Below, one piece after another: positions 1 through 64,000 of a stretch of 64,000 nt of DNA. The DNA lies in assembly GCA_004028775.1 (NCBI GenBank), contig RXGA01000002.1, positions 248,001-312,000 of the forward strand. Direction: 5' to 3'. The notes under the pieces were generated by a model. That model was not told where the DNA came from. It did not search any database and was given only the letters and a program-made list of their open reading frames with translations. Both the position numbers and the translations under genes were made by a program. Within the stretch, counting starts at the first letter, position 1, and every line of letters begins with the position of its first letter. This DNA is from Candidatus Methanosuratincola subterraneus (GTDB lineage Archaea; Thermoproteota; Methanomethylicia; Methanomethylicales; Methanomethylicaceae).

Positions 1-663
1 CGTGGCTTTCACGCTCGCCGGGCGCTTGGTAAGGACTACGATATCCTGCCCTAGGAAGACGGCCTCGTCGACATTATGGGTTATGAAGATCACAGTCTTG
101 TTAAACCTCGACCAGACGCCGAGTAGTTCTTTTTGGAGTATTTGTCTGGTCTGTGCGTCAAGATCTGCGAATGGCTCGTCCATGAGTATTATCTCAGGAT
201 CCACAGCCATTGCCCTGGCGATCGCAACGCGCTTCTTCATGCCGCCAGAGATCTGGTGAGGGTAGTAGTCCTCGAACCCCCTCAGACCTACCATTGTAAT
301 GAACTCTCTGGCGATTGAATCAGTATTGCCTTTGTTACGTGTTACTTCCAAGCCGAATTTCACGTTGTCGAGTACCGTCTTCCATGGCAGCAGCGAGTCT
401 TCTTGAAATATGACCCCGAAGCGGTTCTTCTTTGGGTCTGGGGGATTCCCTTTGACAAGCACCTTTCCGCTCGTCGGCTGCAGGAGCCCGCACATCATTC
501 TCAGCAACGTAGTCTTGCCGCAGCCGGATGGACCGACGACGCAAACGAACTTACCTTCGTCAACGCTGAGGGTGATGTCGCTTATCACCTCAATCGTCTC
601 TTTTCCGGACTCGAAGGACTTTCCAACCGATCTTAGCTCTATTGCAGTTACCAAAGTGATCAC
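1..663 (-). CDS. ABC transporter ATP-binding protein, SsuB/TauB/NrtD type (partial, C-terminus beyond window)
   Basis: ATPase of an importer in the nitrate/sulfonate/taurine family; it powers the permease encoded just upstream. The reverse-strand frame shows Walker A (GPSGCGKTT), a Q-loop (FQEDSLLPW), the ABC signature (ISGGMKKRVAIARA), Walker B (EIILMDEPF) and the H-loop (FITHNVDEA). The frame is still open at base 1, so roughly the last 30-40 residues are missing. The start is either GTG at 663, directly after the permease stop, or TTG at 654, which has GGTGATC a few bases upstream; I favour TTG on ribosome-site grounds. Operon order is substrate-binding protein, permease, ATPase. The sequence does not fix the substrate. 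Confidence 0.9.
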   Translation of the reverse strand, partial: MITLVTAIELRSVGKSFESGKETIEVISDITLSVDEGKFVCVVGPSGCGKTTLLRMMCGLLQPTSGKVLVKGNPPDPKKNRFGVIFQEDSLLPWKTVLDNVKFGLEVTRNKGNTDSIAREFITMVGLRGFEDYYPHQISGGMKKRVAIARAMAVDPEIILMDEPFADLDAQTRQILQKELLGVWSRFNKTVIFITHNVDEAVFLGQDIVVLTKRPASVKAT

Positions 664-1455
664 CTATGCCTTTACTTCGACTCTCCACTTGAAGAGCCGC
701 TTCTCGACAGTCAGGATGCCATAGTTGAGCACAAGACCGATTATACCGATGGCTATCATCCCGACTATTACCACATCTATCTGTAGTAGGTTTGCGTACT
801 TGATTATAAGCCGCCCCAGCCCCTCAGGATCTCCTCCGATCATTTCAGCCGCCACTATGCACATCCACCCCACCCCTAGGCCAACCCTCAGCCCGCTCAT
901 TATCTCCGGGAGTGCACTGGGGAAGACTATTCTGGACGTGATCGTGCTGCTGTCTGCGCCGAATGTCTTCGCCATGTCCACGAGGACTGGTGATGTCCGC
1001 TTCACTCCAGCTATGGTGTTTAGGAGTATGGGGAAGAAGGCACCTATCCAGATCAGGAAGATGTAGCGCCACAAGCCGCTGAGTAGTATGATTGAGAGCG
1101 GGATCCAGGCGATGGGCGGTATGAATCGTATGGGCTCAATAATCGGTGTGGATAGGCTTCTCACCGAAGACTTCAGCCCCATGAAGACTCCGAGCGGAAT
1201 TGCAGTGAGCCCTGCGAAGCCAAAGCCAAGCGCCACCCTGTAGATGCTCGTTAATGAGTGTGAGGGCAGGGTGTACCCGTCAATGTCACCCGTCGTGGAG
1301 ATCCTTCCAAATGCCTGAAGGACTTCGTAAGGCCCCGGAAGGAATGGCGAATTGAGCGACCATGCAATCAGCTGCCATATGAAAAAGAATACTGTCAGGG
1401 AGAGAACCCCTAGCAGAATCCCCTTGACCTGATCGATGCGCTCCATCCAAATCAC
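664..1455 (-). CDS. ABC transporter permease, SsuC/TauC type (BPD_transp_1)
   Basis: Inner-membrane permease of the same importer, 263 residues, the usual length for the SsuC/TauC/ThiX family. About six hydrophobic helices are visible, the first at roughly residues 13-33 (VLSLTVFFFIWQLIAW). The EAA loop that contacts the ATPase lies near residues 165-200 (AKTFGADSSTITSRIVFPSALPEI spans it). It sits 6 bases after the binding-protein stop and abuts the ATPase gene, so the three genes are one transcription unit. Sulfonate, taurine, nitrate or a thiamine precursor are all possible substrates for the family. Confidence 0.9.
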   Translation of the reverse strand: MIWMERIDQVKGILLGVLSLTVFFFIWQLIAWSLNSPFLPGPYEVLQAFGRISTTGDIDGYTLPSHSLTSIYRVALGFGFAGLTAIPLGVFMGLKSSVRSLSTPIIEPIRFIPPIAWIPLSIILLSGLWRYIFLIWIGAFFPILLNTIAGVKRTSPVLVDMAKTFGADSSTITSRIVFPSALPEIMSGLRVGLGVGWMCIVAAEMIGGDPEGLGRLIIKYANLLQIDVVIVGMIAIGIIGLVLNYGILTVEKRLFKWRVEVKA

Positions 1456-1461
1456 TCTTCA

Positions 1462-2430
1462 TTAGATGAAGCGCGTGTCTATAAATGCATTTATGAATGC
1501 GTCGACCTGATCGTGCGAGACAGTAGTCACAACGCCCAAGTCTATCATCGAGTGAAGGAAAGTCTTCATGCTCTCCGGGTCAGGGGTCGAAGTGTAGACT
1601 ATATGGGATAGTGCAAGCGTTATGATTTCTGAAGAATGGCCGGTGACGTTCATCGCTATCTGCTTGGCTGATTCGGGGTTGTTGGCGATGTACTGATTCG
1701 CCATTTTATGCACCTGAGCGAACTTCTGAACGACGTCCTGGTGCGCTTCAAGGTACTTGTTCGAGACGACCAGCACGCAGCACTGGTGGTTGGGGAAGAG
1801 ATCGTGTGACGTCAGGAGCACATGGGCTCCAGATTGGACGGTGGCGATTGAAGGGGCAGGCTCCCAGCCAATGAATCCGTCAATTGTACCCTTGCTGAAT
1901 TCGAGGGGCAGCGTAGCAATCGACATCGGGCTCTTAGTGACGGTGATGTTCCTCTCCCTGAGGAAGATGCTGAGCATTATGTCCTGTATGGTTCCCGTCC
2001 CCGGCGTCCCAATGTTCTTGCCGCTCAGTTCTTCAGGAGTATCTATGCCCTCCCTTGTGACTATGGCAGAGCCTTCAAGGTTGACTGAGGCTATGACCAC
2101 TGGTAGGTGAGATTTTGCATCGGTGAGCGCCTTTGCCCTGGCAGATATTGCAGGGGGTGCGCCGACGTAAGCGAAATCGAGCTCTCCTGACAGGAACGCC
2201 TGCATCAGAGTGGGGCCGTTCACGTATTCCTTCAGCTGTATCTTCAATCCGTACTGCTCGAAGTAGCCCTGGTTCATCGCTACGAAGAGCGCCAAGTGGT
2301 GCAGATCTCCTGTCAGATGACCTATCCTTACGGTTTCGGCCTCTCTCGGGAAGATTACGCCTGATAAGTAAAGACCGCCGATGATTACAATGAGGGCAAC
2401 TGCAGATACAATAAGGATTTTATTTACCAT
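1462..2430 (-). CDS. ABC transporter substrate-binding protein, NMT1/SsuA-like
   Basis: Extracellular solute receptor, about 322 residues. One N-terminal hydrophobic segment (residues about 5-24) is followed directly by the periplasmic-binding fold, so it is probably a membrane-anchored receptor rather than a released one. Typical features of the NMT1/SsuA group are visible: RIGHLTGDLHHLALFVAMNQGYF near the N-terminus, then GELDFAYVGAPP, then GTPGTGTIQDIML in the ligand cleft region. I chose ATG at 2430 because GGGTG precedes it; an in-frame GTG lies at 2439. First gene of the operon, with a clear promoter upstream. Confidence 0.87.
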   Translation of the reverse strand: MVNKILIVSAVALIVIIGGLYLSGVIFPREAETVRIGHLTGDLHHLALFVAMNQGYFEQYGLKIQLKEYVNGPTLMQAFLSGELDFAYVGAPPAISARAKALTDAKSHLPVVIASVNLEGSAIVTREGIDTPEELSGKNIGTPGTGTIQDIMLSIFLRERNITVTKSPMSIATLPLEFSKGTIDGFIGWEPAPSIATVQSGAHVLLTSHDLFPNHQCCVLVVSNKYLEAHQDVVQKFAQVHKMANQYIANNPESAKQIAMNVTGHSSEIITLALSHIVYTSTPDPESMKTFLHSMIDLGVVTTVSHDQVDAFINAFIDTRFI

Positions 2431-2460
2431 GTTTTGCACCCAAAAACTACCTCTTTTTGG

Positions 2461-2486
2461 TTAAATATATGCTTTTTGTGTACAAT
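2461..2486 (-). promoter_or_regulatory. Promoter of the ABC importer operon with a TTGT-N2-ACAA element
   Basis: On the minus strand a TATA box (GCATATATTTAA, 2461-2472) lies about 30-40 bases ahead of the binding-protein start. Immediately upstream of it, at 2476-2486, is TTGTGTACAAT, a short inverted repeat (TTGT/ACAA) placed over the BRE position. The same 11 bases recur upstream of the S-layer gene at 28449-28459. A regulator-binding role is inference. Confidence 0.55.
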
Positions 2487-2563
2487 TGGGTGATAAAACT
2501 TCATTGAACATCCTTGAAATGGCACAAATACCACGAACATGATGCTGAGAACGTGATAAAAAC

Positions 2564-3205
2564 TCACTGTATGCCCTTGAGGAAGAGGAAGACCGCGAGG
2601 GCGCTCATTTCGGCTGAGTCGGCGTCATGGGCGAAGGTAGCAATGACATGGTCACCTTCTTGAAGCCTAAACCTATTCATTAGTTCATAATGCATGGAAG
2701 GGCTGGTCTGCGAAAGGTCGTCCGTGATGGAAGGCACGACGATCCTTCCTCCAGAAAAGTTGAAGACGATCGCCCCTTCTGCACCCCATTTGATCGCAAC
2801 ATCTCTGAGCTTCAGTACGGAGTGCGCTGAAATGTCAAGGCTTATCTGGATTGCATATGACGGGTATCCAACACCCATTCCGCTGAGGTCAACCTTGCAC
2901 GAAGAGACCATCCCCTTCTTGACCTTCCCGAGTACTTCGCGCCCAATGGAGGTCAGGGCACACCCCCCGATGCTGTCGATGCTTATAAGAGACTGCTGCT
3001 GGAGGCGCTTTATTATTGTCCTGACCGAGCCCTCCCCTATCCCGAGAACCCTAGACAGCATCACTCTACCGACCGACTTCGAGGATTCGATGACTATCAA
3101 TGCCTTGATCACATGGACAGCCGTGTATGCAGCAGCAGGACCCTTCGGCTGCACGTTTTTGGATAGCGACTGAACGAAGGTGCTGTAAGGGTCAGACATG
3201 ATCAA
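2564..3205 (-). CDS. DUF4443-like winged-helix transcriptional regulator
   Basis: Protein of 213 residues. The N-terminal 90 residues look like a winged helix: SVGRVMLSRVLGIGEGSVRTIIKRLQ is a classic helix-turn-helix, followed by a wing (LISIDSIGGCALTSIGREVL). The C-terminal 110 residues form a predicted alpha/beta sensor domain (GAEGAIVFNFSGGRIVVPS) as in the archaeal DUF4443 group. It lies 124 bases upstream of the ABC importer operon in the same orientation, so it is a candidate regulator of that importer; this is inferred from position. GTG/ATG starts at 3205 and 3199 are both possible. No cofactor motif is evident. Confidence 0.6.
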   Translation of the reverse strand: MIMSDPYSTFVQSLSKNVQPKGPAAAYTAVHVIKALIVIESSKSVGRVMLSRVLGIGEGSVRTIIKRLQQQSLISIDSIGGCALTSIGREVLGKVKKGMVSSCKVDLSGMGVGYPSYAIQISLDISAHSVLKLRDVAIKWGAEGAIVFNFSGGRIVVPSITDDLSQTSPSMHYELMNRFRLQEGDHVIATFAHDADSAEMSALAVFLFLKGIQ

Positions 3206-3357
3206 TAGTATAGGTAGGATGCAATAATACCGTTTCGGTTTTTCATGACGCAGTATCGCAGAGTCCGTCCTGGCGCTTTTACGTGGAGAGCGGTTGTTCT
3301 GGACGTCTTTGAGGGGGGCGGCGTGTTCTGCCCATCGCCAGGTCGACGCGGAGACCC

Positions 3358-3377
3358 TGCTCTATTTTTATAGAGCA
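3358..3377 (+). promoter_or_regulatory. TATA box inside a perfect 7-bp dyad
   Basis: TGCTCTA and TAGAGCA flank a six-base T-rich centre, making a 20-base dyad. The centre contains TTTTTATA, at the right distance (about 40 bases) from the 3410 start to be the TATA box of the DUF2124/carbonic anhydrase unit. A dyad over a TATA box is a common repressor-site arrangement; the binding protein is unknown. Confidence 0.45.
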
Positions 3378-3409
3378 TCGGGCTCTACTATTATAAAGGA
3401 GATTTTGGG

Positions 3410-3892
3410 GTGTTGTTATTGGAGAGCAAGGTTGAGGTTAAAGGGCTTTCAGGCTTAAGCAAGAGCTTCCGTGCAGCGGTCGAGAGCATAGGCAAAGAGG
3501 GTGACATGCTGTTTGTGGGCTCGCCATTCACATGCCTACCCTTTGCAGAGTTCCTGTCTTACGGCATAAGGGATTTTCCTCTGAAGCCATTCTTTATGCC
3601 CTCATCAGAGGCGAGCAAAATAAGGGAGATTGTGAAGGACGAAGGGTATGGATACCAGCTCGGCAAGCTGAAGGCGGGGACTGACTACCGCATAGTGACT
3701 CTACTTGGCGGGCTTGCGATCCCGAAGTACGGGGTTCCGCCTAAAGTCCTGAAGGAGGCGATCGACAGCCTGCCTGGCAAAAAGGACAAGGTTGCGGTGT
3801 GCTTCCAAGGGTCGCTCAGGAGCCCTGAATGGACAAACACCTTCCAGTTCAAATACTTAATAGATACGGACCTAACCGTAGCTATGGAGTAG
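3410..3892 (+). CDS. DUF2124-family protein
   Basis: Protein of 160 residues resembling the DUF2124 family, which is known mainly from methanogens and other archaea and has no established function. Visible features are an N-terminal region with GDMLFVGSPFTCLPFAEF, a central YQLGKLKAGTDYRIVTLLGGLAIPKYG block, and no signal peptide or membrane helix, so it is probably cytosolic. The GTG start at 3410 gives MLLLESK; a TTG at 3419 is an alternative. The next gene, a gamma carbonic anhydrase-like protein, starts 6 bases after its stop, so the two are probably co-transcribed. Confidence 0.65.
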   Translation: MLLLESKVEVKGLSGLSKSFRAAVESIGKEGDMLFVGSPFTCLPFAEFLSYGIRDFPLKPFFMPSSEASKIREIVKDEGYGYQLGKLKAGTDYRIVTLLGGLAIPKYGVPPKVLKEAIDSLPGKKDKVAVCFQGSLRSPEWTNTFQFKYLIDTDLTVAME

Positions 3893-3898
3893 GTAGAA

Positions 3899-4414
3899 AT
3901 GATAAGAGAGCTTCAAGGCATCAGGCCGCAGATCGATCCCAAGGCATTCGTCCACGAGGATGCAGTGGTGATTGGTGACGTGATAATTGAAGAGGGGGCA
4001 AATGTATGGCCCTGCGCAGTGCTCAGGGGAGACATTGAACGCATTATAATCAAGAGCGGCGCAAGCATACAGGACGGCGCGGTCCTCCACACGGACAAAG
4101 GTTATCCCACAAATGTAGGCAAGGGGACAGTGATAGGGCACGGCTGCATCATCCACGGTTGCAGGATAGGCAACAACACGCTTGTGGGGATGGGTGCCAT
4201 CATATTGACTGGTGCAGAAATAGGCGACGACTGCGTGATAGGGGCCGGCGCACTCATACCCGAAGGCAAGACAGTCCCGTCAGGCAGCGTCATGATGGGG
4301 CTGCCTGCGAAGAACGTTAGGAGCATAGAGGAGAGGGACAAGGAGAGGATCAGAGAGACGGCCGGGGCGTATCACGAACTGGTGAGGAAGTACAGAAGTG
4401 CGCCGCCTGAATGA
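3899..4414 (+). CDS. Gamma-class carbonic anhydrase-like protein (CamH/YrdA type)
   Basis: Left-handed beta-helix hexapeptide-repeat protein of 171 residues. The active-site signature of the gamma carbonic anhydrases is present: the RGD triplet with a following Gln (CAVLRGDIERI, SIQDGAVLHTD) and the three zinc-ligand histidines, one in VLHTD and two in GHGCIIHGC. It has no signal peptide and lacks the acidic loop of Methanosarcina Cam, so it belongs with the CamH/ferripyochelin-binding-like group, whose members may hydrate CO2 or have other roles. The C-terminus is a charged helix (ERDKERIRETAGAYHELV). It follows the DUF2124 gene by 6 bases. Confidence 0.82.
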   Translation: MIRELQGIRPQIDPKAFVHEDAVVIGDVIIEEGANVWPCAVLRGDIERIIIKSGASIQDGAVLHTDKGYPTNVGKGTVIGHGCIIHGCRIGNNTLVGMGAIILTGAEIGDDCVIGAGALIPEGKTVPSGSVMMGLPAKNVRSIEERDKERIRETAGAYHELVRKYRSAPPE

Positions 4415-4422
4415 TTCCACTC

Positions 4423-4608
4423 TTATTTCTTCCAGCCCCTTTCTGCGAAGAGGATCATTGCCAGCCCCACGCAGAAGACGACTATGCTCAGGGCCTGGGG
4501 CAGCAGTGGCTGTTCCCCAAATCCGGATCGGGAAAGGTAGGTGTAAGAGAAAGCAGGCAGGAATGTCAGGATGAGGCCTATCAAGTAGAGGATGTTCCGA
4601 CTCTCCAT
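4423..4608 (-). CDS. Small two-helix membrane protein
   Basis: Unrecognised 61-residue protein. The ATG at 4608 is preceded by GGGGTGAG, a strong ribosome site, which rejects a longer reading from 4719. Two hydrophobic helices are evident (NILYLIGLILTFLPAFSYTYL and ALSIVVFCVGLAMILFAE), ending in a basic tail (RGWKK). It starts 6 bases after the stop of the 146-residue gene upstream, so the two probably form an operon. No function can be assigned. Confidence 0.6.
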   Translation of the reverse strand: MESRNILYLIGLILTFLPAFSYTYLSRSGFGEQPLLPQALSIVVFCVGLAMILFAERGWKK

Positions 4609-4613
4609 GAGGC

Positions 4614-5054
4614 TCACCCCTTCGGCGCATATATTTTGAGGTTCGGGAAGCCGGACAGCAGGTCTCTGACTAGCGAGACCGGGAGCTCGTCTAAGCTCTT
4701 GAATCCTACGACTGCGCACTTCTCGGGGTAGATATGTATGTAGTGGTCAAGGTCGAACCTGAACGTCGTCTCTTTTGGCCCGAATGTCACCTTGAATGGG
4801 ATCCTTTTTGGAATAAGGATACTTGCAGAATTAATTACAAATTCTTTCTGGGCAGCAGGGATCTTCCTAGCGGACTTCCTCACCCTGATCCCCTTTGTCT
4901 CTTCCTTGGACAGCGAAATCTTGACCACGCCCTTCGCTTCAGAGACACACACGGCTTCACCGTCATATTTGACCTCGAAGGGCTTACCCTGGTCCAAGAA
5001 TGCCTTTATCTCTCCGAGTTTTGAGGAGGCGGCGCTCTCGCTCAATCGGCTCAC
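4614..5054 (-). CDS. Conserved-looking hypothetical protein, 146 residues
   Basis: Not recognised. A short N-terminal helix (SSKLGEIKAFLDQG) precedes a mainly beta, Lys-rich region (residues about 28-80) and a C-terminal segment with KCAVVGFKSLDELPVSLVRDLL. It is soluble, with no cysteine pairs or membrane segment. It may be a two-domain nucleic-acid- or ligand-binding protein, but nothing in the sequence settles that. It is co-oriented with the small membrane protein and divergent from the por operon. Confidence 0.6.
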   Translation of the reverse strand: MSRLSESAASSKLGEIKAFLDQGKPFEVKYDGEAVCVSEAKGVVKISLSKEETKGIRVRKSARKIPAAQKEFVINSASILIPKRIPFKVTFGPKETTFRFDLDHYIHIYPEKCAVVGFKSLDELPVSLVRDLLSGFPNLKIYAPKG

Positions 5055-5150
5055 CGACGTAGGTATCAGCTCTGCCCTATTTTAAGGGTATCCTTCAAAA
5101 ATCGAAAGAAAGAAAGACCGTTACAGATTGGCAAAGAAAAGACCGTAACT

Positions 5151-5195
5151 GTTAAAAATAATGGTAGGTTACTGACTATCCATATTCAGGAGTGC
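5151..5195 (+). promoter_or_regulatory. por operon promoter and ribosome site
   Basis: TATA-like GTTAAAAATAA at 5151-5161 lies about 45 bases before the porG ATG. CAGGAGTGC at 5187-5195 is the ribosome-binding site that fixes the start at 5203. Confidence 0.5.
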
Positions 5196-5202
5196 TTATA
5201 GA

Positions 5203-5766
5203 ATGCTCGAGATCAGGTGGCACGGCAGGGGCGGACAGGGGGCCGTCACGGCAGCAGAGATCCTTGCGACGAGCGCGATAAAAGAAGGCAAATACGCGCA
5301 AGCGTTTGCGGCATTCGGTCCGGAGAGGAGGGGGGCACCCGTCCAGGCCTTCACAAGGATAAGCGATAAGGAGATCCTCACCAGATGCCAGATCTATGAG
5401 CCCGACATAATCGTCGTACTCGACAAGAACCTCTGTACGATGGAGGGCGTGGGGGACGGGCTTAAGGATGGCGGCGCGGTGGTTCTAAACACCGATGGAA
5501 AAGCTGAGGACTACCTCTACGTCTTCAAGAAAGCTGGGAAGGTCGCAACTGTTGACGCGACCGAGATCGCCCTGAAGGAGCTGGGGACCCCCATAACAAA
5601 CACGGCGATCCTGGGAGCCCTGGTCAGGGTCACGGGGATAGTCAGCCTCGAGACCCTCGAGGAGATCATAAAACAGAGGTTCAGACAGCATGCCGAAAAG
5701 AACATCAGCGCAGTGAGGAGGGCATTCCAGGAGACTGCGCTGCTTGAGACAGGTGAGAGAAGATGA
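5203..5766 (+). CDS. porG: Pyruvate:ferredoxin oxidoreductase gamma subunit
   Basis: Gamma subunit of the four-subunit oxoacid:ferredoxin oxidoreductase that converts pyruvate and CoA to acetyl-CoA, CO2 and reduced ferredoxin. Length 187 is normal. Family signatures are WHGRGGQGAVTAAEIL at the N-terminus and AFGPERRGAPVQAF near residue 45. First gene of a tightly packed operon; its stop overlaps the porD start (ATGA). The four-gene G-D-A-B architecture with a separate ferredoxin subunit is characteristic of archaeal Por or Vor; pyruvate is the likeliest substrate but 2-oxoisovalerate cannot be excluded. Confidence 0.9.
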   Translation: MLEIRWHGRGGQGAVTAAEILATSAIKEGKYAQAFAAFGPERRGAPVQAFTRISDKEILTRCQIYEPDIIVVLDKNLCTMEGVGDGLKDGGAVVLNTDGKAEDYLYVFKKAGKVATVDATEIALKELGTPITNTAILGALVRVTGIVSLETLEEIIKQRFRQHAEKNISAVRRAFQETALLETGERR

Positions 5767-6059
5767 AGTGCGTAAAAACAACGCTCAAAGGATGGAGGGA
5801 GATCCCGGAGGGGGGCGCGATAACAGAGCCAGGGAGCTCGGTAAACTTTGACGTGACGGCATGGAGGACTTCAAGCCCTGTAATCGATCAGGAGAAGTGC
5901 ACAAAGTGTGGGATGTGCTTCCTCTATTGCCCCGATTCAGCCATAGAGATCGACGAGACTGGGAACTACCGCGTCAACATCTCTTACTGCAAGGGGTGCG
6001 GCATCTGTGCGAAAGGGTGTGCACCCAAGGCGATAACAATGGTAAAGGAGGGGCACTGA
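5763..6059 (+). CDS. porD: Pyruvate:ferredoxin oxidoreductase delta (ferredoxin) subunit
   Basis: 98-residue two-cluster ferredoxin-like subunit that passes electrons from the catalytic core to external ferredoxin. Two CxxCxxCxxxC motifs bind two [4Fe-4S] clusters: CTKCGMCFLYCP (about residue 40) and CKGCGICAKGCAP (about 77). The first 35 residues (TTLKGWREIPEGGAI) are the usual PorD N-terminal extension. Start overlaps porG and stop overlaps porA (TGATG), indicating translational coupling. Confidence 0.92.
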   Translation: MKCVKTTLKGWREIPEGGAITEPGSSVNFDVTAWRTSSPVIDQEKCTKCGMCFLYCPDSAIEIDETGNYRVNISYCKGCGICAKGCAPKAITMVKEGH

Positions 6060-7225
6060 TGGTTAGAAGGATAGGGATCAGCGGCAACTACGCCGTCGCA
6101 TACGCGGTCAAGATGGCGGATGTCGACATGATCGCAGCGTACCCGATCACGCCGCAGACGACGATCGTAGAGAAGCTCTCTGAGTTTGTGGCTAACGGCG
6201 AGCTCGACGCGAGCTACATGAACGTCGAGTCTGAGCACTCTGCGATCAGCGCATGCGTAGGGGCTTCCCTTACAGGGGCCAGGGTCTTCACGGCAACCTC
6301 CTCGCAGGGGCTGGCGCTCATGCACGAGATACTCTTCATGGCTTCAGCGCTCAGGACGCCTATCGTAATGGCGAACGTCAACAGGGCTCTCTCGGCCCCG
6401 CTTAACATCTGGAACGACCACTCGGACGCAATGGCGCAGAGAGACGCGGGCTGGATACAGCTCTGGGTGCGGTCGGCCCAAGAGGCCTTCGATGCCACAG
6501 TCGAGTCCTTTAAGATAGCCGAGGAGACCCGCCTGCCGGTGATGGTGAACATGGACGGCTTCATCGTAAGCCACATGTACGAGCCGGTCGAGCTCCCTGA
6601 CGAGGAAGAGATCAGGAAGTTCATACCATCGAGACCGCTCGAGAACAGGGTCTCGACCAAGCGTGCCCATGCGGTCGGAGTCGTCGGTCCGCCGGAGTAC
6701 TATTATGAGATGAAGTATCAGGCGATAGACGCCATTGAAGAGAGCAGGCCGAAGATCAAGGAGATCGACAACGACTTCAACTCGAGGTTCGGCAAGAGCT
6801 ACAGCGAGATCGACACCTACGGAATAGAGGAGGCGGACGCCGCGCTCATACTGATGGGATCAATCTTCGGTTCGGCTAAGGAGGTCGCCAATGCCCTCCG
6901 CAGGGATGGGAAAAACGTGGGCGTGATATCCCTGAGAGTCTTCAGACCATTCCCCGTCCAGGAACTCAGGAGGGCTATTGAGGGGATTAGAGCGGTTGGC
7001 GTAGTGGACAGAGCGACTTCGCCAGGAGGATCCGGAAATCCGCTTTACAATGAGGTGGCGACCGCACTCTACGACATGCCGGAGAGACCAGTAATCCAAG
7101 GCTTCGTCGCCGGTCTCGGGGGCAGGGATATCAGGGAGGATGACTTCAGGCTAATGTATGACGCGACTCAAAAGGCCGCCAGAGAGGGGGCAGGGCGCTG
7201 CATATACGTGGGGTTGAGAGAATGA
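6059..7225 (+). CDS. porA: Pyruvate:ferredoxin oxidoreductase alpha subunit
   Basis: Alpha subunit of 388 residues. The true start is the ATG at 6059, overlapping the porD stop, because the family homology begins at GISGNYAVAYAVKMADVDMIAAYPITPQT; the frame stays open upstream only in the porD region. The YPITPQT block, the NVESEHSAISACVGAS block and SQGLALMHE are typical of the alpha domain that shapes the thiamine diphosphate site and contacts the substrate. The C-terminal third (from about residue 255) is the transketolase-C-like domain (LMGSIFGSAKEV, VGVVDRATSPG). Coupled to porB by an ATGA overlap. Confidence 0.93.
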   Translation: MVRRIGISGNYAVAYAVKMADVDMIAAYPITPQTTIVEKLSEFVANGELDASYMNVESEHSAISACVGASLTGARVFTATSSQGLALMHEILFMASALRTPIVMANVNRALSAPLNIWNDHSDAMAQRDAGWIQLWVRSAQEAFDATVESFKIAEETRLPVMVNMDGFIVSHMYEPVELPDEEEIRKFIPSRPLENRVSTKRAHAVGVVGPPEYYYEMKYQAIDAIEESRPKIKEIDNDFNSRFGKSYSEIDTYGIEEADAALILMGSIFGSAKEVANALRRDGKNVGVISLRVFRPFPVQELRRAIEGIRAVGVVDRATSPGGSGNPLYNEVATALYDMPERPVIQGFVAGLGGRDIREDDFRLMYDATQKAAREGAGRCIYVGLRE

Positions 7226-8148
7226 GCAAGGTCTTCAAATCTGTAAAGGACGTCCCCAGAGAGGAGCTATTGGCGCCGGGGCACAGGCTGTGCGCCGGGT
7301 GTGCCGCGGGGACGGCAGTCAGGCAGATCCTCAAGGCGTCTGGAAGGGATGTTGTTGTAGTGAGCCCAACAGGCTGCCTGGAGGTATCCACCAGCTACTT
7401 CCCACAAAGTGCATGGAGGGTGCCTTGGGTCCACGTCGCGTTTGAGAATGCTGCAGCAGTTGCGGCAGGGATCTCAAATGCGCTGAAGGTCATGAAGAGG
7501 AAGGGTAAAACCGAAGAGAAGGCAGACGTGATCGCAATAGGCGGGGACGGCGGAACCTTTGACATAGGGCTCCAGTCGCTGAGCGGAGCGCTGGAGAGGG
7601 GCGACGACATCCTGTACGTCTGCTATGACAATGAAGCCTACATGAACACGGGCATCCAGCGCAGCTCTGCCACTCCGTTCGGGGCAGCAACCACGACGTC
7701 CCCCCCAGGCAAGCGTTCGATCGGGCAGAGGACTGAGAAAAAAGACCTCGTGGGCATTGCAATGGCGCACGGTATCCCGTATGCAGCCACGGCCTGCCCC
7801 TCTTACCCCTTTGATTTGATGAACAAGGTGAGGAAGGGGCTTGATGTGGATGGTCCGGCGCTGATCCATATTCTCACCCCTTGCCCCACAGGCTGGAGGA
7901 CGGACACAAGTGATAGTATAGAACTGGGCAAACTCGCGGTTCTGACAGGCCTCTGGCCCTTGTACGAAGCGGTAAACGGAGAGGTGAGACTGACAGTTCA
8001 AGTGCCCAGAAGGGAGCCGGTCACCAAGTACCTCAAAGCACAGGGAAGGTTCAAGCACCTGGATGAGGAGACCGTAAAGAGGATACAGGAAAAAGCAGAC
8101 GGGCTCGCAAAGAAATTCGGTATGGGGCCATTAAGAGAGCAACAGTGA
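7222..8148 (+). CDS. porB: Pyruvate:ferredoxin oxidoreductase beta subunit
   Basis: 308-residue subunit that binds thiamine diphosphate and a [4Fe-4S] cluster. The cluster cysteines are in RLCAGCAAG and the later CPTGW (the CxxC plus distal Cys pattern of Por beta). The ThDP/Mg motif is GGDGGTFDIG followed by DNEAYMNTG. TGCLEVST and SSATPFGA are also family signatures. It is the last catalytic gene of the operon, and its stop overlaps the possible GTG start of the signal peptidase gene. Confidence 0.93.
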   Translation: MSKVFKSVKDVPREELLAPGHRLCAGCAAGTAVRQILKASGRDVVVVSPTGCLEVSTSYFPQSAWRVPWVHVAFENAAAVAAGISNALKVMKRKGKTEEKADVIAIGGDGGTFDIGLQSLSGALERGDDILYVCYDNEAYMNTGIQRSSATPFGAATTTSPPGKRSIGQRTEKKDLVGIAMAHGIPYAATACPSYPFDLMNKVRKGLDVDGPALIHILTPCPTGWRTDTSDSIELGKLAVLTGLWPLYEAVNGEVRLTVQVPRREPVTKYLKAQGRFKHLDEETVKRIQEKADGLAKKFGMGPLREQQ

Positions 8149-8153
8149 TCTCA

Positions 8154-8732
8154 ATGGACATTAACTTAAGGGGGACGCTGGTAACAGTCCTAATATTTTT
8201 TCTAGTTTTCGTTGGGGCAGTCTACACGATAAGGATCGTCTCAGGTACCAACCTGCCAGTCGCAGCCGTACAATCGGGGAGCATGGAGCCCAACATCCCT
8301 ACAGGCTCTCTGATCTTCATCCAGGCAACGGATCCCTCTGAGATCGTGGCTGGTCCGCCCCCAATCGGCGATACGGTGATATACATCCAGCAAGGGACGC
8401 AGGTTATCGACTATTTCTTATTTGCGTCTTACAACCCTCTTCCGATCTCCCATAGGGCGATAGACAAGGTCGAGGTGGACGGCACATATTACTTCCTTAC
8501 GAAAGGGGATGCAAACTACTACCCTGACCAGAACCCCTCAAACCCCCTAAGCTGGGTTCCCGAGGACAGGATAATAGGCAAAGTCGTCTACTCGATCCCG
8601 TACCTTGGTTACCCATTCCTCTGGTTCAAGAACGTCTGGCTAATCTCGCTGGTGGTCCTGACGATAATAATCATAATAATCCTGCCCTCTGGAGAGAAAG
8701 AGAATGCAAAAAAGACAGCGGGTTCTGTTTAG
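8154..8732 (+). CDS. Type I signal peptidase, archaeal/Sec11 type
   Basis: Membrane protease that removes Sec signal peptides on the outer face of the membrane. It has an N-terminal anchor helix (LVTVLIFFLVFVGAVYTI) and a C-terminal helix (NVWLISLVVLTIIIIIIL). The catalytic Ser is in QSGSMEPNIPTGS and the catalytic His, which replaces the bacterial Lys, is in PISHRAI. The conserved FLTKGDAN box follows. The ATG at 8154 is preceded by GTGATCTC; a GTG at 8145 overlapping the porB stop is an alternative. The window encodes several secreted proteins (S-layer, papain-like, transglutaminase-like) that are plausible clients. Confidence 0.9.
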   Translation: MDINLRGTLVTVLIFFLVFVGAVYTIRIVSGTNLPVAAVQSGSMEPNIPTGSLIFIQATDPSEIVAGPPPIGDTVIYIQQGTQVIDYFLFASYNPLPISHRAIDKVEVDGTYYFLTKGDANYYPDQNPSNPLSWVPEDRIIGKVVYSIPYLGYPFLWFKNVWLISLVVLTIIIIIILPSGEKENAKKTAGSV

Positions 8733-8739
8733 AAATAAA

Positions 8740-8769
8740 AAAGATTTATAAACCAGTTTAAAAATCTTT
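8740..8769. promoter_or_regulatory. Near-perfect 30-bp dyad at the TBP promoter
   Basis: AAAGATTTATAAAC and GTTTAAAAATCTTT are inverted copies (13 of 14 positions) separated by only CA. Each arm contains a TATA-like octamer, so two TATA boxes face each other. The left arm is placed correctly (about 25 bases) for a transcription start near 8775 and the TBP ATG at 8802. This may bind TBP itself or a dimeric regulator. Confidence 0.55.
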
Positions 8770-8801
8770 AGACCTAGTTATTTTGTTCGGTGGGCAATAT
8801 A

Positions 8802-9353
8802 ATGAACAAGCCATCCGTAAGGATAGAGAATGTGGTAGCCTCTGTGACAATGAACCAGACGATAGATCTCGATGCTATCTCAGGGAATGTGCCCGGGGTC
8901 GAGTACAACCCGGAGCAGTTCCCGGGGCTCGTCTACAGGATCTCAAAGCCGAGGACGGCGACGCTGATCTTCTCGTCGGGGAAGATGGTGTGCACGGGGG
9001 CGAAGTCGATAAAGGAAGTGCACAATGCTGTAAAGAAGATAATAAAGAACCTGAAGGACAGGAACATCGTGATAATAGGCACCCCCGAGATAATGATCCA
9101 GAACATCGTAGCCTCGGCCAACCTGAACGCAGAGGTGAACCTCGAAAAGGCGGCATTCCTACTCGAGAACGTGATGTACGAACCCGAGCAGTTCCCGGGG
9201 CTGATCTACCGGATGGACTCCCCGAAGGTCGTTCTGCTGATCTTTTCGTCTGGAAAGATGGTGTGCACGGGGGCGAAGCAGGAGGACGAGGTCAGGGTAG
9301 CAGCGGACAAGATATACCAGAAGCTGAAGGATCTGGGCGTCCTCTACGAATAG
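8802..9353 (+). CDS. tbp: TATA-binding protein
   Basis: General transcription factor that recognises the TATA box and recruits TFB and RNA polymerase. It is 183 residues, built of two direct repeats forming the saddle; each carries the signature EQFPGL(V/I)YR followed by [15 protein letters not shown] chose ATG at 8802 rather than GTG at 8790, because GGTGGGC precedes the ATG and the family starts here. The protein ends at DLGVLYE without the long acidic tail seen in some archaeal TBPs. Monocistronic, with an unusual palindromic promoter. Confidence 0.97.
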
Positions 9354-9406
9354 AAGAAGGCTAAAGTAAAGATAAAATGGGTTGAAGACGGAAGAAAAAA
9401 GAGGCG

Positions 9407-9790
9407 TTACTTAGTCCCGCAACCCATCTTCTCGAATGATTTGTCCTTAAGCATCTGGAGGGCGTCCTTGCAGGCAGTGATCGCTGGTGCACCCCCTGCT
9501 ACGGCCACTACGCGTATCGCCTCTATGATCTCGGCGTCGGTCGCACCTTTGTTGTGTGCGCCCCTCATAGCGGAGACGACGCACTCCTTGCAGTGCCGTT
9601 GCGCACCCATCGCCATGATGAGTAGCATCTTGAACTTCGACGGGAGGGCGCCGTCCTCCTGGACGGCCGAGTCGCAGAAGTTGTAGAACTCTGCCATCTT
9701 GGGGTCTACCTCGGCAGCAATGTGCATTATCGCAGGCGTGAAACCCATCTTCTTGTCGAATTTTTCCTTAAGACTCTTTGTCATTTTCAT
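9407..9790 (-). CDS. Carboxymuconolactone decarboxylase/AhpD-family protein
   Basis: 127-residue all-helical protein of the CMD/AhpD fold. The redox motif is visible as RHCKECVVSAMRGAHNKGAT, a CxxC followed by His as in AhpD, which supports a peroxidase-linked or thiol-disulfide role rather than ring-cleavage chemistry. The N-terminus (FTPAIMHIAAEVDPKMAEFY) is the usual first helix pair. Starts at 9790 and 9784 are both ATG. Transcribed convergently with tbp and divergently from the LeuA-type gene. Substrate not predictable. Confidence 0.85.
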   Translation of the reverse strand: MKMTKSLKEKFDKKMGFTPAIMHIAAEVDPKMAEFYNFCDSAVQEDGALPSKFKMLLIMAMGAQRHCKECVVSAMRGAHNKGATDAEIIEAIRVVAVAGGAPAITACKDALQMLKDKSFEKMGCGTK

Positions 9791-9989
9791 CAACTACAAA
9801 ATACATATGCGGCATTTGATCTTAAATCTTTGCCTGAAGGACGCGGGATTCGGATGGGCTGTGAATCAGCGAGACCTGGGCCCCGCCCGCTCGCCGAACT
9901 GCATTACTCCAGTTGATGATAAAGCGGGTCTTAGATCCGACCGTGTTAAATAAGAGAGAGTGGATCTGATCTCTGCTATGGTGTAGAAT

Positions 9990-11564
9990 ATGGAAGGGGT
10001 CTTCGTCAGCAACTTCATCGAGCCCGTCAAGGCAAGATCGAATCTCCCGGAGAGGGTACACGTACTTGACACCACGCTCAGGGACGGCGAGCAGACTCCC
10101 GGTGTCTGCTTCACCCTCGAGGAAAAGATAGAGATCGCAAGGAAGCTGGACGAGCTCGGGGTGGACGTGATTGAGGCGGGCTTCCCGGTAAACTCGGAGG
10201 AGGAGTGCGACACCGTCAGGACGATCAAAAGGGAGGGGCTCAAGGCCAAGATATGCGGCCTCGCAAGGTGCGTGACAAGGGACATAGATGCCTGCATCAG
10301 GAGCGAGGTGGATCGCGTCCACATATTCATCGCGACTTCTGATGTCCACCTCAAGTACAAGCTCAGGATGGACGAGGAGAAGGCGCTCGAGCAGGCGCTG
10401 GCAGCGACGGACTATGTCAAGGCCCACGGACTCGAGTGCGAGTTCTCCTGCGAGGATGCTACCAGGACGCCTGTCGAGAGACTCCTACGGTTCTATACCT
10501 CGGTCGAAGAGCACGGGGCCGACGTCCACAACGTCCCCGACACCGTAGGTGTGATGGAGCCCGAGGCGATGTTCGATCTCATAAGCAGGCTCAAGGCGGC
10601 GCTTAAGAGGCCCGTGTCGATGCACTGCCACAATGACTTCGGGCTGGCAGTTGCCAACACCCTCGCAGGGGTCAAGGCGGGAGCCTCCCAGATACACGTG
10701 ACTGTCAACGGTCTTGGAGAGAGGGCCGGGAATGCGAGCCTCGAGCAGGCAGTCACCGCGCTCCATGCAATGTACGGGGTTAAGACGGGCATCAGGCTAA
10801 ACCTCCTGAAGGAGGTGTCCAAGACCGTGGAGAGGGCGAGCATGATCTCTCTCCCTCCGAACTTCCCCATAGTGGGTAACAACGCCTTCGCACACGAGGC
10901 GGGCATCCACGTCCACGGGGTCCTTGCGAAGGCAGAGAGCTACGAGCCGCTCACGCCCGAGATGGTCGGCCAGAAGAGGCGTATAGTGATGGGCAAGCAC
11001 ACCGGCAAACACGGCGTTGCCAACTTCGTGAAGGAGAAGTACAACCTCGACGAGGACCAGATATCAGCAGTCGTTGAGAAGTTAAGGTCGCTCGCGATCC
11101 ACAAGAAGAAGATAATCGAAGAGGATGTCAACGCGGTCGTCAACGAGGTCATCGGTAGCGTCCCGGATTCCGAGAGGCTCGTTAGGCTCGACGAGATACT
11201 CGTGGTCACGGGGAACAAGATAACCCCGACGGCTTCAGTCCAGCTCACCCACAACAACCAGAAACGCGTCGCAGCCGGCATAGGCACCGGCCCAGTCGAT
11301 GCGCTCGCCAAGGCAATCCAGTCAGCCCTCGGTGAGGAGATAAGGCTCCTGAACTACAAGCTCGAGGCCATATCGGGCGGGACGGACTCGCTCTGCACGG
11401 TCGAGGTCATGACCGAGGACAGGGACGGGAGGACGGCAATGGGGCTCTCGGTGGGTGGCGATATCGTAATGGCATCTGTCAGCGCGATAATGGAGAGCCT
11501 CAACAGGATCTACTCCAAGCGGCTCAAAGACGAGCCAGTTTCAGATCAAAAATGCCAAGCATGA
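9990..11564 (+). CDS. 2-isopropylmalate synthase / citramalate synthase family (LeuA/CimA)
   Basis: DRE-TIM metallolyase of 524 residues that condenses acetyl-CoA with a 2-oxoacid. The N-terminal TIM barrel carries LDTTLRDGEQTPGV (catalytic Arg, metal Asp), the metal HCHND motif and the HEAGIHVHG segment. The C-terminal about 120 residues (from VLVVTGNKITPT-like region, LVVTGNKITPTASVQL) form the LeuA regulatory dimer domain, so allosteric inhibition by leucine or isoleucine is expected. LeuA and CimA cannot be told apart by eye. The gene is monocistronic and adds nothing operonic to its role in branched-chain amino acid synthesis. Confidence 0.88.
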   Translation: MEGVFVSNFIEPVKARSNLPERVHVLDTTLRDGEQTPGVCFTLEEKIEIARKLDELGVDVIEAGFPVNSEEECDTVRTIKREGLKAKICGLARCVTRDIDACIRSEVDRVHIFIATSDVHLKYKLRMDEEKALEQALAATDYVKAHGLECEFSCEDATRTPVERLLRFYTSVEEHGADVHNVPDTVGVMEPEAMFDLISRLKAALKRPVSMHCHNDFGLAVANTLAGVKAGASQIHVTVNGLGERAGNASLEQAVTALHAMYGVKTGIRLNLLKEVSKTVERASMISLPPNFPIVGNNAFAHEAGIHVHGVLAKAESYEPLTPEMVGQKRRIVMGKHTGKHGVANFVKEKYNLDEDQISAVVEKLRSLAIHKKKIIEEDVNAVVNEVIGSVPDSERLVRLDEILVVTGNKITPTASVQLTHNNQKRVAAGIGTGPVDALAKAIQSALGEEIRLLNYKLEAISGGTDSLCTVEVMTEDRDGRTAMGLSVGGDIVMASVSAIMESLNRIYSKRLKDEPVSDQKCQA

Positions 11565-11611
11565 AAGGGGGAGTTTGACGAAAGCAAAAAGGGGAAGGTG
11601 GGATGTCAGCC

Positions 11612-13771
11612 TTAGACGAACATCTTCCCCAGCATCTTTTTCGAGTCGTCGTACCTGATCAGGTCCTCCTTTGATACACTAGGCTGTATGGCCTTGAGGG
11701 CCGACTCGAAGTGCTTCATCTGTATCTTCTTAGGCTTCATGTCCTCCCTGAGGGCGCTCAGCGCGGCCTCTCTGCAGACTGCGGCTATGTCAGCACCGGT
11801 ATAGCCCTCGGTCTTGTCGGCCAGCGCATTCAGGTCGACCCCCTCGTCTAACGGCATCTTCTTCGTGTGGACTTTGAAGATCTCAATCCTGGCAGCCCTG
11901 TCGGGTATCGGTATGTAGACGGACCGGTCGAACCGGCCAGGCCTGAGGAGTGCAGGGTCGATCAGTTCGGGCCTGTTCGTCGCGCCTATGACCACGACGT
12001 TCTTGAGCGAGACCAGCCCGTCCATCTCCGAGAGGATCTGGTTGACCATCCTCTCAGTCACCCCAGAGTCGGCGTGTCCGCCCCTCCTCGGAGCTATCGA
12101 GTCAAGCTCGTCGAAGAAGACTATGCAAGGCGCCGCCTGCCTCGCCTTCTTGAAGATCTCCCTTATCGCCTTCTCGGACTCCCCGACCCACTTGCTTAGG
12201 ACTTCTGGTCCCTTGACGCTGATGAAGTTCGCCTGGCTCTCGGTGGCTGCTGCCTTGGCCAAGAGCGTCTTCCCAGTCCCGGGCGGGCCGTAGAGCAGGA
12301 TCCCCTTGGGAGGCTCTATGCCCATCTGCTCGAAGAGCTCGGGGTGCTTCAGGGGCCATTCGACCATCTCCTGCAGCTGCCTCTTCACGTCTGCCAGACC
12401 GCCGACGTCGTCCCAGCGGACTTCCGGGACCTCGACGTAGACCTCGCGGAGCGCGGAAGGGGTGATGTCTTTCATCGCCTCGAGGAAGTCAGCCTTCGAG
12501 ACCTTCAGCGAGTTCAGGATCGAGGCGGGTATCGTCTGCTTCTGGAGGTCTAGCTTCGGGAGAAACCTCCTCAGTGCCCGCATCGCTGCCTCACGGGTCA
12601 GTGCAGCAAGGTCTGCCCCGCTGTACCCATGCGTCATGCCAGCGATCTCATCTATCCTGACGTCCTCGCTGAGGGGCATCCCCCTTACGTGGACCTGGAG
12701 GATCTCCTGCCGCCCCTTCTTGTCGGGCATCGAGATTGCGAGCTCGCGGTCGAACCTGCCTGGGCGTCTGAGCGCAGGGTCTATCGCGTCCGGGCGGTTT
12801 GTGGCAGCAATGACCACAACCTGCCCCCTGCTCTTCAAACCGTCCATCAGCGCGAGGAGCTGGGCAACGACGCGCCTCTCGACCTCACCTGAGACCTCCT
12901 CCCTCTTCGGCGCGATCGAGTCTATCTCGTCGATGAATATGATGCTCGGCGCGTTCTTCTCAGCCTCCTCGAAGATCTCCCTGAGCTTCCCCTCGGACTC
13001 GCCGTAGAACTTGCTCATGATCTCAGGACCGTTGATCGTGACAAAGTTCGCGCCCGATTCGTTCGCGACCGCCTTCGCCAGGAGCGTCTTCCCGCAGCCA
13101 GGGGGGCCGTACATCAGGACCCCCTTTGGGGGCTCTATCCCGAGGTGCTTGAAGAGCTCGGGATGGCGCATTGGGAGCTCGATCATCTCCCTTATCTTCT
13201 CCTTTGCGTCATCTAAACCTCCGATGTCCTCGTAGGATACCTTAGGCCTCGATGTGTCGATCTCCTTCACCGGCTCCTCCTTTACGACGACCTCGGATTC
13301 CTCTGTGACGTATCCGGACTGCTCCGGCTGGATCGAGGCGACTACGAGCCTCAGGGCTTCGCCCAAGATCGGCACCATCACCGTGTCGCCTTTGCTCAGC
13401 GGTTTATCCTCAAGTATCTGCCTCACGTACATCCCGAAGTCGGAGCTGAACCTTATGGGCTCGGTCGGGGCTAGAACTATCTTGGAGGCGGGCTTTAGCT
13501 CGACCCTTGAGACCTTCACCGTGTCGCCTATAGACGTCCCGGTGTTGTGCCGTATTATTCCGTCGATCCTGATTATCTCGTGATCCTCATCCTCGGCGTA
13601 CGCGGGCCATGCTATGGCGACGGTCCGCCGCTTTCCTTCCACTTCGATGAAGTCGCCAGGCCTCAGGCCGAGGCTGCCCATGGTCTGGCGGTTCAGCCTG
13701 GCCAAGGCGCGGCCGACATCTCTTGTGCGCGCCTCAGCAACTTCAAGTTCGATTACTCTTTTCTCAGTCAT
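11612..13771 (-). CDS. cdc48: Cdc48/VAT AAA+ ATPase
   Basis: 719-residue unfoldase of protein quality control. The N-domain (double-psi barrel plus four-stranded part) covers about residues 1-180. D1 has Walker A GPPGCGKT (222-229) and Walker B IIFIDEID (277-284); D2 has GPPGTGKT (495-502) and IVFFDELD (550-557). Arginine fingers lie in RRPGRFDRE and LRPGRFDRS. The C-terminus ends MFV, resembling the hydrophobic-aromatic-X tail by which unfoldases dock on the 20S proteasome; that is inference. It is divergent from hsp20 and shares its AT-rich promoter. Confidence 0.97.
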
Positions 13772-13806
13772 CTTGATACACCTGCTCTAATCCTATACTA
13801 CAGAAA

Positions 13807-13834
13807 GATATATATTTTACTGCGATATATTCTA
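13807..13834. promoter_or_regulatory. Shared AT-rich promoter between cdc48 and hsp20
   Basis: GATATATATTTT at 13807-13818 is a nearly symmetric TATA element. It sits about 40 bases before the hsp20 ATG on the plus strand and about 38 bases before the cdc48 ATG on the minus strand, so one element could serve both. A second GATATAT at 13824-13830 may be an operator or additional TATA. Confidence 0.45.
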
Positions 13835-13852
13835 AATCCAGAGGTGGTTATG

Positions 13853-14296
13853 ATGTCCTACGGGATCGACATATTCGACGATTTCCGGAGGATGATGCGG
13901 GAGATGGAGAGGTTCATGGGCAGCATGACCGAGGAGATGCAAAAAAGGCTCCCCGTCGCAAGGGAGGCGGGGTTCAGGGAGCCGCTTGTTGACATCAACG
14001 AGACCCCGGACGAGGTGATCGTAACCGCGGAGCTGCCGGGCGTGCAGAAGGAGAACATCGAGCTCAACCTCGTGGACAACACGCTCGAGATAAGGACCTC
14101 CCAGAAGGAAGAGGTCGCCGTCGAGAAGGAGGGGTTCAGGAGGAGGGAGAGGAGGTCGATGAACTTCTACAGGGTGATCGAGCTCCCCTGCGGCGTCGAC
14201 GGCTCGAAAGTTAAGGCGACCTTCAACAACGGCGTCCTGGAGGTCAGGATGCCCAAGCTAGAAAAGGCAAGGAAGCACTCGATCAGGATCGAGTGA
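13853..14296 (+). CDS. hsp20: Small heat shock protein, Hsp20/alpha-crystallin family
   Basis: 147-residue ATP-independent holdase. The alpha-crystallin domain runs from about residue 42 (EPLVDINETPDEVIVTAELP) to 137, including the conserved GVLEVRMPKL. The N-terminal arm is Met-rich and helical (FRRMMREMERFMGSM), and the C-terminus is short (KHSIRIE). The tandem ATGs at 13850 and 13853 follow GAGGTGG; I use 13853. Divergent from cdc48, giving a chaperone-unfoldase pair. T-rich terminator follows. Confidence 0.95.
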   Translation: MSYGIDIFDDFRRMMREMERFMGSMTEEMQKRLPVAREAGFREPLVDINETPDEVIVTAELPGVQKENIELNLVDNTLEIRTSQKEEVAVEKEGFRRRERRSMNFYRVIELPCGVDGSKVKATFNNGVLEVRMPKLEKARKHSIRIE

Positions 14297-14313
14297 GCTC
14301 CCGCGCATCCTCC

Positions 14314-14328
14314 TTTTTTTGATTTTTT
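14314..14328 (+). terminator. Oligo-T terminator after hsp20
   Basis: Two T-runs (T7 then T6, broken by GA) begin 17 bases after the hsp20 stop, the usual form of an archaeal U-rich terminator. No clear hairpin. Confidence 0.5.
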
Positions 14329-14478
14329 AGTCGAGCAAAGATCAATTATTTTTATTCATTTATTTTTCAACCCGGCCCGCCTAACCCATACGGAGGCCTT
14401 CCGCCGCAAGATCCAGCAGGGTTTTGATACAGGATTCAACAGCATTTTTATTACACTCAAGGGGATATTAAGCGTAAA

Positions 14479-14790
14479 ATGGAAGGGGCAACGATGGAGA
14501 GCATAAAGACCGTTTCCAAAGAGAGGACCGAAAGGCTAGCCTGGCTCTCAAAGATCGCGCTTACGCCTGAGGAGGTCGATAGGTTCACAGACCAGTTGAA
14601 CAGGATACTCGAGTTCGCGGGGGCGCTGGACAGTCCGGAGGTCGAGGGGGTCGAACCGACTTTCCACGTTTTGGACCTCGTAAACACGTTCAGGGAAGAC
14701 CGCGAGGAGAAAGGACTCGAGAGGGAGGGGGCTCTTGCGACTGCTCCAAAGGTCAAGGACGGTTTCATCGTAGCCCCCAAGATAGTCTGA
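14479..14790 (+). CDS. gatC: Asp-tRNA(Asn)/Glu-tRNA(Gln) amidotransferase subunit C
   Basis: 103-residue subunit that wraps and stabilises GatA and GatB. Typical GatC features are WLSKIALTPEEVDRFTDQLNRILEF and VEGVEPTFHV. The start is ATG at 14479 or 14494; the second has GGAAGGGG upstream. In archaea GatCAB mainly amidates Asp-tRNA(Asn), since GatDE handles Glu-tRNA(Gln). First gene of gatCAB, 18 bases before gatA. A TATA-like TTTTTATT lies near 14450. Confidence 0.9.
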   Translation: MEGATMESIKTVSKERTERLAWLSKIALTPEEVDRFTDQLNRILEFAGALDSPEVEGVEPTFHVLDLVNTFREDREEKGLEREGALATAPKVKDGFIVAPKIV

Positions 14791-14808
14791 TCTGGACCGG
14801 TGTTGCAC

Positions 14809-16248
14809 ATGGCAAGGCTAGAGGAAATGACCCTCTTCGAAGCGGTGGAGGGGGTCAGGGGCGGTCTGATAGAGAGGGAAGAACTATTCGATGCCTTCCT
14901 TCAGAGGATCAGGAGGCTAAACCCCGAGTACGGGGCCTTCATCACGGTGAACGAGGTCGGTGCAGAAAAAGGATCAGGTGCCGGAGGTCCGAACGGCTCG
15001 GTAGAGGGGGCCCCCATAGCGGTAAAGGACTGCATATGCACGAAGGGGGTCAGGACCACCTGCGGCTCCAAGATACTCAAGGATTATGTGCCCCCGTACG
15101 ATGCGACCGTCGTCTCCAGGATCAAGTCGGAAGGGGGAAGGGTCATAGGTAAGACGAACATGGACGAGTTCGCCATGGGGTCGTCCACCGAGAACTCGGG
15201 GTTCTTCGTCTGCCGAAACCCGTGGGACAAGTCCAGGGTCCCCGGCGGGTCTTCCGGCGGCTCTGCGGTGGCGGTCTCGGCAAGGATGGCGCTCGCCGCC
15301 CTGGGGTCGGACACCGGCGGCTCGGTGAGGTGCCCGGCGAGCTTCTGCGGGATAGTTGCGATGAAGGCGACGTACGGGCTCGTCAGCAGGTACGGGCTTG
15401 TAGCCTATGCTAACAGCCTGGAGCAGATAGGCCCGATGACTAGGGATGTAAGGGACTGCGCACTACTCCTCAACGTAATAAGCGGGCACGACCCGAGGGA
15501 CTGCACCACGATCCCCGGGAGGAAGGTGGACTACCTCGAATTCCTCGAAAAAGAGGTGAAGGGGCTCAGGATCGGCGTGCCAAGGGAGTTCTTCGGCGAA
15601 GGGACAGACAGAGGCGTAGAGAGGGAGGTCTGGAACGGCATACACGCCCTCGAGGGGCTCGGGGCCTCGTGGCACGATGCATCGCTCCCCTCCCTCAAGT
15701 ACGCACTCCCGGCATACTACATCATCGCGATGTCTGAGGCGAGCTCCAACCTGGCCAGGTTCGACGGGATGAGGTACGGAACGAGGGAGGAGGACGACGG
15801 GCTGAACTGGGAGGAGTCCTTCTCCAAGACGAGGGGGGCTAACTTCGGGAGCGAGGTCAAGAGGAGGATAATACTCGGCACATTCGCGCTCTCATCGGGT
15901 TACTACGAGGAGTACTACCTGAATGCGCTGAAGGCGAGGACCCTGATAAGGAGGGACTTCGAGAGGCTCTTCAAGGAGTTCGACGTGCTTGTCGGTCCGA
16001 CGATGCCGACTCCGGCGTTCAGGATAGGTGAGAAGGTCGAGGACCCGCTCGAGATGTACATGAGCGACATAGACACCGTGTCGGTGAACCTTGCAGGCAT
16101 ACCTGCGATCTCGGTCCCCTGCGGTTTCGCCAACGGGCTTCCGGTCGGGCTCCAGATAATGGGCCCGCCGCTCGGCGAAGGAAAGGTAATAACAGCCGCG
16201 AGGAGGCTTGAGGAGGAGCTGGGTCTAGAGCTCAGGCCCCCCGTGTAG
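14809..16248 (+). CDS. gatA: Asp-tRNA(Asn)/Glu-tRNA(Gln) amidotransferase subunit A
   Basis: Amidase subunit of about 479 residues that hydrolyses glutamine and sends ammonia to GatB. The Ser-cisSer-Lys catalytic triad is visible: Lys in PIAVKDCI, the cis-Ser and nucleophile Ser in GGSSGGSAVA and GSDTGGSVRCPA. The ATG at 14809 was chosen; GTG at 14800 and intermediate TTG are alternatives. Sits between gatC and gatB on the same strand. Confidence 0.95.
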   Translation: MARLEEMTLFEAVEGVRGGLIEREELFDAFLQRIRRLNPEYGAFITVNEVGAEKGSGAGGPNGSVEGAPIAVKDCICTKGVRTTCGSKILKDYVPPYDATVVSRIKSEGGRVIGKTNMDEFAMGSSTENSGFFVCRNPWDKSRVPGGSSGGSAVAVSARMALAALGSDTGGSVRCPASFCGIVAMKATYGLVSRYGLVAYANSLEQIGPMTRDVRDCALLLNVISGHDPRDCTTIPGRKVDYLEFLEKEVKGLRIGVPREFFGEGTDRGVEREVWNGIHALEGLGASWHDASLPSLKYALPAYYIIAMSEASSNLARFDGMRYGTREEDDGLNWEESFSKTRGANFGSEVKRRIILGTFALSSGYYEEYYLNALKARTLIRRDFERLFKEFDVLVGPTMPTPAFRIGEKVEDPLEMYMSDIDTVSVNLAGIPAISVPCGFANGLPVGLQIMGPPLGEGKVITAARRLEEELGLELRPPV

Positions 16249-16289
16249 GGGCAATGTTGGTTTGGTCTATGGATGGATGGTGTGTCACA

Positions 16290-17768
16290 ATGGTCGCTGA
16301 GATGTCCGAACAGAAAGATGGGATCGTGATAGGGATCGAGGTCCACTGCCAGCTCAACAGGCTGAGGACCAAGCTCTTCTGCGGTTGCAGTACCGATTAC
16401 AGGGGGAAAGACCCGAACACAAACGTATGCGAGGTATGCCTCGGCCACCCGGGGTCCCTGCCGAGGCCCAACGCCAGGGCGGTCGAGTTGGCGGTCATGG
16501 TTGGGATTGCGCTTAACAGCACCATAAGCGAGAAGACCTCCTTCTACAGGAAGAACTACTACTACGTGGACATGGGAAAGAACTTCCAGATCTCGATGTA
16601 CGAGACGAAGGGGTCAAAGACGATATGCGAGGGGGGCTTCATCGACATCAACGTCGGGAGCTCCAGGAAGAGGGTCAGGATCACGAGGATACAGCTCGAA
16701 GAGGACCCTGCCAAGCTCGTACACGTCGGTCCGATCGATCTCTCGCCCTACACGCTCGTGGACTACAACAGGGCTGGGATGGCGCTGCTCGAGATAGTCA
16801 CGGAGCCGGATATGACCTCCCCCAGGGAGGCGAGGCTCTTCCTCCAGAAGCTGAGGTCGATCCTCGAGCACATAGGCGCCTTCGACGGCGGCCTGGAAGG
16901 GGCGATGAGGTGCGACGCGAACATCTCGATAGCGGGCGGCACGCGGGTCGAGATAAAGAACATATCTTCCTTCAAGGAGGTCGAGAGGGCTCTCAACTTC
17001 GAGATCTCGAGGCAGAGGAGCCTCCTCGAGAAGGGGGAGAGGGTCAGGCGCGAGACTAGGCACTGGGACGAGGTCAGGAAGGTCACGATATCCCTGAGGG
17101 AGAAGGAGGAGGAGCACGACTACAGGTACTTCCCCGAGCCAGACATACCGCCGATACGGCTGGATGCCGCGTACGTAGGGGAAATCCGGGCGAGGATGCC
17201 TGAGCTCCCAGATGCCAGGGCAGAGCGGTTTGTTAGGGAATACAACCTGCCCCAATACGACGCGCAAGTGCTGACTGCCGAAAAGAGGCTAGCGGACTTC
17301 TTCGAGGAGAGCGTGAAGATACACGGGGAGGCGAAGACGGTGAGCAACTGGATCATGAGCGACCTCCTGGGCGTCCTCCATGACAAAAACATGGACCTGG
17401 AAGAGGCGAGGATAACCCCGGAGACTTTTGCGGGCATGCTCAGCATGATAAAGGAGGGTAAGATAAGCGGTAAGATCGGAAAGATAATCCTCCCAACGCT
17501 TGTCACTACGGGGAGGAGCGCAGAGGAGGTCGTCAGGGAGAACGACCTGGCGAGGATAGCAGACAGGGAAGCGATAGAGAGGGTGGTCGAGGAGGTCTTC
17601 GCCGAGAACAGGAAGGCAGTCTCTGACGCGCTCTCGGACGAGAAGGCAGCTCACTTCCTGGTCGGGCAGGTAATGCGCAAGACCAGGGGGAAGGGGGACC
17701 CGGAGCTCGTGAACCGCTGCATAAGGGAGAGGCTCGAACGCATGAAGAACTCAGGGGGGGATAGGTAG
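16290..17768 (+). CDS. gatB: Asp-tRNA(Asn)/Glu-tRNA(Gln) amidotransferase subunit B
   Basis: 492-residue subunit that activates the misacylated tRNA carboxylate with ATP and transfers ammonia. Signatures: GIEVHCQLNRLRTKLFCGC near the N-terminus, the zinc-site cysteines (CGCS, CEVCLGHPGSLP), YYYVDMGKNFQIS and the YRYFPEPD box. The C-terminal YqeY-like helical domain starts near residue 395. I chose ATG 16290 because GGTGTGTC lies just upstream; ATG 16302 also fits and a longer reading to 16254 does not match the family. Confidence 0.95.
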   Translation: MVAEMSEQKDGIVIGIEVHCQLNRLRTKLFCGCSTDYRGKDPNTNVCEVCLGHPGSLPRPNARAVELAVMVGIALNSTISEKTSFYRKNYYYVDMGKNFQISMYETKGSKTICEGGFIDINVGSSRKRVRITRIQLEEDPAKLVHVGPIDLSPYTLVDYNRAGMALLEIVTEPDMTSPREARLFLQKLRSILEHIGAFDGGLEGAMRCDANISIAGGTRVEIKNISSFKEVERALNFEISRQRSLLEKGERVRRETRHWDEVRKVTISLREKEEEHDYRYFPEPDIPPIRLDAAYVGEIRARMPELPDARAERFVREYNLPQYDAQVLTAEKRLADFFEESVKIHGEAKTVSNWIMSDLLGVLHDKNMDLEEARITPETFAGMLSMIKEGKISGKIGKIILPTLVTTGRSAEEVVRENDLARIADREAIERVVEEVFAENRKAVSDALSDEKAAHFLVGQVMRKTRGKGDPELVNRCIRERLERMKNSGGDR

Positions 17769-17857
17769 GAAAGACCGGCTCCAGGCGAAACAGAACGGAG
17801 CAGTATTCTTGGAAGCCGAGTAGAGGAGACGTCAGAAGGAGCGTACCCAGGGCGGCA

Positions 17858-20800
17858 TCATTGCTGGAAAAGGACTTTTGGCGCGCGGGAACCGGTCCTC
17901 TTGAAGAAGAACGTAAGGAGAGCCGCAGCTGCAGATGCAGCCACGATGAAGACCGCCGTGTTGCCTGCCAGGAGGACGTTCTCCTCGTGGACAATCGGGT
18001 CGAAATTGTCCACAGAGACCTCTGACCTTACGGTCGCACGGGGCAGGTACGTCTTTACGGCAAGGGCGTAATCTCCGCCGCCAAGTTCCTCTGCAGGCTT
18101 GCCATCTATCCTGACCGAGGAGGACATGCCGGTGACCGGAGAGCCGTCATAGCTGTAAGTGAGGTGGACGCGCACCAGGCACTCGCCGGGTATTGCGGTG
18201 TCGTAATCCACACTGAAGAGGATCTCGTCGAATACAATGGAGGCGGGGGGAGCCTCCTGGACAAATCCCGTCAGATTATGCAGAGCGTCAGTGATCCGTT
18301 CCACCGAGTAGTAGTACCTCCCCGGAGAGTCCTTGATGGACGTGTCATTCAACACAAACCCCCCGACCCACTCCTCTGAATCGTATTCATAGTGCCCGGA
18401 TACGCTGAAGCTGACCTGCCTACCCGCCTGGATCCTCATCTCCGAGGGATCGATCCTGTCTATGACTACCCTGTCGAATATCACGGAGGCCGGGGGAGCC
18501 GTGTGGGTGACCTCAGTCACGGGATTGTAGATGTCATGAACCGCAGATACATGCAACTTTGCCACATAAGAGATAGAACTTGAAACAGGAAGCTCCCAGC
18601 GGTTGAGTTCGTGGTTCCATGACGCTGGCGAGCCGTTTACGAACACGGTGCCGTTTCCTGGCGTGAATGGACTCCGGTCGTACTCGTAAAAGACCCTGAA
18701 CCATACGGACTGGTTGGAGCCCACGTCCGCCCTCGGGGAGCTGCTCCCGCTCTCGTTGACCAGGAAGGAGTCTGCGATGAAACTGCTCGGGGACGACCAA
18801 TCACCCATATTCCCGGCAAGGTCGGTTGCCCTTACCCTCCAGACCCACATGCCGGAGGTGACCTCCACACTGCAGTAGGTGCGGTCTGTCTCGATAAGAA
18901 TTTGACCTGATGATCCCGGAGCGTTTGCATGGTCACTTATCTCCACAGTGTAAAGCGAAACGCCGCTCTCCTGGTCGGTCGACTCCCCCCAGGAGAGTGT
19001 GAGGTGCGAGTCAGTGCGCGATTCCGGTCTCGGCAGCAGGGGGACTGGTCTTGAAGGCGGCGAGTTGTCAAGGCTCACCGGCTGATCGATGTAGCCCCGG
19101 CTGCTGTAGTCAGATCCGTCGTATGCAACGGCGTAAACCTGGACGCCAGAGATCGTGAGCGGGGAGGTGTTCCACTGGAAGGTCCACGTACCTTCCCGCA
19201 TCGCCGTCCTGTTGGTCCCTATAAAGCTGACCTTGTCGCCGACCGTATAGAAGAAGCTGACCTCCACAACGGTGCCGTCCAGGTCATAGGCGTTGGCGGC
19301 AAGCTCAACCGTCCCTCTTAAGAACCCCCCGCCGGCAGGGGCTATCATGTAGACCTCCGGAGGCCTGTTCTTCACATTTATTGTATTGGACCTCGTCGAG
19401 GAGAGGCCGTTGCTGTCAGTCACAGTAAGGGAGACGGAATATGAACCTGGAGATGAGAAGGTGTGGACAGGGTTCTTTGACGCGGAGTATGAGCCGTCGC
19501 CGAAAGACCAGTTCCAGCTGAGGATCGTCCCGTTGTATGAAGAAGAGCTGTCTGTGAACTGCACCGGCTCAAGGGTAAGCGGGGAGAAAGGAGACCAGCT
19601 GAAGATCACAGAGGGCCTCTGGGTTATCGCAACTGTGACTGGAGCCCAGGCCGGGACCTCCCTCGAGGAGTAGACCTGAGGAGGCGAAGGGTAGTCGGAG
19701 TATACCTCCACGTTGAATGAGGTGATCCTAGAGGGCGAGGAGCCGCTGCCCACTGATAGGAAGAACTCGCCGTTGCCGGAGTCGATGTAGGGCTTGAGCT
19801 CAGTTATGTCTATGCACATGAAGCCGGGGATCCGGGAGTTCTTTCCAGCGTTCCAGTAGTCAGAGGGGGTCTTTGAGGCGAGCGGAGACTCCGGTGCCCC
19901 TACCCCAACTCTGACAGTGGCTCTGTCCAACGACCCGGTAGGGTCTAGGGTCCAGGTCGCGAGGACCAGTGGCTTGTAAGGTGTCCCGCCCCCCTTCGGG
20001 AGGTATGAGTTTGCGATGGGGGAATTGCTGCTGATCTTGCTCATCGTGCGGTAGGTGATCCAGTAGAACCCGCCGTCTTTGAACCCTTCACCCCACGAGT
20101 TTGCAACCCTGAAGGCACCTGTATCTCCCCCGTCCATGACGGAATCGTCGTATCCCACGATCACGTTCGCGTGGTTCGGGGACCCTCCCGTGTACTCGCT
20201 GTAGGAAAGGACGGGGTCTGGGTTGGAGGAGGAGTACCAAGGGATCGAGGCATCGATGTAGAAGGTCACCAGGTAACCGTCGTTTATCAATGCCTTTATT
20301 GAGTCTATGTTGTCCGGACGTAATGTCGCATAACCGCCGGCCCTGTAGAGCGGGGCTTCCCTCCAGGCGGGCTCGTTCCCCCAGGAGAGAAAGTCATACT
20401 GGTTGTATGGCATCGTGGCCATGCTGGCTGACCCTATCTCAGTCACTAGCCGCATGTTACGGTCACAAAACGAGCCGGAGTCCGACCCGCCGTTGATTTT
20501 GTTGTAAGTCCACGCAGGGCTCATGACGTGGTAAGGGTTAGTCTTCACATCGGTCCAGCCGTGGATTCTGGCCTGCAGGTATGTTCCTGCGTAGTAGACG
20601 CTTGCCCAGGCGGCGCATGACCCCTGGACGCCCTGGTCTCCTATCAGGGGAAAGTAAGGGTCGAGTTCGAGCAGCCTCGAGGATGGCAACGTGGCTCCGG
20701 GAGGGGGGAGGGCATAGTCGATCACCACGCTACCGAGGAGAGCTGCCCACCCCTCTTCGTCAGGAGGCGCCAGACCAGTACCGTGCCCTCCGACAAGGAG

Positions 20801-21034
20801 GTTGTAACCCTTTGCCGGATCAAACGTTCCGAACCGATCCCTGAGGAGTTGTAACTCGCCAAGCGTCATGGCGTGATAGAAGTAGACGGTGCCGCCTTCT
20901 GAAACGATGGTCTGCGGGTCGTCCGAGCCCTGGATCGAAGGGATCGCCGCGACCGATAGTAAGAAGGCCAGCAGGAGAGTCAGGAACCGTGAGGGGGGGA
21001 AGCCGTGGCGCGTATCTATGGGCAACGCGATCAC
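17858..21034 (-). CDS. Secreted, membrane-anchored papain-like (C1A) cysteine protease with PKD domain
   Basis: 1058-residue extracellular protease. Signal peptide at residues about 14-36. The C1A catalytic residues are all present: Cys140 in QGSCAAWAS, His288 in NHANVIVGYDD and Asn312 in NSWGEGF, with Gln in the oxyanion position two residues before GSC. A PKD domain lies at about 490-565 (WNWSFGDGSYSASKNPVHTF), followed by Ig/fibronectin-like beta repeats, including three similar segments (IVFDE, VIFDRV). A C-terminal helix (about 1030-1048) plus KRTGSRAPK anchors it. Its GTG start overlaps the iorB stop (GTGA), so its translation is coupled to arylpyruvate oxidoreductase genes. Confidence 0.88.
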   Translation of the reverse strand: MIALPIDTRHGFPPSRFLTLLLAFLLSVAAIPSIQGSDDPQTIVSEGGTVYFYHAMTLGELQLLRDRFGTFDPAKGYNLLVGGHGTGLAPPDEEGWAALLGSVVIDYALPPPGATLPSSRLLELDPYFPLIGDQGVQGSCAAWASVYYAGTYLQARIHGWTDVKTNPYHVMSPAWTYNKINGGSDSGSFCDRNMRLVTEIGSASMATMPYNQYDFLSWGNEPAWREAPLYRAGGYATLRPDNIDSIKALINDGYLVTFYIDASIPWYSSSNPDPVLSYSEYTGGSPNHANVIVGYDDSVMDGGDTGAFRVANSWGEGFKDGGFYWITYRTMSKISSNSPIANSYLPKGGGTPYKPLVLATWTLDPTGSLDRATVRVGVGAPESPLASKTPSDYWNAGKNSRIPGFMCIDITELKPYIDSGNGEFFLSVGSGSSPSRITSFNVEVYSDYPSPPQVYSSREVPAWAPVTVAITQRPSVIFSWSPFSPLTLEPVQFTDSSSSYNGTILSWNWSFGDGSYSASKNPVHTFSSPGSYSVSLTVTDSNGLSSTRSNTINVKNRPPEVYMIAPAGGGFLRGTVELAANAYDLDGTVVEVSFFYTVGDKVSFIGTNRTAMREGTWTFQWNTSPLTISGVQVYAVAYDGSDYSSRGYIDQPVSLDNSPPSRPVPLLPRPESRTDSHLTLSWGESTDQESGVSLYTVEISDHANAPGSSGQILIETDRTYCSVEVTSGMWVWRVRATDLAGNMGDWSSPSSFIADSFLVNESGSSSPRADVGSNQSVWFRVFYEYDRSPFTPGNGTVFVNGSPASWNHELNRWELPVSSSISYVAKLHVSAVHDIYNPVTEVTHTAPPASVIFDRVVIDRIDPSEMRIQAGRQVSFSVSGHYEYDSEEWVGGFVLNDTSIKDSPGRYYYSVERITDALHNLTGFVQEAPPASIVFDEILFSVDYDTAIPGECLVRVHLTYSYDGSPVTGMSSSVRIDGKPAEELGGGDYALAVKTYLPRATVRSEVSVDNFDPIVHEENVLLAGNTAVFIVAASAAAALLTFFFKRTGSRAPKVLFQQ

Positions 21035-21672
21035 CCAGCCATCTTCTCGGGAGAAGAAAAATCATCCCTTTTGGACGGAGCCCCTATCGCCAAGCCAGCC
21101 CTGAATGCCCGTATGTTCTCCTCGACAGACCGGGGTATCAGCTCCCTTATCGACTGCTCCACGTATTCCGGACCGAGCGGGAGCAACCCGGTCCCTGCGA
21201 GGACCCCGAGCATTACCACATTCGCCGCCATCGGGATCCCCGATGACAAGGCGACCTCGGTCGCGTCCAGCGTGATCACTCTGCCAGCGGCGATCCTCAG
21301 CGCGTCGAGTATGGCGCTTAGGGGAGGGTATTCTGCCTTACCGGTGTTAACCTCGACAGGATAAACCGGCCTCGTGCTCATTATTACGATCCCTCCTGGC
21401 TTCAGGAACTGGGATGCCGCCCTGAGCGCCTCCATCGGCTCGAGTCCGACTACTGCGTCCGCTGAGTGAGCCACTACCATGGACCCGTAGACAGCACCGA
21501 TCCTGACGTGGCTCAGAACAGGCCCTCCCCTCTGGGATATCCCGAAGGTGTCGGAGACCCTTACCCTGAGGCCCGCCCTGACCGCCGCCGTGCCGAGGAT
21601 CTGGGCGGCCTTGACGTTCCCCTGACCGCCGATTCCGGAGATGACAAGCTCGACCGTCTTTCCAGGGACCAT
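21031..21672 (-). CDS. iorB: Indolepyruvate:ferredoxin oxidoreductase beta subunit
   Basis: About 213 residues, homologous to the gamma subunit of Por. It cooperates with IorA to oxidise aryl pyruvates (from Trp, Phe, Tyr transamination) to aryl-acetyl-CoA with ferredoxin. ISGIGGQGNVKAAQILG and FGISQRGGPVLSHVRI are typical signatures. I chose ATG 21672, two bases after the iorA stop, since homology begins at VELVISGIGGQG. The stop overlaps the start of the protease gene. Confidence 0.92.
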   Translation of the reverse strand: MVPGKTVELVISGIGGQGNVKAAQILGTAAVRAGLRVRVSDTFGISQRGGPVLSHVRIGAVYGSMVVAHSADAVVGLEPMEALRAASQFLKPGGIVIMSTRPVYPVEVNTGKAEYPPLSAILDALRIAAGRVITLDATEVALSSGIPMAANVVMLGVLAGTGLLPLGPEYVEQSIRELIPRSVEENIRAFRAGLAIGAPSKRDDFSSPEKMAG

Positions 21673-21673
21673 C

Positions 21674-23611
21674 TCAAGAACCCTCCCCAGCGCGTTCGGG
21701 CGAGAAAGCCCCCTGCGGACAGACTGAAGCGCACACACCGCATCCGACGCAGTCCAGGGCTATGACGTATGCCTTCTTCCTCTCACGGTCGAATCCTATC
21801 GCGGGGCAGCCGAAGGCAGCCACGCACGTCCTGCAGCCTACGCACTTCTGCGGATCCACGCGGTACTTCTCGATCCTCAGCCCCTGTCTCCTCGCCCTCC
21901 TCAGGTGCTCCTGCGTGCAGAGCCGCCTGAATATCACCACGGCCGGACCCTCGAACCTTATCGCGTCCTCCATTGCCCTGACGCTCGAACTGAAGTCGTA
22001 CGGGTCGACTATCCTGACGAATTCTATTCCGCAGGCTCTGCAGATCTCCTCTATCACGACCCTCTTTGTTGGCTTACCGGTAGCGGTCTCGCCGCAACCA
22101 GGGTGGGGCTGGTACCCCGTCATCGCAGTGACCTCATTGTCAAGAACCATGACCTTGATGTTCGCCTGGTTGAAGGTAGCGTTGATGAGCGCAGGGATCC
22201 CGGCGTGGTAGAAGGTCGAGTCGCCTATCGTGGCGATCACGGGATCGGTTATCCCTGACTTTGCCACCCCGTTGGCGACGCCTATGCTACCCCCCATGCA
22301 GAAGACGTCCTGCATGAACCGGAGGGGCGGGTACATCCCCAGGGTGTAACAGCCGATGTCCCCTATCGCGACGTACCTCGCGTTTGCGGCCGTGCGGGTT
22401 GCCTTCTTCGCAGCGTAAAATGCAGCTCTGTGAGGGCACCCAGCGCACATCGACATGATACGTGGAGTGACCAGCTTTGACGAGACCTCCATCAGCTTCA
22501 GTTTCTCAGGAGGGACCTCCCTAGCCCCTAGCCCGAGCAGGGACGCCAGCGCACCGTCAACGCTTGAGAAGTTGAGTTCTCCCTCCCTGGGAAGGTGGGA
22601 CGTGAGCTTTCCGAAGATCTTCAGACCAGGGAGGTCACACTTCGCGAGGGCGGCAAGGTTCCTCTCGATGTACGGCTCCCCCTCCTCGACCACCAGCACC
22701 TTCTCGAAGGAAGACGCAAAGGAGGATACCGTCTTCTCCGGGAACGGGACGGAGAGCCCGAGCTTGAGGAGCCCGACCTTCCCCATGAGCCCCCTTGAGT
22801 CGAGCGAGTCCAGGACGTACCCAACGGGCGCGGAAGAGGCGATGATGCCCAGGCCTCCCGACGGGCCGTCTTCCGGTACCTCGGATTGGAATAGCCCCGC
22901 CCTGGCTGCAGCTTCCTCCACCCTCGCGAGCTTCTCATGCTGTATCCTGTGCAACTTCGGTATTGCCTTCGGGCCCACTATGTTTCCACCCAGGACGAAG
23001 TCCCGGTAGTAGTCGTCCGAGAACCTGGGGGGCCTCTTCTCCCTCCTGACCGGGCCGAAGGTGCAGTCTCCACGCGAGTGGCATATCCTCGTTACGAGCC
23101 TGAGCATCACGGGCAGCTTTACCTCCTCGGAGAGGGAGAGGGCGTGCCCGACGTAGTCCTTCGCCTCCTGGAAGTCGGAGGGCTCCAGCGCGGGGATCTC
23201 CGCCAGCTGGGCCATGTACCTGTTGTCCTGCTCGTTGGCGGAGCTGTGCCCCGAAGGGTCGTCAGCAGAGATGATCAGGAGGCCTGCGTCGAAGCCGTGA
23301 TAGACTGCGTGCATGAGCGGGTCCATTATCCAGTTTGCTCCGATGTGCTTCATCGACGCCAGGCTGCGCTTCCCGCAGAGGGCGCCGCCGATCGCGACCT
23401 CGAAGGCCACCATCTCGTTCGTGGACCACTGGACATGCATGCCGACATCGTCCGCCACGAGCGTGAGGGTCTCTATGATCTCCGAGGAGGGCGTGCCCGG
23501 GTACGCGGCGGCCAGCTCAACGTTATATTCAACCGCTCCCCTGGCTACGGCCTCGTTTCCAAGCAACAGATGCCTTCCGCCAGGATCTTCTCTAGCAACA
23601 AGATGCACCAT
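21674..23611 (-). CDS. iorA: Indolepyruvate:ferredoxin oxidoreductase alpha subunit
   Basis: About 645 residues, the fused alpha/beta-type catalytic chain. N-terminal domain: LLLGNEAVARGAVEYNVELAAAYPGTPSSE. ThDP-binding region: GDIGCYTLG then GDSTFYHAGIPAL and DNEVTAMTG. The C-terminus carries two [4Fe-4S] sites, CVGCRTCVAAFGCPA and CVGCGVCASVCPQGA, as in other IorA proteins. I chose ATG 23611; the frame extends to 23668 without family similarity. Forms an operon with iorB and the secreted protease, and diverges from acdB. Confidence 0.94.
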   Translation of the reverse strand: MVHLVAREDPGGRHLLLGNEAVARGAVEYNVELAAAYPGTPSSEIIETLTLVADDVGMHVQWSTNEMVAFEVAIGGALCGKRSLASMKHIGANWIMDPLMHAVYHGFDAGLLIISADDPSGHSSANEQDNRYMAQLAEIPALEPSDFQEAKDYVGHALSLSEEVKLPVMLRLVTRICHSRGDCTFGPVRREKRPPRFSDDYYRDFVLGGNIVGPKAIPKLHRIQHEKLARVEEAAARAGLFQSEVPEDGPSGGLGIIASSAPVGYVLDSLDSRGLMGKVGLLKLGLSVPFPEKTVSSFASSFEKVLVVEEGEPYIERNLAALAKCDLPGLKIFGKLTSHLPREGELNFSSVDGALASLLGLGAREVPPEKLKLMEVSSKLVTPRIMSMCAGCPHRAAFYAAKKATRTAANARYVAIGDIGCYTLGMYPPLRFMQDVFCMGGSIGVANGVAKSGITDPVIATIGDSTFYHAGIPALINATFNQANIKVMVLDNEVTAMTGYQPHPGCGETATGKPTKRVVIEEICRACGIEFVRIVDPYDFSSSVRAMEDAIRFEGPAVVIFRRLCTQEHLRRARRQGLRIEKYRVDPQKCVGCRTCVAAFGCPAIGFDRERKKAYVIALDCVGCGVCASVCPQGAFSPERAGEGS

Positions 23612-23750
23612 ACAACGCACCACTTGACCGATGGCTGAAAAAATGCCCAACCCCATTATAAGCTTCACTCAGCTACCCTGAAAATGTAATGGACGGAGGC
23701 AGAACTGTTTTAAAATCGGCCAGGGCATCTATTTATCTTAGGGGAAAAGG

Positions 23751-24428
23751 TTGCCGAAGATAAAAGATGTGAGCAGAGAGAGGGGATGGCTTCTCGAGCC
23801 GGAGGCGAAGGAGCTCTGCAGGGAATACGGGCTGCCTGTCGGAGAGTGGGCGGTCGTCAGAGGGCCTGAAGAGGCAGAAATCGAGGGCGGGAGGCTGGGG
23901 TATCCTTTGGCGGCAAAGATAGTGTCACCCGATGTGGTCCACAAGTCCGATGTAGGGGGGGTGGCGCTGAACGTCGACGCAGCATCCGTCGGCGACGTCT
24001 TCAGAAGGATGAAGGCGGCGGCGGAGGAAAGTGGATACAGGTTCGAAGGGGTGCTGCTTGAGAGGATGGCCCCGCCCGGTATCGAGACGATCATAGGCGC
24101 AAAGCGGGACCCGCAGTTCGGTCCCGTTCTGATGTTCGGGCTCGGAGGCATATTCGTGGAGGTCTTCAAGGACGTCTCTTTCAGGGTGGCGCCGATAGAC
24201 AGGGGAGATGCGGAGGAGATGATCTCAGAGCTCAAGGCCTACCCGGTGCTGAAGGGGATAAGGGGCAGGAAGCCTTCTGACATCGAAGGTATTATCGACG
24301 CCCTCCTCAAGGTTTCGAGAATGGTCACCGAACTAGAGGAGGTCAAGGAGATAGACCTTAATCCGGTGATCGTCTACGAGAAGGGATCCAGGATAGTAGA
24401 TGCAAGGATGATCCTCCAGACGCGCTGA
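23751..24428 (+). CDS. acdB: ADP-forming acetyl/acyl-CoA synthetase beta subunit
   Basis: 225-residue ATP-grasp subunit of the enzyme that converts acyl-CoA, ADP and phosphate to acid and ATP, the main substrate-level phosphorylation step of peptide-fermenting archaea. Signatures: YGLPVGEW, AAKIVSPDVVHKSDVGGVAL, GAKRDPQFGPVLMFGLGGIFVEV, and EIDLNPVIV. TTG start at 23751 behind AGGGGAAAAGG. Only the beta subunit is here; the alpha (CoA-binding) subunit must be elsewhere, as in other split AcdAB systems. Divergence from iorAB suggests it uses aryl-acetyl-CoA among other substrates. Confidence 0.92.
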   Translation: MPKIKDVSRERGWLLEPEAKELCREYGLPVGEWAVVRGPEEAEIEGGRLGYPLAAKIVSPDVVHKSDVGGVALNVDAASVGDVFRRMKAAAEESGYRFEGVLLERMAPPGIETIIGAKRDPQFGPVLMFGLGGIFVEVFKDVSFRVAPIDRGDAEEMISELKAYPVLKGIRGRKPSDIEGIIDALLKVSRMVTELEEVKEIDLNPVIVYEKGSRIVDARMILQTR

Positions 24429-24560
24429 AGTCTTCGGCCGGCTGTGCTTTTCCATCATAGCGGGTGCGGCTCGACCTGCCTTTTTTACGGTCTTTACGTA
24501 TTTCTTAACCCGGATGAAAAATGACCTGTCTGGATTACATAATTTAAGCATCTTTAACAG

Positions 24561-25478
24561 ATGATCGTGGTGGGGATACGGTTGAGGCCGTCCGTGATCT
24601 CAGTCGGGAACATTAACATTGACATCTCGTTCTACACCCCCAGATTCCCGGAGAAAGACTCCGAGGTCGAGGCTGAAGGCTTTTCTGTCTCCCATGGCGG
24701 AGGGGCCGCTAACTTCGCAACAGGTATTTCCAGGCTCGGCATCGAGTGCGGGATAGTAGGTTGTGTCGGAAGGGACCGTTTCGGGATGGATGCGGTCGCC
24801 AGCCTTAAGGAGGAGGGCGTCTGGACCCAAAACGTGCTCGAGTGTGATACGGAGACGGGCACGGTGGGCACGATAGTGGAGAGGGGTGGCGGGACGAGGA
24901 CGATGATCGCCTGGAGGGGGGCCAACAGGATGCTCCTCGAGGCGGTGCGCCGCGCGGACTTAAGTGGCTCGAGGCACGTGCACATCTCGAACGTGCCGAG
25001 GGAAGTGTTCTTCGAGGTCATGGAGCGAAAGGGGAAGGCACGGGTTTCCTTCGACCCTGGCGGATCAGCAGGACTGTATGACCCAGAAGACCTGGAAGGG
25101 GTCGACTTCATATTGCTGAACGAGTCGGAGCTGAGGAAGATCGTGGGGGACGAAAGGGGCACCGGGAAGCTCCTGGCGGTGGCGGGGACGGTCGTTGAGA
25201 AGCAGGGTGCTAGGGGCGCCACGCTCTACATGGAAGGCTCAGTCATCAGATCTCCTGCGTTCAAGGCAGATGTTGTCGATACCACAGGAGCCGGAGACGC
25301 ATTCGACGCCGGGTTCGTATCGGCACTACTCTACGGGAACAGTCTCGAGGCGGCACTGAGGTGGGGGTGCGCAGCGGCGGCCCTGAAGATCCAGAGAAAG
25401 GGGGCGAGGGAGGGGCTCCCCCGCCTCGAGAGGCTGCTCTCATTTCTTGGCGGTTTGGAGGGCGAAGGGTGCGAGTGA
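24561..25478 (+). CDS. PfkB/ribokinase-family sugar or nucleoside kinase
   Basis: 305-residue kinase. Substrate-binding N-terminus: VGNINIDISFYTPRFP and HGGGAANFATGISRLG; catalytic base motif near the C-terminus: DTTGAGDAFDAGF with the anion hole GAGD. A VEKQGARGATLY strand precedes it. The specificity (ribose, nucleoside, fructose, ADP-dependent or not) cannot be read from these motifs. ATG at 24561 or TTG at 24582; the latter follows GGTGGGG. Standalone gene followed by a long gap. Confidence 0.87.
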   Translation: MIVVGIRLRPSVISVGNINIDISFYTPRFPEKDSEVEAEGFSVSHGGGAANFATGISRLGIECGIVGCVGRDRFGMDAVASLKEEGVWTQNVLECDTETGTVGTIVERGGGTRTMIAWRGANRMLLEAVRRADLSGSRHVHISNVPREVFFEVMERKGKARVSFDPGGSAGLYDPEDLEGVDFILLNESELRKIVGDERGTGKLLAVAGTVVEKQGARGATLYMEGSVIRSPAFKADVVDTTGAGDAFDAGFVSALLYGNSLEAALRWGCAAAALKIQRKGAREGLPRLERLLSFLGGLEGEGCE

Positions 25479-25988
25479 CGGCTCCTTCACCGACTACTCT
25501 ACGGGGTACGGGAAAGGCTCGCGGGCCGGAGAAGAGATTCCCGTTTAGCTGCTCAGATAGGCGTTTTTCCAGAGGACGGCGCCACAAAGTCCCTTCGTTC
25601 GGAAGACCATTCAACCGAAAGCCCATAACTCAGGAAGAAAAGGGGATCCTGTCCCCCTCCGCGAGAGGTCATTTATGAGCGCGGGCGCATACCCCTCTTA
25701 GGACTAGTTTTTTGAGGAAGCTTGATGAGCGCTTTTTGGGGGTTAAATTATAGGTTTATAGTTCTCGAGAAGCCCGTGAAGGCGAGCCTGCCTCGCTTCG
25801 AAGGTCTTTTTATTTTATGCCAGTCGGCACAAAAGTCAAAACTGAAGGGTTCGAGAAGCGTGGTTTTTAGCGGATAATTAATTTATCCAGCATTAACGGA
25901 TAGGGCTCTTCGAAATGAAAACAAATGCAGGGAAACGAATGATGGATTGCTGAATTCTTTTCTCATACGGTTAATCAATCTTTACAAC
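25479..25988. other. Gene-free stretch with one hairpin/T-tract
   Basis: The only gene-free stretch over 300 bases. No frame here has codon use or composition like its neighbours. The second half is AT-rich. A plausible stem lies at 25782-25796 (GCGAG, five-base loop, CTCGC) followed by TCTTTTTATTTT at 25805-25816, terminator-like for a plus-strand transcript ending about 330 bases after the kinase gene; TTAAATTATA at 25743-25752 could be a TATA box for a short RNA. I cannot assign an RNA class. Confidence 0.3.
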
Positions 25989-26027
25989 GAAAAAATAAAA
26001 AATAAAAAATGAGCGGCTTAAGCCGCT
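25989..26027 (-). terminator. Hairpin plus T-tract terminator of the S-layer-like gene
   Basis: On the minus strand AGCGGCTTAAGCCGCT (26012-26027), a perfect 16-base palindrome that includes the stop codon TAA, is followed by T6-A-T6-A-T6. This is an intrinsic-terminator layout, in keeping with a very strongly expressed gene. Confidence 0.7.
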
Positions 26028-28360
26028 ATCTTGCTCCTGATGACGACTATGGCGTAGATCGAGGCGATCGCAGCGATCAGCGCGAGCACCACCGCGATCC
26101 AGACCGGAGTCATGTCGACAGGCAGGAAGCCCTTCACCGAAGAGACATCAGCCTTGATCGTGCCGACGTCGGTCTTGACGGTGGCGACGTTGCCGTTGAT
26201 CGCGGTTACCGTGCCGTTGATCTGCCCGAGGATCGTCTGGACGGTTGCCATGTCGCCCTGGAGTGCTACGACCTTCGCGTCGAGGTTGTTGATGCTTGTC
26301 TGCATCGTGCCAAGGTTGGTCTGGACAATCGCGATGTCATCCTGGATGGCTACGAGCTTTGCATTCAGGCTCGAGAAGGAGCTGTTCATGTAGTCCATCA
26401 GCTCGGCGAGGATCAGGTCACCTGCAGCGGAGACTGTGAATGTGCCATATGCATAGACCGGGAAGTTGCCAGCAACGATCCCGTAATCGGTGTAGTTGTA
26501 GTAATCGTAGATGTCGCACCTGTCCTTGATGTAGAAGGAGACCACGTGCTTGCCAGGGTAGAAACCGGCCTTCACGAGCTGGACTGCGATGTCACCGGTG
26601 TAGTTGGCAGCCACCTGACCGTTTTCACCACCAACCGCCACGAACTGGTTGTCTACAGCGACCCAGTACTTTACGTTGTACGACATGTACGGGGCGTCAA
26701 GGTCATAGTTGCTGAAATACCACCAATCGTCATTTGGACCTTCATTGCTCACAAGGAAGCCACAGCCATACACCCAGAACGTAGAGCCGTCGCTGTTGAA
26801 CGACGCTGGATCGACCCAGACCTTCGGAGTCACCGTGAACTCAGTTTCGATATGATCATCGTTCGGACCGAATACGAGCGGGCTACCGTTGATGTCGCCG
26901 ATGTATACGTAGCGAGGACCACCCGCGGAGTGCGGAACGGTCACTGTTATCTCGAAGTTAGCGCTCTGCACCGTGAAGTTGGCCAAGACGACAAAATCGT
27001 CGTCAATTCCGTCCTGGTTTTCATCATCGAGCAATGCTGGCGTGTAGTCGAAGAGGACGGTTATTGTTTCGCCGACAAAGTCAGCCATGTTGGAGAACTT
27101 GAGGGTCACCTGGTCGCCGCAGCCGCCCTGTCCAGGATCGAACTCGATTTTCGGTACCTGAACCACGCATACGGTGAAGTTGTACTCGACATTGTTGTTG
27201 TCAACCACCCTGAAGTAATATGTGCCCGACGCTAGCGACATCGGTATGGTTATGGTGTAATCTGCAACTCCTCCGCTCTGGTTGAGCTGAATCTCCTCTG
27301 AGTTCAAGAGGGTCGAATTGAGGTATACATTTGCATTTCCGTTGTACGGGAACCACTTTAGGGTGATGTTGTAAGACTCGCCAGTGTAAAGCACGATCGT
27401 ACAATTATCTTCGCAGTAGTAAATACAGCCGTGTGGCACCAGGAAGTATTGGGAATCCTCGCTCGCTATTGATCCACATTGCCATGTTTCGTTGTCAAGC
27501 CAGACCTGCCTGAAGTACTCATCGAAATAGAACGTGTCGACAGTTGCACCAGTTTCATCGATGACTTCAATTGTCACCGTTTCGTACGGATCTTCTTCCT
27601 CATACATCACTTCACAGAGAACCTTCTTCTTGAGATCAACTATGGGGAATGTGTACGAGAAGCCGGTCCACAGCCATCCGGACTCGTTGTGGGTCTCGAC
27701 TGAGACGTTTGCAACGAACTCACCGTTCTGGGTTATGTTGTATGTCATGTCTGCTGGCAGGGCATATCCCGAAACGGTTACGGGGGTCCATGGCGCACCT
27801 TCGTTAGGAGTCATGTAGAAGGCACCGTCAAAGATGATCCTGTTAGTCGAAACGCCTACGTCAGAGGACGGTACTGAGGGTGTGGTCTCGGGGTTGACGT
27901 CGGTCACTTTCAGCCAGTAGGTGACGCCCCCCTGCACCATGAACGGCACTGTGCCGTTTATCCAGCCATATCCGACTGTGTAGGTATAGTTCCGGCCTTC
28001 CATGTCAAAGGGAGCAGGCGGTGTCATCGGATCCAAATCTTTCGCGGTCGCATTGAAGATGTCTCCGACATAGAACGGCCCAGCATACCACCGGTCACCC
28101 GCCGCCATGTTTGCATCTGCGCTCCCTGTCTTCGATAGCCAAAGCCAGACCTGACCTCCGGTGATCGTCATATTGCCGAGCCAGATGCTCACGTTGTATC
28201 TTGCTTCTACGGTCAATGGATCAGAAGTATTATTAGACATATACTCAAAGACAACAGGCCTCTCCGTGATAGTCGCAGCCACTAGAGGGAATGCAACGAA
28301 GATCGCTGGAAGCATCAGAATTGCCACAATAGATAGGCTAAAAATCTTCTTACTGTCCAT
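26018..28360 (-). CDS. Probable S-layer / major surface protein
   Basis: 780 residues. Signal peptide at about 6-30 (FSLSIVAILMLPAIFVAFPLV). The mature part is acidic, Thr/Asn/Tyr-rich, beta-rich and has many Asn-X-Ser/Thr glycosylation sites (NMT, NGT, NVS). Residues about 655-745 form a heptad-like coiled coil with repeated IQDDIAIVQTNLGTMQTS-type units, then a transmembrane helix (WIAVVLALIAAIASIYAIVV) and a short basic tail. A stalk plus membrane anchor is the architecture of archaeal S-layer or stalk proteins. Strong promoter and terminator support high expression. Assignment as the S-layer lattice protein is inference; a pseudomurein- or appendage-associated protein is possible. Confidence 0.7.
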   Translation of the reverse strand: MDSKKIFSLSIVAILMLPAIFVAFPLVAATITERPVVFEYMSNNTSDPLTVEARYNVSIWLGNMTITGGQVWLWLSKTGSADANMAAGDRWYAGPFYVGDIFNATAKDLDPMTPPAPFDMEGRNYTYTVGYGWINGTVPFMVQGGVTYWLKVTDVNPETTPSVPSSDVGVSTNRIIFDGAFYMTPNEGAPWTPVTVSGYALPADMTYNITQNGEFVANVSVETHNESGWLWTGFSYTFPIVDLKKKVLCEVMYEEEDPYETVTIEVIDETGATVDTFYFDEYFRQVWLDNETWQCGSIASEDSQYFLVPHGCIYYCEDNCTIVLYTGESYNITLKWFPYNGNANVYLNSTLLNSEEIQLNQSGGVADYTITIPMSLASGTYYFRVVDNNNVEYNFTVCVVQVPKIEFDPGQGGCGDQVTLKFSNMADFVGETITVLFDYTPALLDDENQDGIDDDFVVLANFTVQSANFEITVTVPHSAGGPRYVYIGDINGSPLVFGPNDDHIETEFTVTPKVWVDPASFNSDGSTFWVYGCGFLVSNEGPNDDWWYFSNYDLDAPYMSYNVKYWVAVDNQFVAVGGENGQVAANYTGDIAVQLVKAGFYPGKHVVSFYIKDRCDIYDYYNYTDYGIVAGNFPVYAYGTFTVSAAGDLILAELMDYMNSSFSSLNAKLVAIQDDIAIVQTNLGTMQTSINNLDAKVVALQGDMATVQTILGQINGTVTAINGNVATVKTDVGTIKADVSSVKGFLPVDMTPVWIAVVLALIAAIASIYAIVVIRSKIAA

Positions 28361-28406
28361 TTCTATTTCACCTATTATTTCGTGAAGAAGAGTATCCGTA
28401 GTTTAG

Positions 28407-28486
28407 TATATATACGTTATGTGTAAACTGAGGAGTATATACTGAATGTTGTGTACAATATATTATTAATATTGTAAATTGTGCAC
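28407..28486 (-). promoter_or_regulatory. S-layer gene promoter with nested inverted repeats
   Basis: TATATATA at 28407-28414 is about 47 bases before the ATG. Upstream on the minus strand lie nested dyads: ACAATAT/ATATTGT with a 7-base centre (28455-28475), inside GTGTACAAT/ATTGTGCAC (28451-28486, one mismatch). The outer left arm is the TTGTGTACAAT motif also found at the ABC importer promoter. Position suggests an activator or repressor site. Confidence 0.55.
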
Positions 28487-28498
28487 ATTCCGCCCGAT

Positions 28499-29080
28499 TC
28501 AGGAGGCCCTCTTCCTGAAGGACAGGAGCGCCAGGCCCTTCATCACTTCGCCGCCTTCCTTCTGATAGCCGATGCCGTCCATCGCGCCTTCGAGGAATCT
28601 GGCGAGCCACTCGGCACCGTCCTTTGAGAGCGACGTGGAGACGCACCTGAAGACGACCCTCTCACCGTCTCTCCTCGCTTCGACCTCGTTCAGGTCCCAG
28701 CGCATGACCCTCAGCATCGTCTCGAGTATTTGTATCGGGTCATCGTACTTGTCCCTTATGTAGATGCCGTACGTCCTGCCGCTGTCGTACCACTCCTTCA
28801 GCATGCTCTCGTCCCGACCGTTCCTCTCGCAGATACTGTTCATCACGTCCAGGGGCACGAACGAACTCCCCAATACGCGCTGGACATGCACCATCTCGAG
28901 GAGGTCGGCGATCTCCCGGTAGGCAAAGCCGAGGCGGTCTATCCTGAGCGCCTGCGCGAGGAGGTCCTCAATGAACCTGACCGTCGACTCGCCCCTCTGC
29001 TTCGATATGAGGGCGACCTTATCGAGCAGGTCCTCGGATATGTAGACCAGCTTCTTGCCCCTCTTCTCAGTCTCCTTCAA
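28499..29080 (-). CDS. RHH-like putative regulator, paralogue 1
   Basis: About 193 residues, not a known named family to me. The N-terminus KLVYISEDLLDKVALISKQR then a second helix (TVRFIEDLLAQAL) looks like a ribbon-helix-helix DNA-binding unit. The rest is an alpha/beta domain with EWYDSGRTYGIYI and SKDGAEWLARFLEGAMDGIGY, resembling a ligand-sensing domain. TTG at 29080 is chosen because GGGTGGTC precedes it and it lies just past the stop of paralogue 2. The two share the layout and several motifs. Sits directly upstream of the S-layer promoter in the same orientation. Confidence 0.55.
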   Translation of the reverse strand: MKETEKRGKKLVYISEDLLDKVALISKQRGESTVRFIEDLLAQALRIDRLGFAYREIADLLEMVHVQRVLGSSFVPLDVMNSICERNGRDESMLKEWYDSGRTYGIYIRDKYDDPIQILETMLRVMRWDLNEVEARRDGERVVFRCVSTSLSKDGAEWLARFLEGAMDGIGYQKEGGEVMKGLALLSFRKRAS

Positions 29081-29081
29081 C

Positions 29082-29750
29082 TCAAAGACCACCCGACCCG
29101 CCAGAGGCACTCTTCCTGTACCGGTAGAGATGCCTTATGTTACCTGTCCTTACGCTCTTCTCTACGGCTTCGTAACCAGACGCCTCGAAGGCGCCGCTCA
29201 GGAAGGTGGAGACGAGCTCGGATAGCTCCTTGGACAGCCGAGGGCTGATGAGGGTGACCCTCGCCTCCTCCCCTTTCTCCTCCACCGAGAGCTCGGCGAG
29301 GTTCCAGATCGTGGAGGCGAGCTCTTCCCTCAGATCTTCAAGCTGCAGCCTGGCGGACCCAGACAAAGACCCGGAACCGGAGATTGACCCGGGCGTGCTG
29401 CTCTTCAGCCGCATTGCCAGCCACCTTCCTGCTGCGTACCACGCCTCCATAGACTTCTCCTTGGAATGCATGAATGCGATCGTGTTGATGTCGGACCAGA
29501 GGTTCTCGAGGCAGAGGACGTATCCGCGCTCCTGCAGTGACTTCAGTTTTCCGCAGTCCTTGAGCGCGTCCTTCGGATTGAGGCCGAGGCTGTTGAAGGC
29601 GAGTGCAGACTCGAATGTCTCGTTCACCGTCTCGTAGAGTGTCTTGCCCTTGGACTTTGCCATAATGCTCATTTCCTCTAGCAGATCCTCCCTTGCAACG
29701 AAGGTCTTCCTCCTTTCCCCGCCCAACGAAAGCACCTCTCTCCAGCTCAC
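29082..29750 (-). CDS. RHH-like putative regulator, paralogue 2
   Basis: 222 residues. N-terminal RRKTFVAREDLLEEMSIMAK and TLYETVNETFESALAF fit a ribbon-helix-helix fold. The C-terminal region repeats the paralogue-1 pattern: EAWYAAGRWLAMRL against KEWYDSGRTYGIYI, and STFLSGAFEASGYEA against ARFLEGAMDGIGYQK. A Ser/Gly-rich insert (TPGSISGSGSLSGSA) is unique to this copy. The stop lies 1 base before the paralogue-1 start, so they are one operon from a tandem duplication. A transcriptional role is inferred from the N-terminal fold only. Confidence 0.55.
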   Translation of the reverse strand: MSWREVLSLGGERRKTFVAREDLLEEMSIMAKSKGKTLYETVNETFESALAFNSLGLNPKDALKDCGKLKSLQERGYVLCLENLWSDINTIAFMHSKEKSMEAWYAAGRWLAMRLKSSTPGSISGSGSLSGSARLQLEDLREELASTIWNLAELSVEEKGEEARVTLISPRLSKELSELVSTFLSGAFEASGYEAVEKSVRTGNIRHLYRYRKSASGGSGGL

Positions 29751-29757
29751 GGACTAC

Positions 29758-29784
29758 AGGTCGATTTTTTATTTTATAGGTCGA
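29758..29784 (-). promoter_or_regulatory. Promoter of the RHH-like pair with flanking direct repeats
   Basis: On the minus strand the TATA box CTATAAAATAAAA is bracketed by two copies of TCGACCT (as AGGTCGA at 29758-29764 and 29778-29784), spaced exactly 20 bases. Two helical turns apart around a TATA box is a typical operator layout and would fit autoregulation. Confidence 0.45.
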
Positions 29785-29917
29785 CTTAATTAACTCTTTA
29801 GGAGAGGCACCGCTGGAGACTGATTGTGGACCGAAAATCACGCTCGTGCCGATGGTCCCCAAGAATTCTTTCCGGAATGGGTTGCCCTACTGACCCGGGG
29901 ACGGGGGCGAGAGAAGC

Positions 29918-30712
29918 TTACTTGACCGGGGGATAGATCTTCAAAGTGCTCCCGTAGTAGGGGTCCTTCTTAGCCCCGTCATCCAAAGCCGCGAGAGCCT
30001 CGCCTGGGCTGAGGCCCCCCTCAACGATGTTGGACAGCAGCTCAAGGATCGCCCTGTCGGTCTGATCGAGGCTCACAAGCCCGTCCCATGCTATCACGTG
30101 CAAGGCGCCTTTCTGTCTCAGGGCATCCGCGAGGACAGTGTTGTTCAGGCCATAGCAGCTGCTCAGCACCAGCGTTGCCCCGTTGAAGTCCCCCTGCATG
30201 CTCCTCTTGACGAACTGGGGGCCCACCGTGAAGAGCATTCCCTCGGGCCCCTCGAGGGATATCATCCCGGGGGCCAGCTGGGACGTGTTCACCTCGTAGA
30301 CGTAGCGATACTGGGAGAAGGGCTCCGCTGTGAAGAGGAATACTGCCCCCCCTATCCCTTGGTTGATCCCGGCGTGCACCCTGAGGACGATGAGGTTGTA
30401 GCCATAGGAAGGCAGGTTCCTGTAAAGGGAGACGTTCACATCTGAGTCGGTGTGCAAGCCGTAGCTCACGTTGTGTTTACTCAAAAGAGCCACAGCCCGG
30501 TCGGTGAACTCCGGGCTTTTACTGTAGAACTGGTCCACGATCCCGACATACAGGGGGGGCTGGACCGGGTTTTTCGGCATCAGCAGGTACGCAGAAGCCG
30601 CCGCAACCGCCATGATGGCGATCACTGCCATGAGGAGCAGGGGGCCCCTGGACGGTCTCTTAACGGGCGTCTGGGGCTTTATGGCACTACGCTTCCGCTT
30701 CAAGGGCAACAA
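29918..30712 (-). CDS. Membrane-anchored caspase/CHAT-like cysteine peptidase
   Basis: 264 residues. A basic N-terminus (PLKRKRSAIKPQTPVKR) and one helix (about 25-45) place the C-terminal domain outside the cell. That domain resembles the caspase/CHAT fold: a strand ending in His (LIVLRVHAG, His113), a strand ending in Cys (TLVLSSCYG, Cys186), then a helix and strand like LRQKGALHVIAWDG and a D-x-T-D-like ILELLSNIVEGGLSPGEAL tail typical of CHAT domains. Several Asn-X-Ser/Thr sites agree with extracellular location. No partner with a death-fold or sensor is adjacent; a non-proteolytic homologue is possible. Confidence 0.6.
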   Translation of the reverse strand: MLPLKRKRSAIKPQTPVKRPSRGPLLLMAVIAIMAVAAASAYLLMPKNPVQPPLYVGIVDQFYSKSPEFTDRAVALLSKHNVSYGLHTDSDVNVSLYRNLPSYGYNLIVLRVHAGINQGIGGAVFLFTAEPFSQYRYVYEVNTSQLAPGMISLEGPEGMLFTVGPQFVKRSMQGDFNGATLVLSSCYGLNNTVLADALRQKGALHVIAWDGLVSLDQTDRAILELLSNIVEGGLSPGEALAALDDGAKKDPYYGSTLKIYPPVK

Positions 30713-30884
30713 CCCCGGTCGTTATATCCACAGTCAAGTCATAGGCGAAGATATAGCTTCTGTTGGAGCCGCAAACACCTATATTTTTCTATTGTTCGGT
30801 CATCCCATTTGCCAACGGGAGTGGGTTTTGGCGGGGCACTTGGAAACAAAACATAATAAAACAAAATGAAGAAAGGTGATAAAA

Positions 30885-31670
30885 CTAAGGCCCGTCATCC
30901 GTCCTCGCTGGCAGGATGTACCGCATGCCAGAGTGCTCCACCATGTCTACAGGCAGACCGTAGACCTCCTCGATTGTCTTGCTGTCGACGACCTCGTCCG
31001 GGCGGCCCTCCATGTGGATCTTGCCTCCCTTCATCAGGGCTATCCGGTCTGAGAAGAGGAGCGCGTGGTTCGGGTCGTGGAGGCTCATCACCACCGCGAT
31101 GTTGCGCTCCCTCGAGAGGCGCCTTATCGTCCTCAGCGTAGTCACCTGGTTCCGGAAGTCGAGGTGGGCAGTCGGCTCGTCCAGGAGCAGAAGGCGCGGC
31201 TCCTGGGCTATAGCCCTCGCTATTAATACGAGCTGTCGCTCGCCCCCGCTTATGTTCGTGTAGACCCGGTCCCGCATCCCTGAGATCCCTACGGTGGAGA
31301 GCGCCTCCTCCGCCTTTTTGTGGTCGGTTCCGGAGGGCTGCTGGAAGAGGCTGAGGTAAGAGATCCGCCCCATCAGGACCACGTCGAAGACCGTGAAGGG
31401 GAATGAGGGGGTGTGGGACTGGGGGACGTAGCCGACTGCCTTTGCGAGGTCGCTCCTCGTGTAGCTTCTGATGTCCCTGCCGCAGAGTAGGATCCTACCC
31501 GAGGTCGGCTGCAGGAGGGAATTGATGCACTTCAGGAGGGTGGTCTTGCCGGAGCCGTTCGGACCCAGGAGAGTGAGCACCTCGCCCTCCGAGACCCTCA
31601 GCGAATCCGCCCAGATCGAGAAACCGTCCCCATACGAGAAGCGGAGACCTGACACCGAGACTACTTCCAA
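30885..31670 (-). CDS. btuD: ABC transporter ATP-binding protein, BtuD/FhuC type
   Basis: 261-residue ATPase of the cobalamin/iron-siderophore importer family. Walker A GPNGSGKTTLL, ABC signature NISGGERQLVLIARA, Walker B RLLLLDEPTAHLD and H-loop MSLHDPNH are all present. It overlaps the 3-prime end of the permease gene by 10 bases. Cobalamin, heme, Fe3+-siderophore and molybdate/tungstate share this architecture, so the substrate is uncertain. Confidence 0.92.
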   Translation of the reverse strand: MEVVSVSGLRFSYGDGFSIWADSLRVSEGEVLTLLGPNGSGKTTLLKCINSLLQPTSGRILLCGRDIRSYTRSDLAKAVGYVPQSHTPSFPFTVFDVVLMGRISYLSLFQQPSGTDHKKAEEALSTVGISGMRDRVYTNISGGERQLVLIARAIAQEPRLLLLDEPTAHLDFRNQVTTLRTIRRLSRERNIAVVMSLHDPNHALLFSDRIALMKGGKIHMEGRPDEVVDSKTIEEVYGLPVDMVEHSGMRYILPARTDDGP

Positions 31671-32680
31671 GCAGAACCACCCCTTCGTTTCAGGAGATAG
31701 AGGAAGAACGGCGCCCCGACGAGCGTGGTGATGACCCCGACCGGCAGCTCGAAGGATGCCACGGATCTGGCGAGGTCGTCAGCGACCATGAGAAATATCG
31801 CCCCGAGGCTTGCAGATGCAGGAACGACGACCCTGTTGTCCGGTGTGCCGAGGAGCATCCTCACCGTGTGCGGGACGACGAGGCCTATCCAGCCGATGAC
31901 CCCCGCTACCGAGACGAACGCAGAGACCATTAGGGTCGACGCCAGCAGCACCAGGAACCTGTCCCTCTCCACGTTTACCCCGAGCGCCTTCGCCTCCTCG
32001 TCCCCCATGGAGAGGACGTTTATCCTCCACCGCATAAAAAATACTATCGCGAATCCTGCCAGGATCAGGGGGGCGATCTGGCTCAGCGGTCCCCAGCCGG
32101 TCACCGCTAGGCTTCCCATCATCCAGTACACGACCCCGGCGAGCTTCTCAGACTCTGTGAAGAACTTTATTATCGAGAGCAACGCCGAGAAGAGCGCGGT
32201 CACTATGACGCCTGCGAGGACGAGGGATATCACGGGCGTATCGCCCTTGCTCTTCGCAACGGTGTAGGTCGTGAAGAAGGCTGCAAACCCCATCGCGAAG
32301 GAGAGTGCCTGGACCGACCCCGGCAGGCCCGGGAAGTAGGCGATCCCGAGCGCTGCCCCGAGACCTGCGCCTGCCGAAACCCCCAGTATGTAAGTGTCCA
32401 CGAGCGGGTTCTTGAAGATACCCTGGAGGGAGGCTCCTGAAACGGAGAGGGCAAGCCCGCCGACGAGGGCCAGGAGCACCCTAGGCATGCGTATGTTGAA
32501 GACAATCGTCTCGTAGACCTCCGGCCAGGGTGCGCTTCCTGACGGGTCATAGAGGCGCTTGATGAGGATGCTGATCACGGTGGGGGGGTCTATCGAGTAG
32601 ACGCCCACGAAGAGGGACGAAACTAGCACGGGGAGGGGGAGTAGGAGGAGCACGGAGACGAGGAGCTTCCTTTTTGTCAT
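31661..32680 (-). CDS. btuC: ABC transporter permease, BtuC/FecCD type
   Basis: 339-residue permease with about ten hydrophobic helices, as usual in FecCD proteins. Motif LALSVSGASLQGIFKNPLVDTYILG is a hallmark of the family (first part VGGLALSVSGASLQG), as are GSLAVTGWG and GVIGWIGLVVPHTVRMLLG near the C-terminus. It lies between the binding-protein and ATPase genes, giving the order F-C-D on the minus strand. Confidence 0.93.
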   Translation of the reverse strand: MTKRKLLVSVLLLLPLPVLVSSLFVGVYSIDPPTVISILIKRLYDPSGSAPWPEVYETIVFNIRMPRVLLALVGGLALSVSGASLQGIFKNPLVDTYILGVSAGAGLGAALGIAYFPGLPGSVQALSFAMGFAAFFTTYTVAKSKGDTPVISLVLAGVIVTALFSALLSIIKFFTESEKLAGVVYWMMGSLAVTGWGPLSQIAPLILAGFAIVFFMRWRINVLSMGDEEAKALGVNVERDRFLVLLASTLMVSAFVSVAGVIGWIGLVVPHTVRMLLGTPDNRVVVPASASLGAIFLMVADDLARSVASFELPVGVITTLVGAPFFLYLLKRRGGSAWK

Positions 32681-32716
32681 CTCAAAACCTCTTTAAGAAA
32701 AGAAAAGGGGGATTTA

Positions 32717-33766
32717 TCAGCTTTTCAGGTACCCGTAGTACCCGTCCATGAGCTGGTCCCTGACCGATGTCCAGTTGAAGGAGGCGAAGTGCGAGGGCTG
32801 TATGCATGCGGCGAGCTGCAGCTCGCCGACGGCCATCCTCGGGGTCCAGTCAAGGTAGCTGGAGAGGTCATAGGATCCGGTGAGGACAGGATAGACCCGC
32901 CCCTCCCTCACCGCACGGAGGCTCAGCCAGTTGGTGTCGTTCATCGAGCTTATCTGGGAGGATAGGGTCGACTGCGTCCTCCCGACTATCACGATGATGT
33001 CGGGGTCCCAAAGGAGGACCTGCTCCATGTTCACCTTCACCCAAGACTTGTCGCCGAATCCCTCGTGGGCAACGTTGATGCCGCCCACGTCTACGACGAC
33101 ATTCCCCCAGCTCGTGTTGGAGTAGGTGTATATCAGCCCGTCTTTCCAGACGTCGAGGTTGCAGATGAGGACGCGCGGTCGATCATCCGAGGGTATTCTG
33201 CTCGCATTGGTGATCAGCTGCGAGTGGAGGCCGTTTATGTAGCTCGCGATCGACTGCGCCCGCTCGGCCTTGCCCAGCGCCTGTCCTATGATCACCGTCG
33301 CTTTCGCGATGTCCTCGAAGTTCTTTGCGAAGAGGGTGATGACAGGGATCCCCGCACCCTCGAGGCTTTTTACGATATCCTCTGCCTTACCGTATCCATA
33401 GTCCATTATAACGAGGTCTGGCTTAAGGGAGAGGACGGTCTCGATGTTTACGCCCGAGAAGATGTTGCCGACGACGGTCTTGTTCTTGACCGAGTCAGGT
33501 ATGAAGACCGAGGACGTGACGTAGCTCCCGATTCCAACGATCTTGTCCTGTGCCCCGAGCACGCAGGCGATCTCAGTCCAGTAGGACTCTAAGATCACGA
33601 CCCGGTTGGCTGTGTAGTTCATCCGTACGGTTCTGTTCGACATGTCGACTATCTTCACGCCGGAGTCGCCGTTCAGGTACCCACCTGAGAGGAGGATAAC
33701 GACCGAGGAGACCGCGATTATAGCTACTAATGCCACGGACAACGCTTTGACCGTTTCTTTCATCAA
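32717..33766 (-). CDS. btuF: ABC transporter substrate-binding protein, BtuF/FepB type
   Basis: About 349 residues. Signal/anchor helix at 8-29. Two Rossmann-like lobes joined by a long helix follow: NRTVRMNYTANRVVILESYW, then KIVGIGSYV, then LSLKPDLVIMDYGYG, the typical BtuF/FepB layout; the C-terminal lobe has LLWDPDIIVIVG and VYPVLTGSYDLSS. Starts ATG at 33766 or 33763. First gene of the importer operon. Cobalamin is the most likely substrate for an anaerobic archaeon but the sequence does not prove it. Confidence 0.9.
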   Translation of the reverse strand: MMKETVKALSVALVAIIAVSSVVILLSGGYLNGDSGVKIVDMSNRTVRMNYTANRVVILESYWTEIACVLGAQDKIVGIGSYVTSSVFIPDSVKNKTVVGNIFSGVNIETVLSLKPDLVIMDYGYGKAEDIVKSLEGAGIPVITLFAKNFEDIAKATVIIGQALGKAERAQSIASYINGLHSQLITNASRIPSDDRPRVLICNLDVWKDGLIYTYSNTSWGNVVVDVGGINVAHEGFGDKSWVKVNMEQVLLWDPDIIVIVGRTQSTLSSQISSMNDTNWLSLRAVREGRVYPVLTGSYDLSSYLDWTPRMAVGELQLAACIQPSHFASFNWTSVRDQLMDGYYGYLKS

Positions 33767-33812
33767 GAATCACCAAGAAGGTGTCGGGGGCATTTGATTT
33801 AAAATTTCCGTT

Positions 33813-35231
33813 TCATATGAAACCTAGAACTAAGGACTTTCCGTAGGAGATCAGTGAGCCCGTCAGCGCGTCCGAGCCGGACTCTGCGTATATCCTCACG
33901 ACGCTCTCTGTACCCGACCTTCTGAAGAGGAGCCAGGATCCGTCCACGAGGATGATCTTTATGCCGTCCTTCCGGTTTACTTCGACCACCTTCCTGCCCA
34001 GGACCTCTCCCTTGGCTGCGACCTCGCCCTCGATGAGGCGGATGATGTCGCCCCCGACAGAGGCACGCAGGTCCAGCCTAGCAGAGGAGAGGCGGCCGTA
34101 CTCCGCGACCAGGTCTTGGTAAAGGCCGGCGAGTCCCTGTCCAGACGTCTTGACCGCCTCCATAAGAAGTGCCGCGGAGGCGATGCCGTCCTTCTCTGGG
34201 ATGTGGTTCACGAAGCTCATGCCGCCGCTCTCCTCCCCGCCGATGACAACCTCGCGCTCCCTGAGGAGCACCCCGATGTACTTGAACCCGACAGGAACCT
34301 CGACCACCTTCTGCCCGTGGTCATCCGCGACCCTGTCCACGAGGTGGCTCGTGGCTACAGTCCTGGCGGCGTCCCCGATCATAGACCGCCTCTCAATCAG
34401 GTGTAGGTAGACGAGGGGGAGCAGTTGGTTGACTGCCAAGAAGGTCCCGCCCCTAGTGACAGCGGTGAGGCGATCCCCGTCGCCGTCGAATGCTATCCCC
34501 AACTCGGACCCAGATGCGAGCACCCTTGACCTGAGCCCAGAGAGGTTCTCAGGGGTGGGATCAGGGATCGTCCCCCCGAAGTACGGATCTATCCTGTCCC
34601 TCACGGCATCGACGGTGGCCCCCATCTGGGTGAAGATCCTGCTCGCGAAGCCCGAGGTGGCACCGTGCATCGGATCCAGCACGATGCAGAGTCCTGAAAG
34701 GTCGCCCCTTATCAGCCCGCGGAGGTGCCTGAGGTAGTCCTCGAAGGGGTCGAGCTCGGAGATGAGTCCTGTATCGATGGTGCCGTCGGTCTTGGGAGGT
34801 TCGGGGGGGATGTGGCGCTCTATCCTGCTCGTGACCTCGGGCATCGCAGGGCCACCGTAGTCGGGTATGAACTTTATCCCGTTGTACTCAGGTGGGTTGT
34901 GCGAGGCGGTTATCATTATCGAGCCCGCGAGCGAGTACCTGACCGCGGAAAAGGCTGCCACCGGAGTCGGCACCGGGCCTGGTGGGAGGTGGGAGGCAAT
35001 CCCCTTGAAGGCGAGAACGCGGGCACACTCCCCGGCGAAATCCTTAGATTGTGCCCTGCCGTCGTATCCTATGAATACGCCCCTCTCGGGGGACCCGGAT
35101 TCGAGTATGTGCTCCGCTATCGCATAAGCGACCCGCCGGACGTTCTCGGTCGTGAAGCCCGAGTCCAGCCTGGATCGCCACCCGTCAGTGCCGAATGATA
35201 TACGCTCCCCCAAGCAAGCCCACCTGCCCAT
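33813..35231 (-). CDS. Phosphomannomutase/phosphoglucomutase family enzyme
   Basis: 472-residue alpha-D-phosphohexomutase. The four active-site loops are visible: phosphoserine loop MITASHNPPEYNGIK (Ser110), metal loop AFDGDGDRLT, sugar loop GGEESGG and phosphate loop RRSGTESVVR. Glucose-, mannose- or glucosamine-phosphate specificity cannot be read. A TTG at 35213 follows AGGTGGGC and may be the true start. Last gene of the sugar-phosphate cluster; it would connect glucose-6-phosphate to nucleotide sugars for surface glycans. Confidence 0.9.
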   Translation of the reverse strand: MGRWACLGERISFGTDGWRSRLDSGFTTENVRRVAYAIAEHILESGSPERGVFIGYDGRAQSKDFAGECARVLAFKGIASHLPPGPVPTPVAAFSAVRYSLAGSIMITASHNPPEYNGIKFIPDYGGPAMPEVTSRIERHIPPEPPKTDGTIDTGLISELDPFEDYLRHLRGLIRGDLSGLCIVLDPMHGATSGFASRIFTQMGATVDAVRDRIDPYFGGTIPDPTPENLSGLRSRVLASGSELGIAFDGDGDRLTAVTRGGTFLAVNQLLPLVYLHLIERRSMIGDAARTVATSHLVDRVADDHGQKVVEVPVGFKYIGVLLREREVVIGGEESGGMSFVNHIPEKDGIASAALLMEAVKTSGQGLAGLYQDLVAEYGRLSSARLDLRASVGGDIIRLIEGEVAAKGEVLGRKVVEVNRKDGIKIILVDGSWLLFRRSGTESVVRIYAESGSDALTGSLISYGKSLVLGFI

Positions 35232-35265
35232 TCTGAATTATCTTGCATTTACCAAGCCCGTGACG

Positions 35266-35688
35266 CTACCTGACTATTATGGTCGTGCACGGCAGGCTGA
35301 GCGCCACTGAGATCGCGACGCTCCCCATGAGGATCCCCATGCCACCTGAGTAGCCCCTTGACCCGATGATCACGCAGTCGTAGTTTCCGTCTACGGCCTC
35401 CCTGAAGATCTCGTAGGCGGTCGAGGTCTGGTTGCTCTCGGCGACCTTGAGCAGCTTCTTTGCCGAGATCCCAAAGGCGTCGCACTTGGCCGAGGCAGCC
35501 TCCAGGACAGAGTTCCCGATGCTCCTCATCTCATCTATCATCGCGGGCTTGCTGCATATGGGAGTTGGGCTGACCACGTGGATCAGTGTCAACTTGGATC
35601 CGTCCTTCATGGCGAACTCGATCGCAAGCTCGAGGGCCCTGAGGGATGCCGGGGACCCGTCTATGGGTACGAGTATCTTCTTGAACAA
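35266..35688 (-). CDS. Universal stress protein (UspA family)
   Basis: 140-residue single-domain USP. ILVPIDGSPASLRALELAIE starts the fold, and the ATP-binding motif is IIGSRGYSGGMGILMGSVAISVAL (GxRG..G then GS.A). A stand-alone nucleotide-binding stress protein; partner unknown. It is embedded between gap (4 bases upstream) and the phosphohexomutase gene, so it is co-transcribed with glycolytic genes. Confidence 0.93.
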   Translation of the reverse strand: MFKKILVPIDGSPASLRALELAIEFAMKDGSKLTLIHVVSPTPICSKPAMIDEMRSIGNSVLEAASAKCDAFGISAKKLLKVAESNQTSTAYEIFREAVDGNYDCVIIGSRGYSGGMGILMGSVAISVALSLPCTTIIVR

Positions 35689-35692
35689 GGCT

Positions 35693-36715
35693 TCAGGTTC
35701 CCCCCAGCCCCAGGCTCTCGTCGGTCATCCTCATCGACTCCTCGGCGGTCCCGCAGAGGTTGGTCATCGCCCTTATCGCGTCGATGTTCTCCGGGACGAC
35801 TATCGACTCCTGGTGGACGGCCTGTGTCAGGTAAACCTCCTTTCCGAAGGACTTGATCGACTCCTTGAAGACAACGAGCTCGGGCATGTCGTACCTCCGC
35901 CTGCCGAGGTCCCTCGCGTACTCGATCACCTGTGCAGTCGAGTCGATCCCCTCGGATGCGGAGACCACCCTTATCCTCGGATACTTGGAGAGGGCGGAGA
36001 GGATCCCCGCCTCGGTCGCCTCCTTCTGCAGCTCTAAGTTAAGCCAGTGGACGTGCATCAAGGTGGTCGGGACGGCGAAAGCCGACGTCGTTATGTCGAT
36101 ATTGGGGAGGACCTTCTGGACGTCCGGTCCGTGGTGCGATGGGATGCTCACGGGATCGGGAAGGATGCTGTTTATCGGACCCTTCTTGTCTTCCGATGGG
36201 TCGGCACCCCTCCTGATGAGGACCACGCGCGCCTTTCTGATACCGAATTCGGTGTCAATCGCATGTATGGACCTGCAAAGCCCGGTGGTGTTGCAGGAAA
36301 CGACCCTGACCAGGTCCCTGCCTAAAGCCTCCTTGTAGTTGCAGGCCGCGTTGAACGAGAAGCCCGCTACCTCGTGCTTCTCGCCGCCCTGGAATATCGC
36401 CTTTACTTTGTGCTTCTCGTAAAGGGGCTTGTAGGTCGCCCCGATCTTCCCGGGCGTGCAGTCGACTATCACGTCGACCTCCCTCAGGAGGTCCTCCAGC
36501 GTCCCCTGGACCTCAGCCCCTGCATCCTTGAATGCCTGCAGCTTCTCAGCTGACGCGGCATAGACCTTTATCCCCTTCTGCCTTGCCATCCTAGCCTCGA
36601 AGTTGGGCTTGGTCTTGGTGACTCCAGCCAGAATCATGTCCCGCTGCATGAGTACTGCGTCAGCAACCCTCTTGCCTATTGTGCCGTATCCGTTTATGCC
36701 TACCCTAACCTTCAT
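35693..36715 (-). CDS. gap: Type II archaeal glyceraldehyde-3-phosphate dehydrogenase
   Basis: 340 residues, phosphorylating NAD(P)-dependent enzyme that interconverts glyceraldehyde-3-phosphate and 1,3-bisphosphoglycerate. N-terminal Rossmann motif GINGYGTIGKRVADAV; catalytic Cys in RVVSCNTTGLCR; further archaeal features SIPSHHGPDV and MHVHWLNLEL. ATG at 36715 was chosen over the GTG one codon upstream. Thirteen to sixteen bases follow pgk, so the two consecutive glycolytic enzymes are co-expressed. Confidence 0.95.
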   Translation of the reverse strand: MKVRVGINGYGTIGKRVADAVLMQRDMILAGVTKTKPNFEARMARQKGIKVYAASAEKLQAFKDAGAEVQGTLEDLLREVDVIVDCTPGKIGATYKPLYEKHKVKAIFQGGEKHEVAGFSFNAACNYKEALGRDLVRVVSCNTTGLCRSIHAIDTEFGIRKARVVLIRRGADPSEDKKGPINSILPDPVSIPSHHGPDVQKVLPNIDITTSAFAVPTTLMHVHWLNLELQKEATEAGILSALSKYPRIRVVSASEGIDSTAQVIEYARDLGRRRYDMPELVVFKESIKSFGKEVYLTQAVHQESIVVPENIDAIRAMTNLCGTAEESMRMTDESLGLGGT

Positions 36716-36731
36716 CACATAGCCCCCAAAA

Positions 36732-37979
36732 TCACTTGTCTGAGTTAAACTTCTGCTTGGATGCTATTAAGACTTCCAATGCAGGGAGCTTCTCCCCGGA
36801 GAGGAAAGTGATGAAGGCTCCGCCCCCTGTGCTGAAGTAGCCAATCTTTTCTGCGATGCCGAGCCTCTCGGAGATCGCCCTGAGGTGCCCGCCGCCCAGG
36901 AGGGAGACCGCCCTGCTGCTCACCAGCGCCTGCAGGAGACCCTCAGATCCGCGGGCAAACCTCGGATCCTCGATGTAGCCCGCAGGACCCCTCATTATGA
37001 CGGTCTTTGCATCCCTCAGCAGCGCCGAATACATCGAGATCGTTGACTCGCCGATGTCGTAGATGGGCGAATCGTCCGGAATGCGGTCGAGCGGGGCCTC
37101 GACGCGCGCATCACCCTTGAGGTATGCGATGTCCACAGGGGTCAGAATCATGTCCCCGTACTTCTTCAGCAGCGCCTCTGCGCGGGGCAGCAGCGCATTG
37201 AGCCCCTTCCCCTCCATGATCTTGGTCGTCGCCTTGCCTACGCGCTTACCCTGGGCGATGAGGAAGAGGTGGGATATGAGCCCAGTCAGCAGGACCTTGT
37301 CGGCGAGCCCCTTGGGGAGGAGGGTCTCCATCAGCTGGACCGAGTCAGGGACCTTGCCCCCGCCCAGCACGAATATGCAGGGCTTCGAGGAGGGCTCGAA
37401 GAGGCTGCTCAGTATCTCGACCTCCCTCTGGAGCAGCCTGCCGCCCGCCGAAGGCATGACCATCGGGAAACCCACAAGAGAAGGGTGGGATCGGTGGGCG
37501 GTCGCGAACGCGTCGTTCACGTAGACGGAGAAGAGCGGGCTGAGGATCTTCACGAGGAAGGTCTTGGCCTGCGCCTCGGGGACCTTCTCGATGTTCTCCT
37601 CGGAGTAGAAACGCGTGTTCTCAAGCAAGAGGACCTCGCCGGGCTTCATCGATGAGATCTGCGACCTTGCATATGGCCCGAAGAGATCCTCCACATAGTT
37701 GACTTCCATCCCGAGGTGCCTCGAGAGTATGATCGAATGCGCCCCCAGCGTTGTGAAGTCGCTGTCGCCAGGCCTCCCCTGGTGAGCGAGTATGGCTACC
37801 GATGCCCCGAGCTTGATCAGCTCCTTCACTGTCTGGGCGTGGCTCCTTATCCGGGTGTCGTCGAGGATATTGCCTGTCTTAGGATCAATCGGCGAATTTA
37901 TGTCAACCCTGAGCAGGACCTTCTTGCCTTCAAAATTGAAGTCGTCCATCGTGTAGAACGGGAGAGAGCGGAGTTGCAT
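36732..37979 (-). CDS. pgk: Phosphoglycerate kinase
   Basis: 415-residue enzyme transferring phosphate from 1,3-bisphosphoglycerate to ADP. Signatures: KVLLRVDINSPID near the N-terminus, substrate Arg in AHQGRPG, LLENTRFYSEE, VNDAFATAHRSHPSLVG, and the nucleotide loop region GGGKVPDSV and STGGGAFITFLSG. ATG 37979 is chosen because GTGAGG lies just upstream; a longer reading starts at 38012. Belongs to the pgi-pgk-gap-usp-pmm run. Confidence 0.95.
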   Translation of the reverse strand: MQLRSLPFYTMDDFNFEGKKVLLRVDINSPIDPKTGNILDDTRIRSHAQTVKELIKLGASVAILAHQGRPGDSDFTTLGAHSIILSRHLGMEVNYVEDLFGPYARSQISSMKPGEVLLLENTRFYSEENIEKVPEAQAKTFLVKILSPLFSVYVNDAFATAHRSHPSLVGFPMVMPSAGGRLLQREVEILSSLFEPSSKPCIFVLGGGKVPDSVQLMETLLPKGLADKVLLTGLISHLFLIAQGKRVGKATTKIMEGKGLNALLPRAEALLKKYGDMILTPVDIAYLKGDARVEAPLDRIPDDSPIYDIGESTISMYSALLRDAKTVIMRGPAGYIEDPRFARGSEGLLQALVSSRAVSLLGGGHLRAISERLGIAEKIGYFSTGGGAFITFLSGEKLPALEVLIASKQKFNSDK

Positions 37980-38047
37980 ACGCCTCACTGACCACAAATG
38001 ATAATCTGCCATTTAAAAGATTTAAGGTCTGACTATAACCGACAGGC

Positions 38048-38803
38048 TCATTGCCCCTTGCAGTACCTTGCTCCTATCCTGGTCGGGTCGTTCAGGAAGG
38101 AGTAGCTCTTCGGGCAGCATATGAAGTCAGTGTAAATGTCCTTCGAAACTGGGTACTTGGCATCGGACCGGGTCGGCTTTGGCGGGGCAGGGTAGTTCGG
38201 GTTCGGCTCAAGTTCGCCATTCTCCAACAGGTAGTACGAGGCGCCGCGGAGCTCCTTGTAGGGTCCGTAGTCCGATGAGAATCGGTTTGAGACCAAGTTT
38301 GCCATGACCAGGGGGCACCCCCCCACGTTAACCGTCACATGGCCGTAGTTCGGCGGTATCAGCACCGCATCCCCGGGACCTGCTTCGACGACGAGGAAAT
38401 CGGACACCTGCGCACTTCCGCGCTGTAGCCTCTGGAGGAGGTAGACCGCCCTCCCGTTGAGCACCTGGTACAGCTCGGGGTAAGAGAGACCGGGCATGGC
38501 ATCGGGGTGTATGTGACCAAGTGTCTTGTTTGGTTCCCTGTCCAGGAGGCAGTAGTCCATCACGGTGAGGTCGAACCTCACTGAGTGCATCCTGAAAGTC
38601 TCGCTGTGCATCGGATCTGCGACGACAGACCGGTACATCATGTACAGCACCTTGCCAGAATTCTGATCGTTCACGAAAGCAGGGTTCCTCAGCACTGGCT
38701 TCAGGTCCCGGAGCAGCCTCGGTTCGCCCTTTAGCGGCATACCGTTCAGGGTCAACGCCAGCCCCTCACCCAACTCGAGCTTGCCGAACGGATAATTGAT
38801 CAC
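38048..38803 (-). CDS. pgi: Cupin-type glucose-6-phosphate isomerase
   Basis: 251-residue archaeal cupin isomerase (fructose-6-phosphate/glucose-6-phosphate), unrelated to the bacterial enzyme. The metal ligands are seen in GHIHPDAMPGLSYPELYQVL (HxH and Glu) and NYGHVTVNVG (His). GTG at 38803 follows AGGTGGTGC and gives MINYPFGKLE; the frame is open further upstream. Cupin PGI is known mostly from euryarchaeal lineages, so it is a modest lineage hint. First gene of the glycolytic cluster. Confidence 0.93.
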   Translation of the reverse strand: MINYPFGKLELGEGLALTLNGMPLKGEPRLLRDLKPVLRNPAFVNDQNSGKVLYMMYRSVVADPMHSETFRMHSVRFDLTVMDYCLLDREPNKTLGHIHPDAMPGLSYPELYQVLNGRAVYLLQRLQRGSAQVSDFLVVEAGPGDAVLIPPNYGHVTVNVGGCPLVMANLVSNRFSSDYGPYKELRGASYYLLENGELEPNPNYPAPPKPTRSDAKYPVSKDIYTDFICCPKSYSFLNDPTRIGARYCKGQ

Positions 38804-38940
38804 TTGAAGAAGCACCACCTGAAGATAAAAGGTCAAAAGTCCGTTAAAAACTCGATCTGGAAAAACGATCGGCTAGTTGAATGGCATACAGTGGAAGAAA
38901 AAAGCGGTCCAAAAATCGGACTGGGTGGCCTTGAAAATGA

Positions 38941-38978
38941 TAAAAAAGAAAAAATGATTGCATTCCTGGATGCAATCA
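38941..38978 (-). terminator. Intrinsic-type terminator of the TRAM gene
   Basis: Nine-base stem TGATTGCAT/ATGCAATCA with a six-base loop (38955-38978), followed on the minus strand by TTTTTTCTTTTTTA (38941-38954). It begins 6 bases after the TRAM stop. Confidence 0.75.
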
Positions 38979-38984
38979 AACTAC

Positions 38985-39236
38985 TTACTGTACGACTTCA
39001 GCTGTTGCGAAACGGTTTGAGATCTTCGAGATCTTGATCTTGACATGGTCGCCTGCCTTGGTGTTCGGGACGAACACTACAAAGCCCTCTATGCGAGCGA
39101 TTCCCTCGCCGCGCCTGCTGACTTCCTTGATGTCCACTTCGTATTCCTTGCCCTCTTCTACAGGCTTGGGGCCGAAGTTGGCTGGACCGCGTCTCGGACC
39201 TCCGAATCTCCGTGCGCCTTCACGGTAGTATCCCAC
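38985..39236 (-). CDS. Stand-alone TRAM-domain RNA-binding protein
   Basis: 83 residues. A basic Gly/Arg/Pro-rich N-terminal arm (ARRFGGPRRGPANFGPK) precedes a complete TRAM beta-barrel (EEGKEYEVDIKEVSRRGEGIARIEGFVVFVPNTKAGD). Single-TRAM proteins act as RNA chaperones in methanogenic archaea. It has its own TATA (ACATATATTAAG region near 39335) and terminator, consistent with an abundant, monocistronic mRNA. Confidence 0.9.
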   Translation of the reverse strand: MGYYREGARRFGGPRRGPANFGPKPVEEGKEYEVDIKEVSRRGEGIARIEGFVVFVPNTKAGDHVKIKISKISNRFATAEVVQ

Positions 39237-39398
39237 ATGCTTCCCTCCTTTCTTTCCTTTCCTTGGGCGCGCAAAAGAAGCTGAAAAAATTCAGTTCCTT
39301 CGGCAATCCCTGTTCGAATGAAAACCAACCACATATATTAAGTTATGCATTCGCGGTTGCATCGGATTGCCCCCTCCCCCAGGCAGCCCCGGGGCGGA

Positions 39399-41189
39399 TC
39401 ACTCGACCTTCTTCAGCTGCCGCCTGTACATCTCGACTATCTCCTGGACGGTCGTGGCATCCTCTGGGCTCTTCTCGTCCCTCCATCTTCCGGTGAATCT
39501 AGGGAACCTGATCGCGAGCCCCGACCCCTCCCGGATGGTTCCCATGCCGCATGTGTGGATGGGTGAGAGGGTTATCTCTGCGCCCCTGACCTCGAGCACC
39601 TTCGAAGGGGTCAGCCATATGTCAGGGATCAGCTTCGAGTCCACCCTGGCGTGCTTGTGGGTTATCATGCTTTTCTCAAAGATCGACCGCATGTTCTGGA
39701 TCTCCTCGTCGCTGAAACCAGTGCTGCACTTGCATACCGTCCTGAACATGTCCTCCGCAGGGTCGTAGGCCGCAAGGAGGAGTGTGCCTATTTTTCCGGC
39801 CCTCCTCCCGGTGCCCCAGTAGGCCCCGACGGCCACCAGGTCCACCGAATCTTGCATCTCGCTCCTGTAGTCGCGCTTGTACTTTATCCAGAGCCACCCC
39901 CTAGCCCCTGCCTTGTATATGGAGGACCCGTCCAACGACTTCGCCACAAGACCCTCGCACCCCTCGCTGATCGCCTCCTCGAAGAACTCTTCCAAGGATC
40001 GGGGGTTGTCGACGACTCTTTGCGTCGCCAACGAGATCCTCTCGCTCTCCTTCGTTATTTCTCTCAGAACCCCGCGCCTCACAGGGTAAGGCTCGAGGGT
40101 CAAATCCCTGCCGTCAACATAAAGGGCATCGAAGAGCCTGAGCGCTGCAGGGTATGCCTGCATTGCCTCCTCGACGCCGTATTTCCTCCTCCGATGCATC
40201 AGCTCCTGGAACGGGAGCATCTCACCTGTCGAGGGGTCCACTGCGACGATCTCCCCCTCCACGATGAAGGTCTTGGAGGAGACGCTCCTCGAGGCAAGCT
40301 CAGCGACATCAGGGTAGTGCCCGTTGATGTTCTCGAGCCGCCGCGAGAAGAGATTCACCTTGCCCTCTTCACCACGGTGTATCTGGACCCTCTCCCCGTC
40401 GTACTTGTACTCGACCGCGCACCTGCCTCCCATCTTCTCCAAGATCTCCTCGGGTGCCGAGAGGCGCTCGGCAAGCATCGGCCTTATCGGCCTCCCGGGA
40501 ACGGGTTTCGTTTGAGCCAGTGCGGCAAGCCCCCCGGTTGCGAGTGATTTGGCTATTGCCCCAAGGTCGCTGGTGAGGTTGTATGCACGCTCGATCACTT
40601 CCCTGGCATCCTTGGATCCTGTGAACGCGATTGAGAGCGCGTCGAGTATCGTCATGTCCGCAACGCCAAGGCGCATCGCCCCAGAGACGGTCCTTACTAT
40701 GTAAAGGGCTTCCCTTGGCGAGGCGTCCCTCAGAAGGTCGGAGAGGAGGCGGAGCTTCTCCTCCTGGGATCCCTCGCCCTGGGACCTCGCTATTCGGTCA
40801 AGCACGCTGTAGACCTTCTCCACGGTAACCTTCTCCTTTGAATGATCCCCGGAGAAGAATTGGAGCGTGACCTGCTTCTTCCCCCTTGAGAGCAGGCTTT
40901 CGGCAACCTTTCCCAGGTCGCCGAGCTTCTTGTAGAGCGAAGTGACATCAGACTCGGCCGCTGCTACCGCCTGCGATATGCTGCGTATTATCAGGCGGTC
41001 TGCCACCCCCAGCTCGAGCGGTATGAACTCGGGGTAGAGCCTGCCCTGCGTGAGGTAGACGGCCTTGTCGATCAAGTCGCTCGGGCAGCGCTTGAAGAAA
41101 TCGACCAGGATCTCGGTCATCTCCAAGCGCTTCGTGGTGGCGCTGAGTCTGTCATATACATCCACCAGATCGGCGTAGAGCAAAGGCAT
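39399..41189 (-). CDS. lig: ATP-dependent DNA ligase, archaeal LigI type
   Basis: 596 residues, the normal length. N-terminal DNA-binding domain (about 1-225), adenylation domain with the nucleotidyl-Lys motif I EYKYDGERVQIHR, motif III in LFDALYVDGRDLT, motif IV EGLVAKSLD, motif V WLWIKYKRDY, and an OB-fold C-terminus ending in FPRFTGRWRDEKSPEDA. It seals nicks in replication and repair. I chose ATG 41189 (MPLLYADLVDVYDRL); the frame runs upstream to 41255. Divergent from the HAD gene. Confidence 0.95.
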   Translation of the reverse strand: MPLLYADLVDVYDRLSATTKRLEMTEILVDFFKRCPSDLIDKAVYLTQGRLYPEFIPLELGVADRLIIRSISQAVAAAESDVTSLYKKLGDLGKVAESLLSRGKKQVTLQFFSGDHSKEKVTVEKVYSVLDRIARSQGEGSQEEKLRLLSDLLRDASPREALYIVRTVSGAMRLGVADMTILDALSIAFTGSKDAREVIERAYNLTSDLGAIAKSLATGGLAALAQTKPVPGRPIRPMLAERLSAPEEILEKMGGRCAVEYKYDGERVQIHRGEEGKVNLFSRRLENINGHYPDVAELASRSVSSKTFIVEGEIVAVDPSTGEMLPFQELMHRRRKYGVEEAMQAYPAALRLFDALYVDGRDLTLEPYPVRRGVLREITKESERISLATQRVVDNPRSLEEFFEEAISEGCEGLVAKSLDGSSIYKAGARGWLWIKYKRDYRSEMQDSVDLVAVGAYWGTGRRAGKIGTLLLAAYDPAEDMFRTVCKCSTGFSDEEIQNMRSIFEKSMITHKHARVDSKLIPDIWLTPSKVLEVRGAEITLSPIHTCGMGTIREGSGLAIRFPRFTGRWRDEKSPEDATTVQEIVEMYRRQLKKVE

Positions 41190-41288
41190 AAGGGTCAAGC
41201 ACCTGCCAAGATCAGCAGTAATTAATAACCGGCAACTCTTTATGTACTTATTCAATCAGTCTGTGCTCTTCCCGAGGTGCGGTTTGTA

Positions 41289-41954
41289 ATGAGGGCAGTG
41301 ATCTTCGACATGGACGGCGTGCTCGTCAATTTCAACATCGACAGCAGGAAGATCAAGTCCGAGATCATAGAGTACTTCGAGGAGAATGGGTTCCCGAGCG
41401 GAGCATTATCGCCAGCCCTCCCATTTTCCAAGATCAAGGAAGAGGTCGAGAGGCACTTCTCTTTGAAGGGTATGAGCAGGGACGAGATCCTCGAGATCCT
41501 GAGGGCAGCTGAGGGGATGGCTGTTGAGCATGAGGTCGAGGCCGCCAAGACGACGAGGCTCCTCCCAGGGGCAAAGGAGGCTTTGTCCGAGCTGAAATCG
41601 ATGGGGTTAAGGCTCGCGGTATTCACCTACAACAATTCAAAGGCAGTCAGGTTAGCGTTGGAAAGGCTAGGTGTCGAGGGCTACTTCGACGCGGTTGTTT
41701 CGAGGGACCAGGTAGAGAACCCCAAACCAAGCCCGTGCCATCTGCGGAGGGTGCTTGAGCTCCTCGGCGTATCCGCGAACGAGGCTTTAGTCGTCGGGGA
41801 CAGCGAGATGGACATCAAGCCAGCCAAGGAGCTCGGCGTCAAGGTCGCGGCGATAACCACCGGGGTTAGGACCGAGGAAGAGCTCAGGGCGCACTCTCCG
41901 GATTACATAGTGGATGGGCTGCCAGAAGTCGTCGAGATCGTCAGGAGGGGTTGA
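41289..41954 (+). CDS. HAD-superfamily phosphatase
   Basis: 221 residues. HAD motif I FDMDGVLVNF, motif II FTYNNSKAV, motif III NPKPSPCH and motif IV VVGDSEMDIKP are all present, with a helical cap between residues 15 and 80. Resembles phosphoglycolate phosphatase/beta-phosphoglucomutase subfamily I; substrate unknown. ATG 41289 follows GAGGTGCGG. Divergent from ligase, which may point to 2-phosphoglycolate removal after DNA repair, but this is weak. Confidence 0.87.
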   Translation: MRAVIFDMDGVLVNFNIDSRKIKSEIIEYFEENGFPSGALSPALPFSKIKEEVERHFSLKGMSRDEILEILRAAEGMAVEHEVEAAKTTRLLPGAKEALSELKSMGLRLAVFTYNNSKAVRLALERLGVEGYFDAVVSRDQVENPKPSPCHLRRVLELLGVSANEALVVGDSEMDIKPAKELGVKVAAITTGVRTEEELRAHSPDYIVDGLPEVVEIVRRG

Positions 41955-41968
41955 GCGCCTGATTCAGC

Positions 41969-42700
41969 TCAGCCCTTCGTCTTCTCAAGCATCCGCTCGA
42001 ATGTCCACCTTATCGAGCTCCGTATCTCCCGGAGACGCGAGTCGTCGTCAAGGTTGCTGATCCTGATCTCCCTAAGCGTCTCGCCGTCGAGGACAAGGTT
42101 GTGCTCTATTATCGACATCGGATCCTTGGATCCTGCGTCGACAGCCATCTCGTCCTTCCTTCTCATCTCTCCCAACACCCTGTCAATGAAGAAAGTTTGG
42201 AACGGCGGAGTCCTCACATTCAAGTGGAGATCCGGCGCAGGGACGATCCTGACCCAGGACCTCCCAACGAATATGGTCCCCAGATCCTCCCCAGTCTTGG
42301 ACTTTATTGGGAAAGGCTGCTCCTCCTCGAACCCATGTTCAGGTTCCTTGGCTGGCTGCGGCCTTGCCGCGCCGGTGCCGGTTATGGGCTCAGCCGCCGG
42401 TGCCGGTGGGGCGGCTGCCTGTGCCGGTTCCGGGGGACGGGCAGTGGCAGTGGCAGTGGCAGTGGCGGCGGGGCGCTCTTGTGCGGCTGGCTTCATAGCC
42501 GCTGCTTGCACTTGCGGGTACTCCTCCTTCGGAGCTGCCTCCACCAGCCTGCTTGCTGGTCTGAAGCTCACCTTCGCAAGAGCTTCGTCGATCAGTCTGA
42601 GGTTGATTCTGCAGAGAGCCAGCTCCTTCTCGAGCTTGGAGACTTTCTCCTCCAAGGATCGCTTGAGTTCTGCTAGATCCTCGGTTTCCCTTTCAGACAA
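41969..42700 (-). CDS. Unrecognised coiled-coil protein with Ala/Pro/Thr linker
   Basis: 243 residues if the TTG at 42700 is used; GGAAGGTGATC just upstream is a strong ribosome site. Three parts: an N-terminal coiled coil (residues about 7-35, ELKRSLEEKVSKLEKELA), a low-complexity Ala/Pro/Thr linker (about 62-115), and a conserved-looking C-terminal domain (GTIFVGRSWVRIVPAPDLHL then RIDRVL-like FIDRVLGEMRRKDEM). The linker is encoded partly by tandem hexanucleotides. It may be a scaffold or chromosome/cell-division-associated protein; function unknown. Confidence 0.6.
   Translation of the reverse strand: MSERETEDLAELKRSLEEKVSKLEKELALCRINLRLIDEALAKVSFRPASRLVEAAPKEEYPQVQAAAMKPAAQERPAATATATATARPPEPAQAAAPPAPAAEPITGTGAARPQPAKEPEHGFEEEQPFPIKSKTGEDLGTIFVGRSWVRIVPAPDLHLNVRTPPFQTFFIDRVLGEMRRKDEMAVDAGSKDPMSIIEHNLVLDGETLREIRISNLDDDSRLREIRSSIRWTFERMLEKTKG
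42441..42464. repeat. Tandem GGCAGT hexanucleotide repeat, four units
   Basis: Four perfect copies encode alternating Ala-Thr in the linker of the coiled-coil protein. In-frame unit gain or loss would change linker length without breaking the gene. GCCGGT-type repeats lie nearby at about 42370-42435. Confidence 0.8.
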
Positions 42701-42775
42701 AAATGGATCACCTTCCAAACAGATGTGAAACGGTAGAAGGTCCAAGCAGATAAAGCTTAAGCAGATTCAAACACT

Positions 42776-43315
42776 TTACCTCAAGAAGCCTTCCTTAATC
42801 ACAGTGTAGAAGTTTGATCCGAGATGCAGAAGCGGGGAGGGGCCCTTCCAGACCTCGCGGAATCCAGATGCTTGGCAGGCAACGACGTTTCCGAAAACCA
42901 CTGAATGGTCGCCGATGTCAATCGCCTGGTTCAGCTCGCACTCTATGCTCGCTAAGGCGCCTTCTATCAAAGGCGTATTTACCTTGGTGGCAGGGGTGAA
43001 CTTGAAGATCGACGACTTGTCGAAGACCTTTCCGGACTTTGAGCCTGTTATCTCGACGGCATCCTTCATCGAGAGGTCGGGAATGTTGACCGTGAACTCT
43101 TTGTTCTTCAGGATCAGTGAGTGGGTGTACCTGGATGGGGAGATGCAAACCGCCAAGATCGGGGGCCTGACTGAAACGGGGGTGTGCCAGGCAACCGGCA
43201 TCACGTTCGGCTTGCCGTCTTCCCTGAGCGCAACCACGAGCGCAGCTACCCTCGGGCAGAGGAGCCGGTGGTAAAATTCGCAAAGGTCCTTCTTTCTGTT
43301 CTCCGGGGATTCCAT
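42776..43315 (-). CDS. Flavin-reductase-like FMN-binding split-barrel protein
   Basis: About 179 residues. The split-barrel signature is visible in LCPRVAALVVALREDGKPNVMPVAWHTPVSVRPP (shown in parts: NVMPVAWHTPVS), ISPSRYTHSLI and EFTVNIPD. Members bind FMN and reduce flavins or act in small oxidoreductions. ATG 43315 gives MESPENRKK; the frame is open to 43360. No redox partner is adjacent. Confidence 0.85.
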   Translation of the reverse strand: MESPENRKKDLCEFYHRLLCPRVAALVVALREDGKPNVMPVAWHTPVSVRPPILAVCISPSRYTHSLILKNKEFTVNIPDLSMKDAVEITGSKSGKVFDKSSIFKFTPATKVNTPLIEGALASIECELNQAIDIGDHSVVFGNVVACQASGFREVWKGPSPLLHLGSNFYTVIKEGFLR

Positions 43316-43390
43316 GCTTAATACTCTTGCTGTATGGTAGAAAAGGATTTCCATGGGCACCTGAGGATCGGTTGCCCAACCACATCAGCC

Positions 43391-44533
43391 CTACCGGCGC
43401 CTCCACAGAATCCATGCCGAGAACGCGAGCAATGCAGCCGACGCAACGAGAGCAACCAGGATGGGCGGGGATAAAAATTCCGCGTAAGCAGGACCGACTA
43501 CAGGGGACATTTGATGTGACTCCACCCACAGGCAGTCAGAGCTGATAATCGCGTCCCTCATTCGGGCGTATTCCGAAATGTGGTCGTAGTTTTTGTACTC
43601 TATGAAGACGGCAGTGTCCCTCCAGTAGAGTGCGGCGCCGAGGATGTGCTGCCTCCAGTCCGCGCTGACAATGTGCCCGCCCCTCTGCACTCCTCCTTGG
43701 AAGTATGTGAGGTCCACTGGAACCCAGTTGCCGTCTCCCACCCGACTCGGCACGTAGACCATTGCCCAGCCATGCCATCCCACATCCTTTGTGTGGAAAT
43801 GGAGGTTGTGGTCCGAATCCGATCGCTCCTCGCCGGGCATGTATATCGGACCGATTGCAGTGTAGGCAGGTATGCCGTAGATCCTGCAGAACAGGACGAA
43901 AAGGTTCGCCTGGTCGTCGCAGTCGCCGCTGAGCCCTTTATAGGTTTTCCAGACTGTCTGGGGAGTCGTGTTGTTGTATGAGTAGACCATGTTCTCCTCG
44001 AACCAGATCATAAGGTTGCGCAGGATCAGGAGAACGTTATCCTCCCCGGCCCTGATCGATTCGGCTAGCCCGAAGACTTCATCGGGGTCCTCAAGACCAG
44101 ATGGATCCCAGATCCCGGTGAGAGGGTACATCGCCTTGAGCTGCGGGGGGATTTCAGCGAGCGTCCCGGAGAGGGCTGGATCGACCTCGGGCGGGCTCCG
44201 GTCTATGTTGATCCTGAATCGCATCACTACGGTCGCGTTCCGGTTCGGCAGGATCGGGTCGGCAGCAATTATCTTTATCACTGGGTTGCCGTCCGGGTCC
44301 GTTTTTATCTCCCAAGGCACGTCGGCCCCATTCATCGTCACCGACTCGATTACTGCCGTCTGTCCCGAGCTGTTCTTGAAAATGTTCTGGTTGAGGAGCG
44401 CGTGGCATGGGCTGTACTCATCTGCGCAGTCAATGGCTGCCCCTCCATTCACTACCGTGATCGACAGGTTGTAGGAGTAGACCGATCCAGATCCCTGCAC
44501 GAGCAGGAGTGCGACCAAGGCAGGCAGGATCAT
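43391..44533 (-). CDS. Surface transglutaminase-like (papain-fold) protein
   Basis: 380 residues. Signal peptide at about 1-17 (ILPALVALLLVQGS), extracellular body, then a C-terminal helix (ILVALVASAALLAFSAWIL) and RRR stop-transfer. The transglutaminase-core triad is complete: Cys205 in LSGDCDDQANLF, His254 in GWHGWAMVY and Asp274 in VPVDLTYF. Archaeal members are thought to be proteases or amidases on the cell surface. ATG 44533 was chosen because the signal peptide starts there. Neighbours give no operon. Confidence 0.87.
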   Translation of the reverse strand: MILPALVALLLVQGSGSVYSYNLSITVVNGGAAIDCADEYSPCHALLNQNIFKNSSGQTAVIESVTMNGADVPWEIKTDPDGNPVIKIIAADPILPNRNATVVMRFRINIDRSPPEVDPALSGTLAEIPPQLKAMYPLTGIWDPSGLEDPDEVFGLAESIRAGEDNVLLILRNLMIWFEENMVYSYNNTTPQTVWKTYKGLSGDCDDQANLFVLFCRIYGIPAYTAIGPIYMPGEERSDSDHNLHFHTKDVGWHGWAMVYVPSRVGDGNWVPVDLTYFQGGVQRGGHIVSADWRQHILGAALYWRDTAVFIEYKNYDHISEYARMRDAIISSDCLWVESHQMSPVVGPAYAEFLSPPILVALVASAALLAFSAWILWRRR

Positions 44534-44648
44534 AAAATCACAATCGGGCTCCATCCAGATAAGCATTGGTGGCAAACCTTCAAAATAAATGCCCAACCTT
44601 TATAAAAGGTAAAATGTAGAATAATAAGTGCATATTGGAGGAATAATT

Positions 44649-44876
44649 TTGGTTTTCACAGCCTATGTTTTGGGGGTCTGCCAGATCGGCAAGGAGAGGG
44701 AGGTCCTCGAGAAGTGCCTCGGAATCAAAGGCGTAGTTGAGGGGACGGTCGTATTTGGCGAGTATGACATAATCGTCAAGATACAGACCACTGATGTAAA
44801 GGAGCTCAGCAAGAGGGTCGAGGAGATCAGGAGGATCGAAGGGCTGCTCAGAAGCGCGACCCTCATATCCATCTAG
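44649..44876 (+). CDS. Stand-alone Lrp/AsnC ligand-binding (RAM) domain protein
   Basis: About 75 residues. Matches only the C-terminal effector domain of Lrp/AsnC regulators: AYVLGVCQIGKEREVLEKC and GVVEGTVVFGEYDIIVKIQT. No helix-turn-helix is present. TTG at 44649 is chosen because GGAGGAATAA lies just upstream; GTG 44628 would be upstream of that site. Such orphan RAM domains form dimers or octamers and may modulate full Lrp proteins. Confidence 0.85.
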   Translation: MVFTAYVLGVCQIGKEREVLEKCLGIKGVVEGTVVFGEYDIIVKIQTTDVKELSKRVEEIRRIEGLLRSATLISI

Positions 44877-44979
44877 AAAATCCTCCCTTTTTTGCACAGC
44901 CCATATAGAGCTTGAACTGAAGGCTTGCGCCTAACGCCAAGGCGGCTAAAATCAGAGCGGCTTGCATTGCAAGTACGTG

Positions 44980-46173
44980 TCAGCCCTTTCCAGCCACTTC
45001 CCGGGTGATTTTTACAATCGAGTCTATTGCGTTGAAGCGCCTCGCAAACCGCTGGGCGGCCCTGACGCTCCTCAAGCAGGACTCTGAGTTCATGACCTCA
45101 TCTACTGCACGGCAGAGCGTCTCCTTGCTCAGATCGTACTGCTGGATCTTCCTGCCGATCTCCATCTTCTCAACGGACTCCGCTATCCCCTGGTGCTCTG
45201 AGTGTGCGATAGTCGGGATTACGACCATGGGCTTCCCGTAGTATATGGCCTCGCCGACGGTGTTGTGCCCTCCCCTTGTGACTAGCAGGTCGCATGCCTT
45301 CAGGTACTTGTAGCGGTCATCGACCCAGTTGTATATACGGAGGCGCCCTCCGTTCAACTTCGTCTCGGTGTTTGGCACATCGGAGAGCCCTCTGGAGAGG
45401 ACGATGTTGTATCGGTCAGGAAACCCCCGAAAGATCTCTGAGATCGTCTTGGTGATCATCAGCTTCTCGGCCTTGGTACCGCTTATCGCAGCAAATATGA
45501 GTGGGCGGTCGTCGAACCCTAGGGAACGCTTCAGCTCCTCCTGTTCCGGCAGATCATCGGGGTGCTTGGGGATCACTGGCCCGACAAGCCTTAGCTTCTC
45601 GATGTATTGGTTAGATGGCACCACATTCGCCTTAGCGATGGTGTAGGGAGGGGGGAAATCAGGCACGACGATCACCCGGCTCATCTTCCAGAGGCTCCCG
45701 AGGATCTCGAGACCGAGGCGCTCCACATTTGCCTTCACCCTGAGCTTCGACTTGCGCACGATTGGTCTCTTGTGGGGTATCATGATTCTGAGCTGGTGCA
45801 GGATCAGCACCGAAACGATCCTCCTCATCCTCGAGGCCAAGACCGTTGAGAGGCGGCTGTCCGACACGACCACGTCCGGCTTGAAATGCTCAATCAGCGA
45901 GAGCTCTGCGCCTACCTGCAATGCGAATGTGTACAGGTTCTTCGGTCCGATCGAGAGCGTCCTGCGGAAGTCGAATTCCCCGTCCTCTTTCTCGAATACC
46001 CTGATGGGGGGCACCACGCCGACAGGGAATGACGCTTTCTTGACGAACTGGACTGCCTCTCCGTATGTAGAGAAGAAGATCTCGTCCCCAATGGACCTCA
46101 GCGCCTTCGCAATGGGGATGCACCTACCTGCATGCCCGAGTGCGATCCCGCAGGGCGCAAAGTAGACTCTCAT
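44980..46173 (-). CDS. GT28/MurG-like glycosyltransferase
   Basis: About 397 residues, GT-B fold. N-terminal lobe: YFAPCGIALGHAGRCIPIAKAL, a typical GxGH-containing start. C-terminal nucleotide-sugar lobe: LVTRGGHNTVGEAIYYGKPMVVIP and EHQGIAE, as in MurG/MGDG synthase/UDP-glycosyltransferases. Probably transfers a sugar onto lipid or glycan. ATG 46173 was chosen. Follows AMMECR1 by 11 bases, so it is the last gene of the CBS-Mut7C-AMMECR1 run. Confidence 0.82.
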   Translation of the reverse strand: MRVYFAPCGIALGHAGRCIPIAKALRSIGDEIFFSTYGEAVQFVKKASFPVGVVPPIRVFEKEDGEFDFRRTLSIGPKNLYTFALQVGAELSLIEHFKPDVVVSDSRLSTVLASRMRRIVSVLILHQLRIMIPHKRPIVRKSKLRVKANVERLGLEILGSLWKMSRVIVVPDFPPPYTIAKANVVPSNQYIEKLRLVGPVIPKHPDDLPEQEELKRSLGFDDRPLIFAAISGTKAEKLMITKTISEIFRGFPDRYNIVLSRGLSDVPNTETKLNGGRLRIYNWVDDRYKYLKACDLLVTRGGHNTVGEAIYYGKPMVVIPTIAHSEHQGIAESVEKMEIGRKIQQYDLSKETLCRAVDEVMNSESCLRSVRAAQRFARRFNAIDSIVKITREVAGKG

Positions 46174-46184
46174 GGGCAGGCGAC

Positions 46185-46802
46185 CTATAGGGACTTCTGG
46201 ACTACCTCGCCGTTGGGCGACGACTCTGTGAAGATCTCTGCTGTGAATCTGTAGACAAAAGTCTTTCTGGACAGCCAAGCGTCCGGCGGGAGACCAGCCT
46301 TCATGCAGCACTCGGCGAGGAAGGTCTCCTCGTCCCAGCCATACTCCACAGGGACCTGCGGCAGCAACAGCCCCCTGTAGTACCCGTTCTCCACGATCAG
46401 CCCGTCCCTCCCGACCTTTATGCTTGATGGAAGTTCCTTCGGGGAGGATACCTTGACCTGGACGGGAGGGGTCAATATGCTTACCTCGAAGACTATCGAG
46501 TCGAGTTCCCGTCGCTCAACAGGAGGGAACCTCGGGTCGTTGAATGCCGCACTGATCGCCGAGTCAACCGTCGCCTCCACAAGCGGGAGGTGCGGTACGG
46601 GGTAGCCGATGCAGCCCCTAAGCGAGCGACCTGCAGGGGTGACTTTTTCCAGCGTTACGAATACGCCAGACTTTTCGAGCAGCTTTTGGTCGGGCACGTC
46701 TGTCGGCCTTATCTTCGTGCCTGTGGAGATATACTCCTCGACCGCACGCCTTGCCAGCTTTACCAGATATCGCCCTTCATCAATTGAGTACAATCGGCTC
46801 AC
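46185..46802 (-). CDS. AMMECR1-domain protein
   Basis: 205 residues. Conserved AMMECR1 core: GRSLRGCIGYPVPHLPLVEAT, DPRFPPVERREL, IVFEVSILTPP and LIVENGYYRGLLLPQVPVEYGWD. The LRGCIG hexapeptide is the family hallmark. The molecular function is unknown, with possible roles in modification chemistry. GTG 46802 overlaps the Mut7-C stop by 4 bases; a TTG nine bases downstream fits the ribosome site AAGGTGAG equally well. Confidence 0.93.
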   Translation of the reverse strand: MSRLYSIDEGRYLVKLARRAVEEYISTGTKIRPTDVPDQKLLEKSGVFVTLEKVTPAGRSLRGCIGYPVPHLPLVEATVDSAISAAFNDPRFPPVERRELDSIVFEVSILTPPVQVKVSSPKELPSSIKVGRDGLIVENGYYRGLLLPQVPVEYGWDEETFLAECCMKAGLPPDAWLSRKTFVYRFTAEIFTESSPNGEVVQKSL

Positions 46803-47230
46803 CTTAAGCCAGAGGCTTCAAGAGTCTCGTTTATCTTCAACCAGTGGGTGCCGTGCCAATAAAACTTTCTGCACCTGGGGCACTCCCAGATCTCTCCCCT
46901 CGCCGGCACGCCCTGGCCCTCCCCGCCCTCGACCAGGAGCGCGTTGCAGAGGGGGCACCTGGTCTCCCCAGAAGGCTTGAGCCCTAGTGTGCGGGCGATC
47001 TCAGACAGCTCCCCGACTATTGTTGTGGACTTTATCAGGATGGCGGGGACGCCACGCCTCACGGCCCGCCTGAAGAGCTCGCTGTCCCTGGTGAGGAGGA
47101 GGCGCCCACCGCCCTCGGCGGCGGATATAAGCTCGTCGTCCCCAGCCGAGGGCAGGTACTCGGTGTCGTAGCCGATGATCCTCAGCCACCTTGCAAGCTT
47201 GCCGAGCATCGCATCGGCGACGAACCGCAA
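46799..47230 (-). CDS. Mut7-C (PIN-like) RNase-domain protein with zinc ribbon
   Basis: About 143 residues. Mut7-C begins at MRFVADAMLGKLARWLRIIGYDTEY with the acidic residues of the PIN-like site (FVADAMLGK, LLTRDSELF). The C-terminal zinc ribbon has CPLCNALL and CPRCRKFYWHGTHW. TTG at 47230 was chosen; it follows the stop of the CBS gene by 2 bases and the 35 residues that would lie upstream have no family similarity. Probable RNA nuclease of unknown target. Confidence 0.9.
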   Translation of the reverse strand: MRFVADAMLGKLARWLRIIGYDTEYLPSAGDDELISAAEGGGRLLLTRDSELFRRAVRRGVPAILIKSTTIVGELSEIARTLGLKPSGETRCPLCNALLVEGGEGQGVPARGEIWECPRCRKFYWHGTHWLKINETLEASGLR

Positions 47231-47232
47231 TC

Positions 47233-48036
47233 CTATTGCTCCTCTGGGAATGTGTTGACGATGAAGGCGAGGATCTCGTCCGTCGTGACTATCCCGACGG
47301 GGCTGAGGCCGTTCACAACGACAACGCCAGGGCACCGCTCGGCCAAGATCTTCCTTACTGCATCCCCCAGGGTGGACTCCTCGCCAATCGACGGGTAGTC
47401 AACCTTCATCACGTTTGAGATAGAGAGTTGCCTTATCCTAGCCTTCTGGTGCTTCTCCGGGACATACATGTGGAAGTCCACGAGCGCCTTGAGGAGGGCC
47501 CCCCTTGTCACTGCGCCAAGGTACCGACCGTCATCGTTGAGAACCGGGATCACTGGGGTCCCGCTTTCCAAAATGAGCTTCCTTGCGTGTATTGCGCGAT
47601 CGCTGGATCTGACAGACGGGAATTTCCTCCGCATGAGTTGGGCCGTGTCCACTTCCCTGTCCTGCACTGCCTTCACCAAGCTCGATCTGTAGACGGCGCC
47701 CAAGAACATATCCCCATAGAACATCGGCAGAAGGTCGGCATTCAGCTCCAACATCAGCTTAGCCGCCTTCCTCACAGATGTGTCGTTCGAGACGGTGGCT
47801 GGGAAACTGCTCATGAATCCGGAGATGTAGAGCGACCCCGGCGAGACTGCCCTCAGCCGCTGGGTCCCTATCTTAGTCAGTATGTCGGCGTATGAGAGGT
47901 AGCCCACAATCTTGCCGTCGTCCGAGACGCATATGCTCTCCAGCCCTTGCTTGTCCATCAAGTCCAAGGCGTCCAGCAGGGGCCGGTTCTTGTTCAAGGC
48001 TGGCGCGTCCTTCGTTGCTATGTCGGTCAGTTTCAT
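47233..48036 (-). CDS. Four-CBS-domain protein A
   Basis: 267 residues containing four CBS motifs in two Bateman modules: residues about 1-60, 70-120, 130-190 and 205-260. Typical strands are GKIVGYLSYADIL, GTPVIPVLNDDGRYLGAVTR and GVVVVNGLSPVGIVTTDEIL. Adenine-nucleotide or SAM binding is likely, but no fused catalytic domain exists. The start overlaps the next CBS gene (48033), and Mut7-C follows. Confidence 0.9.
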   Translation of the reverse strand: MKLTDIATKDAPALNKNRPLLDALDLMDKQGLESICVSDDGKIVGYLSYADILTKIGTQRLRAVSPGSLYISGFMSSFPATVSNDTSVRKAAKLMLELNADLLPMFYGDMFLGAVYRSSLVKAVQDREVDTAQLMRRKFPSVRSSDRAIHARKLILESGTPVIPVLNDDGRYLGAVTRGALLKALVDFHMYVPEKHQKARIRQLSISNVMKVDYPSIGEESTLGDAVRKILAERCPGVVVVNGLSPVGIVTTDEILAFIVNTFPEEQ

Positions 48037-48875
48037 GCAGATCCCTCCCTCGCTATCGCCTTCACAAAGTCGAATTTCGTGATCATCCCGACCAGCTCAT
48101 ATTCTTTGTTGACCACGGGCATCCCGCCTATGCCATTCTCCAGGAGCGCACTCGCGGCCTCGGCTGCGTCTTGGTCTGCTTCGACAGTGATTGGCTCAAC
48201 AGTCATCAACGACTCCGCTGTCGGGAGCTGGTAGAGCCTTGTCGGCCAAGGTTCCTCAGACTTCATTGCGGTTCCCTTGATGAAGGGCTCGGATCCCCTG
48301 TATGGCCTGAGGAACGACAGGTCTGTTTCGGTTATGATCCCGACAGGCCTCCCGCCCTCCTCGACAATGACCCGGTCGGCAGAATACTCCTCCATCATGT
48401 CCACCACCCGGTAGAATGAATGCGTCCTCTTAACGACTGGGGTCTGATCAATCTTCCTTGCGATCTCCCCCACAGTATGCGCCCCTTTTTGCGTCTGCAA
48501 GTAATACGAAGTAATGTCTGTCTTGGTTATTATCCCGACCAGGCTGCCGCCCGAGTCCACCACCGGAAGCCCCCTTATGTTAGCCTTGACCATCGCTTTC
48601 GCAGCCTCCTCCACACTCGCGCTTTCCTGGATCACCTTCACAGGGGTCCTCATGATTTCAAGGACCATTATCGAATCCAACTCCCTGTTGCGCATCTTGT
48701 AGCTGGCCAAGTCCCTCACGAGGTCCTTCTTGGTCAGGATCCCCGTGGGGGAATTCCCTTCCACAACTACCAGCCTGCTCACCATCTCCCTCAGCATCAA
48801 ATTCCTTGCCCTCGCAACAGTGTCGTTTTTCGAGACTGTAACAACTGGACTTCGCATCAATTCGCCAACTTTCAT
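48033..48875 (-). CDS. Four-CBS-domain protein B
   Basis: 280 residues, four CBS motifs: MRSPVVTVSKNDTVARAR and SPTGILTKKDLV, GGSLVGIITKTDITS, GGRPVGIITETDLS, and YELVGMITKFDFVK. Nucleotide-sensing regulatory protein with no catalytic part. It overlaps protein A by 4 bases. Its partner (transporter, kinase or transcription factor) is not visible here. Confidence 0.9.
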   Translation of the reverse strand: MKVGELMRSPVVTVSKNDTVARARNLMLREMVSRLVVVEGNSPTGILTKKDLVRDLASYKMRNRELDSIMVLEIMRTPVKVIQESASVEEAAKAMVKANIRGLPVVDSGGSLVGIITKTDITSYYLQTQKGAHTVGEIARKIDQTPVVKRTHSFYRVVDMMEEYSADRVIVEEGGRPVGIITETDLSFLRPYRGSEPFIKGTAMKSEEPWPTRLYQLPTAESLMTVEPITVEADQDAAEAASALLENGIGGMPVVNKEYELVGMITKFDFVKAIAREGSA

Positions 48876-48972
48876 ATTTCCAACTACCTCCGCCAGCGGC
48901 TATAACGGCATCCCATATCCGAATGGTTCCCCACTCAGCGCTCCCAAAGGCGCAGACGCGCATGTCGATCGA

Positions 48973-49527
48973 TCATGGCGCCATATCGTTCCTGCAGACC
49001 TCGCAGAGGAAGTGCCCATCTACCTCCTCCAGGCTCTCAGACCATTCCTCGCAGTTGTCGCAGAAGCCGGCCATGCTCTCCCCCTTCTTCGATGGCATGA
49101 TCCTGTTCCTGGCAGCATCGGCGAGCACTTCCATCAGCTCAGGCGCCGTGGAGAGTATGTCCCTCGAAGTCACTATGCCCACCATCTTCCCCTTGTCTAC
49201 GACTACAAGGCGCCTTATGCCGAGCTTCGCCATCTTCCTCGCCGCCTCCATCGCATCTGCCCTGGGGTCTATCACGGAAACAGGCGATGACATGATTTCC
49301 CTCGCAAGGGTCCTTTCAGGGTCCCTCCCTCGTGCGATCACCCGCTCAACCAGGTCCTTCTCCGTGATTATTCCCGAAGGGTGCCCTTCCTTGGTGATCA
49401 CCACTGAGCCGACAGACTTTCCGCTCATCGCAACAGCAACTTCTTTCGCGGTTGATGTCTCTGAGAGCGTCACGAGGTCCCTGGTCATCACATCAGCAAC
49501 TAGAACTCGAGCTCGGATGCCGACCAT
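48973..49527 (-). CDS. CBS-pair protein with C-terminal zinc ribbon
   Basis: 184 residues. Two CBS motifs: VMTRDLVTLSETSTAKEVA with GHPSGIITEKDLVERV, then SPVSVIDPRADAMEAAR with GKMVGIVTSRDIL. The tail has CDNCEEWSESLEEVDGHFLCEVC, shown here in parts, i.e. two CxxC knuckles 15 residues apart, a rubredoxin-like zinc site. This fusion suggests nucleotide-controlled interaction with another protein or nucleic acid. 97 bases upstream of CBS protein B, same strand. Confidence 0.87.
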   Translation of the reverse strand: MVGIRARVLVADVMTRDLVTLSETSTAKEVAVAMSGKSVGSVVITKEGHPSGIITEKDLVERVIARGRDPERTLAREIMSSPVSVIDPRADAMEAARKMAKLGIRRLVVVDKGKMVGIVTSRDILSTAPELMEVLADAARNRIMPSKKGESMAGFCDNCEEWSESLEEVDGHFLCEVCRNDMAP

Positions 49528-49612
49528 TTATAGCCCCGGTTTAATCTTTGTTTTTCCTGATATTTATAGTATAGTAAAGGCGGCGGATGGTTGGCGTTTG
49601 GCCCGATCCGCA

Positions 49613-51547
49613 TCAGATCAGGGCGCACCCGCCTGGGGGGATCACGTTCAGTATGTCTGACTCGGGGATGGCGGCAACCTTTTCCTTCAAGTCGAGACCC
49701 GCCTGCCTCCCCAGCCTATCCTTTATTGCCAAGGCAAGGCGCTTTCCCTCCAGCTCGCCGGGCCTGAGGCTCACCCAAAGGCTTGCCCTTGAGCGGACGA
49801 ATTCGCCTACGCCAGCGATCACCTTGTACTCGCCATCTGAGAGGATGATCCCGATCTGGATCTCGAGCGGGATGTTCCTCACATAGTTCCTCTCCCCGTA
49901 TATCATGAATGCCCCCTTGCCAAGGTACTCCCCTGAGGGGGGCGCCTTGGTGACCTGGTCAGGGCGTACCCAGTATCCGTCAGCGACGCCTATGCCCGCC
50001 TTCCATGCCCTGGAGAATGCCACAGCGAATGCGGCAGCCTCAGCCTTTGTCCTATCCGGGATCTCCTTGCCCCCGGACTTGACCACCACCACGGAGCCGC
50101 CAGGGAGGTCTGCGTGGGCGAAGATGTCAGTAGGTTCCAAGTGCTTCTTCACCAGGATCTCATTCTGGCTAGCGTCCTTGCCGCCTATGATCAGGAAGCC
50201 GTCCGAAGAGTACATCCACCTGAACTTCTCGTACCACTCCTTGCTCATCGCCCTCAGGAAGGTCGGCTTGGGTATCGCCAAGAGACCCTTCTTAGCCTCC
50301 TCGATCTTCCTTTCGCTCTCCTCGAGGGCCTTCCTGAGCCCCTCCAGCTTCCGCGATGCCTCCTTCGACTCCGAGAAGTAGCGTTCTGCATTTTCCGCAG
50401 CAGAGAGCTTGAAGTCTATCACCAATTCTTTCCCGCCGATCGAGTAGACGAGGGTACCCGCCGCCCCGTCTACCTCCCTTATGTTGGAGTCGAGAGACCG
50501 TATCGATCCCCAGTCCGTCCCCGATCTCCTCTCCCTCAGCACCCGATTTACGAACGACTGGAAGGCGGGGAGGTTTGCCATGATTAGCTTCCCCTTCTCT
50601 AACGACTCTGCCCGCCGCTTCTCAAGCTCGGCTATGTGTTCAAGCTGCCTCGACCTGATCGCCTCGAGGCCCTTTATCTCCTCCTCGACCCTCGCCTTCC
50701 GCCTGTCGCCTGCCTGCTCAAGGACGATCCCCCCGAAGTAGACGTCGGCTGCCTCGTTGAATGTGCTGAAATGCCGACGATCGCCCGCGATCGACACGAA
50801 ATCCACAGGTACGACAGTGTACGGCTTCCCGCCCTGATCGATTATCGTGGGCTTCAGCCTCCCCGATCGGACCTCCTCAAGGACAGAGAGGACGGAAGAC
50901 CTGAAGGCGGCGATCTCGGCTTCCGTCACGGCGTCCGAGGGGCGATCAGGAGGTACGCCTGACCTTGCGAGGCCCTCCTCGACGAGCTCGGAGGGGAGGT
51001 TGAGGACCCTGGTGAGCGCCCTGGAGACGGGGTGCTTAGAGGCTTTCAAATCCCCGAACGGGATTTGATCAAGGGCAACATCGAGGCCCCGCCTCGGGGG
51101 CGGCTTGTACGGCACTCCGACCCTGAGCACTCTGTCCTTCATCTCCCGCTGGTGGAGGGCGAACCTGATCACGCCGTCCTTGTCAGTTATGAGAAGATTC
51201 CCGTCACCGAAGATCTCGAAGTACGCCGAGTACTGTTCGCCACCCCTATCCAACACCATTATGGCTATACGGTCAAAGTCGAGCTGCTCGAACCTCAGCA
51301 CCTTGGCTCCAGCCAGGTATCGCCGCAGGTTCACCGCAGTCGGGGTAGGCCTCTCAGGCACAGGGTACTTGAAGTGCGTGAGGTTGAGCCTCCGCTGAGG
51401 ATCGAAGACCAGGTCACGGGATGCGGGATGGGCATGGATGCGGAATACAAGCATGGAACCCTCGACTTGGTATACGTTGTCAACGCGAGCGCTTATTAAG
51501 GTGGAGTTGAGTTCACTTACGATAGCGAGGATGTCCAACGATGTCAT
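49613..51547 (-). CDS. rqcH: RqcH/NEMF family ribosome quality-control protein (NFACT)
   Basis: About 644 residues. NFACT-N at residues about 1-180 (LDILAIVSELNSTLISARVDNVYQ), a coiled-coil middle (about 265-415) and NFACT-R (WYEKFRWMYSSDGFLIIGGKDASQNE) with the DIFAHADLPGG segment. RqcH binds stalled 60S/50S subunits and recruits tRNA for C-terminal tailing. ATG 51547 overlaps the divergent gene at 51541 by 7 bases; a TTG five residues into this frame is an alternative start that would remove the overlap. Confidence 0.93.
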   Translation of the reverse strand: MTSLDILAIVSELNSTLISARVDNVYQVEGSMLVFRIHAHPASRDLVFDPQRRLNLTHFKYPVPERPTPTAVNLRRYLAGAKVLRFEQLDFDRIAIMVLDRGGEQYSAYFEIFGDGNLLITDKDGVIRFALHQREMKDRVLRVGVPYKPPPRRGLDVALDQIPFGDLKASKHPVSRALTRVLNLPSELVEEGLARSGVPPDRPSDAVTEAEIAAFRSSVLSVLEEVRSGRLKPTIIDQGGKPYTVVPVDFVSIAGDRRHFSTFNEAADVYFGGIVLEQAGDRRKARVEEEIKGLEAIRSRQLEHIAELEKRRAESLEKGKLIMANLPAFQSFVNRVLRERRSGTDWGSIRSLDSNIREVDGAAGTLVYSIGGKELVIDFKLSAAENAERYFSESKEASRKLEGLRKALEESERKIEEAKKGLLAIPKPTFLRAMSKEWYEKFRWMYSSDGFLIIGGKDASQNEILVKKHLEPTDIFAHADLPGGSVVVVKSGGKEIPDRTKAEAAAFAVAFSRAWKAGIGVADGYWVRPDQVTKAPPSGEYLGKGAFMIYGERNYVRNIPLEIQIGIILSDGEYKVIAGVGEFVRSRASLWVSLRPGELEGKRLALAIKDRLGRQAGLDLKEKVAAIPESDILNVIPPGGCALI

Positions 51548-51855
51548 CCCAGACTTCAAAACAATCAGCTCCTAAGCCCGAGGGCCTCTACAGGAGGATG
51601 TATTACATCAGGGTGCTATTTGCAGTTATCGGCGGTCTTGTCACGGGCGGCCTGAACATCAAGGGCGAACTGGGGATCGCGGTCGGGGTTGCGGTCTACC
51701 TTGCCTCGTACGTGTTCCTAAAGAGCTTCGGCCCCTTCAGGGGCATTCCGGACAAGAATAAGTACTACATGACGGGGATCTTTTCTTACTTCCTGCTCTG
51801 GTTCTCGACATGGGTGATCTCGATCAACCTTCTTTACCCTTCCGCTCTTCCTTAG
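51541..51855 (+). CDS. Possible EMC6/Rab5ip-like small membrane protein
   Basis: 104 residues, three hydrophobic helices (about 28-44, 46-66, 78-98) with a polar N-terminus (SSQTSKQSAPKPEGLYRRM). The GLNIKGELGIAVGVAVYLASYVF and TGIFSYFLLWFSTWVISINLLYP pattern recalls archaeal EMC6-like proteins that help insert membrane proteins, but I cannot confirm this. It is divergent from rqcH with overlapping 5-prime ends, and its last 32 bases overlap the following minus-strand gene. Confidence 0.5.
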   Translation: MSSQTSKQSAPKPEGLYRRMYYIRVLFAVIGGLVTGGLNIKGELGIAVGVAVYLASYVFLKSFGPFRGIPDKNKYYMTGIFSYFLLWFSTWVISINLLYPSALP

Positions 51856-52324
51856 CTTTCTTACGAGGGGCTACCTCGAAGACATCTTCGCCCGCCTCCT
51901 GTTGCTTTTTCTTCTCCTGCGGCTCGCTGTTGAGCGGATATTCAGGGTAGCTCTCCTTCAGGAAGGCAAGGGTCTTTGCCGCTATTTCCCAGGCTATCAG
52001 GAAGCCCCTCTCATAGTCGTCTATGGTCGGCCTGTATGCCTCGTTCCTGAACTTCTCGGAGAGGGCGCTTATCTCCTGCGGTTCCCCTTTCCTGTAGAGC
52101 TTGATGTAGAGCGAGGCAGAATCCCTCTCCTTAGCGCAGTTGTATATGCCCCTGACGGCGTCGTAGAAGCCCCTCCCCAGCTCGCCTGTCCCGTTCAGCT
52201 TGTTCTTCAGGACCGAGAGGTCCTGCTCGGCCCTGGGGAGGCTCCTAAAGTAAACGTAGCGGACTATCTGGGAGACCTCGGCCTCGAACTTGTGGAGCAG
52301 GTCGTATGTGGACAAGCAGACCAC
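51824..52324 (-). CDS. Unrecognised helical protein with charged tail
   Basis: 166 residues, mostly helical. N-terminal helices (YDLLHKFEAEVSQIVRYVYF, RAEQDLSVLKNKLNG) and DDYERGFLIAWEIAAKTLAFL are followed by a disordered, Lys/Glu-rich tail from about 130. Start is GTG 52324 or TTG 52315. Its 3-prime end overlaps the divergent-strand membrane protein. Not assignable; the tail could bind nucleic acid. Confidence 0.55.
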   Translation of the reverse strand: MVCLSTYDLLHKFEAEVSQIVRYVYFRSLPRAEQDLSVLKNKLNGTGELGRGFYDAVRGIYNCAKERDSASLYIKLYRKGEPQEISALSEKFRNEAYRPTIDDYERGFLIAWEIAAKTLAFLKESYPEYPLNSEPQEKKKQQEAGEDVFEVAPRKKAKEERKGKEG

Positions 52325-52372
52325 ATTGCTTTTTTATAACTTGAGCGCTTATCAAATCTTCGATGTTGGCAG

Positions 52373-53212
52373 ATGAGGGCTGAGGACATAGCCGAAGCGA
52401 TAAGGCTGATGGAAACTGATCTGCCCCCTGATGTAGAGGCGGCACTCGCGCGTTGCCGGGATGAGGAGGAGGGGATCAGCAGGGAAGTCCTCGGGGCCAT
52501 GCTCGAGAATGTGAGGATCGCAAGGGAGGGGGGCGTCCCGATCTGCCAAGACACGGGGAGCCTGGTCTTCTTTGTGAGCGCCAAGGGATGCTGCAGCGAG
52601 ATCTGCAGGATAATCATGGAGGGGGTCGCGATGGCAACCGAGGCGGTGCCCCTCAGGGCGAACATAGTCGATCCGTTCTCAAGGAAGAACACAGGCAACA
52701 ACTTGGGCAGGGGCAACCCGATCATACATATAGATCCGCGCCCGGAGGGGGGGCTGCGGATAGGCATACTGGCCAAGGGTGCCGGGTCGGAGAATGTCAG
52801 CGCCGCTACGATGCTGGACCCGGATCAGTCGGTGGGGGGGATAAAGGAATTCGTTCTCCAGACTGTCAGGAAGGCTGGCGCCAAGCCTTGCCCGCCGATC
52901 ATCGTGGGCGTAGGCGTCGGGGGGAGCCTCGACGCCGCAGCGTTACTGAGCAAGCGCGCCCTGATGAGGAGGCTCGACGAGCCAACAGAGGACGCTCTCT
53001 CGTCGCATTTAGAAGGCGATCTGCTGAGGGAGATCAACTCGCTCAGGATCGGCCCGATGGGGTTCGGGGGCAAGAACACGGCGCTCGCGGTCAGGCTGGA
53101 GGCAGCGGACTGCCACACGGCAAGCCTACCCGTCGCTGTGAGCATACAGTGCTGGGCGCTCAGGAGGGTCTTCCTCGAGGCTGAAGGCGACAGGGTTTTG
53201 ATAAGGAGGTGA
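52373..53212 (+). CDS. Class I fumarate hydratase, alpha subunit
   Basis: 279 residues, N-terminal domain of the oxygen-sensitive [4Fe-4S] fumarase (or tartrate dehydratase). Cluster cysteines appear in GGVPICQDTGS, a middle CCSEICR and GAKPCPPIIVGVGVGG. NKNLGRGNP-like NNLGRGNPIIHIDPRPEGG follows the family. The beta-subunit gene starts 4 bases after its stop. Fumarase fits a partial reductive or oxidative TCA path. Confidence 0.93.
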   Translation: MRAEDIAEAIRLMETDLPPDVEAALARCRDEEEGISREVLGAMLENVRIAREGGVPICQDTGSLVFFVSAKGCCSEICRIIMEGVAMATEAVPLRANIVDPFSRKNTGNNLGRGNPIIHIDPRPEGGLRIGILAKGAGSENVSAATMLDPDQSVGGIKEFVLQTVRKAGAKPCPPIIVGVGVGGSLDAAALLSKRALMRRLDEPTEDALSSHLEGDLLREINSLRIGPMGFGGKNTALAVRLEAADCHTASLPVAVSIQCWALRRVFLEAEGDRVLIRR

Positions 53213-53216
53213 CGGC

Positions 53217-53762
53217 TTGGGCAAAGCATACAGTCTCAGGGGAAAGATAGGTGACCAGGAGGTCTCAAAGCTTCAGGTCGGCGATATCATTTACATAACT
53301 GGCGAGATATTCACGATGAGGGACCAGGCGCACCTGAAGGCCCTTGAGATCCTCAGGGGAGGAGGGAGGCTGCCCTTCGACCTCAGGGGCGGAGTGATAT
53401 ACCACTGCGGGCCTCTAGTAAAGGGTAGCAGGTTGGTCTCGGCTGGACCTACCACGAGCATGAGGATGGAAAGGAGCGAGGGGGAGATCCTCGCGAGGAC
53501 CGGGGCAAAGTGCATAATCGGCAAAGGTGGGATGGGATCTGGAACCCTCAGCGCGCTCTCAGAGCACCACGCGGTCTATGCGGAGTACCCCGGGGGGGCG
53601 GGTGCGCTGGCAGCGAGGTCAGTGGTCGGGATAAAGGGAGTTTACTGGAGGGAGCTCGGGGACCCAGAGGCCGTCTGGGTGCTCGAGGTGGAGGGCTTCG
53701 GTCCTTGCTTCGTGACGATGGACTGCCACGGCAGGACCCTCAGGGAGACGCTCAAGAAATGA
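53217..53762 (+). CDS. Class I fumarate hydratase, beta subunit
   Basis: 181 residues, C-terminal domain of class I fumarase. Visible signatures are VGDIIYITGEIFTMRDQAHLK, IYHCGPLVKGSRLVSAGPTTSMRME, and GKGGMGSGTLSALSEH. The substrate carboxylate is bound by this domain. TTG start at 53217 after AAGGAGGTGA. Two-gene operon with the alpha subunit. No transport gene adjacent. Confidence 0.93.
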   Translation: MGKAYSLRGKIGDQEVSKLQVGDIIYITGEIFTMRDQAHLKALEILRGGGRLPFDLRGGVIYHCGPLVKGSRLVSAGPTTSMRMERSEGEILARTGAKCIIGKGGMGSGTLSALSEHHAVYAEYPGGAGALAARSVVGIKGVYWRELGDPEAVWVLEVEGFGPCFVTMDCHGRTLRETLKK

Positions 53763-53880
53763 CCATTGAAGCGCGAACGATGTGGAGCCAGGCGTCCAGA
53801 GGTGCATAAAGGGCGGTTTGCTTTTTCGGCTTTGATTTGGAATGAAAGGAAAAAAATTGAGGCTCTGCTTGGGGGAATGG

Positions 53881-56376
53881 TCACTTCATCGCTGCCCAAG
53901 TTGACCTTATGGCCTCGACGAAGCGCTTTGTCGCTTCTTCGGGGTTCGCTGACTTTGTTATTGCGCCCCCGACGACCAGCACGCGCGCCCCTGCCTTGAC
54001 CATCTGCGGCACTACCTCGAGCTTTATGCCGCCGGCGACTGAGACCGGGATCTTGAGGCTCCTCGCCAGGTTCTGCACCAGCGCGACCTTCTGGTCCACC
54101 TCCCGCTCCCTCGACTGGGCGCTTATGCCCACGTGCATGCAGACCATGTCCACGCCCAGCTTCTCGACCTCGAGCGCCCTGGAGAGCGGATCCTTGAGGT
54201 TCATCAGGTCGACCATCACCTTGACATTGTACTTCCTAGCAGCGCCGACCGCGTCAGAGATGGTGTAGTCGTCAGTGGCGCCCATCACAGTGACGATGTC
54301 AGCCCCAGCCTCGACAGCGAGCTCAGTCTCGAGCCAGCCCGTGTCGAATGTCTTGAGGTCTGCCAGGATTGTCGCGTTGGGGCAGGCCTTCCTAAGGGAC
54401 CTCACAGCGTTGAGCCCCTCTGACTTTATCAGCGGGGTCCCAGCCTCGATTATCTCGGCGCCACCGCGGTATGCCTTCTCGGCTATGGGTATGGCATCCT
54501 TCAAGTAGCGCTCGTCTATTGCCACCTGCAGCTGAGGACCTTCGTAAACTGGCTTCAGACCCAATTGCAGCACCTTCTTGCTTGACGGTATACCGTTATA
54601 GTCCCAGCCTCTCACTGCATAGTACTCATTTAATAACCTATCCATGTCGACCGTCTCGCCCTTGGCCGGACCGTCGGGCATCGGGACCTCGGTGAACCTC
54701 CTAGGCAGCGCATCGTCCTTCCTGCTGAAGCCTTCCCTAACGTTGAAGAGGCGCTCGATGTTGTAAATGCGCTCGCCTATCCTGTAGAACTCCTCCCTGT
54801 CCACGTAGAAGCCTGTCGCGCAGGTGAGCAGCCTGGCGTAGAAGTCCGGCTCGAATGCCAGGGTGCTGAAGAGCGCCATAGTCGTGTACTTGCAAAGCAC
54901 GAGGGAGTCCAGCACCGCGAAGACGTCCTGCATTACCTTTGTTAGGGCGGCCTTGTCGTCGTACGAGTTCGGGTTCAGGTACCTTGGCATGCTGAGGATC
55001 TCCGGGACTATCATGAAAGCTCTGAGGTGGCACCCGCCCCTGTTCGAGGTGGCATATGACAGTGCCATGCCCTTCACCCCCCTCGGGTCGTATGCAGGCA
55101 GCTCGAGCCCCTTCACGTGGATCGCAAAGTCATCAGCCTCGAGCTTCTTGGCAGCGCTGCGGGTCCCCTCAGCCAGCAGGTCCCCGATCCCCTCGCGGTA
55201 AGCGGTCATGCGGATCAGCTTGAGCAGGGCCTCGGTGTCGCCGAATTTTGCGTCGATCCCGATCTCCGAGGGCTTGACCTTGCCCTTCTCCGCGCAAGCC
55301 ATCAGGAACCCTATAGCCTGGCCCATCGATATCGTGTCGACGCCAAGCTTGTTGCAGAGATCGTTCGCCACGGCTATCGCATTCAGGTCGCTTATGCCGC
55401 AGTTCGGCCCGAGCGCCCAAACAGTCTCGTACTCCGGGCCCTCTGTCTCTATCGTCTCTCCGGTCGGGAGCCTTGGCTGGGTGATCCTCCCGCACATGAT
55501 CGGGCAGGCGAAGCACCCCTTCTTGCCACGGAGGATGGTCTTGGACATGTACTCCCCGCTCACCTTCTCGGCTTCCTCGAATACGCCTGTGCTGTAGTTC
55601 CTCACCGGGAAGATCCCCGCCTTGTTTATGATGTGGACAAGCACAGAGGTGCCGTACCGGGCAAGCCCGTCTCCGGTTATCGGGTGGCCCTTGAGCACCT
55701 GGATTGTCCTCTTGACCTCCTTCATGAACGCATACCGGTTTGCAAGCGGTATCTCAGCCCTGCCCCTGACGACGATCGCCTTTAGGTTCTTCGAGCCCAT
55801 TACCGCGCCGACACCGCCCCTCGCAGCAGTCCTGTGCTTCTCGTTCATTATCGCCGCGATCTTGACCAGTCTCTCCCCCGCAGGCCCTATGCACGCGACC
55901 CTTGCCAAGGGATCCCCGACGATCTGCTTGAGCCGGTCCTCGGTCTGCGTCGTGTCTAGGCCCCAGAGCGCTGAGGCGTCGTTGAGGCGGGCCTCGCCGT
56001 TGATTATTGAGAGGTAGACGGGCTTGCTGCTCTTCCCCTCGAATATGATGCCGTCATAGCCTGACCGCTTCAGCTCGACGCCGAAATATCCGCCGCTGTT
56101 GGCGTCGAATATTGTCCCAGTGGCAGGAGACTTCGTCGAGACAGAAAACCTGCCCGAAGTGGGGGCAGCGGTCCCGGTCAGGGGCCCAGTCATGAATATG
56201 AGCTTGTTGTCCGGACCGAGCGGATCGGTGCCTGGCTTCAGCTCATCGTAAAGGATTTTTGCCCCGTATCCCCTGCCGCCTATGAACTGCGCGGCAGTTT
56301 CGAAATCAAGCTCTTCTGAAGAGATCTCCCCAGTCGTGAGATCAACGCGGAGTATTCTGTTCATGTAACCGCCCAA
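53881..56376 (-). CDS. Aldehyde ferredoxin oxidoreductase fused to 3-hexulose-6-phosphate synthase
   Basis: 831 residues. Residues about 1-606 are a full tungsten-pterin AOR: the cluster cysteines are at 288, 291, 295 (CFACPIMC) and 495 (LVLCKY), with Glu313 in EGPEYE, numbering almost identical to Pyrococcus AOR. Residues about 614-831 are a complete HPS (OMP-decarboxylase suprafamily): DLKTFD (673-678) for metal and substrate, and His748 in MHVGISAQ. No frameshift separates them; the joint GLKPVYEGPQLQVAID reads through. TTG at 56376 follows GGAGGATCA; family-like MGGYMNRILRVDLTTG begins there. Proposed role: formaldehyde made by HPS in the reverse ribulose monophosphate pathway is oxidised to formate by the AOR half. 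Confidence 0.92.
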   Translation of the reverse strand: MGGYMNRILRVDLTTGEISSEELDFETAAQFIGGRGYGAKILYDELKPGTDPLGPDNKLIFMTGPLTGTAAPTSGRFSVSTKSPATGTIFDANSGGYFGVELKRSGYDGIIFEGKSSKPVYLSIINGEARLNDASALWGLDTTQTEDRLKQIVGDPLARVACIGPAGERLVKIAAIMNEKHRTAARGGVGAVMGSKNLKAIVVRGRAEIPLANRYAFMKEVKRTIQVLKGHPITGDGLARYGTSVLVHIINKAGIFPVRNYSTGVFEEAEKVSGEYMSKTILRGKKGCFACPIMCGRITQPRLPTGETIETEGPEYETVWALGPNCGISDLNAIAVANDLCNKLGVDTISMGQAIGFLMACAEKGKVKPSEIGIDAKFGDTEALLKLIRMTAYREGIGDLLAEGTRSAAKKLEADDFAIHVKGLELPAYDPRGVKGMALSYATSNRGGCHLRAFMIVPEILSMPRYLNPNSYDDKAALTKVMQDVFAVLDSLVLCKYTTMALFSTLAFEPDFYARLLTCATGFYVDREEFYRIGERIYNIERLFNVREGFSRKDDALPRRFTEVPMPDGPAKGETVDMDRLLNEYYAVRGWDYNGIPSSKKVLQLGLKPVYEGPQLQVAIDERYLKDAIPIAEKAYRGGAEIIEAGTPLIKSEGLNAVRSLRKACPNATILADLKTFDTGWLETELAVEAGADIVTVMGATDDYTISDAVGAARKYNVKVMVDLMNLKDPLSRALEVEKLGVDMVCMHVGISAQSREREVDQKVALVQNLARSLKIPVSVAGGIKLEVVPQMVKAGARVLVVGGAITKSANPEEATKRFVEAIRSTWAAMK

Positions 56377-56404
56377 GCGGTGATCCTCCTGATGACAGGA
56401 GAGA

Positions 56405-56416
56405 ATTGGGGGCACA
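56405..56416. promoter_or_regulatory. Shared TATA region between AOR-HPS and moaD
   Basis: CTTATATCTTT is nearly symmetric and reads as AAAGATATAAG on the minus strand. It sits about 30 bases ahead of the AOR-HPS TTG and about 105 bases ahead of the moaD ATG. One bidirectional promoter could serve both genes. Confidence 0.45.
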
Positions 56417-56449
56417 CTTATATCTTTCCTGCTTCCGGTTGGATTTGAT

Positions 56450-56494
56450 AGGAAGGAAGGGAAGAGGAAGGAAAGGAAGGAAAGGAAGAAAGGA
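56450..56494 (+). repeat. 45-base all-purine tract in the moaD leader
   Basis: An unbroken purine run of GGAAG/GAAAG units lies between the shared TATA and the moaD start. Simple purine tracts can adopt non-B structures or bind proteins; here it may be simple sequence drift. Confidence 0.7.
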
Positions 56495-56519
56495 TTCAGA
56501 ATCCTCATCGGTGTTGCGT

Positions 56520-56798
56520 ATGAAAGTGAAGGCTGAGTTCTTCGCCGATCTGAGGGAGAAAGTAGGCTGCCCAGCGATGGAACTGGAGATCGCAGGGAGC
56601 ACGCTGCTCGACCTCATAGAGGAATTAGACGCACGGACAGGCGGGGCGCTGATGAAAAATGTTCTTGAGGGGGGGAAGCTGAAAGACCTAGTGAAGGTCC
56701 TCGTGAACGGCAGGGACGTCAGGGGGCTTAGGGGGCTCGAAACAGGGCTGAATGATGGGGATGTTGTCTCTTTCTTCCCTCCGGTCGCTGGTGGCTAG
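56520..56798 (+). CDS. moaD: MoaD/ThiS-family sulfur carrier
   Basis: 92 residues, ubiquitin-like fold. Starts MKVKAEFFADLREKVG and ends VVSFFPPVAGG with the functional GG tail, to be adenylated by MoeB/MoaE-type enzymes and used to make molybdopterin (here likely tungstopterin). The frame opens upstream only in a purine-rich segment; ATG 56520 is chosen. Divergent from AOR-HPS, a common association. Confidence 0.9.
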   Translation: MKVKAEFFADLREKVGCPAMELEIAGSTLLDLIEELDARTGGALMKNVLEGGKLKDLVKVLVNGRDVRGLRGLETGLNDGDVVSFFPPVAGG

Positions 56799-56865
56799 CG
56801 AGGAAGATCCTCCCCGATTCCGAATCCTGATCTTGATGGGGAATGCCTAGAATCATGACTTGAAC

Positions 56866-56890
56866 AGAAAGAGAAAGAGAAAGAGAAGGG
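56866..56890 (+). repeat. GAAAGA tandem repeat
   Basis: About four GAAAGA units between the convergent ends of moaD and alba. No function evident. Confidence 0.65.
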
Positions 56891-56914
56891 TATCACAAGA
56901 CTGCGGGATGCTTC

Positions 56915-57219
56915 TCAGCTGGCAGGCTTCCTCGATATCTTGATGTCTATGGTAGAGACGTTCTTATGGGGATCGCCAACGATCGCAGTGCCGATCGTAA
57001 CGCTCTTGACCACGGCATCGCCACCAAGGAAACGCTTCGAGACGATCTCAGCGACGTCCACCGCGCGGGAGATCGCCCTCCCCTTGCCTTGACCGTCACC
57101 GACCCGGACTCCGTCAGCTCCATCAGTGCAGCCATTGCATAGCTCATCACCGACTTCTTACCGACTAGCACTGTGCCCGCAGGGACGGTTTTTTCGGATT
57201 TGGGAACGGCTTCAGCCAA
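56915..57219 (-). pseudogene. alba: Alba chromatin protein with a one-base frameshift
   Basis: The first frame reads [22 protein letters not shown] and SVTVKARGG, unmistakably Alba. A different frame then reads [20 protein letters not shown], then [14 protein letters not shown] and [15 protein letters not shown] with a stop at 56915-56917, giving the standard Alba C-terminus. One base is missing in the CCCTCCCC run at about 57076-57083 (GGGGAGGG on the coding strand). Because the rest is intact, a sequencing or assembly error in the homopolymer is likely; a real frameshift or programmed slippage is possible. Alba is a DNA- and RNA-binding chromatin protein. Confidence 0.9.
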
Positions 57220-57240
57220 GAAGATCCGCCTCTGGAAGCG

Positions 57241-57816
57241 ATGGCGGGCAATAATTTATCAGACCGATTTTCAAGTTTGATCCGGGCGTCCACATTGAAG
57301 ACAAGGATCGCTGAGGATTACAACGCAACTGCTGGTATATACGACATGAGGTACAGGGAGGAGCAGCAGCTGAAGATAGGGTTCCTCCTCAACAGGGTCA
57401 GGCTGAGAGACGGCGACACAGTCATAGACGCAGGGTGCGGCACAGGACTCCTTCTCGAGTCAGTCTCAGAAAGGGCTAAGGCATGGCTGGTCGGCATCGA
57501 CAGCTCAATTGGCATGCTGCGCGAGGCGAAGCGGAAGGGGATTGAGGCCGACTTAGTCTTGGGGGATGTGGAGAACATGCCTTTCAAGGATGGTGTTGCG
57601 GATGCGGCATTCTCTGTGAGTGTGATCCAGCTGGCGGAGAACCCGGAACGGGCAATCAGTGAGATCAGGAGGATCACTAAGGCAGGCGGTGCTATTGGGA
57701 TAAGCTATTTGAAAAGGGCAGGGATAGAACCCCCGCTGGCGGCGGGAATCAGGGCAGCGGTCCATGCATCAGAAACGTTGAAAGACATCTTCATCACGGG
57801 ATTCAGGGAAGATTGA
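57241..57816 (+). CDS. Class I SAM-dependent methyltransferase
   Basis: 191 residues with motif I VIDAGCGTGLLLE, acidic loop VGIDSSIGML, and motif II-III ADLVLGDVENMPFKDGVADAAFS. YNATAGIYDMRYREEQQ is typical of UbiE/COQ5-like methyltransferases. Substrate unknown. ATG 57241 lies where a minus-strand TATA for alba seems to be, so a later TTG start (near 57277) is possible. Divergent from alba. Confidence 0.88.
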   Translation: MAGNNLSDRFSSLIRASTLKTRIAEDYNATAGIYDMRYREEQQLKIGFLLNRVRLRDGDTVIDAGCGTGLLLESVSERAKAWLVGIDSSIGMLREAKRKGIEADLVLGDVENMPFKDGVADAAFSVSVIQLAENPERAISEIRRITKAGGAIGISYLKRAGIEPPLAAGIRAAVHASETLKDIFITGFRED

Positions 57817-57896
57817 TCGACGGATCATCCGCAGGTCCTGCACAGAAAAGGTTTTTATAACGAGCCCTATTCACGGTAAGTTGGTGTATCGATAAA

Positions 57897-58133
57897 ATGC
57901 CTAGCGAGCCGATAAGGTTGCTCAACAAGTCCCTGCATAGCCAGATCCTTGTCAAGCTGAAGGATGGGCACGAATACGTCGGGATCCTGGAGAAGTACGA
58001 CCCAACAATGAACCTCATAATGAGTGATGCGGTTGAGGCTTCTGACGATTCCAGCGAGCCGATAGCAAAGTACGGCAAGATCCTGGTGAGGGGCAACAAC
58101 ATACTCTACATCAAGACCTCGAGACCCCAATGA
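57897..58133 (+). CDS. Sm-like archaeal protein (LSm)
   Basis: 78 residues. Sm1 (KSLHSQILVKLKDGHEYVGILEKYDPTMNLIMSD region) and Sm2 (KILVRGNNILYIK) are both present. Forms a heptameric ring that binds U-rich RNA. TTTTTATAA at 57851-57859 is the TATA box. Not followed by the L37e gene that often accompanies it in other archaea. Confidence 0.94.
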   Translation: MPSEPIRLLNKSLHSQILVKLKDGHEYVGILEKYDPTMNLIMSDAVEASDDSSEPIAKYGKILVRGNNILYIKTSRPQ

Positions 58134-58188
58134 GTGGAGCCATCCAGCGTAGACAAAGCACGCACCCTTAAGAGGAGGCCAGCGGTCC

Positions 58189-58686
58189 ATGTCATCAGTC
58201 ATCCTCTATGAGGAGACCATAACATGGAGGCTGATCATAGCGCTGGTCTTGGGTGTGTTGTGCTTCGCGGCAGCGGTGACAACATTCGCTTACGTGAACG
58301 ACCCGAGCGAGGATCCGATTGCACTGGTTGTGATCGCAATAGTCGCAGCGGCAGGCATGGGGATCGCGCTTAACTTCAGCAGGCTCTCGATCAAGGCGAC
58401 CTTCGACGGGATATCAGTGGCGTTCGGGAGGATCAGGACTTCTTTCAGATGGGATCAGATCGAGGACTGCTATTTGGACCAGGCTTCATCGCTCAGGTAC
58501 GGCGGATTCGGGATAAGGGGAGGCAGGGTGGATGGAAAGACAAGGCTTGTCTACAACATAACTAGCGCCCCTCGACTCGTTCTGAAGGTGAAGGGCACCA
58601 AGTATGACGAGTTCGCCTTCTCCACCAAGAGGCCGGAAGAGCTTATGAGGGTGATCAAGGGGCAGATCCCGCAGCCGCCCCTGTAA
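58189..58686 (+). CDS. Two-TM membrane protein with PH-like domain
   Basis: 165 residues. Two helices (about 14-34 and 44-65), then a C-terminal soluble domain with FRWDQIEDCYLDQASSLRYGGFGIRGG, a pattern like the bacterial PH/bPH-2 domain. Not assignable beyond this. Follows LSm by 55 bases but has no obvious link. Confidence 0.6.
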   Translation: MSSVILYEETITWRLIIALVLGVLCFAAAVTTFAYVNDPSEDPIALVVIAIVAAAGMGIALNFSRLSIKATFDGISVAFGRIRTSFRWDQIEDCYLDQASSLRYGGFGIRGGRVDGKTRLVYNITSAPRLVLKVKGTKYDEFAFSTKRPEELMRVIKGQIPQPPL

Positions 58687-58827
58687 AAACCCAAGCGCAT
58701 TTGCCAGACCGCCAGCCTAGATCTAGAAAAATTATCCGGGGTTATTCGACAATCGAAAAGTCATACTAGAAAGCAATATTAGGAAGTGGGATATGCTAAC
58801 CTTTAAAGTGATGGTGGAGGGCTATAT

Positions 58828-60045
58828 TTGAGTCCTAGGAACATTGTTGTAGAAGCGCTCCAGCAGCAGCCGGTCGAGTCGCACAGCGTCGAGTTCGTAG
58901 AGAGGAAGGGCCTCGGGCACCCCGACTACATCGCAGACAGCCTGTCGGAGGAGTTCAGCCTCGAGCTTTGCAAGGAGTACCAGAAAAGGTTCGGCACAAT
59001 ACTTCACCACAACGTCGACAAGGTGCTCCTTGTGGGGGGGCAGGCGAACCCCAAGTTCGGGGGAGGCGAGGTGATCACCCCGATTTTCATAATAATGTCA
59101 GGAAGGGCGACCAGCGAGGTGAACACCAACGGCGGGGTGGAGTACATCCCGGTGGGTAGGATAGCCCTCCAGGCAGCAAAGAACTGGATCAGGAACAATC
59201 TCCCCCACCTTGACGTTGACCACCATGTGATAATCGACCACAAGATAGGAAAGGGGTCGGCTGACCTGGTATGCAACTTCAACACGAGGTATGGAAAGAT
59301 ATGCTCGAACGACACCTCCTTCGGCGTCGGTTACGCGCCCTTGGACACGCTCGAGAGGCTTGTATTCGACACTGAGAGGTACATCAACAGCCCGGAGACG
59401 AAAAAGAGGTTCCCCGAGGTTGGGGAGGACGTCAAGGTAATGGGGCTGAGGACCGGGAGAGAGATCAAGATAACCATAGCGGCAGCCACGATCTCGAAGA
59501 ATGTGCCTGATCTATCCCACTACCTGTCTGTCAAGGAGGAGCTGAAGTCAGCGGTCGAGGACTTTATCGCCAGGAAATGCGACACGCCTGTAGAGGTCTT
59601 CCTGAACAACGCTGATTTGCCTGAGAAGGGGATAGTCTACCTCACGGTGACAGGGACCAGCGCCGAGATGGGGGACGACGGCGAGACAGGGAGGGGGAAC
59701 AGGGCCAACGGGCTTATCACGCCACAGAGGCCAATGTCGCTGGAGGCTGCAGCCGGCAAGAATCCGGTGAGCCACGTGGGTAAGATTTACAACGTGCTGG
59801 CTGGGAGGATAGCCGAGAAGATAGCCGAGATAAAGGGGGTGGACGAGGCATACGTCAAGATAGTCAGCCAGATCGGCAGGGCAATAGACGACCCCCACAT
59901 GGCCAATGTGCAGCTAGTTATGGAGAGGGGATCCCTAGTGACGAGCAACATACAGGGCGAGATCAGGGGGATCGTTGAGAACTCCCTTGACTCGATAGCC
60001 GAGATCACAGAGGCAATTCTTGAGAAGAGAGTGACCCTCTTCTGA
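58828..60045 (+). CDS. mat: Archaeal S-adenosylmethionine synthetase
   Basis: 405-residue archaeal-type MAT, not homologous at the sequence level to bacterial MetK except in motifs. Signatures: [43 protein letters not shown] and [22 protein letters not shown]. Supplies SAM to methyltransferases such as the one upstream. TTG start after GGTGGAGGG. Its 3-prime 41 bases overlap the convergent DUF460 gene. Confidence 0.95.
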
Positions 60046-61993
60046 GGGTTTCCTTCATCCTTTCTTTCTTGTACTCCTCAAAGAGGGCCCTGATCCTGTC
60101 CGGGCGCGACTTCATACCACCTTCCATGGCGGAGCACCCCTCGCGGATCATCTTCTCGAGGGACTCCCTTTCGATCACCAGCGTTTCGTCTACAACAAAG
60201 CCGTCATTCTTGCCCCTGACCGCAAAGGGCACCCCCAATTCCCAAAGCCTTGATTGCACGCCTGCGCTGGGCTGATCGTCGAGGATCAGGAACACGTTGC
60301 CGAAAGGCTTGAAAGCCGATTCGAGATCGCCTTCCGCCGGAGATATGGATTCAAGGTAGATCAAGGCTCGCCCGCCGACCTCTTCCGGCGGCGGCACCGC
60401 CTCGGCGATCCTCCTTGCCCGCCTTACGGGGATTGATCGCCCCTCGGCTATCGTGCAGATCGCAGACCTCAGCCGCTGCCGCTCGGACTTGAGCGAGTCC
60501 ACCTCTGCCCTGAGCCGGGTTGTCTCGTCTAGAAGTGACTTGATCCTCCTTTCGAGCTCGTAGCTCTCCAAAGCCCGGGGCTGCCTGTACTCGAGGCGCG
60601 TGAGCCGCATCTCATCCTCGAGCTCTTCTATCCTTGAGGACAGCTGCCGGATCTTTTCTATCAGCGCATCCCTCTCAGTGCGGAGATCCTCGAACTTCGA
60701 CTCGAGGATCCTTATCCTCTCGCGCTCCCCGCTCGCCCTCGCCTTCTTGGCGGCCGGCCGCACAGGATTGGGCGACCGGCTCCTGGAAATGGCGTCGCTT
60801 ATGCTGATCCCCCTGATCACAAGCGCCTTCACCTCTTCAAGGTCCACCTGATCGCTGCTTGCGCGCGCATGCGAGGCGCACTGCTCAAGCTTGTTCCTGA
60901 ATGAGGAGAATGCCTTGAAGGCCGCGGCGAGTGAGTCCCTCTGGTGCGCGTCCTCAACAACTATCCCCTGCTCGTCGGAGAGGATCCCAGCAATCTCGGA
61001 CTTCTCAGAGGTCCGCATCGGGCGGTCGGGGGAGAAGACCATTGCGCTGTGCACCGCCGCGAGCTTCGTGACCATGTCAGGAGGCGGAGAGACGTCGCTT
61101 GCAAAGACTAGAGCCCTACCCAGCGAGGCAAGGCTCCTCGCTATCTGCCCCCTCGTCATTCCCCTCCCGCTCATGAGGCGGAGTACCCGACCGTTCAGAT
61201 CCATCACGGCGACCCCAGTGACCATGCCAGGGTCGACGCCCACGATCAGGTATCTTTTGACTGCCTCTCTCCTGCTCTCCTCAAGCAAGGGCATATACTC
61301 AAATGACTTTGTGTAAAGCGGGGTTATTTTAACATTCACGCTCGAGGTCCTGATCTGGCGGACTATACCGAATAGCTGGTTCCTCGGGGAATACACCGTG
61401 AAGGAGGCGCCGACGACCCCGTGCGCCCCTTTTTTAATCGCGAGGTCGAACTCAATCCCCTTGGACTCAAGGGCAGACTTGACCCCTTCAACAAGGCTCT
61501 GGACGGCCCCCTCGACGCTCCGCCTGTACCGCTCTGAGCTCATGCCGCCTGGCCCGTACCGGCGCTTCCTCGATATGGTTATCCTCGTCTCCGGTCCATA
61601 AACCCTCACGGCGAAGCCGATCCCTGCGGCTGCCGCCCTGGCACATGCTTCTGCAGATTTGAGGGGGTTCAGCTTTTCCCCGTCCGAGAAGCCTATCCGC
61701 TTGCCTACTGCCGAGAGGGGTAGGAAACCCTCCTTCGGGGATCCGGTCACTTGGACGAGTTCGGCCTTCAGCAATTTACCGGCAAAGCGCCTGATCTCGC
61801 CCTCGTCGCCGATCTCGTAGATGTTGTCAACAGCCACAGCATCGACCTCAAAATCGAGGGCTGCCTTTGTCACCTCATCCGGACTCATAAGCTCGCGCCT
61901 GAGCAGGACCTCGCCGCCGCGCATGATCACTGCGGAAAAGCCCTTCCCGGATGGGTGGCGGTCGATGCCAATGACTTTCGAGTACTTAATCAT
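60005..61993 (-). CDS. DUF460-family RNase H-fold nuclease-like protein
   Basis: 662 residues. N-terminal domain: KVIGIDRHPSGKGFSAVIMRG and AVAVDNIYEIG; a second RNase H-like domain begins LIVGVDPGMVTGVAVMDLNGRV with Asp residues in the expected positions. A long coiled coil (about 425-545, KFEDLRTERDALIEKIRQL) precedes a C-terminal domain. This archaeal family (COG2433) is predicted to act on nucleic acids but has no established function. ATG at 61993. Overlaps mat at the 3-prime end. Confidence 0.88.
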   Translation of the reverse strand: MIKYSKVIGIDRHPSGKGFSAVIMRGGEVLLRRELMSPDEVTKAALDFEVDAVAVDNIYEIGDEGEIRRFAGKLLKAELVQVTGSPKEGFLPLSAVGKRIGFSDGEKLNPLKSAEACARAAAAGIGFAVRVYGPETRITISRKRRYGPGGMSSERYRRSVEGAVQSLVEGVKSALESKGIEFDLAIKKGAHGVVGASFTVYSPRNQLFGIVRQIRTSSVNVKITPLYTKSFEYMPLLEESRREAVKRYLIVGVDPGMVTGVAVMDLNGRVLRLMSGRGMTRGQIARSLASLGRALVFASDVSPPPDMVTKLAAVHSAMVFSPDRPMRTSEKSEIAGILSDEQGIVVEDAHQRDSLAAAFKAFSSFRNKLEQCASHARASSDQVDLEEVKALVIRGISISDAISRSRSPNPVRPAAKKARASGERERIRILESKFEDLRTERDALIEKIRQLSSRIEELEDEMRLTRLEYRQPRALESYELERRIKSLLDETTRLRAEVDSLKSERQRLRSAICTIAEGRSIPVRRARRIAEAVPPPEEVGGRALIYLESISPAEGDLESAFKPFGNVFLILDDQPSAGVQSRLWELGVPFAVRGKNDGFVVDETLVIERESLEKMIREGCSAMEGGMKSRPDRIRALFEEYKKERMKETLRRGSLSSQELPL

Positions 61994-62172
61994 AACGGAT
62001 CAACTAAAAGCATATATATTACAATGTAACCGAGTGTATACGAGAACCTGACGCTTATTAAAATTTGTCGTTGTAGTTTTTCATATTTTCTAATTGCCCC
62101 TAATCACTGTGACGAAACATTTAAAAGATAGACTCTTTCGCATATTATTTGAGAATAAAAAAGGTGTTAAGT

Positions 62173-62478
62173 ATGAGCGGAGTAATTGAAAAAACAGAAA
62201 ATGAAGGAAACATAATGACTGTGGAAGGGGAAAACATCGCCAAGGTTGCAATGGCTCTCTCATCCCCGACAAGGATACAGATACTCAACTTCATAAAGTC
62301 CAGGGAGGTCGACATGCAAGAGATCGCAGAGCTGATAAAGCAGAGCAAGGCGAATGCCAGCGCACAGATGAGGATACTCGAGGAAGTGGGCCTTGTCAAG
62401 ACCTCCTACAAGCCGGGGATAAGAGGAGTGAAGAAGGTCTGCAGCACTGACGTTAAGGAGATTAGGTTCAAGTTCTAA
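62173..62478 (+). CDS. ArsR-type winged-helix regulator
   Basis: 101 residues. HTH region: ALSSPTRIQILNFIKSREVDMQEIAEL and KANASAQMRILEEVGLVKTSYKPG, typical of ArsR/SmtB. No metal-ligand Cys cluster is visible. ATG 62173 after AAAGGTGTT. A TATA (CATTTAAAAG) lies near 62116. It lies between DUF460 and CTP synthase, all in different directions, so its target is not evident. Confidence 0.87.
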   Translation: MSGVIEKTENEGNIMTVEGENIAKVAMALSSPTRIQILNFIKSREVDMQEIAELIKQSKANASAQMRILEEVGLVKTSYKPGIRGVKKVCSTDVKEIRFKF

Positions 62479-62587
62479 ACTTGGGTCTTATTTCCTTAAT
62501 TCTTCAATCCCCTCACCTGCTTACTTAAATAGGCAGGAAAATTCCTAATACTTGTTTTATCACCGCTGATCCGTCAGCCAATGGAGA

Positions 62588-64000
62588 TCAGGCTGATAGA
62601 CAGGCAGGCTTCCCTGCGGCAGCGCTTACGAACCCCAGATACGGCATGGATGGCCTGCCCGGCCTGGACCTGAACTCTGGGTGAGACTGGGTGCCAAGGA
62701 AGAACGGGTGATCGGGCAGCTCTAGGAACTCCACCCTCCTCCTGTCCTCGGACCAGCCGCTGAAGACCATGCCGCTCTCGCTGAGAGGCCCCCAGTACTT
62801 CGGGTTGACCTCGTACCTGTGCCGGTGCCTCTCGACGACAACATCTGAGTTGTACAGGCGGTGGACCATTGTCCCGGGCTCCACGAGTATCCTGTAGGAT
62901 CCCAGCCGCATCGTCCCCCCTAGCATTTGGAGCTGCTTCTGCTCAGGCAGGAGATCGATCACAGGGTGGGGGGTCTTCGGGTCAACCTCGGTGGTATTCG
63001 CGCCCTCGAGACCGAGAACATTCCTTGCATACTCGACAACTGCGAGCTGGAAGCCGTAGCAGATCCCGAGGAGCGGCTTCTTGTTCACGCGGGCATAGTG
63101 CACGGCGCGTATCTTCCCCTCCGTCCCCCTCGACCCGAAGCCAGGGAGTATCATGATGCCATCGTATCCGCCGAGCTGCTCAACCTTCGAAGGATCCTTC
63201 TCAAACTGGGTCGTCTCGACCCAATCCGTAGATACACGGCAGCCGACTTTGGCTCCAGCGTGCTTCAGGGCCTCGGTTATGCTAACATACGAGTCGGAAA
63301 GCTTCGTGTACTTCCCGCACATGGCAATCTTCAGTGGGGTCGAGGCCTTCATGAACTCGTCCACTATGGAGATCCACGGCGCCCAGTCAGGGGTCCTGCC
63401 GTTGAGCGCCAGTTTCTTTACGATGTACTCGCCCATGCCCTGCTCGTCGAGGTTCATCGGGATCTGGTAGAGGCATTCAGCATCATAGGATGTGAAGACG
63501 GCCTCGATGGGAACGCTGCCGAAGAGCGCTATCTTCCGCCTGACGTCATTGTCCAAGGGGACCCTGCACCTAGCCACAATGATGTCAGGCTGGATGCCTA
63601 TCCGCCTCATCTCCTGGACGCTGTGCTGGCAGGGCTTGCTCTTCTGCTCGTTCGTTGAGTTGAGGATCGGCACGAGCGCGACATGGACGAAGAGCGTGTC
63701 GCCTGGATCCTCCTCTAGCCGCATCTGCCTGACAGCCTCCAGGAACGGGAGCCCCTCGATGTCCCCTATGGTCCCGCCTATCTCGACCAGGAAGACGTCT
63801 GCACCGGAGGATTTGGCGGCCGACCTGATGGCGCCCTTGATCTCGTCGGTCACGTGGGGGATTATCTGCACGCACTGACCGAGGTACTCCCCCTTCCGCT
63901 CCTTCTCTATCACTGCAGCGTAGACTTTGCCTGTCGTGATGTTGCTAAGCTTAGAGAGGTTTATGTCAAGGAACCTCTCGTAGTGCCCGAGGTCGAGGTC
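62588..64000 (-). CDS. pyrG: CTP synthase (partial, N-terminus beyond window)
   Basis: About 470 residues visible. N-terminal amidoligase part: GGTIGDIEGLPFLEA, SLDNDVRRK-like PLDNDVRRKIALF. Glutaminase part from about residue 300: ILPGFGSRGTEGKI, nucleophile GICYGFQLAVVE and catalytic His in GTQSHPEFRSRP. The nucleophile elbow is CYGFQ rather than the common CLGMQ. The frame is open to base 64000, continuing DLDLGHYERFLDINLSK. Confidence 0.95.
   Translation of the reverse strand, partial: DLDLGHYERFLDINLSKLSNITTGKVYAAVIEKERKGEYLGQCVQIIPHVTDEIKGAIRSAAKSSGADVFLVEIGGTIGDIEGLPFLEAVRQMRLEEDPGDTLFVHVALVPILNSTNEQKSKPCQHSVQEMRRIGIQPDIIVARCRVPLDNDVRRKIALFGSVPIEAVFTSYDAECLYQIPMNLDEQGMGEYIVKKLALNGRTPDWAPWISIVDEFMKASTPLKIAMCGKYTKLSDSYVSITEALKHAGAKVGCRVSTDWVETTQFEKDPSKVEQLGGYDGIMILPGFGSRGTEGKIRAVHYARVNKKPLLGICYGFQLAVVEYARNVLGLEGANTTEVDPKTPHPVIDLLPEQKQLQMLGGTMRLGSYRILVEPGTMVHRLYNSDVVVERHRHRYEVNPKYWGPLSESGMVFSGWSEDRRRVEFLELPDHPFFLGTQSHPEFRSRPGRPSMPYLGFVSAAAGKPACLSA

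Follow-up and report, generated by a model that had tools for sequence, protein, structure and literature searches.

The window, as we call the whole 64,000-nucleotide stretch of DNA analysed here, belongs to the MAG of a methanogen of the Methanomethylicota (Verstraetearchaeota) that is 97% complete and encodes McrA. On its reverse strand, a single open frame without interruption encodes an aldehyde ferredoxin oxidoreductase (AOR) followed by a 3-hexulose-6-phosphate synthase (HPS), and a MoaD/ThiS-family gene diverges from it (Table 1).

Table 1. Coordinates of the fusion gene, its parts and its neighbour in the window, and of the long DPANN form at other loci
Feature	Position	Strand	Remarks
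Fusion gene AOR-HPS	53881..56376	-	831 aa; TTG start 56376; stop 53881-53883
AOR half, residues 1-607	54556..56376	-	cluster Cys and second-shell residues
Linker, ~6 residues (608-613)	54538..54555	-	
HPS half, residues 614-831	53884..54537	-	active-site residues and glycine-rich phosphate-binding motifs
Divergent MoaD/ThiS-family gene	56520..56798	+	frame open from 56406; start probably near 56520
DPANN AOR-HPS1-HPS2	L053 305-3370; L123 425-3421; L254-L258		

The preliminary description had read one frame holding a full AOR and a full HPS, and both Pfam and the NCBIfam HPS model TIGR03128 confirm this. In numbering from an internal ATG at 56364, Pfam places AFOR_N at residues 3-201 (E 6.8e-85), AFOR_C at 217-603 (E 2.3e-147) and OMPdecase/HUMPS at 610-815 (E 6.5e-34). 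AFOR_N and AFOR_C together span the full AOR half, as in members of the AOR/WOR family, and the TIGR03128 score of 208 bits (213 bits in the genome search) exceeds the cut-off, which is 200. The TTG is probably the right start, since homologues open with M/L-G-G-Y in the same alignment column. Alignment of the AOR part with solved AORs stops at residue 607-610 and that of the HPS part with HPS structures begins at 614-616, leaving a linker of about six residues, a length that is similar across most relatives. Third-position G+C is 0.79 and 0.78 in the two halves of the gene. An AlphaFold prediction of the whole fusion from nine sequences (mean pLDDT 60.5, pTM 0.38) gave a good model for the HPS barrel only.

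The AOR half contains the 4Fe-4S ligands Cys288, Cys291, Cys295 and Cys495, all of them present as previously listed in numbering from the TTG. It also contains Thr243, Glu317, Tyr429 and His450, which correspond to the second-shell residues Thr243, Glu313, Tyr427 and His448 (Pyrococcus furiosus numbering) named for AORs (PMC12096430). The glutamate that the preliminary description called Glu313 is present, under its Pyrococcus number; in this protein it is Glu317. All four cluster cysteines and all four second-shell residues are intact in 21 of 21 fusion AOR halves, which thus share with P. furiosus AOR (1AOR) and other AORs sensu stricto these residues as well as full-length homology. The P. 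furiosus enzyme differs in being free-standing and in its Glu332 and His383, the interface iron ligands of the 1AOR structure, which are not conserved in the fusions. Because these ligands are not conserved, the quaternary structure of the fusions may differ from that of P. furiosus AOR. The HPS half retains Asp621, Glu644, the Asp673-Lys675-Asp678 of the DxKxxD motif, His748 and the phosphate-binding glycines, that is, the residues of an HPS, and the DLKTFD and MHVGISAQ motifs noted earlier are both there. Catalytic residues are intact in all non-DPANN HPS halves.

By score, the AOR half is nearest to the broad-range AORs (620 bits with 1AOR, against 389 bits with the FOR structure 1B25). Its use of formaldehyde is plausible, but this proximity means that family membership does not imply it. 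With formaldehyde, one characterised AOR reaches about 1/6 of its best oxidation rate (PMC6365974).

The fusion is widespread in the phylum. In a tally counted by hand, whose HPS threshold missed one divergent copy (genome G022), the full-length fusion, defined by an HPS in a frame no shorter than 798 residues, occurs in 26 of 250 genomes. Three further genomes have fragments that group with the full-length fusions, bringing the total to 29 of 250, and the carriers span seven family-level groups (f1, f3, f6, f13, f15, f28 and f40). Fusions among 61 relatives are 45-97% identical over essentially their whole length. The preliminary description had called for a search for the domain pair and had named separate genes in all close relatives as a refutation; in most close relatives the two enzymes are joined and not separate. 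Free HPS takes the place of the fusion in two f1 genomes, G008 and G018. Beyond the phylum, one MAG of Candidatus Hecatellales (L051) and the DPANN MAGs L053 and L123 also carry fusions. The reading of the gene as an assembly join or frame error can be discarded with near certainty, as the same frame recurs in many independent MAG assemblies. As a separate observation, G008 has two free HPS genes (L234, L235), one with Gln in place of the catalytic His.

In a maximum-likelihood tree of AOR halves with 20 free AORs and five solved structures, the 21 fusion AOR halves form one clade (98/72). This tree does not include FOR, GAPOR or WOR5, and it is the bit scores that favour AOR over FOR. The HPS halves likewise form one clade (95/97), with the exception of the divergent G022 copy, whose very long branch makes its placement unsure. 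The two clades suggest that the fusion is probably ancient and arose once, and the simplest reading would be one old fusion event that was then passed on by descent, with some transfer. G022 belongs to the same taxonomic order as the source genome, and its fusion (family f2; L027 241-2733) lies in the same gene neighbourhood as in the window.

A divergently oriented MoaD/ThiS gene adjoins the fusion in the source genome and at 10 further loci of three families, and probably serves pterin cofactor synthesis. A functional link to the neighbouring fumarase genes was also considered and was dropped, as this synteny is confined to f1 (and G022); elsewhere among the families the position is taken by CTP synthase or different genes.

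The metabolic setting was examined by genome-wide searches, which covered the source genome except for about 2.5 kb at the contig ends. The fusion is the sole HPS of the genome. PHI is present over its cut-off, as it is in most fusion genomes tested, and the genome search detected no Fae, so that both checks proposed in the preliminary description came out as it anticipated. With E. coli queries, which distant versions could escape, no homologue was found for zwf and gnd (G6PDH/6PGDH), talB, fsaA or purH, and transaldolase went undetected; the same queries found RpiA and a split transketolase. No complete route for the regeneration of ribulose-5-phosphate was found in the genome. On the formate side, there are two adjacent PurP-family genes of 345 and 367 aa (L184/L185; genome C6:158465-160607) and a PurT-like ATP-grasp protein at 271 bits, under the cut-off of 339. 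FTHFS is absent from the source genome and from every fusion genome of the 250-genome sample; it occurs in nine of the 250 genomes, none of them fusion carriers. We therefore reject a flow of formate into FTHFS, the route proposed for Culexarchaeia. A molybdopterin oxidoreductase at L179 scores below all curated cut-offs and was not called as a formate dehydrogenase.

The relation to Fae is less strict than the absence of Fae from the source genome might suggest. Fae is missing in 24 of the 29 fusion genomes, and the other five (G026, G030, G032, G034 and G036), all of family f6, carry a standalone Fae as well as the fusion. Fusion and Fae are not mutually exclusive, and the absence of Fae is no specific evidence, because Fae occurs in just 51 of the 250 genomes and most HPS-bearing ones are without it. 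The earlier proposal that the fusion is an alternative to Fae agrees with the source genome; as a strict replacement it fails on the f6 genomes and on the rarity of Fae in the phylum, which allows no claim of anticorrelation. Pfam finds no Fae domain within the fusion protein, which is accordingly not a Fae-HPS fusion; any likeness to one could only be functional.

Reversed RuMP reactions are the pentose source of many archaea and release one formaldehyde per pentose. The balance of the evidence tilts slightly toward a bifunctional enzyme in which HPS runs in reverse to yield ribulose-5-phosphate and the formaldehyde set free is oxidised by the AOR half to formate, with possible use by PurP/PurT. 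PHI, encoded elsewhere, would convert fructose-6-phosphate to hexulose-6-phosphate, which the HPS half would split into ribulose-5-phosphate and formaldehyde. The tungsten-pterin site of the AOR half would oxidise the formaldehyde to formate, and its 4Fe-4S cluster would pass two electrons to ferredoxin. HPS condensation is reversible and is normally the favoured direction, so removal of formaldehyde would draw the equilibrium toward pentose while also shielding the cell. The formate could then be used by PurP and PurT, purine enzymes that depend on it, a link that gene content suggests may exist, and one protein would supply both the ribose and the formyl carbon of the same nucleotides.

Direction, formaldehyde as the AOR substrate, channelling and the use of formate are the parts of this scheme that we infer. 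It draws on the conserved full-length fusion with its short linker and intact catalytic residues, and on a genome with PHI and no Fae. Reverse RuMP with formaldehyde oxidation, as the preliminary description had it, fits the sole HPS, PHI, the undetected G6PDH, 6PGDH and transaldolase, and the fused relatives; it fits less well with an AOR half that by score lies further from FOR. Several points weigh against the proposed function: Fae and the fusion occur together in f6, the AOR half is nearer to broad-range AORs than to FOR, the split transketolase would allow some pentose-phosphate interconversion without HPS, the absence of transaldolase comes from E. coli queries only, and the PurT-like protein does not reach its curated cut-off.

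Other uses of the same two domains have to be weighed. Both halves use up formaldehyde in their favoured directions, the genome contains McrA and its relatives are methyl-reducing methanogens, which would suit a defence in which HPS mainly fixes, and AOR oxidises, formaldehyde from outside or from the metabolism of methylated compounds, with pentose formation secondary. We regard this as unlikely, as it leaves unexplained why the fusion is the sole HPS in a genome without detected transaldolase or oxidative pentose-phosphate enzymes. The wide substrate range of AOR-type enzymes (PMC12096430), together with the grouping of the AOR half with broad-range AORs, would also permit another aldehyde, for instance acetaldehyde or glyceraldehyde, the fusion then merely co-regulating or stabilising unrelated enzymes. 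Against this stand the nature of the fusion partner, which is specifically a formaldehyde-releasing enzyme, the retention of the fusion across deep divergence in several phyla, and the known HPS fusions, whose partners Fae and PHI are formaldehyde-linked or belong to RuMP; such an unrelated pairing seems to us improbable.

The opposite direction would take advantage of the normally favoured, reversible HPS condensation: on the AOR half, reduced ferredoxin would convert formate to formaldehyde, for the HPS half to trap on ribulose-5-phosphate before it can escape. AORs are capable of reducing non-activated acids to the aldehydes (PMC12096430), and a formate-formaldehyde-RuMP route with other enzymes has been proposed for Desulfurococcus (PMC7143981). 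However, the formate/formaldehyde couple lies at about -450 to -650 mV (quoted in PMC7143981), which is hard even for ferredoxin, the E. coli queries found no transaldolase for the regeneration of ribulose-5-phosphate, and without a reverse-running fusion net pentose would be left to transketolase only. We consider this direction very unlikely; if true, it would make the protein a naturally occurring module that fixes formate in two steps within a single polypeptide, with entry into sugars.

Fusions of HPS to Fae and to MenG have been described (PMC5241800), and Fae-HPS (PRK13307; Methanospirillum, Methanosarcina and others) is thought to capture formaldehyde from reverse HPS (PMC5241800). There, as here, HPS is covalently joined to a formaldehyde-consuming enzyme, but Fae is a condensing enzyme that feeds tetrahydromethanopterin, whereas the partner in AOR-HPS is an N-terminal tungsten redox enzyme with formate and reduced ferredoxin as its proposed products. 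HPS-PHI of Thermococcales (NF041755) and HPS-RraA/MenG (PRK07028) also place homologous HPS halves within larger archaeal polypeptides; their partners, the next RuMP enzyme and an RraA-like domain, are not redox enzymes. Oxidation of RuMP-derived formaldehyde by AOR has been proposed from genome annotation for Culexarchaeia (PMC9723716) and Brockarchaeota (PMC8065059). The accessible text of these two reports presents the same metabolic idea with a separate AOR, does not mention a fusion, and leads formate into folate-linked pathways via FTHFS, which is absent here.

Searches limited to the open-access literature turned up no AOR-HPS fusion, and none of the NCBIfam models matched by the protein represents one; it is apparently undescribed, a novelty that we take as provisional. 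Archaeal HPS is already known to combine with partners that handle formaldehyde or belong to RuMP; this fusion adds to them, and has a plausible, testable role. The conserved covalent link to a tungsten oxidoreductase offers a candidate sink for formaldehyde, and a product, where Fae is missing. Purine synthesis continues in an M. maripaludis fdh double mutant (PMC10025317), which leaves the origin of free formate in methanogens unsettled, and a protein giving ribulose-5-phosphate and formate together would tie the fate of formaldehyde to the formate source of PurT/PurP. An aldehyde producer and an aldehyde oxidiser on a short linker would also be a useful model for the transfer of a toxic intermediate.

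The DPANN fusions take a longer form of about 1000 aa with two HPS copies, found in 7 of 34 genomes of one DPANN phylum. In all seven members examined, the first copy has lost Asp8 and the phosphate-binding end and keeps DxKxxD intact, and the second keeps Asp8 and the His and has lost the last Asp of DxKxxD. In this superfamily, the last Asp of DxKxxD is supplied by the partner subunit. Given these complementary losses, the two copies resemble a covalent pseudo-dimer that has a single active site.

Other arrangements of related domains were seen in passing. Another protein with two degenerate HPS-like copies occurs in the same DPANN phylum (L257 8650-10929 and L259 1724-2743, both on the reverse strand), and in L257 a sugar-isomerase-like sequence follows the two copies. 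At three Thermoplasmata loci (L052, L062 and L072), an HPS-RraA fusion gene is preceded on its own strand, at a distance of about 2-3 kb, by a 775-aa AOR-family gene, the two being separate genes and not fused. A ferredoxin-like gene adjoins the AOR-family gene in L062 and L072.
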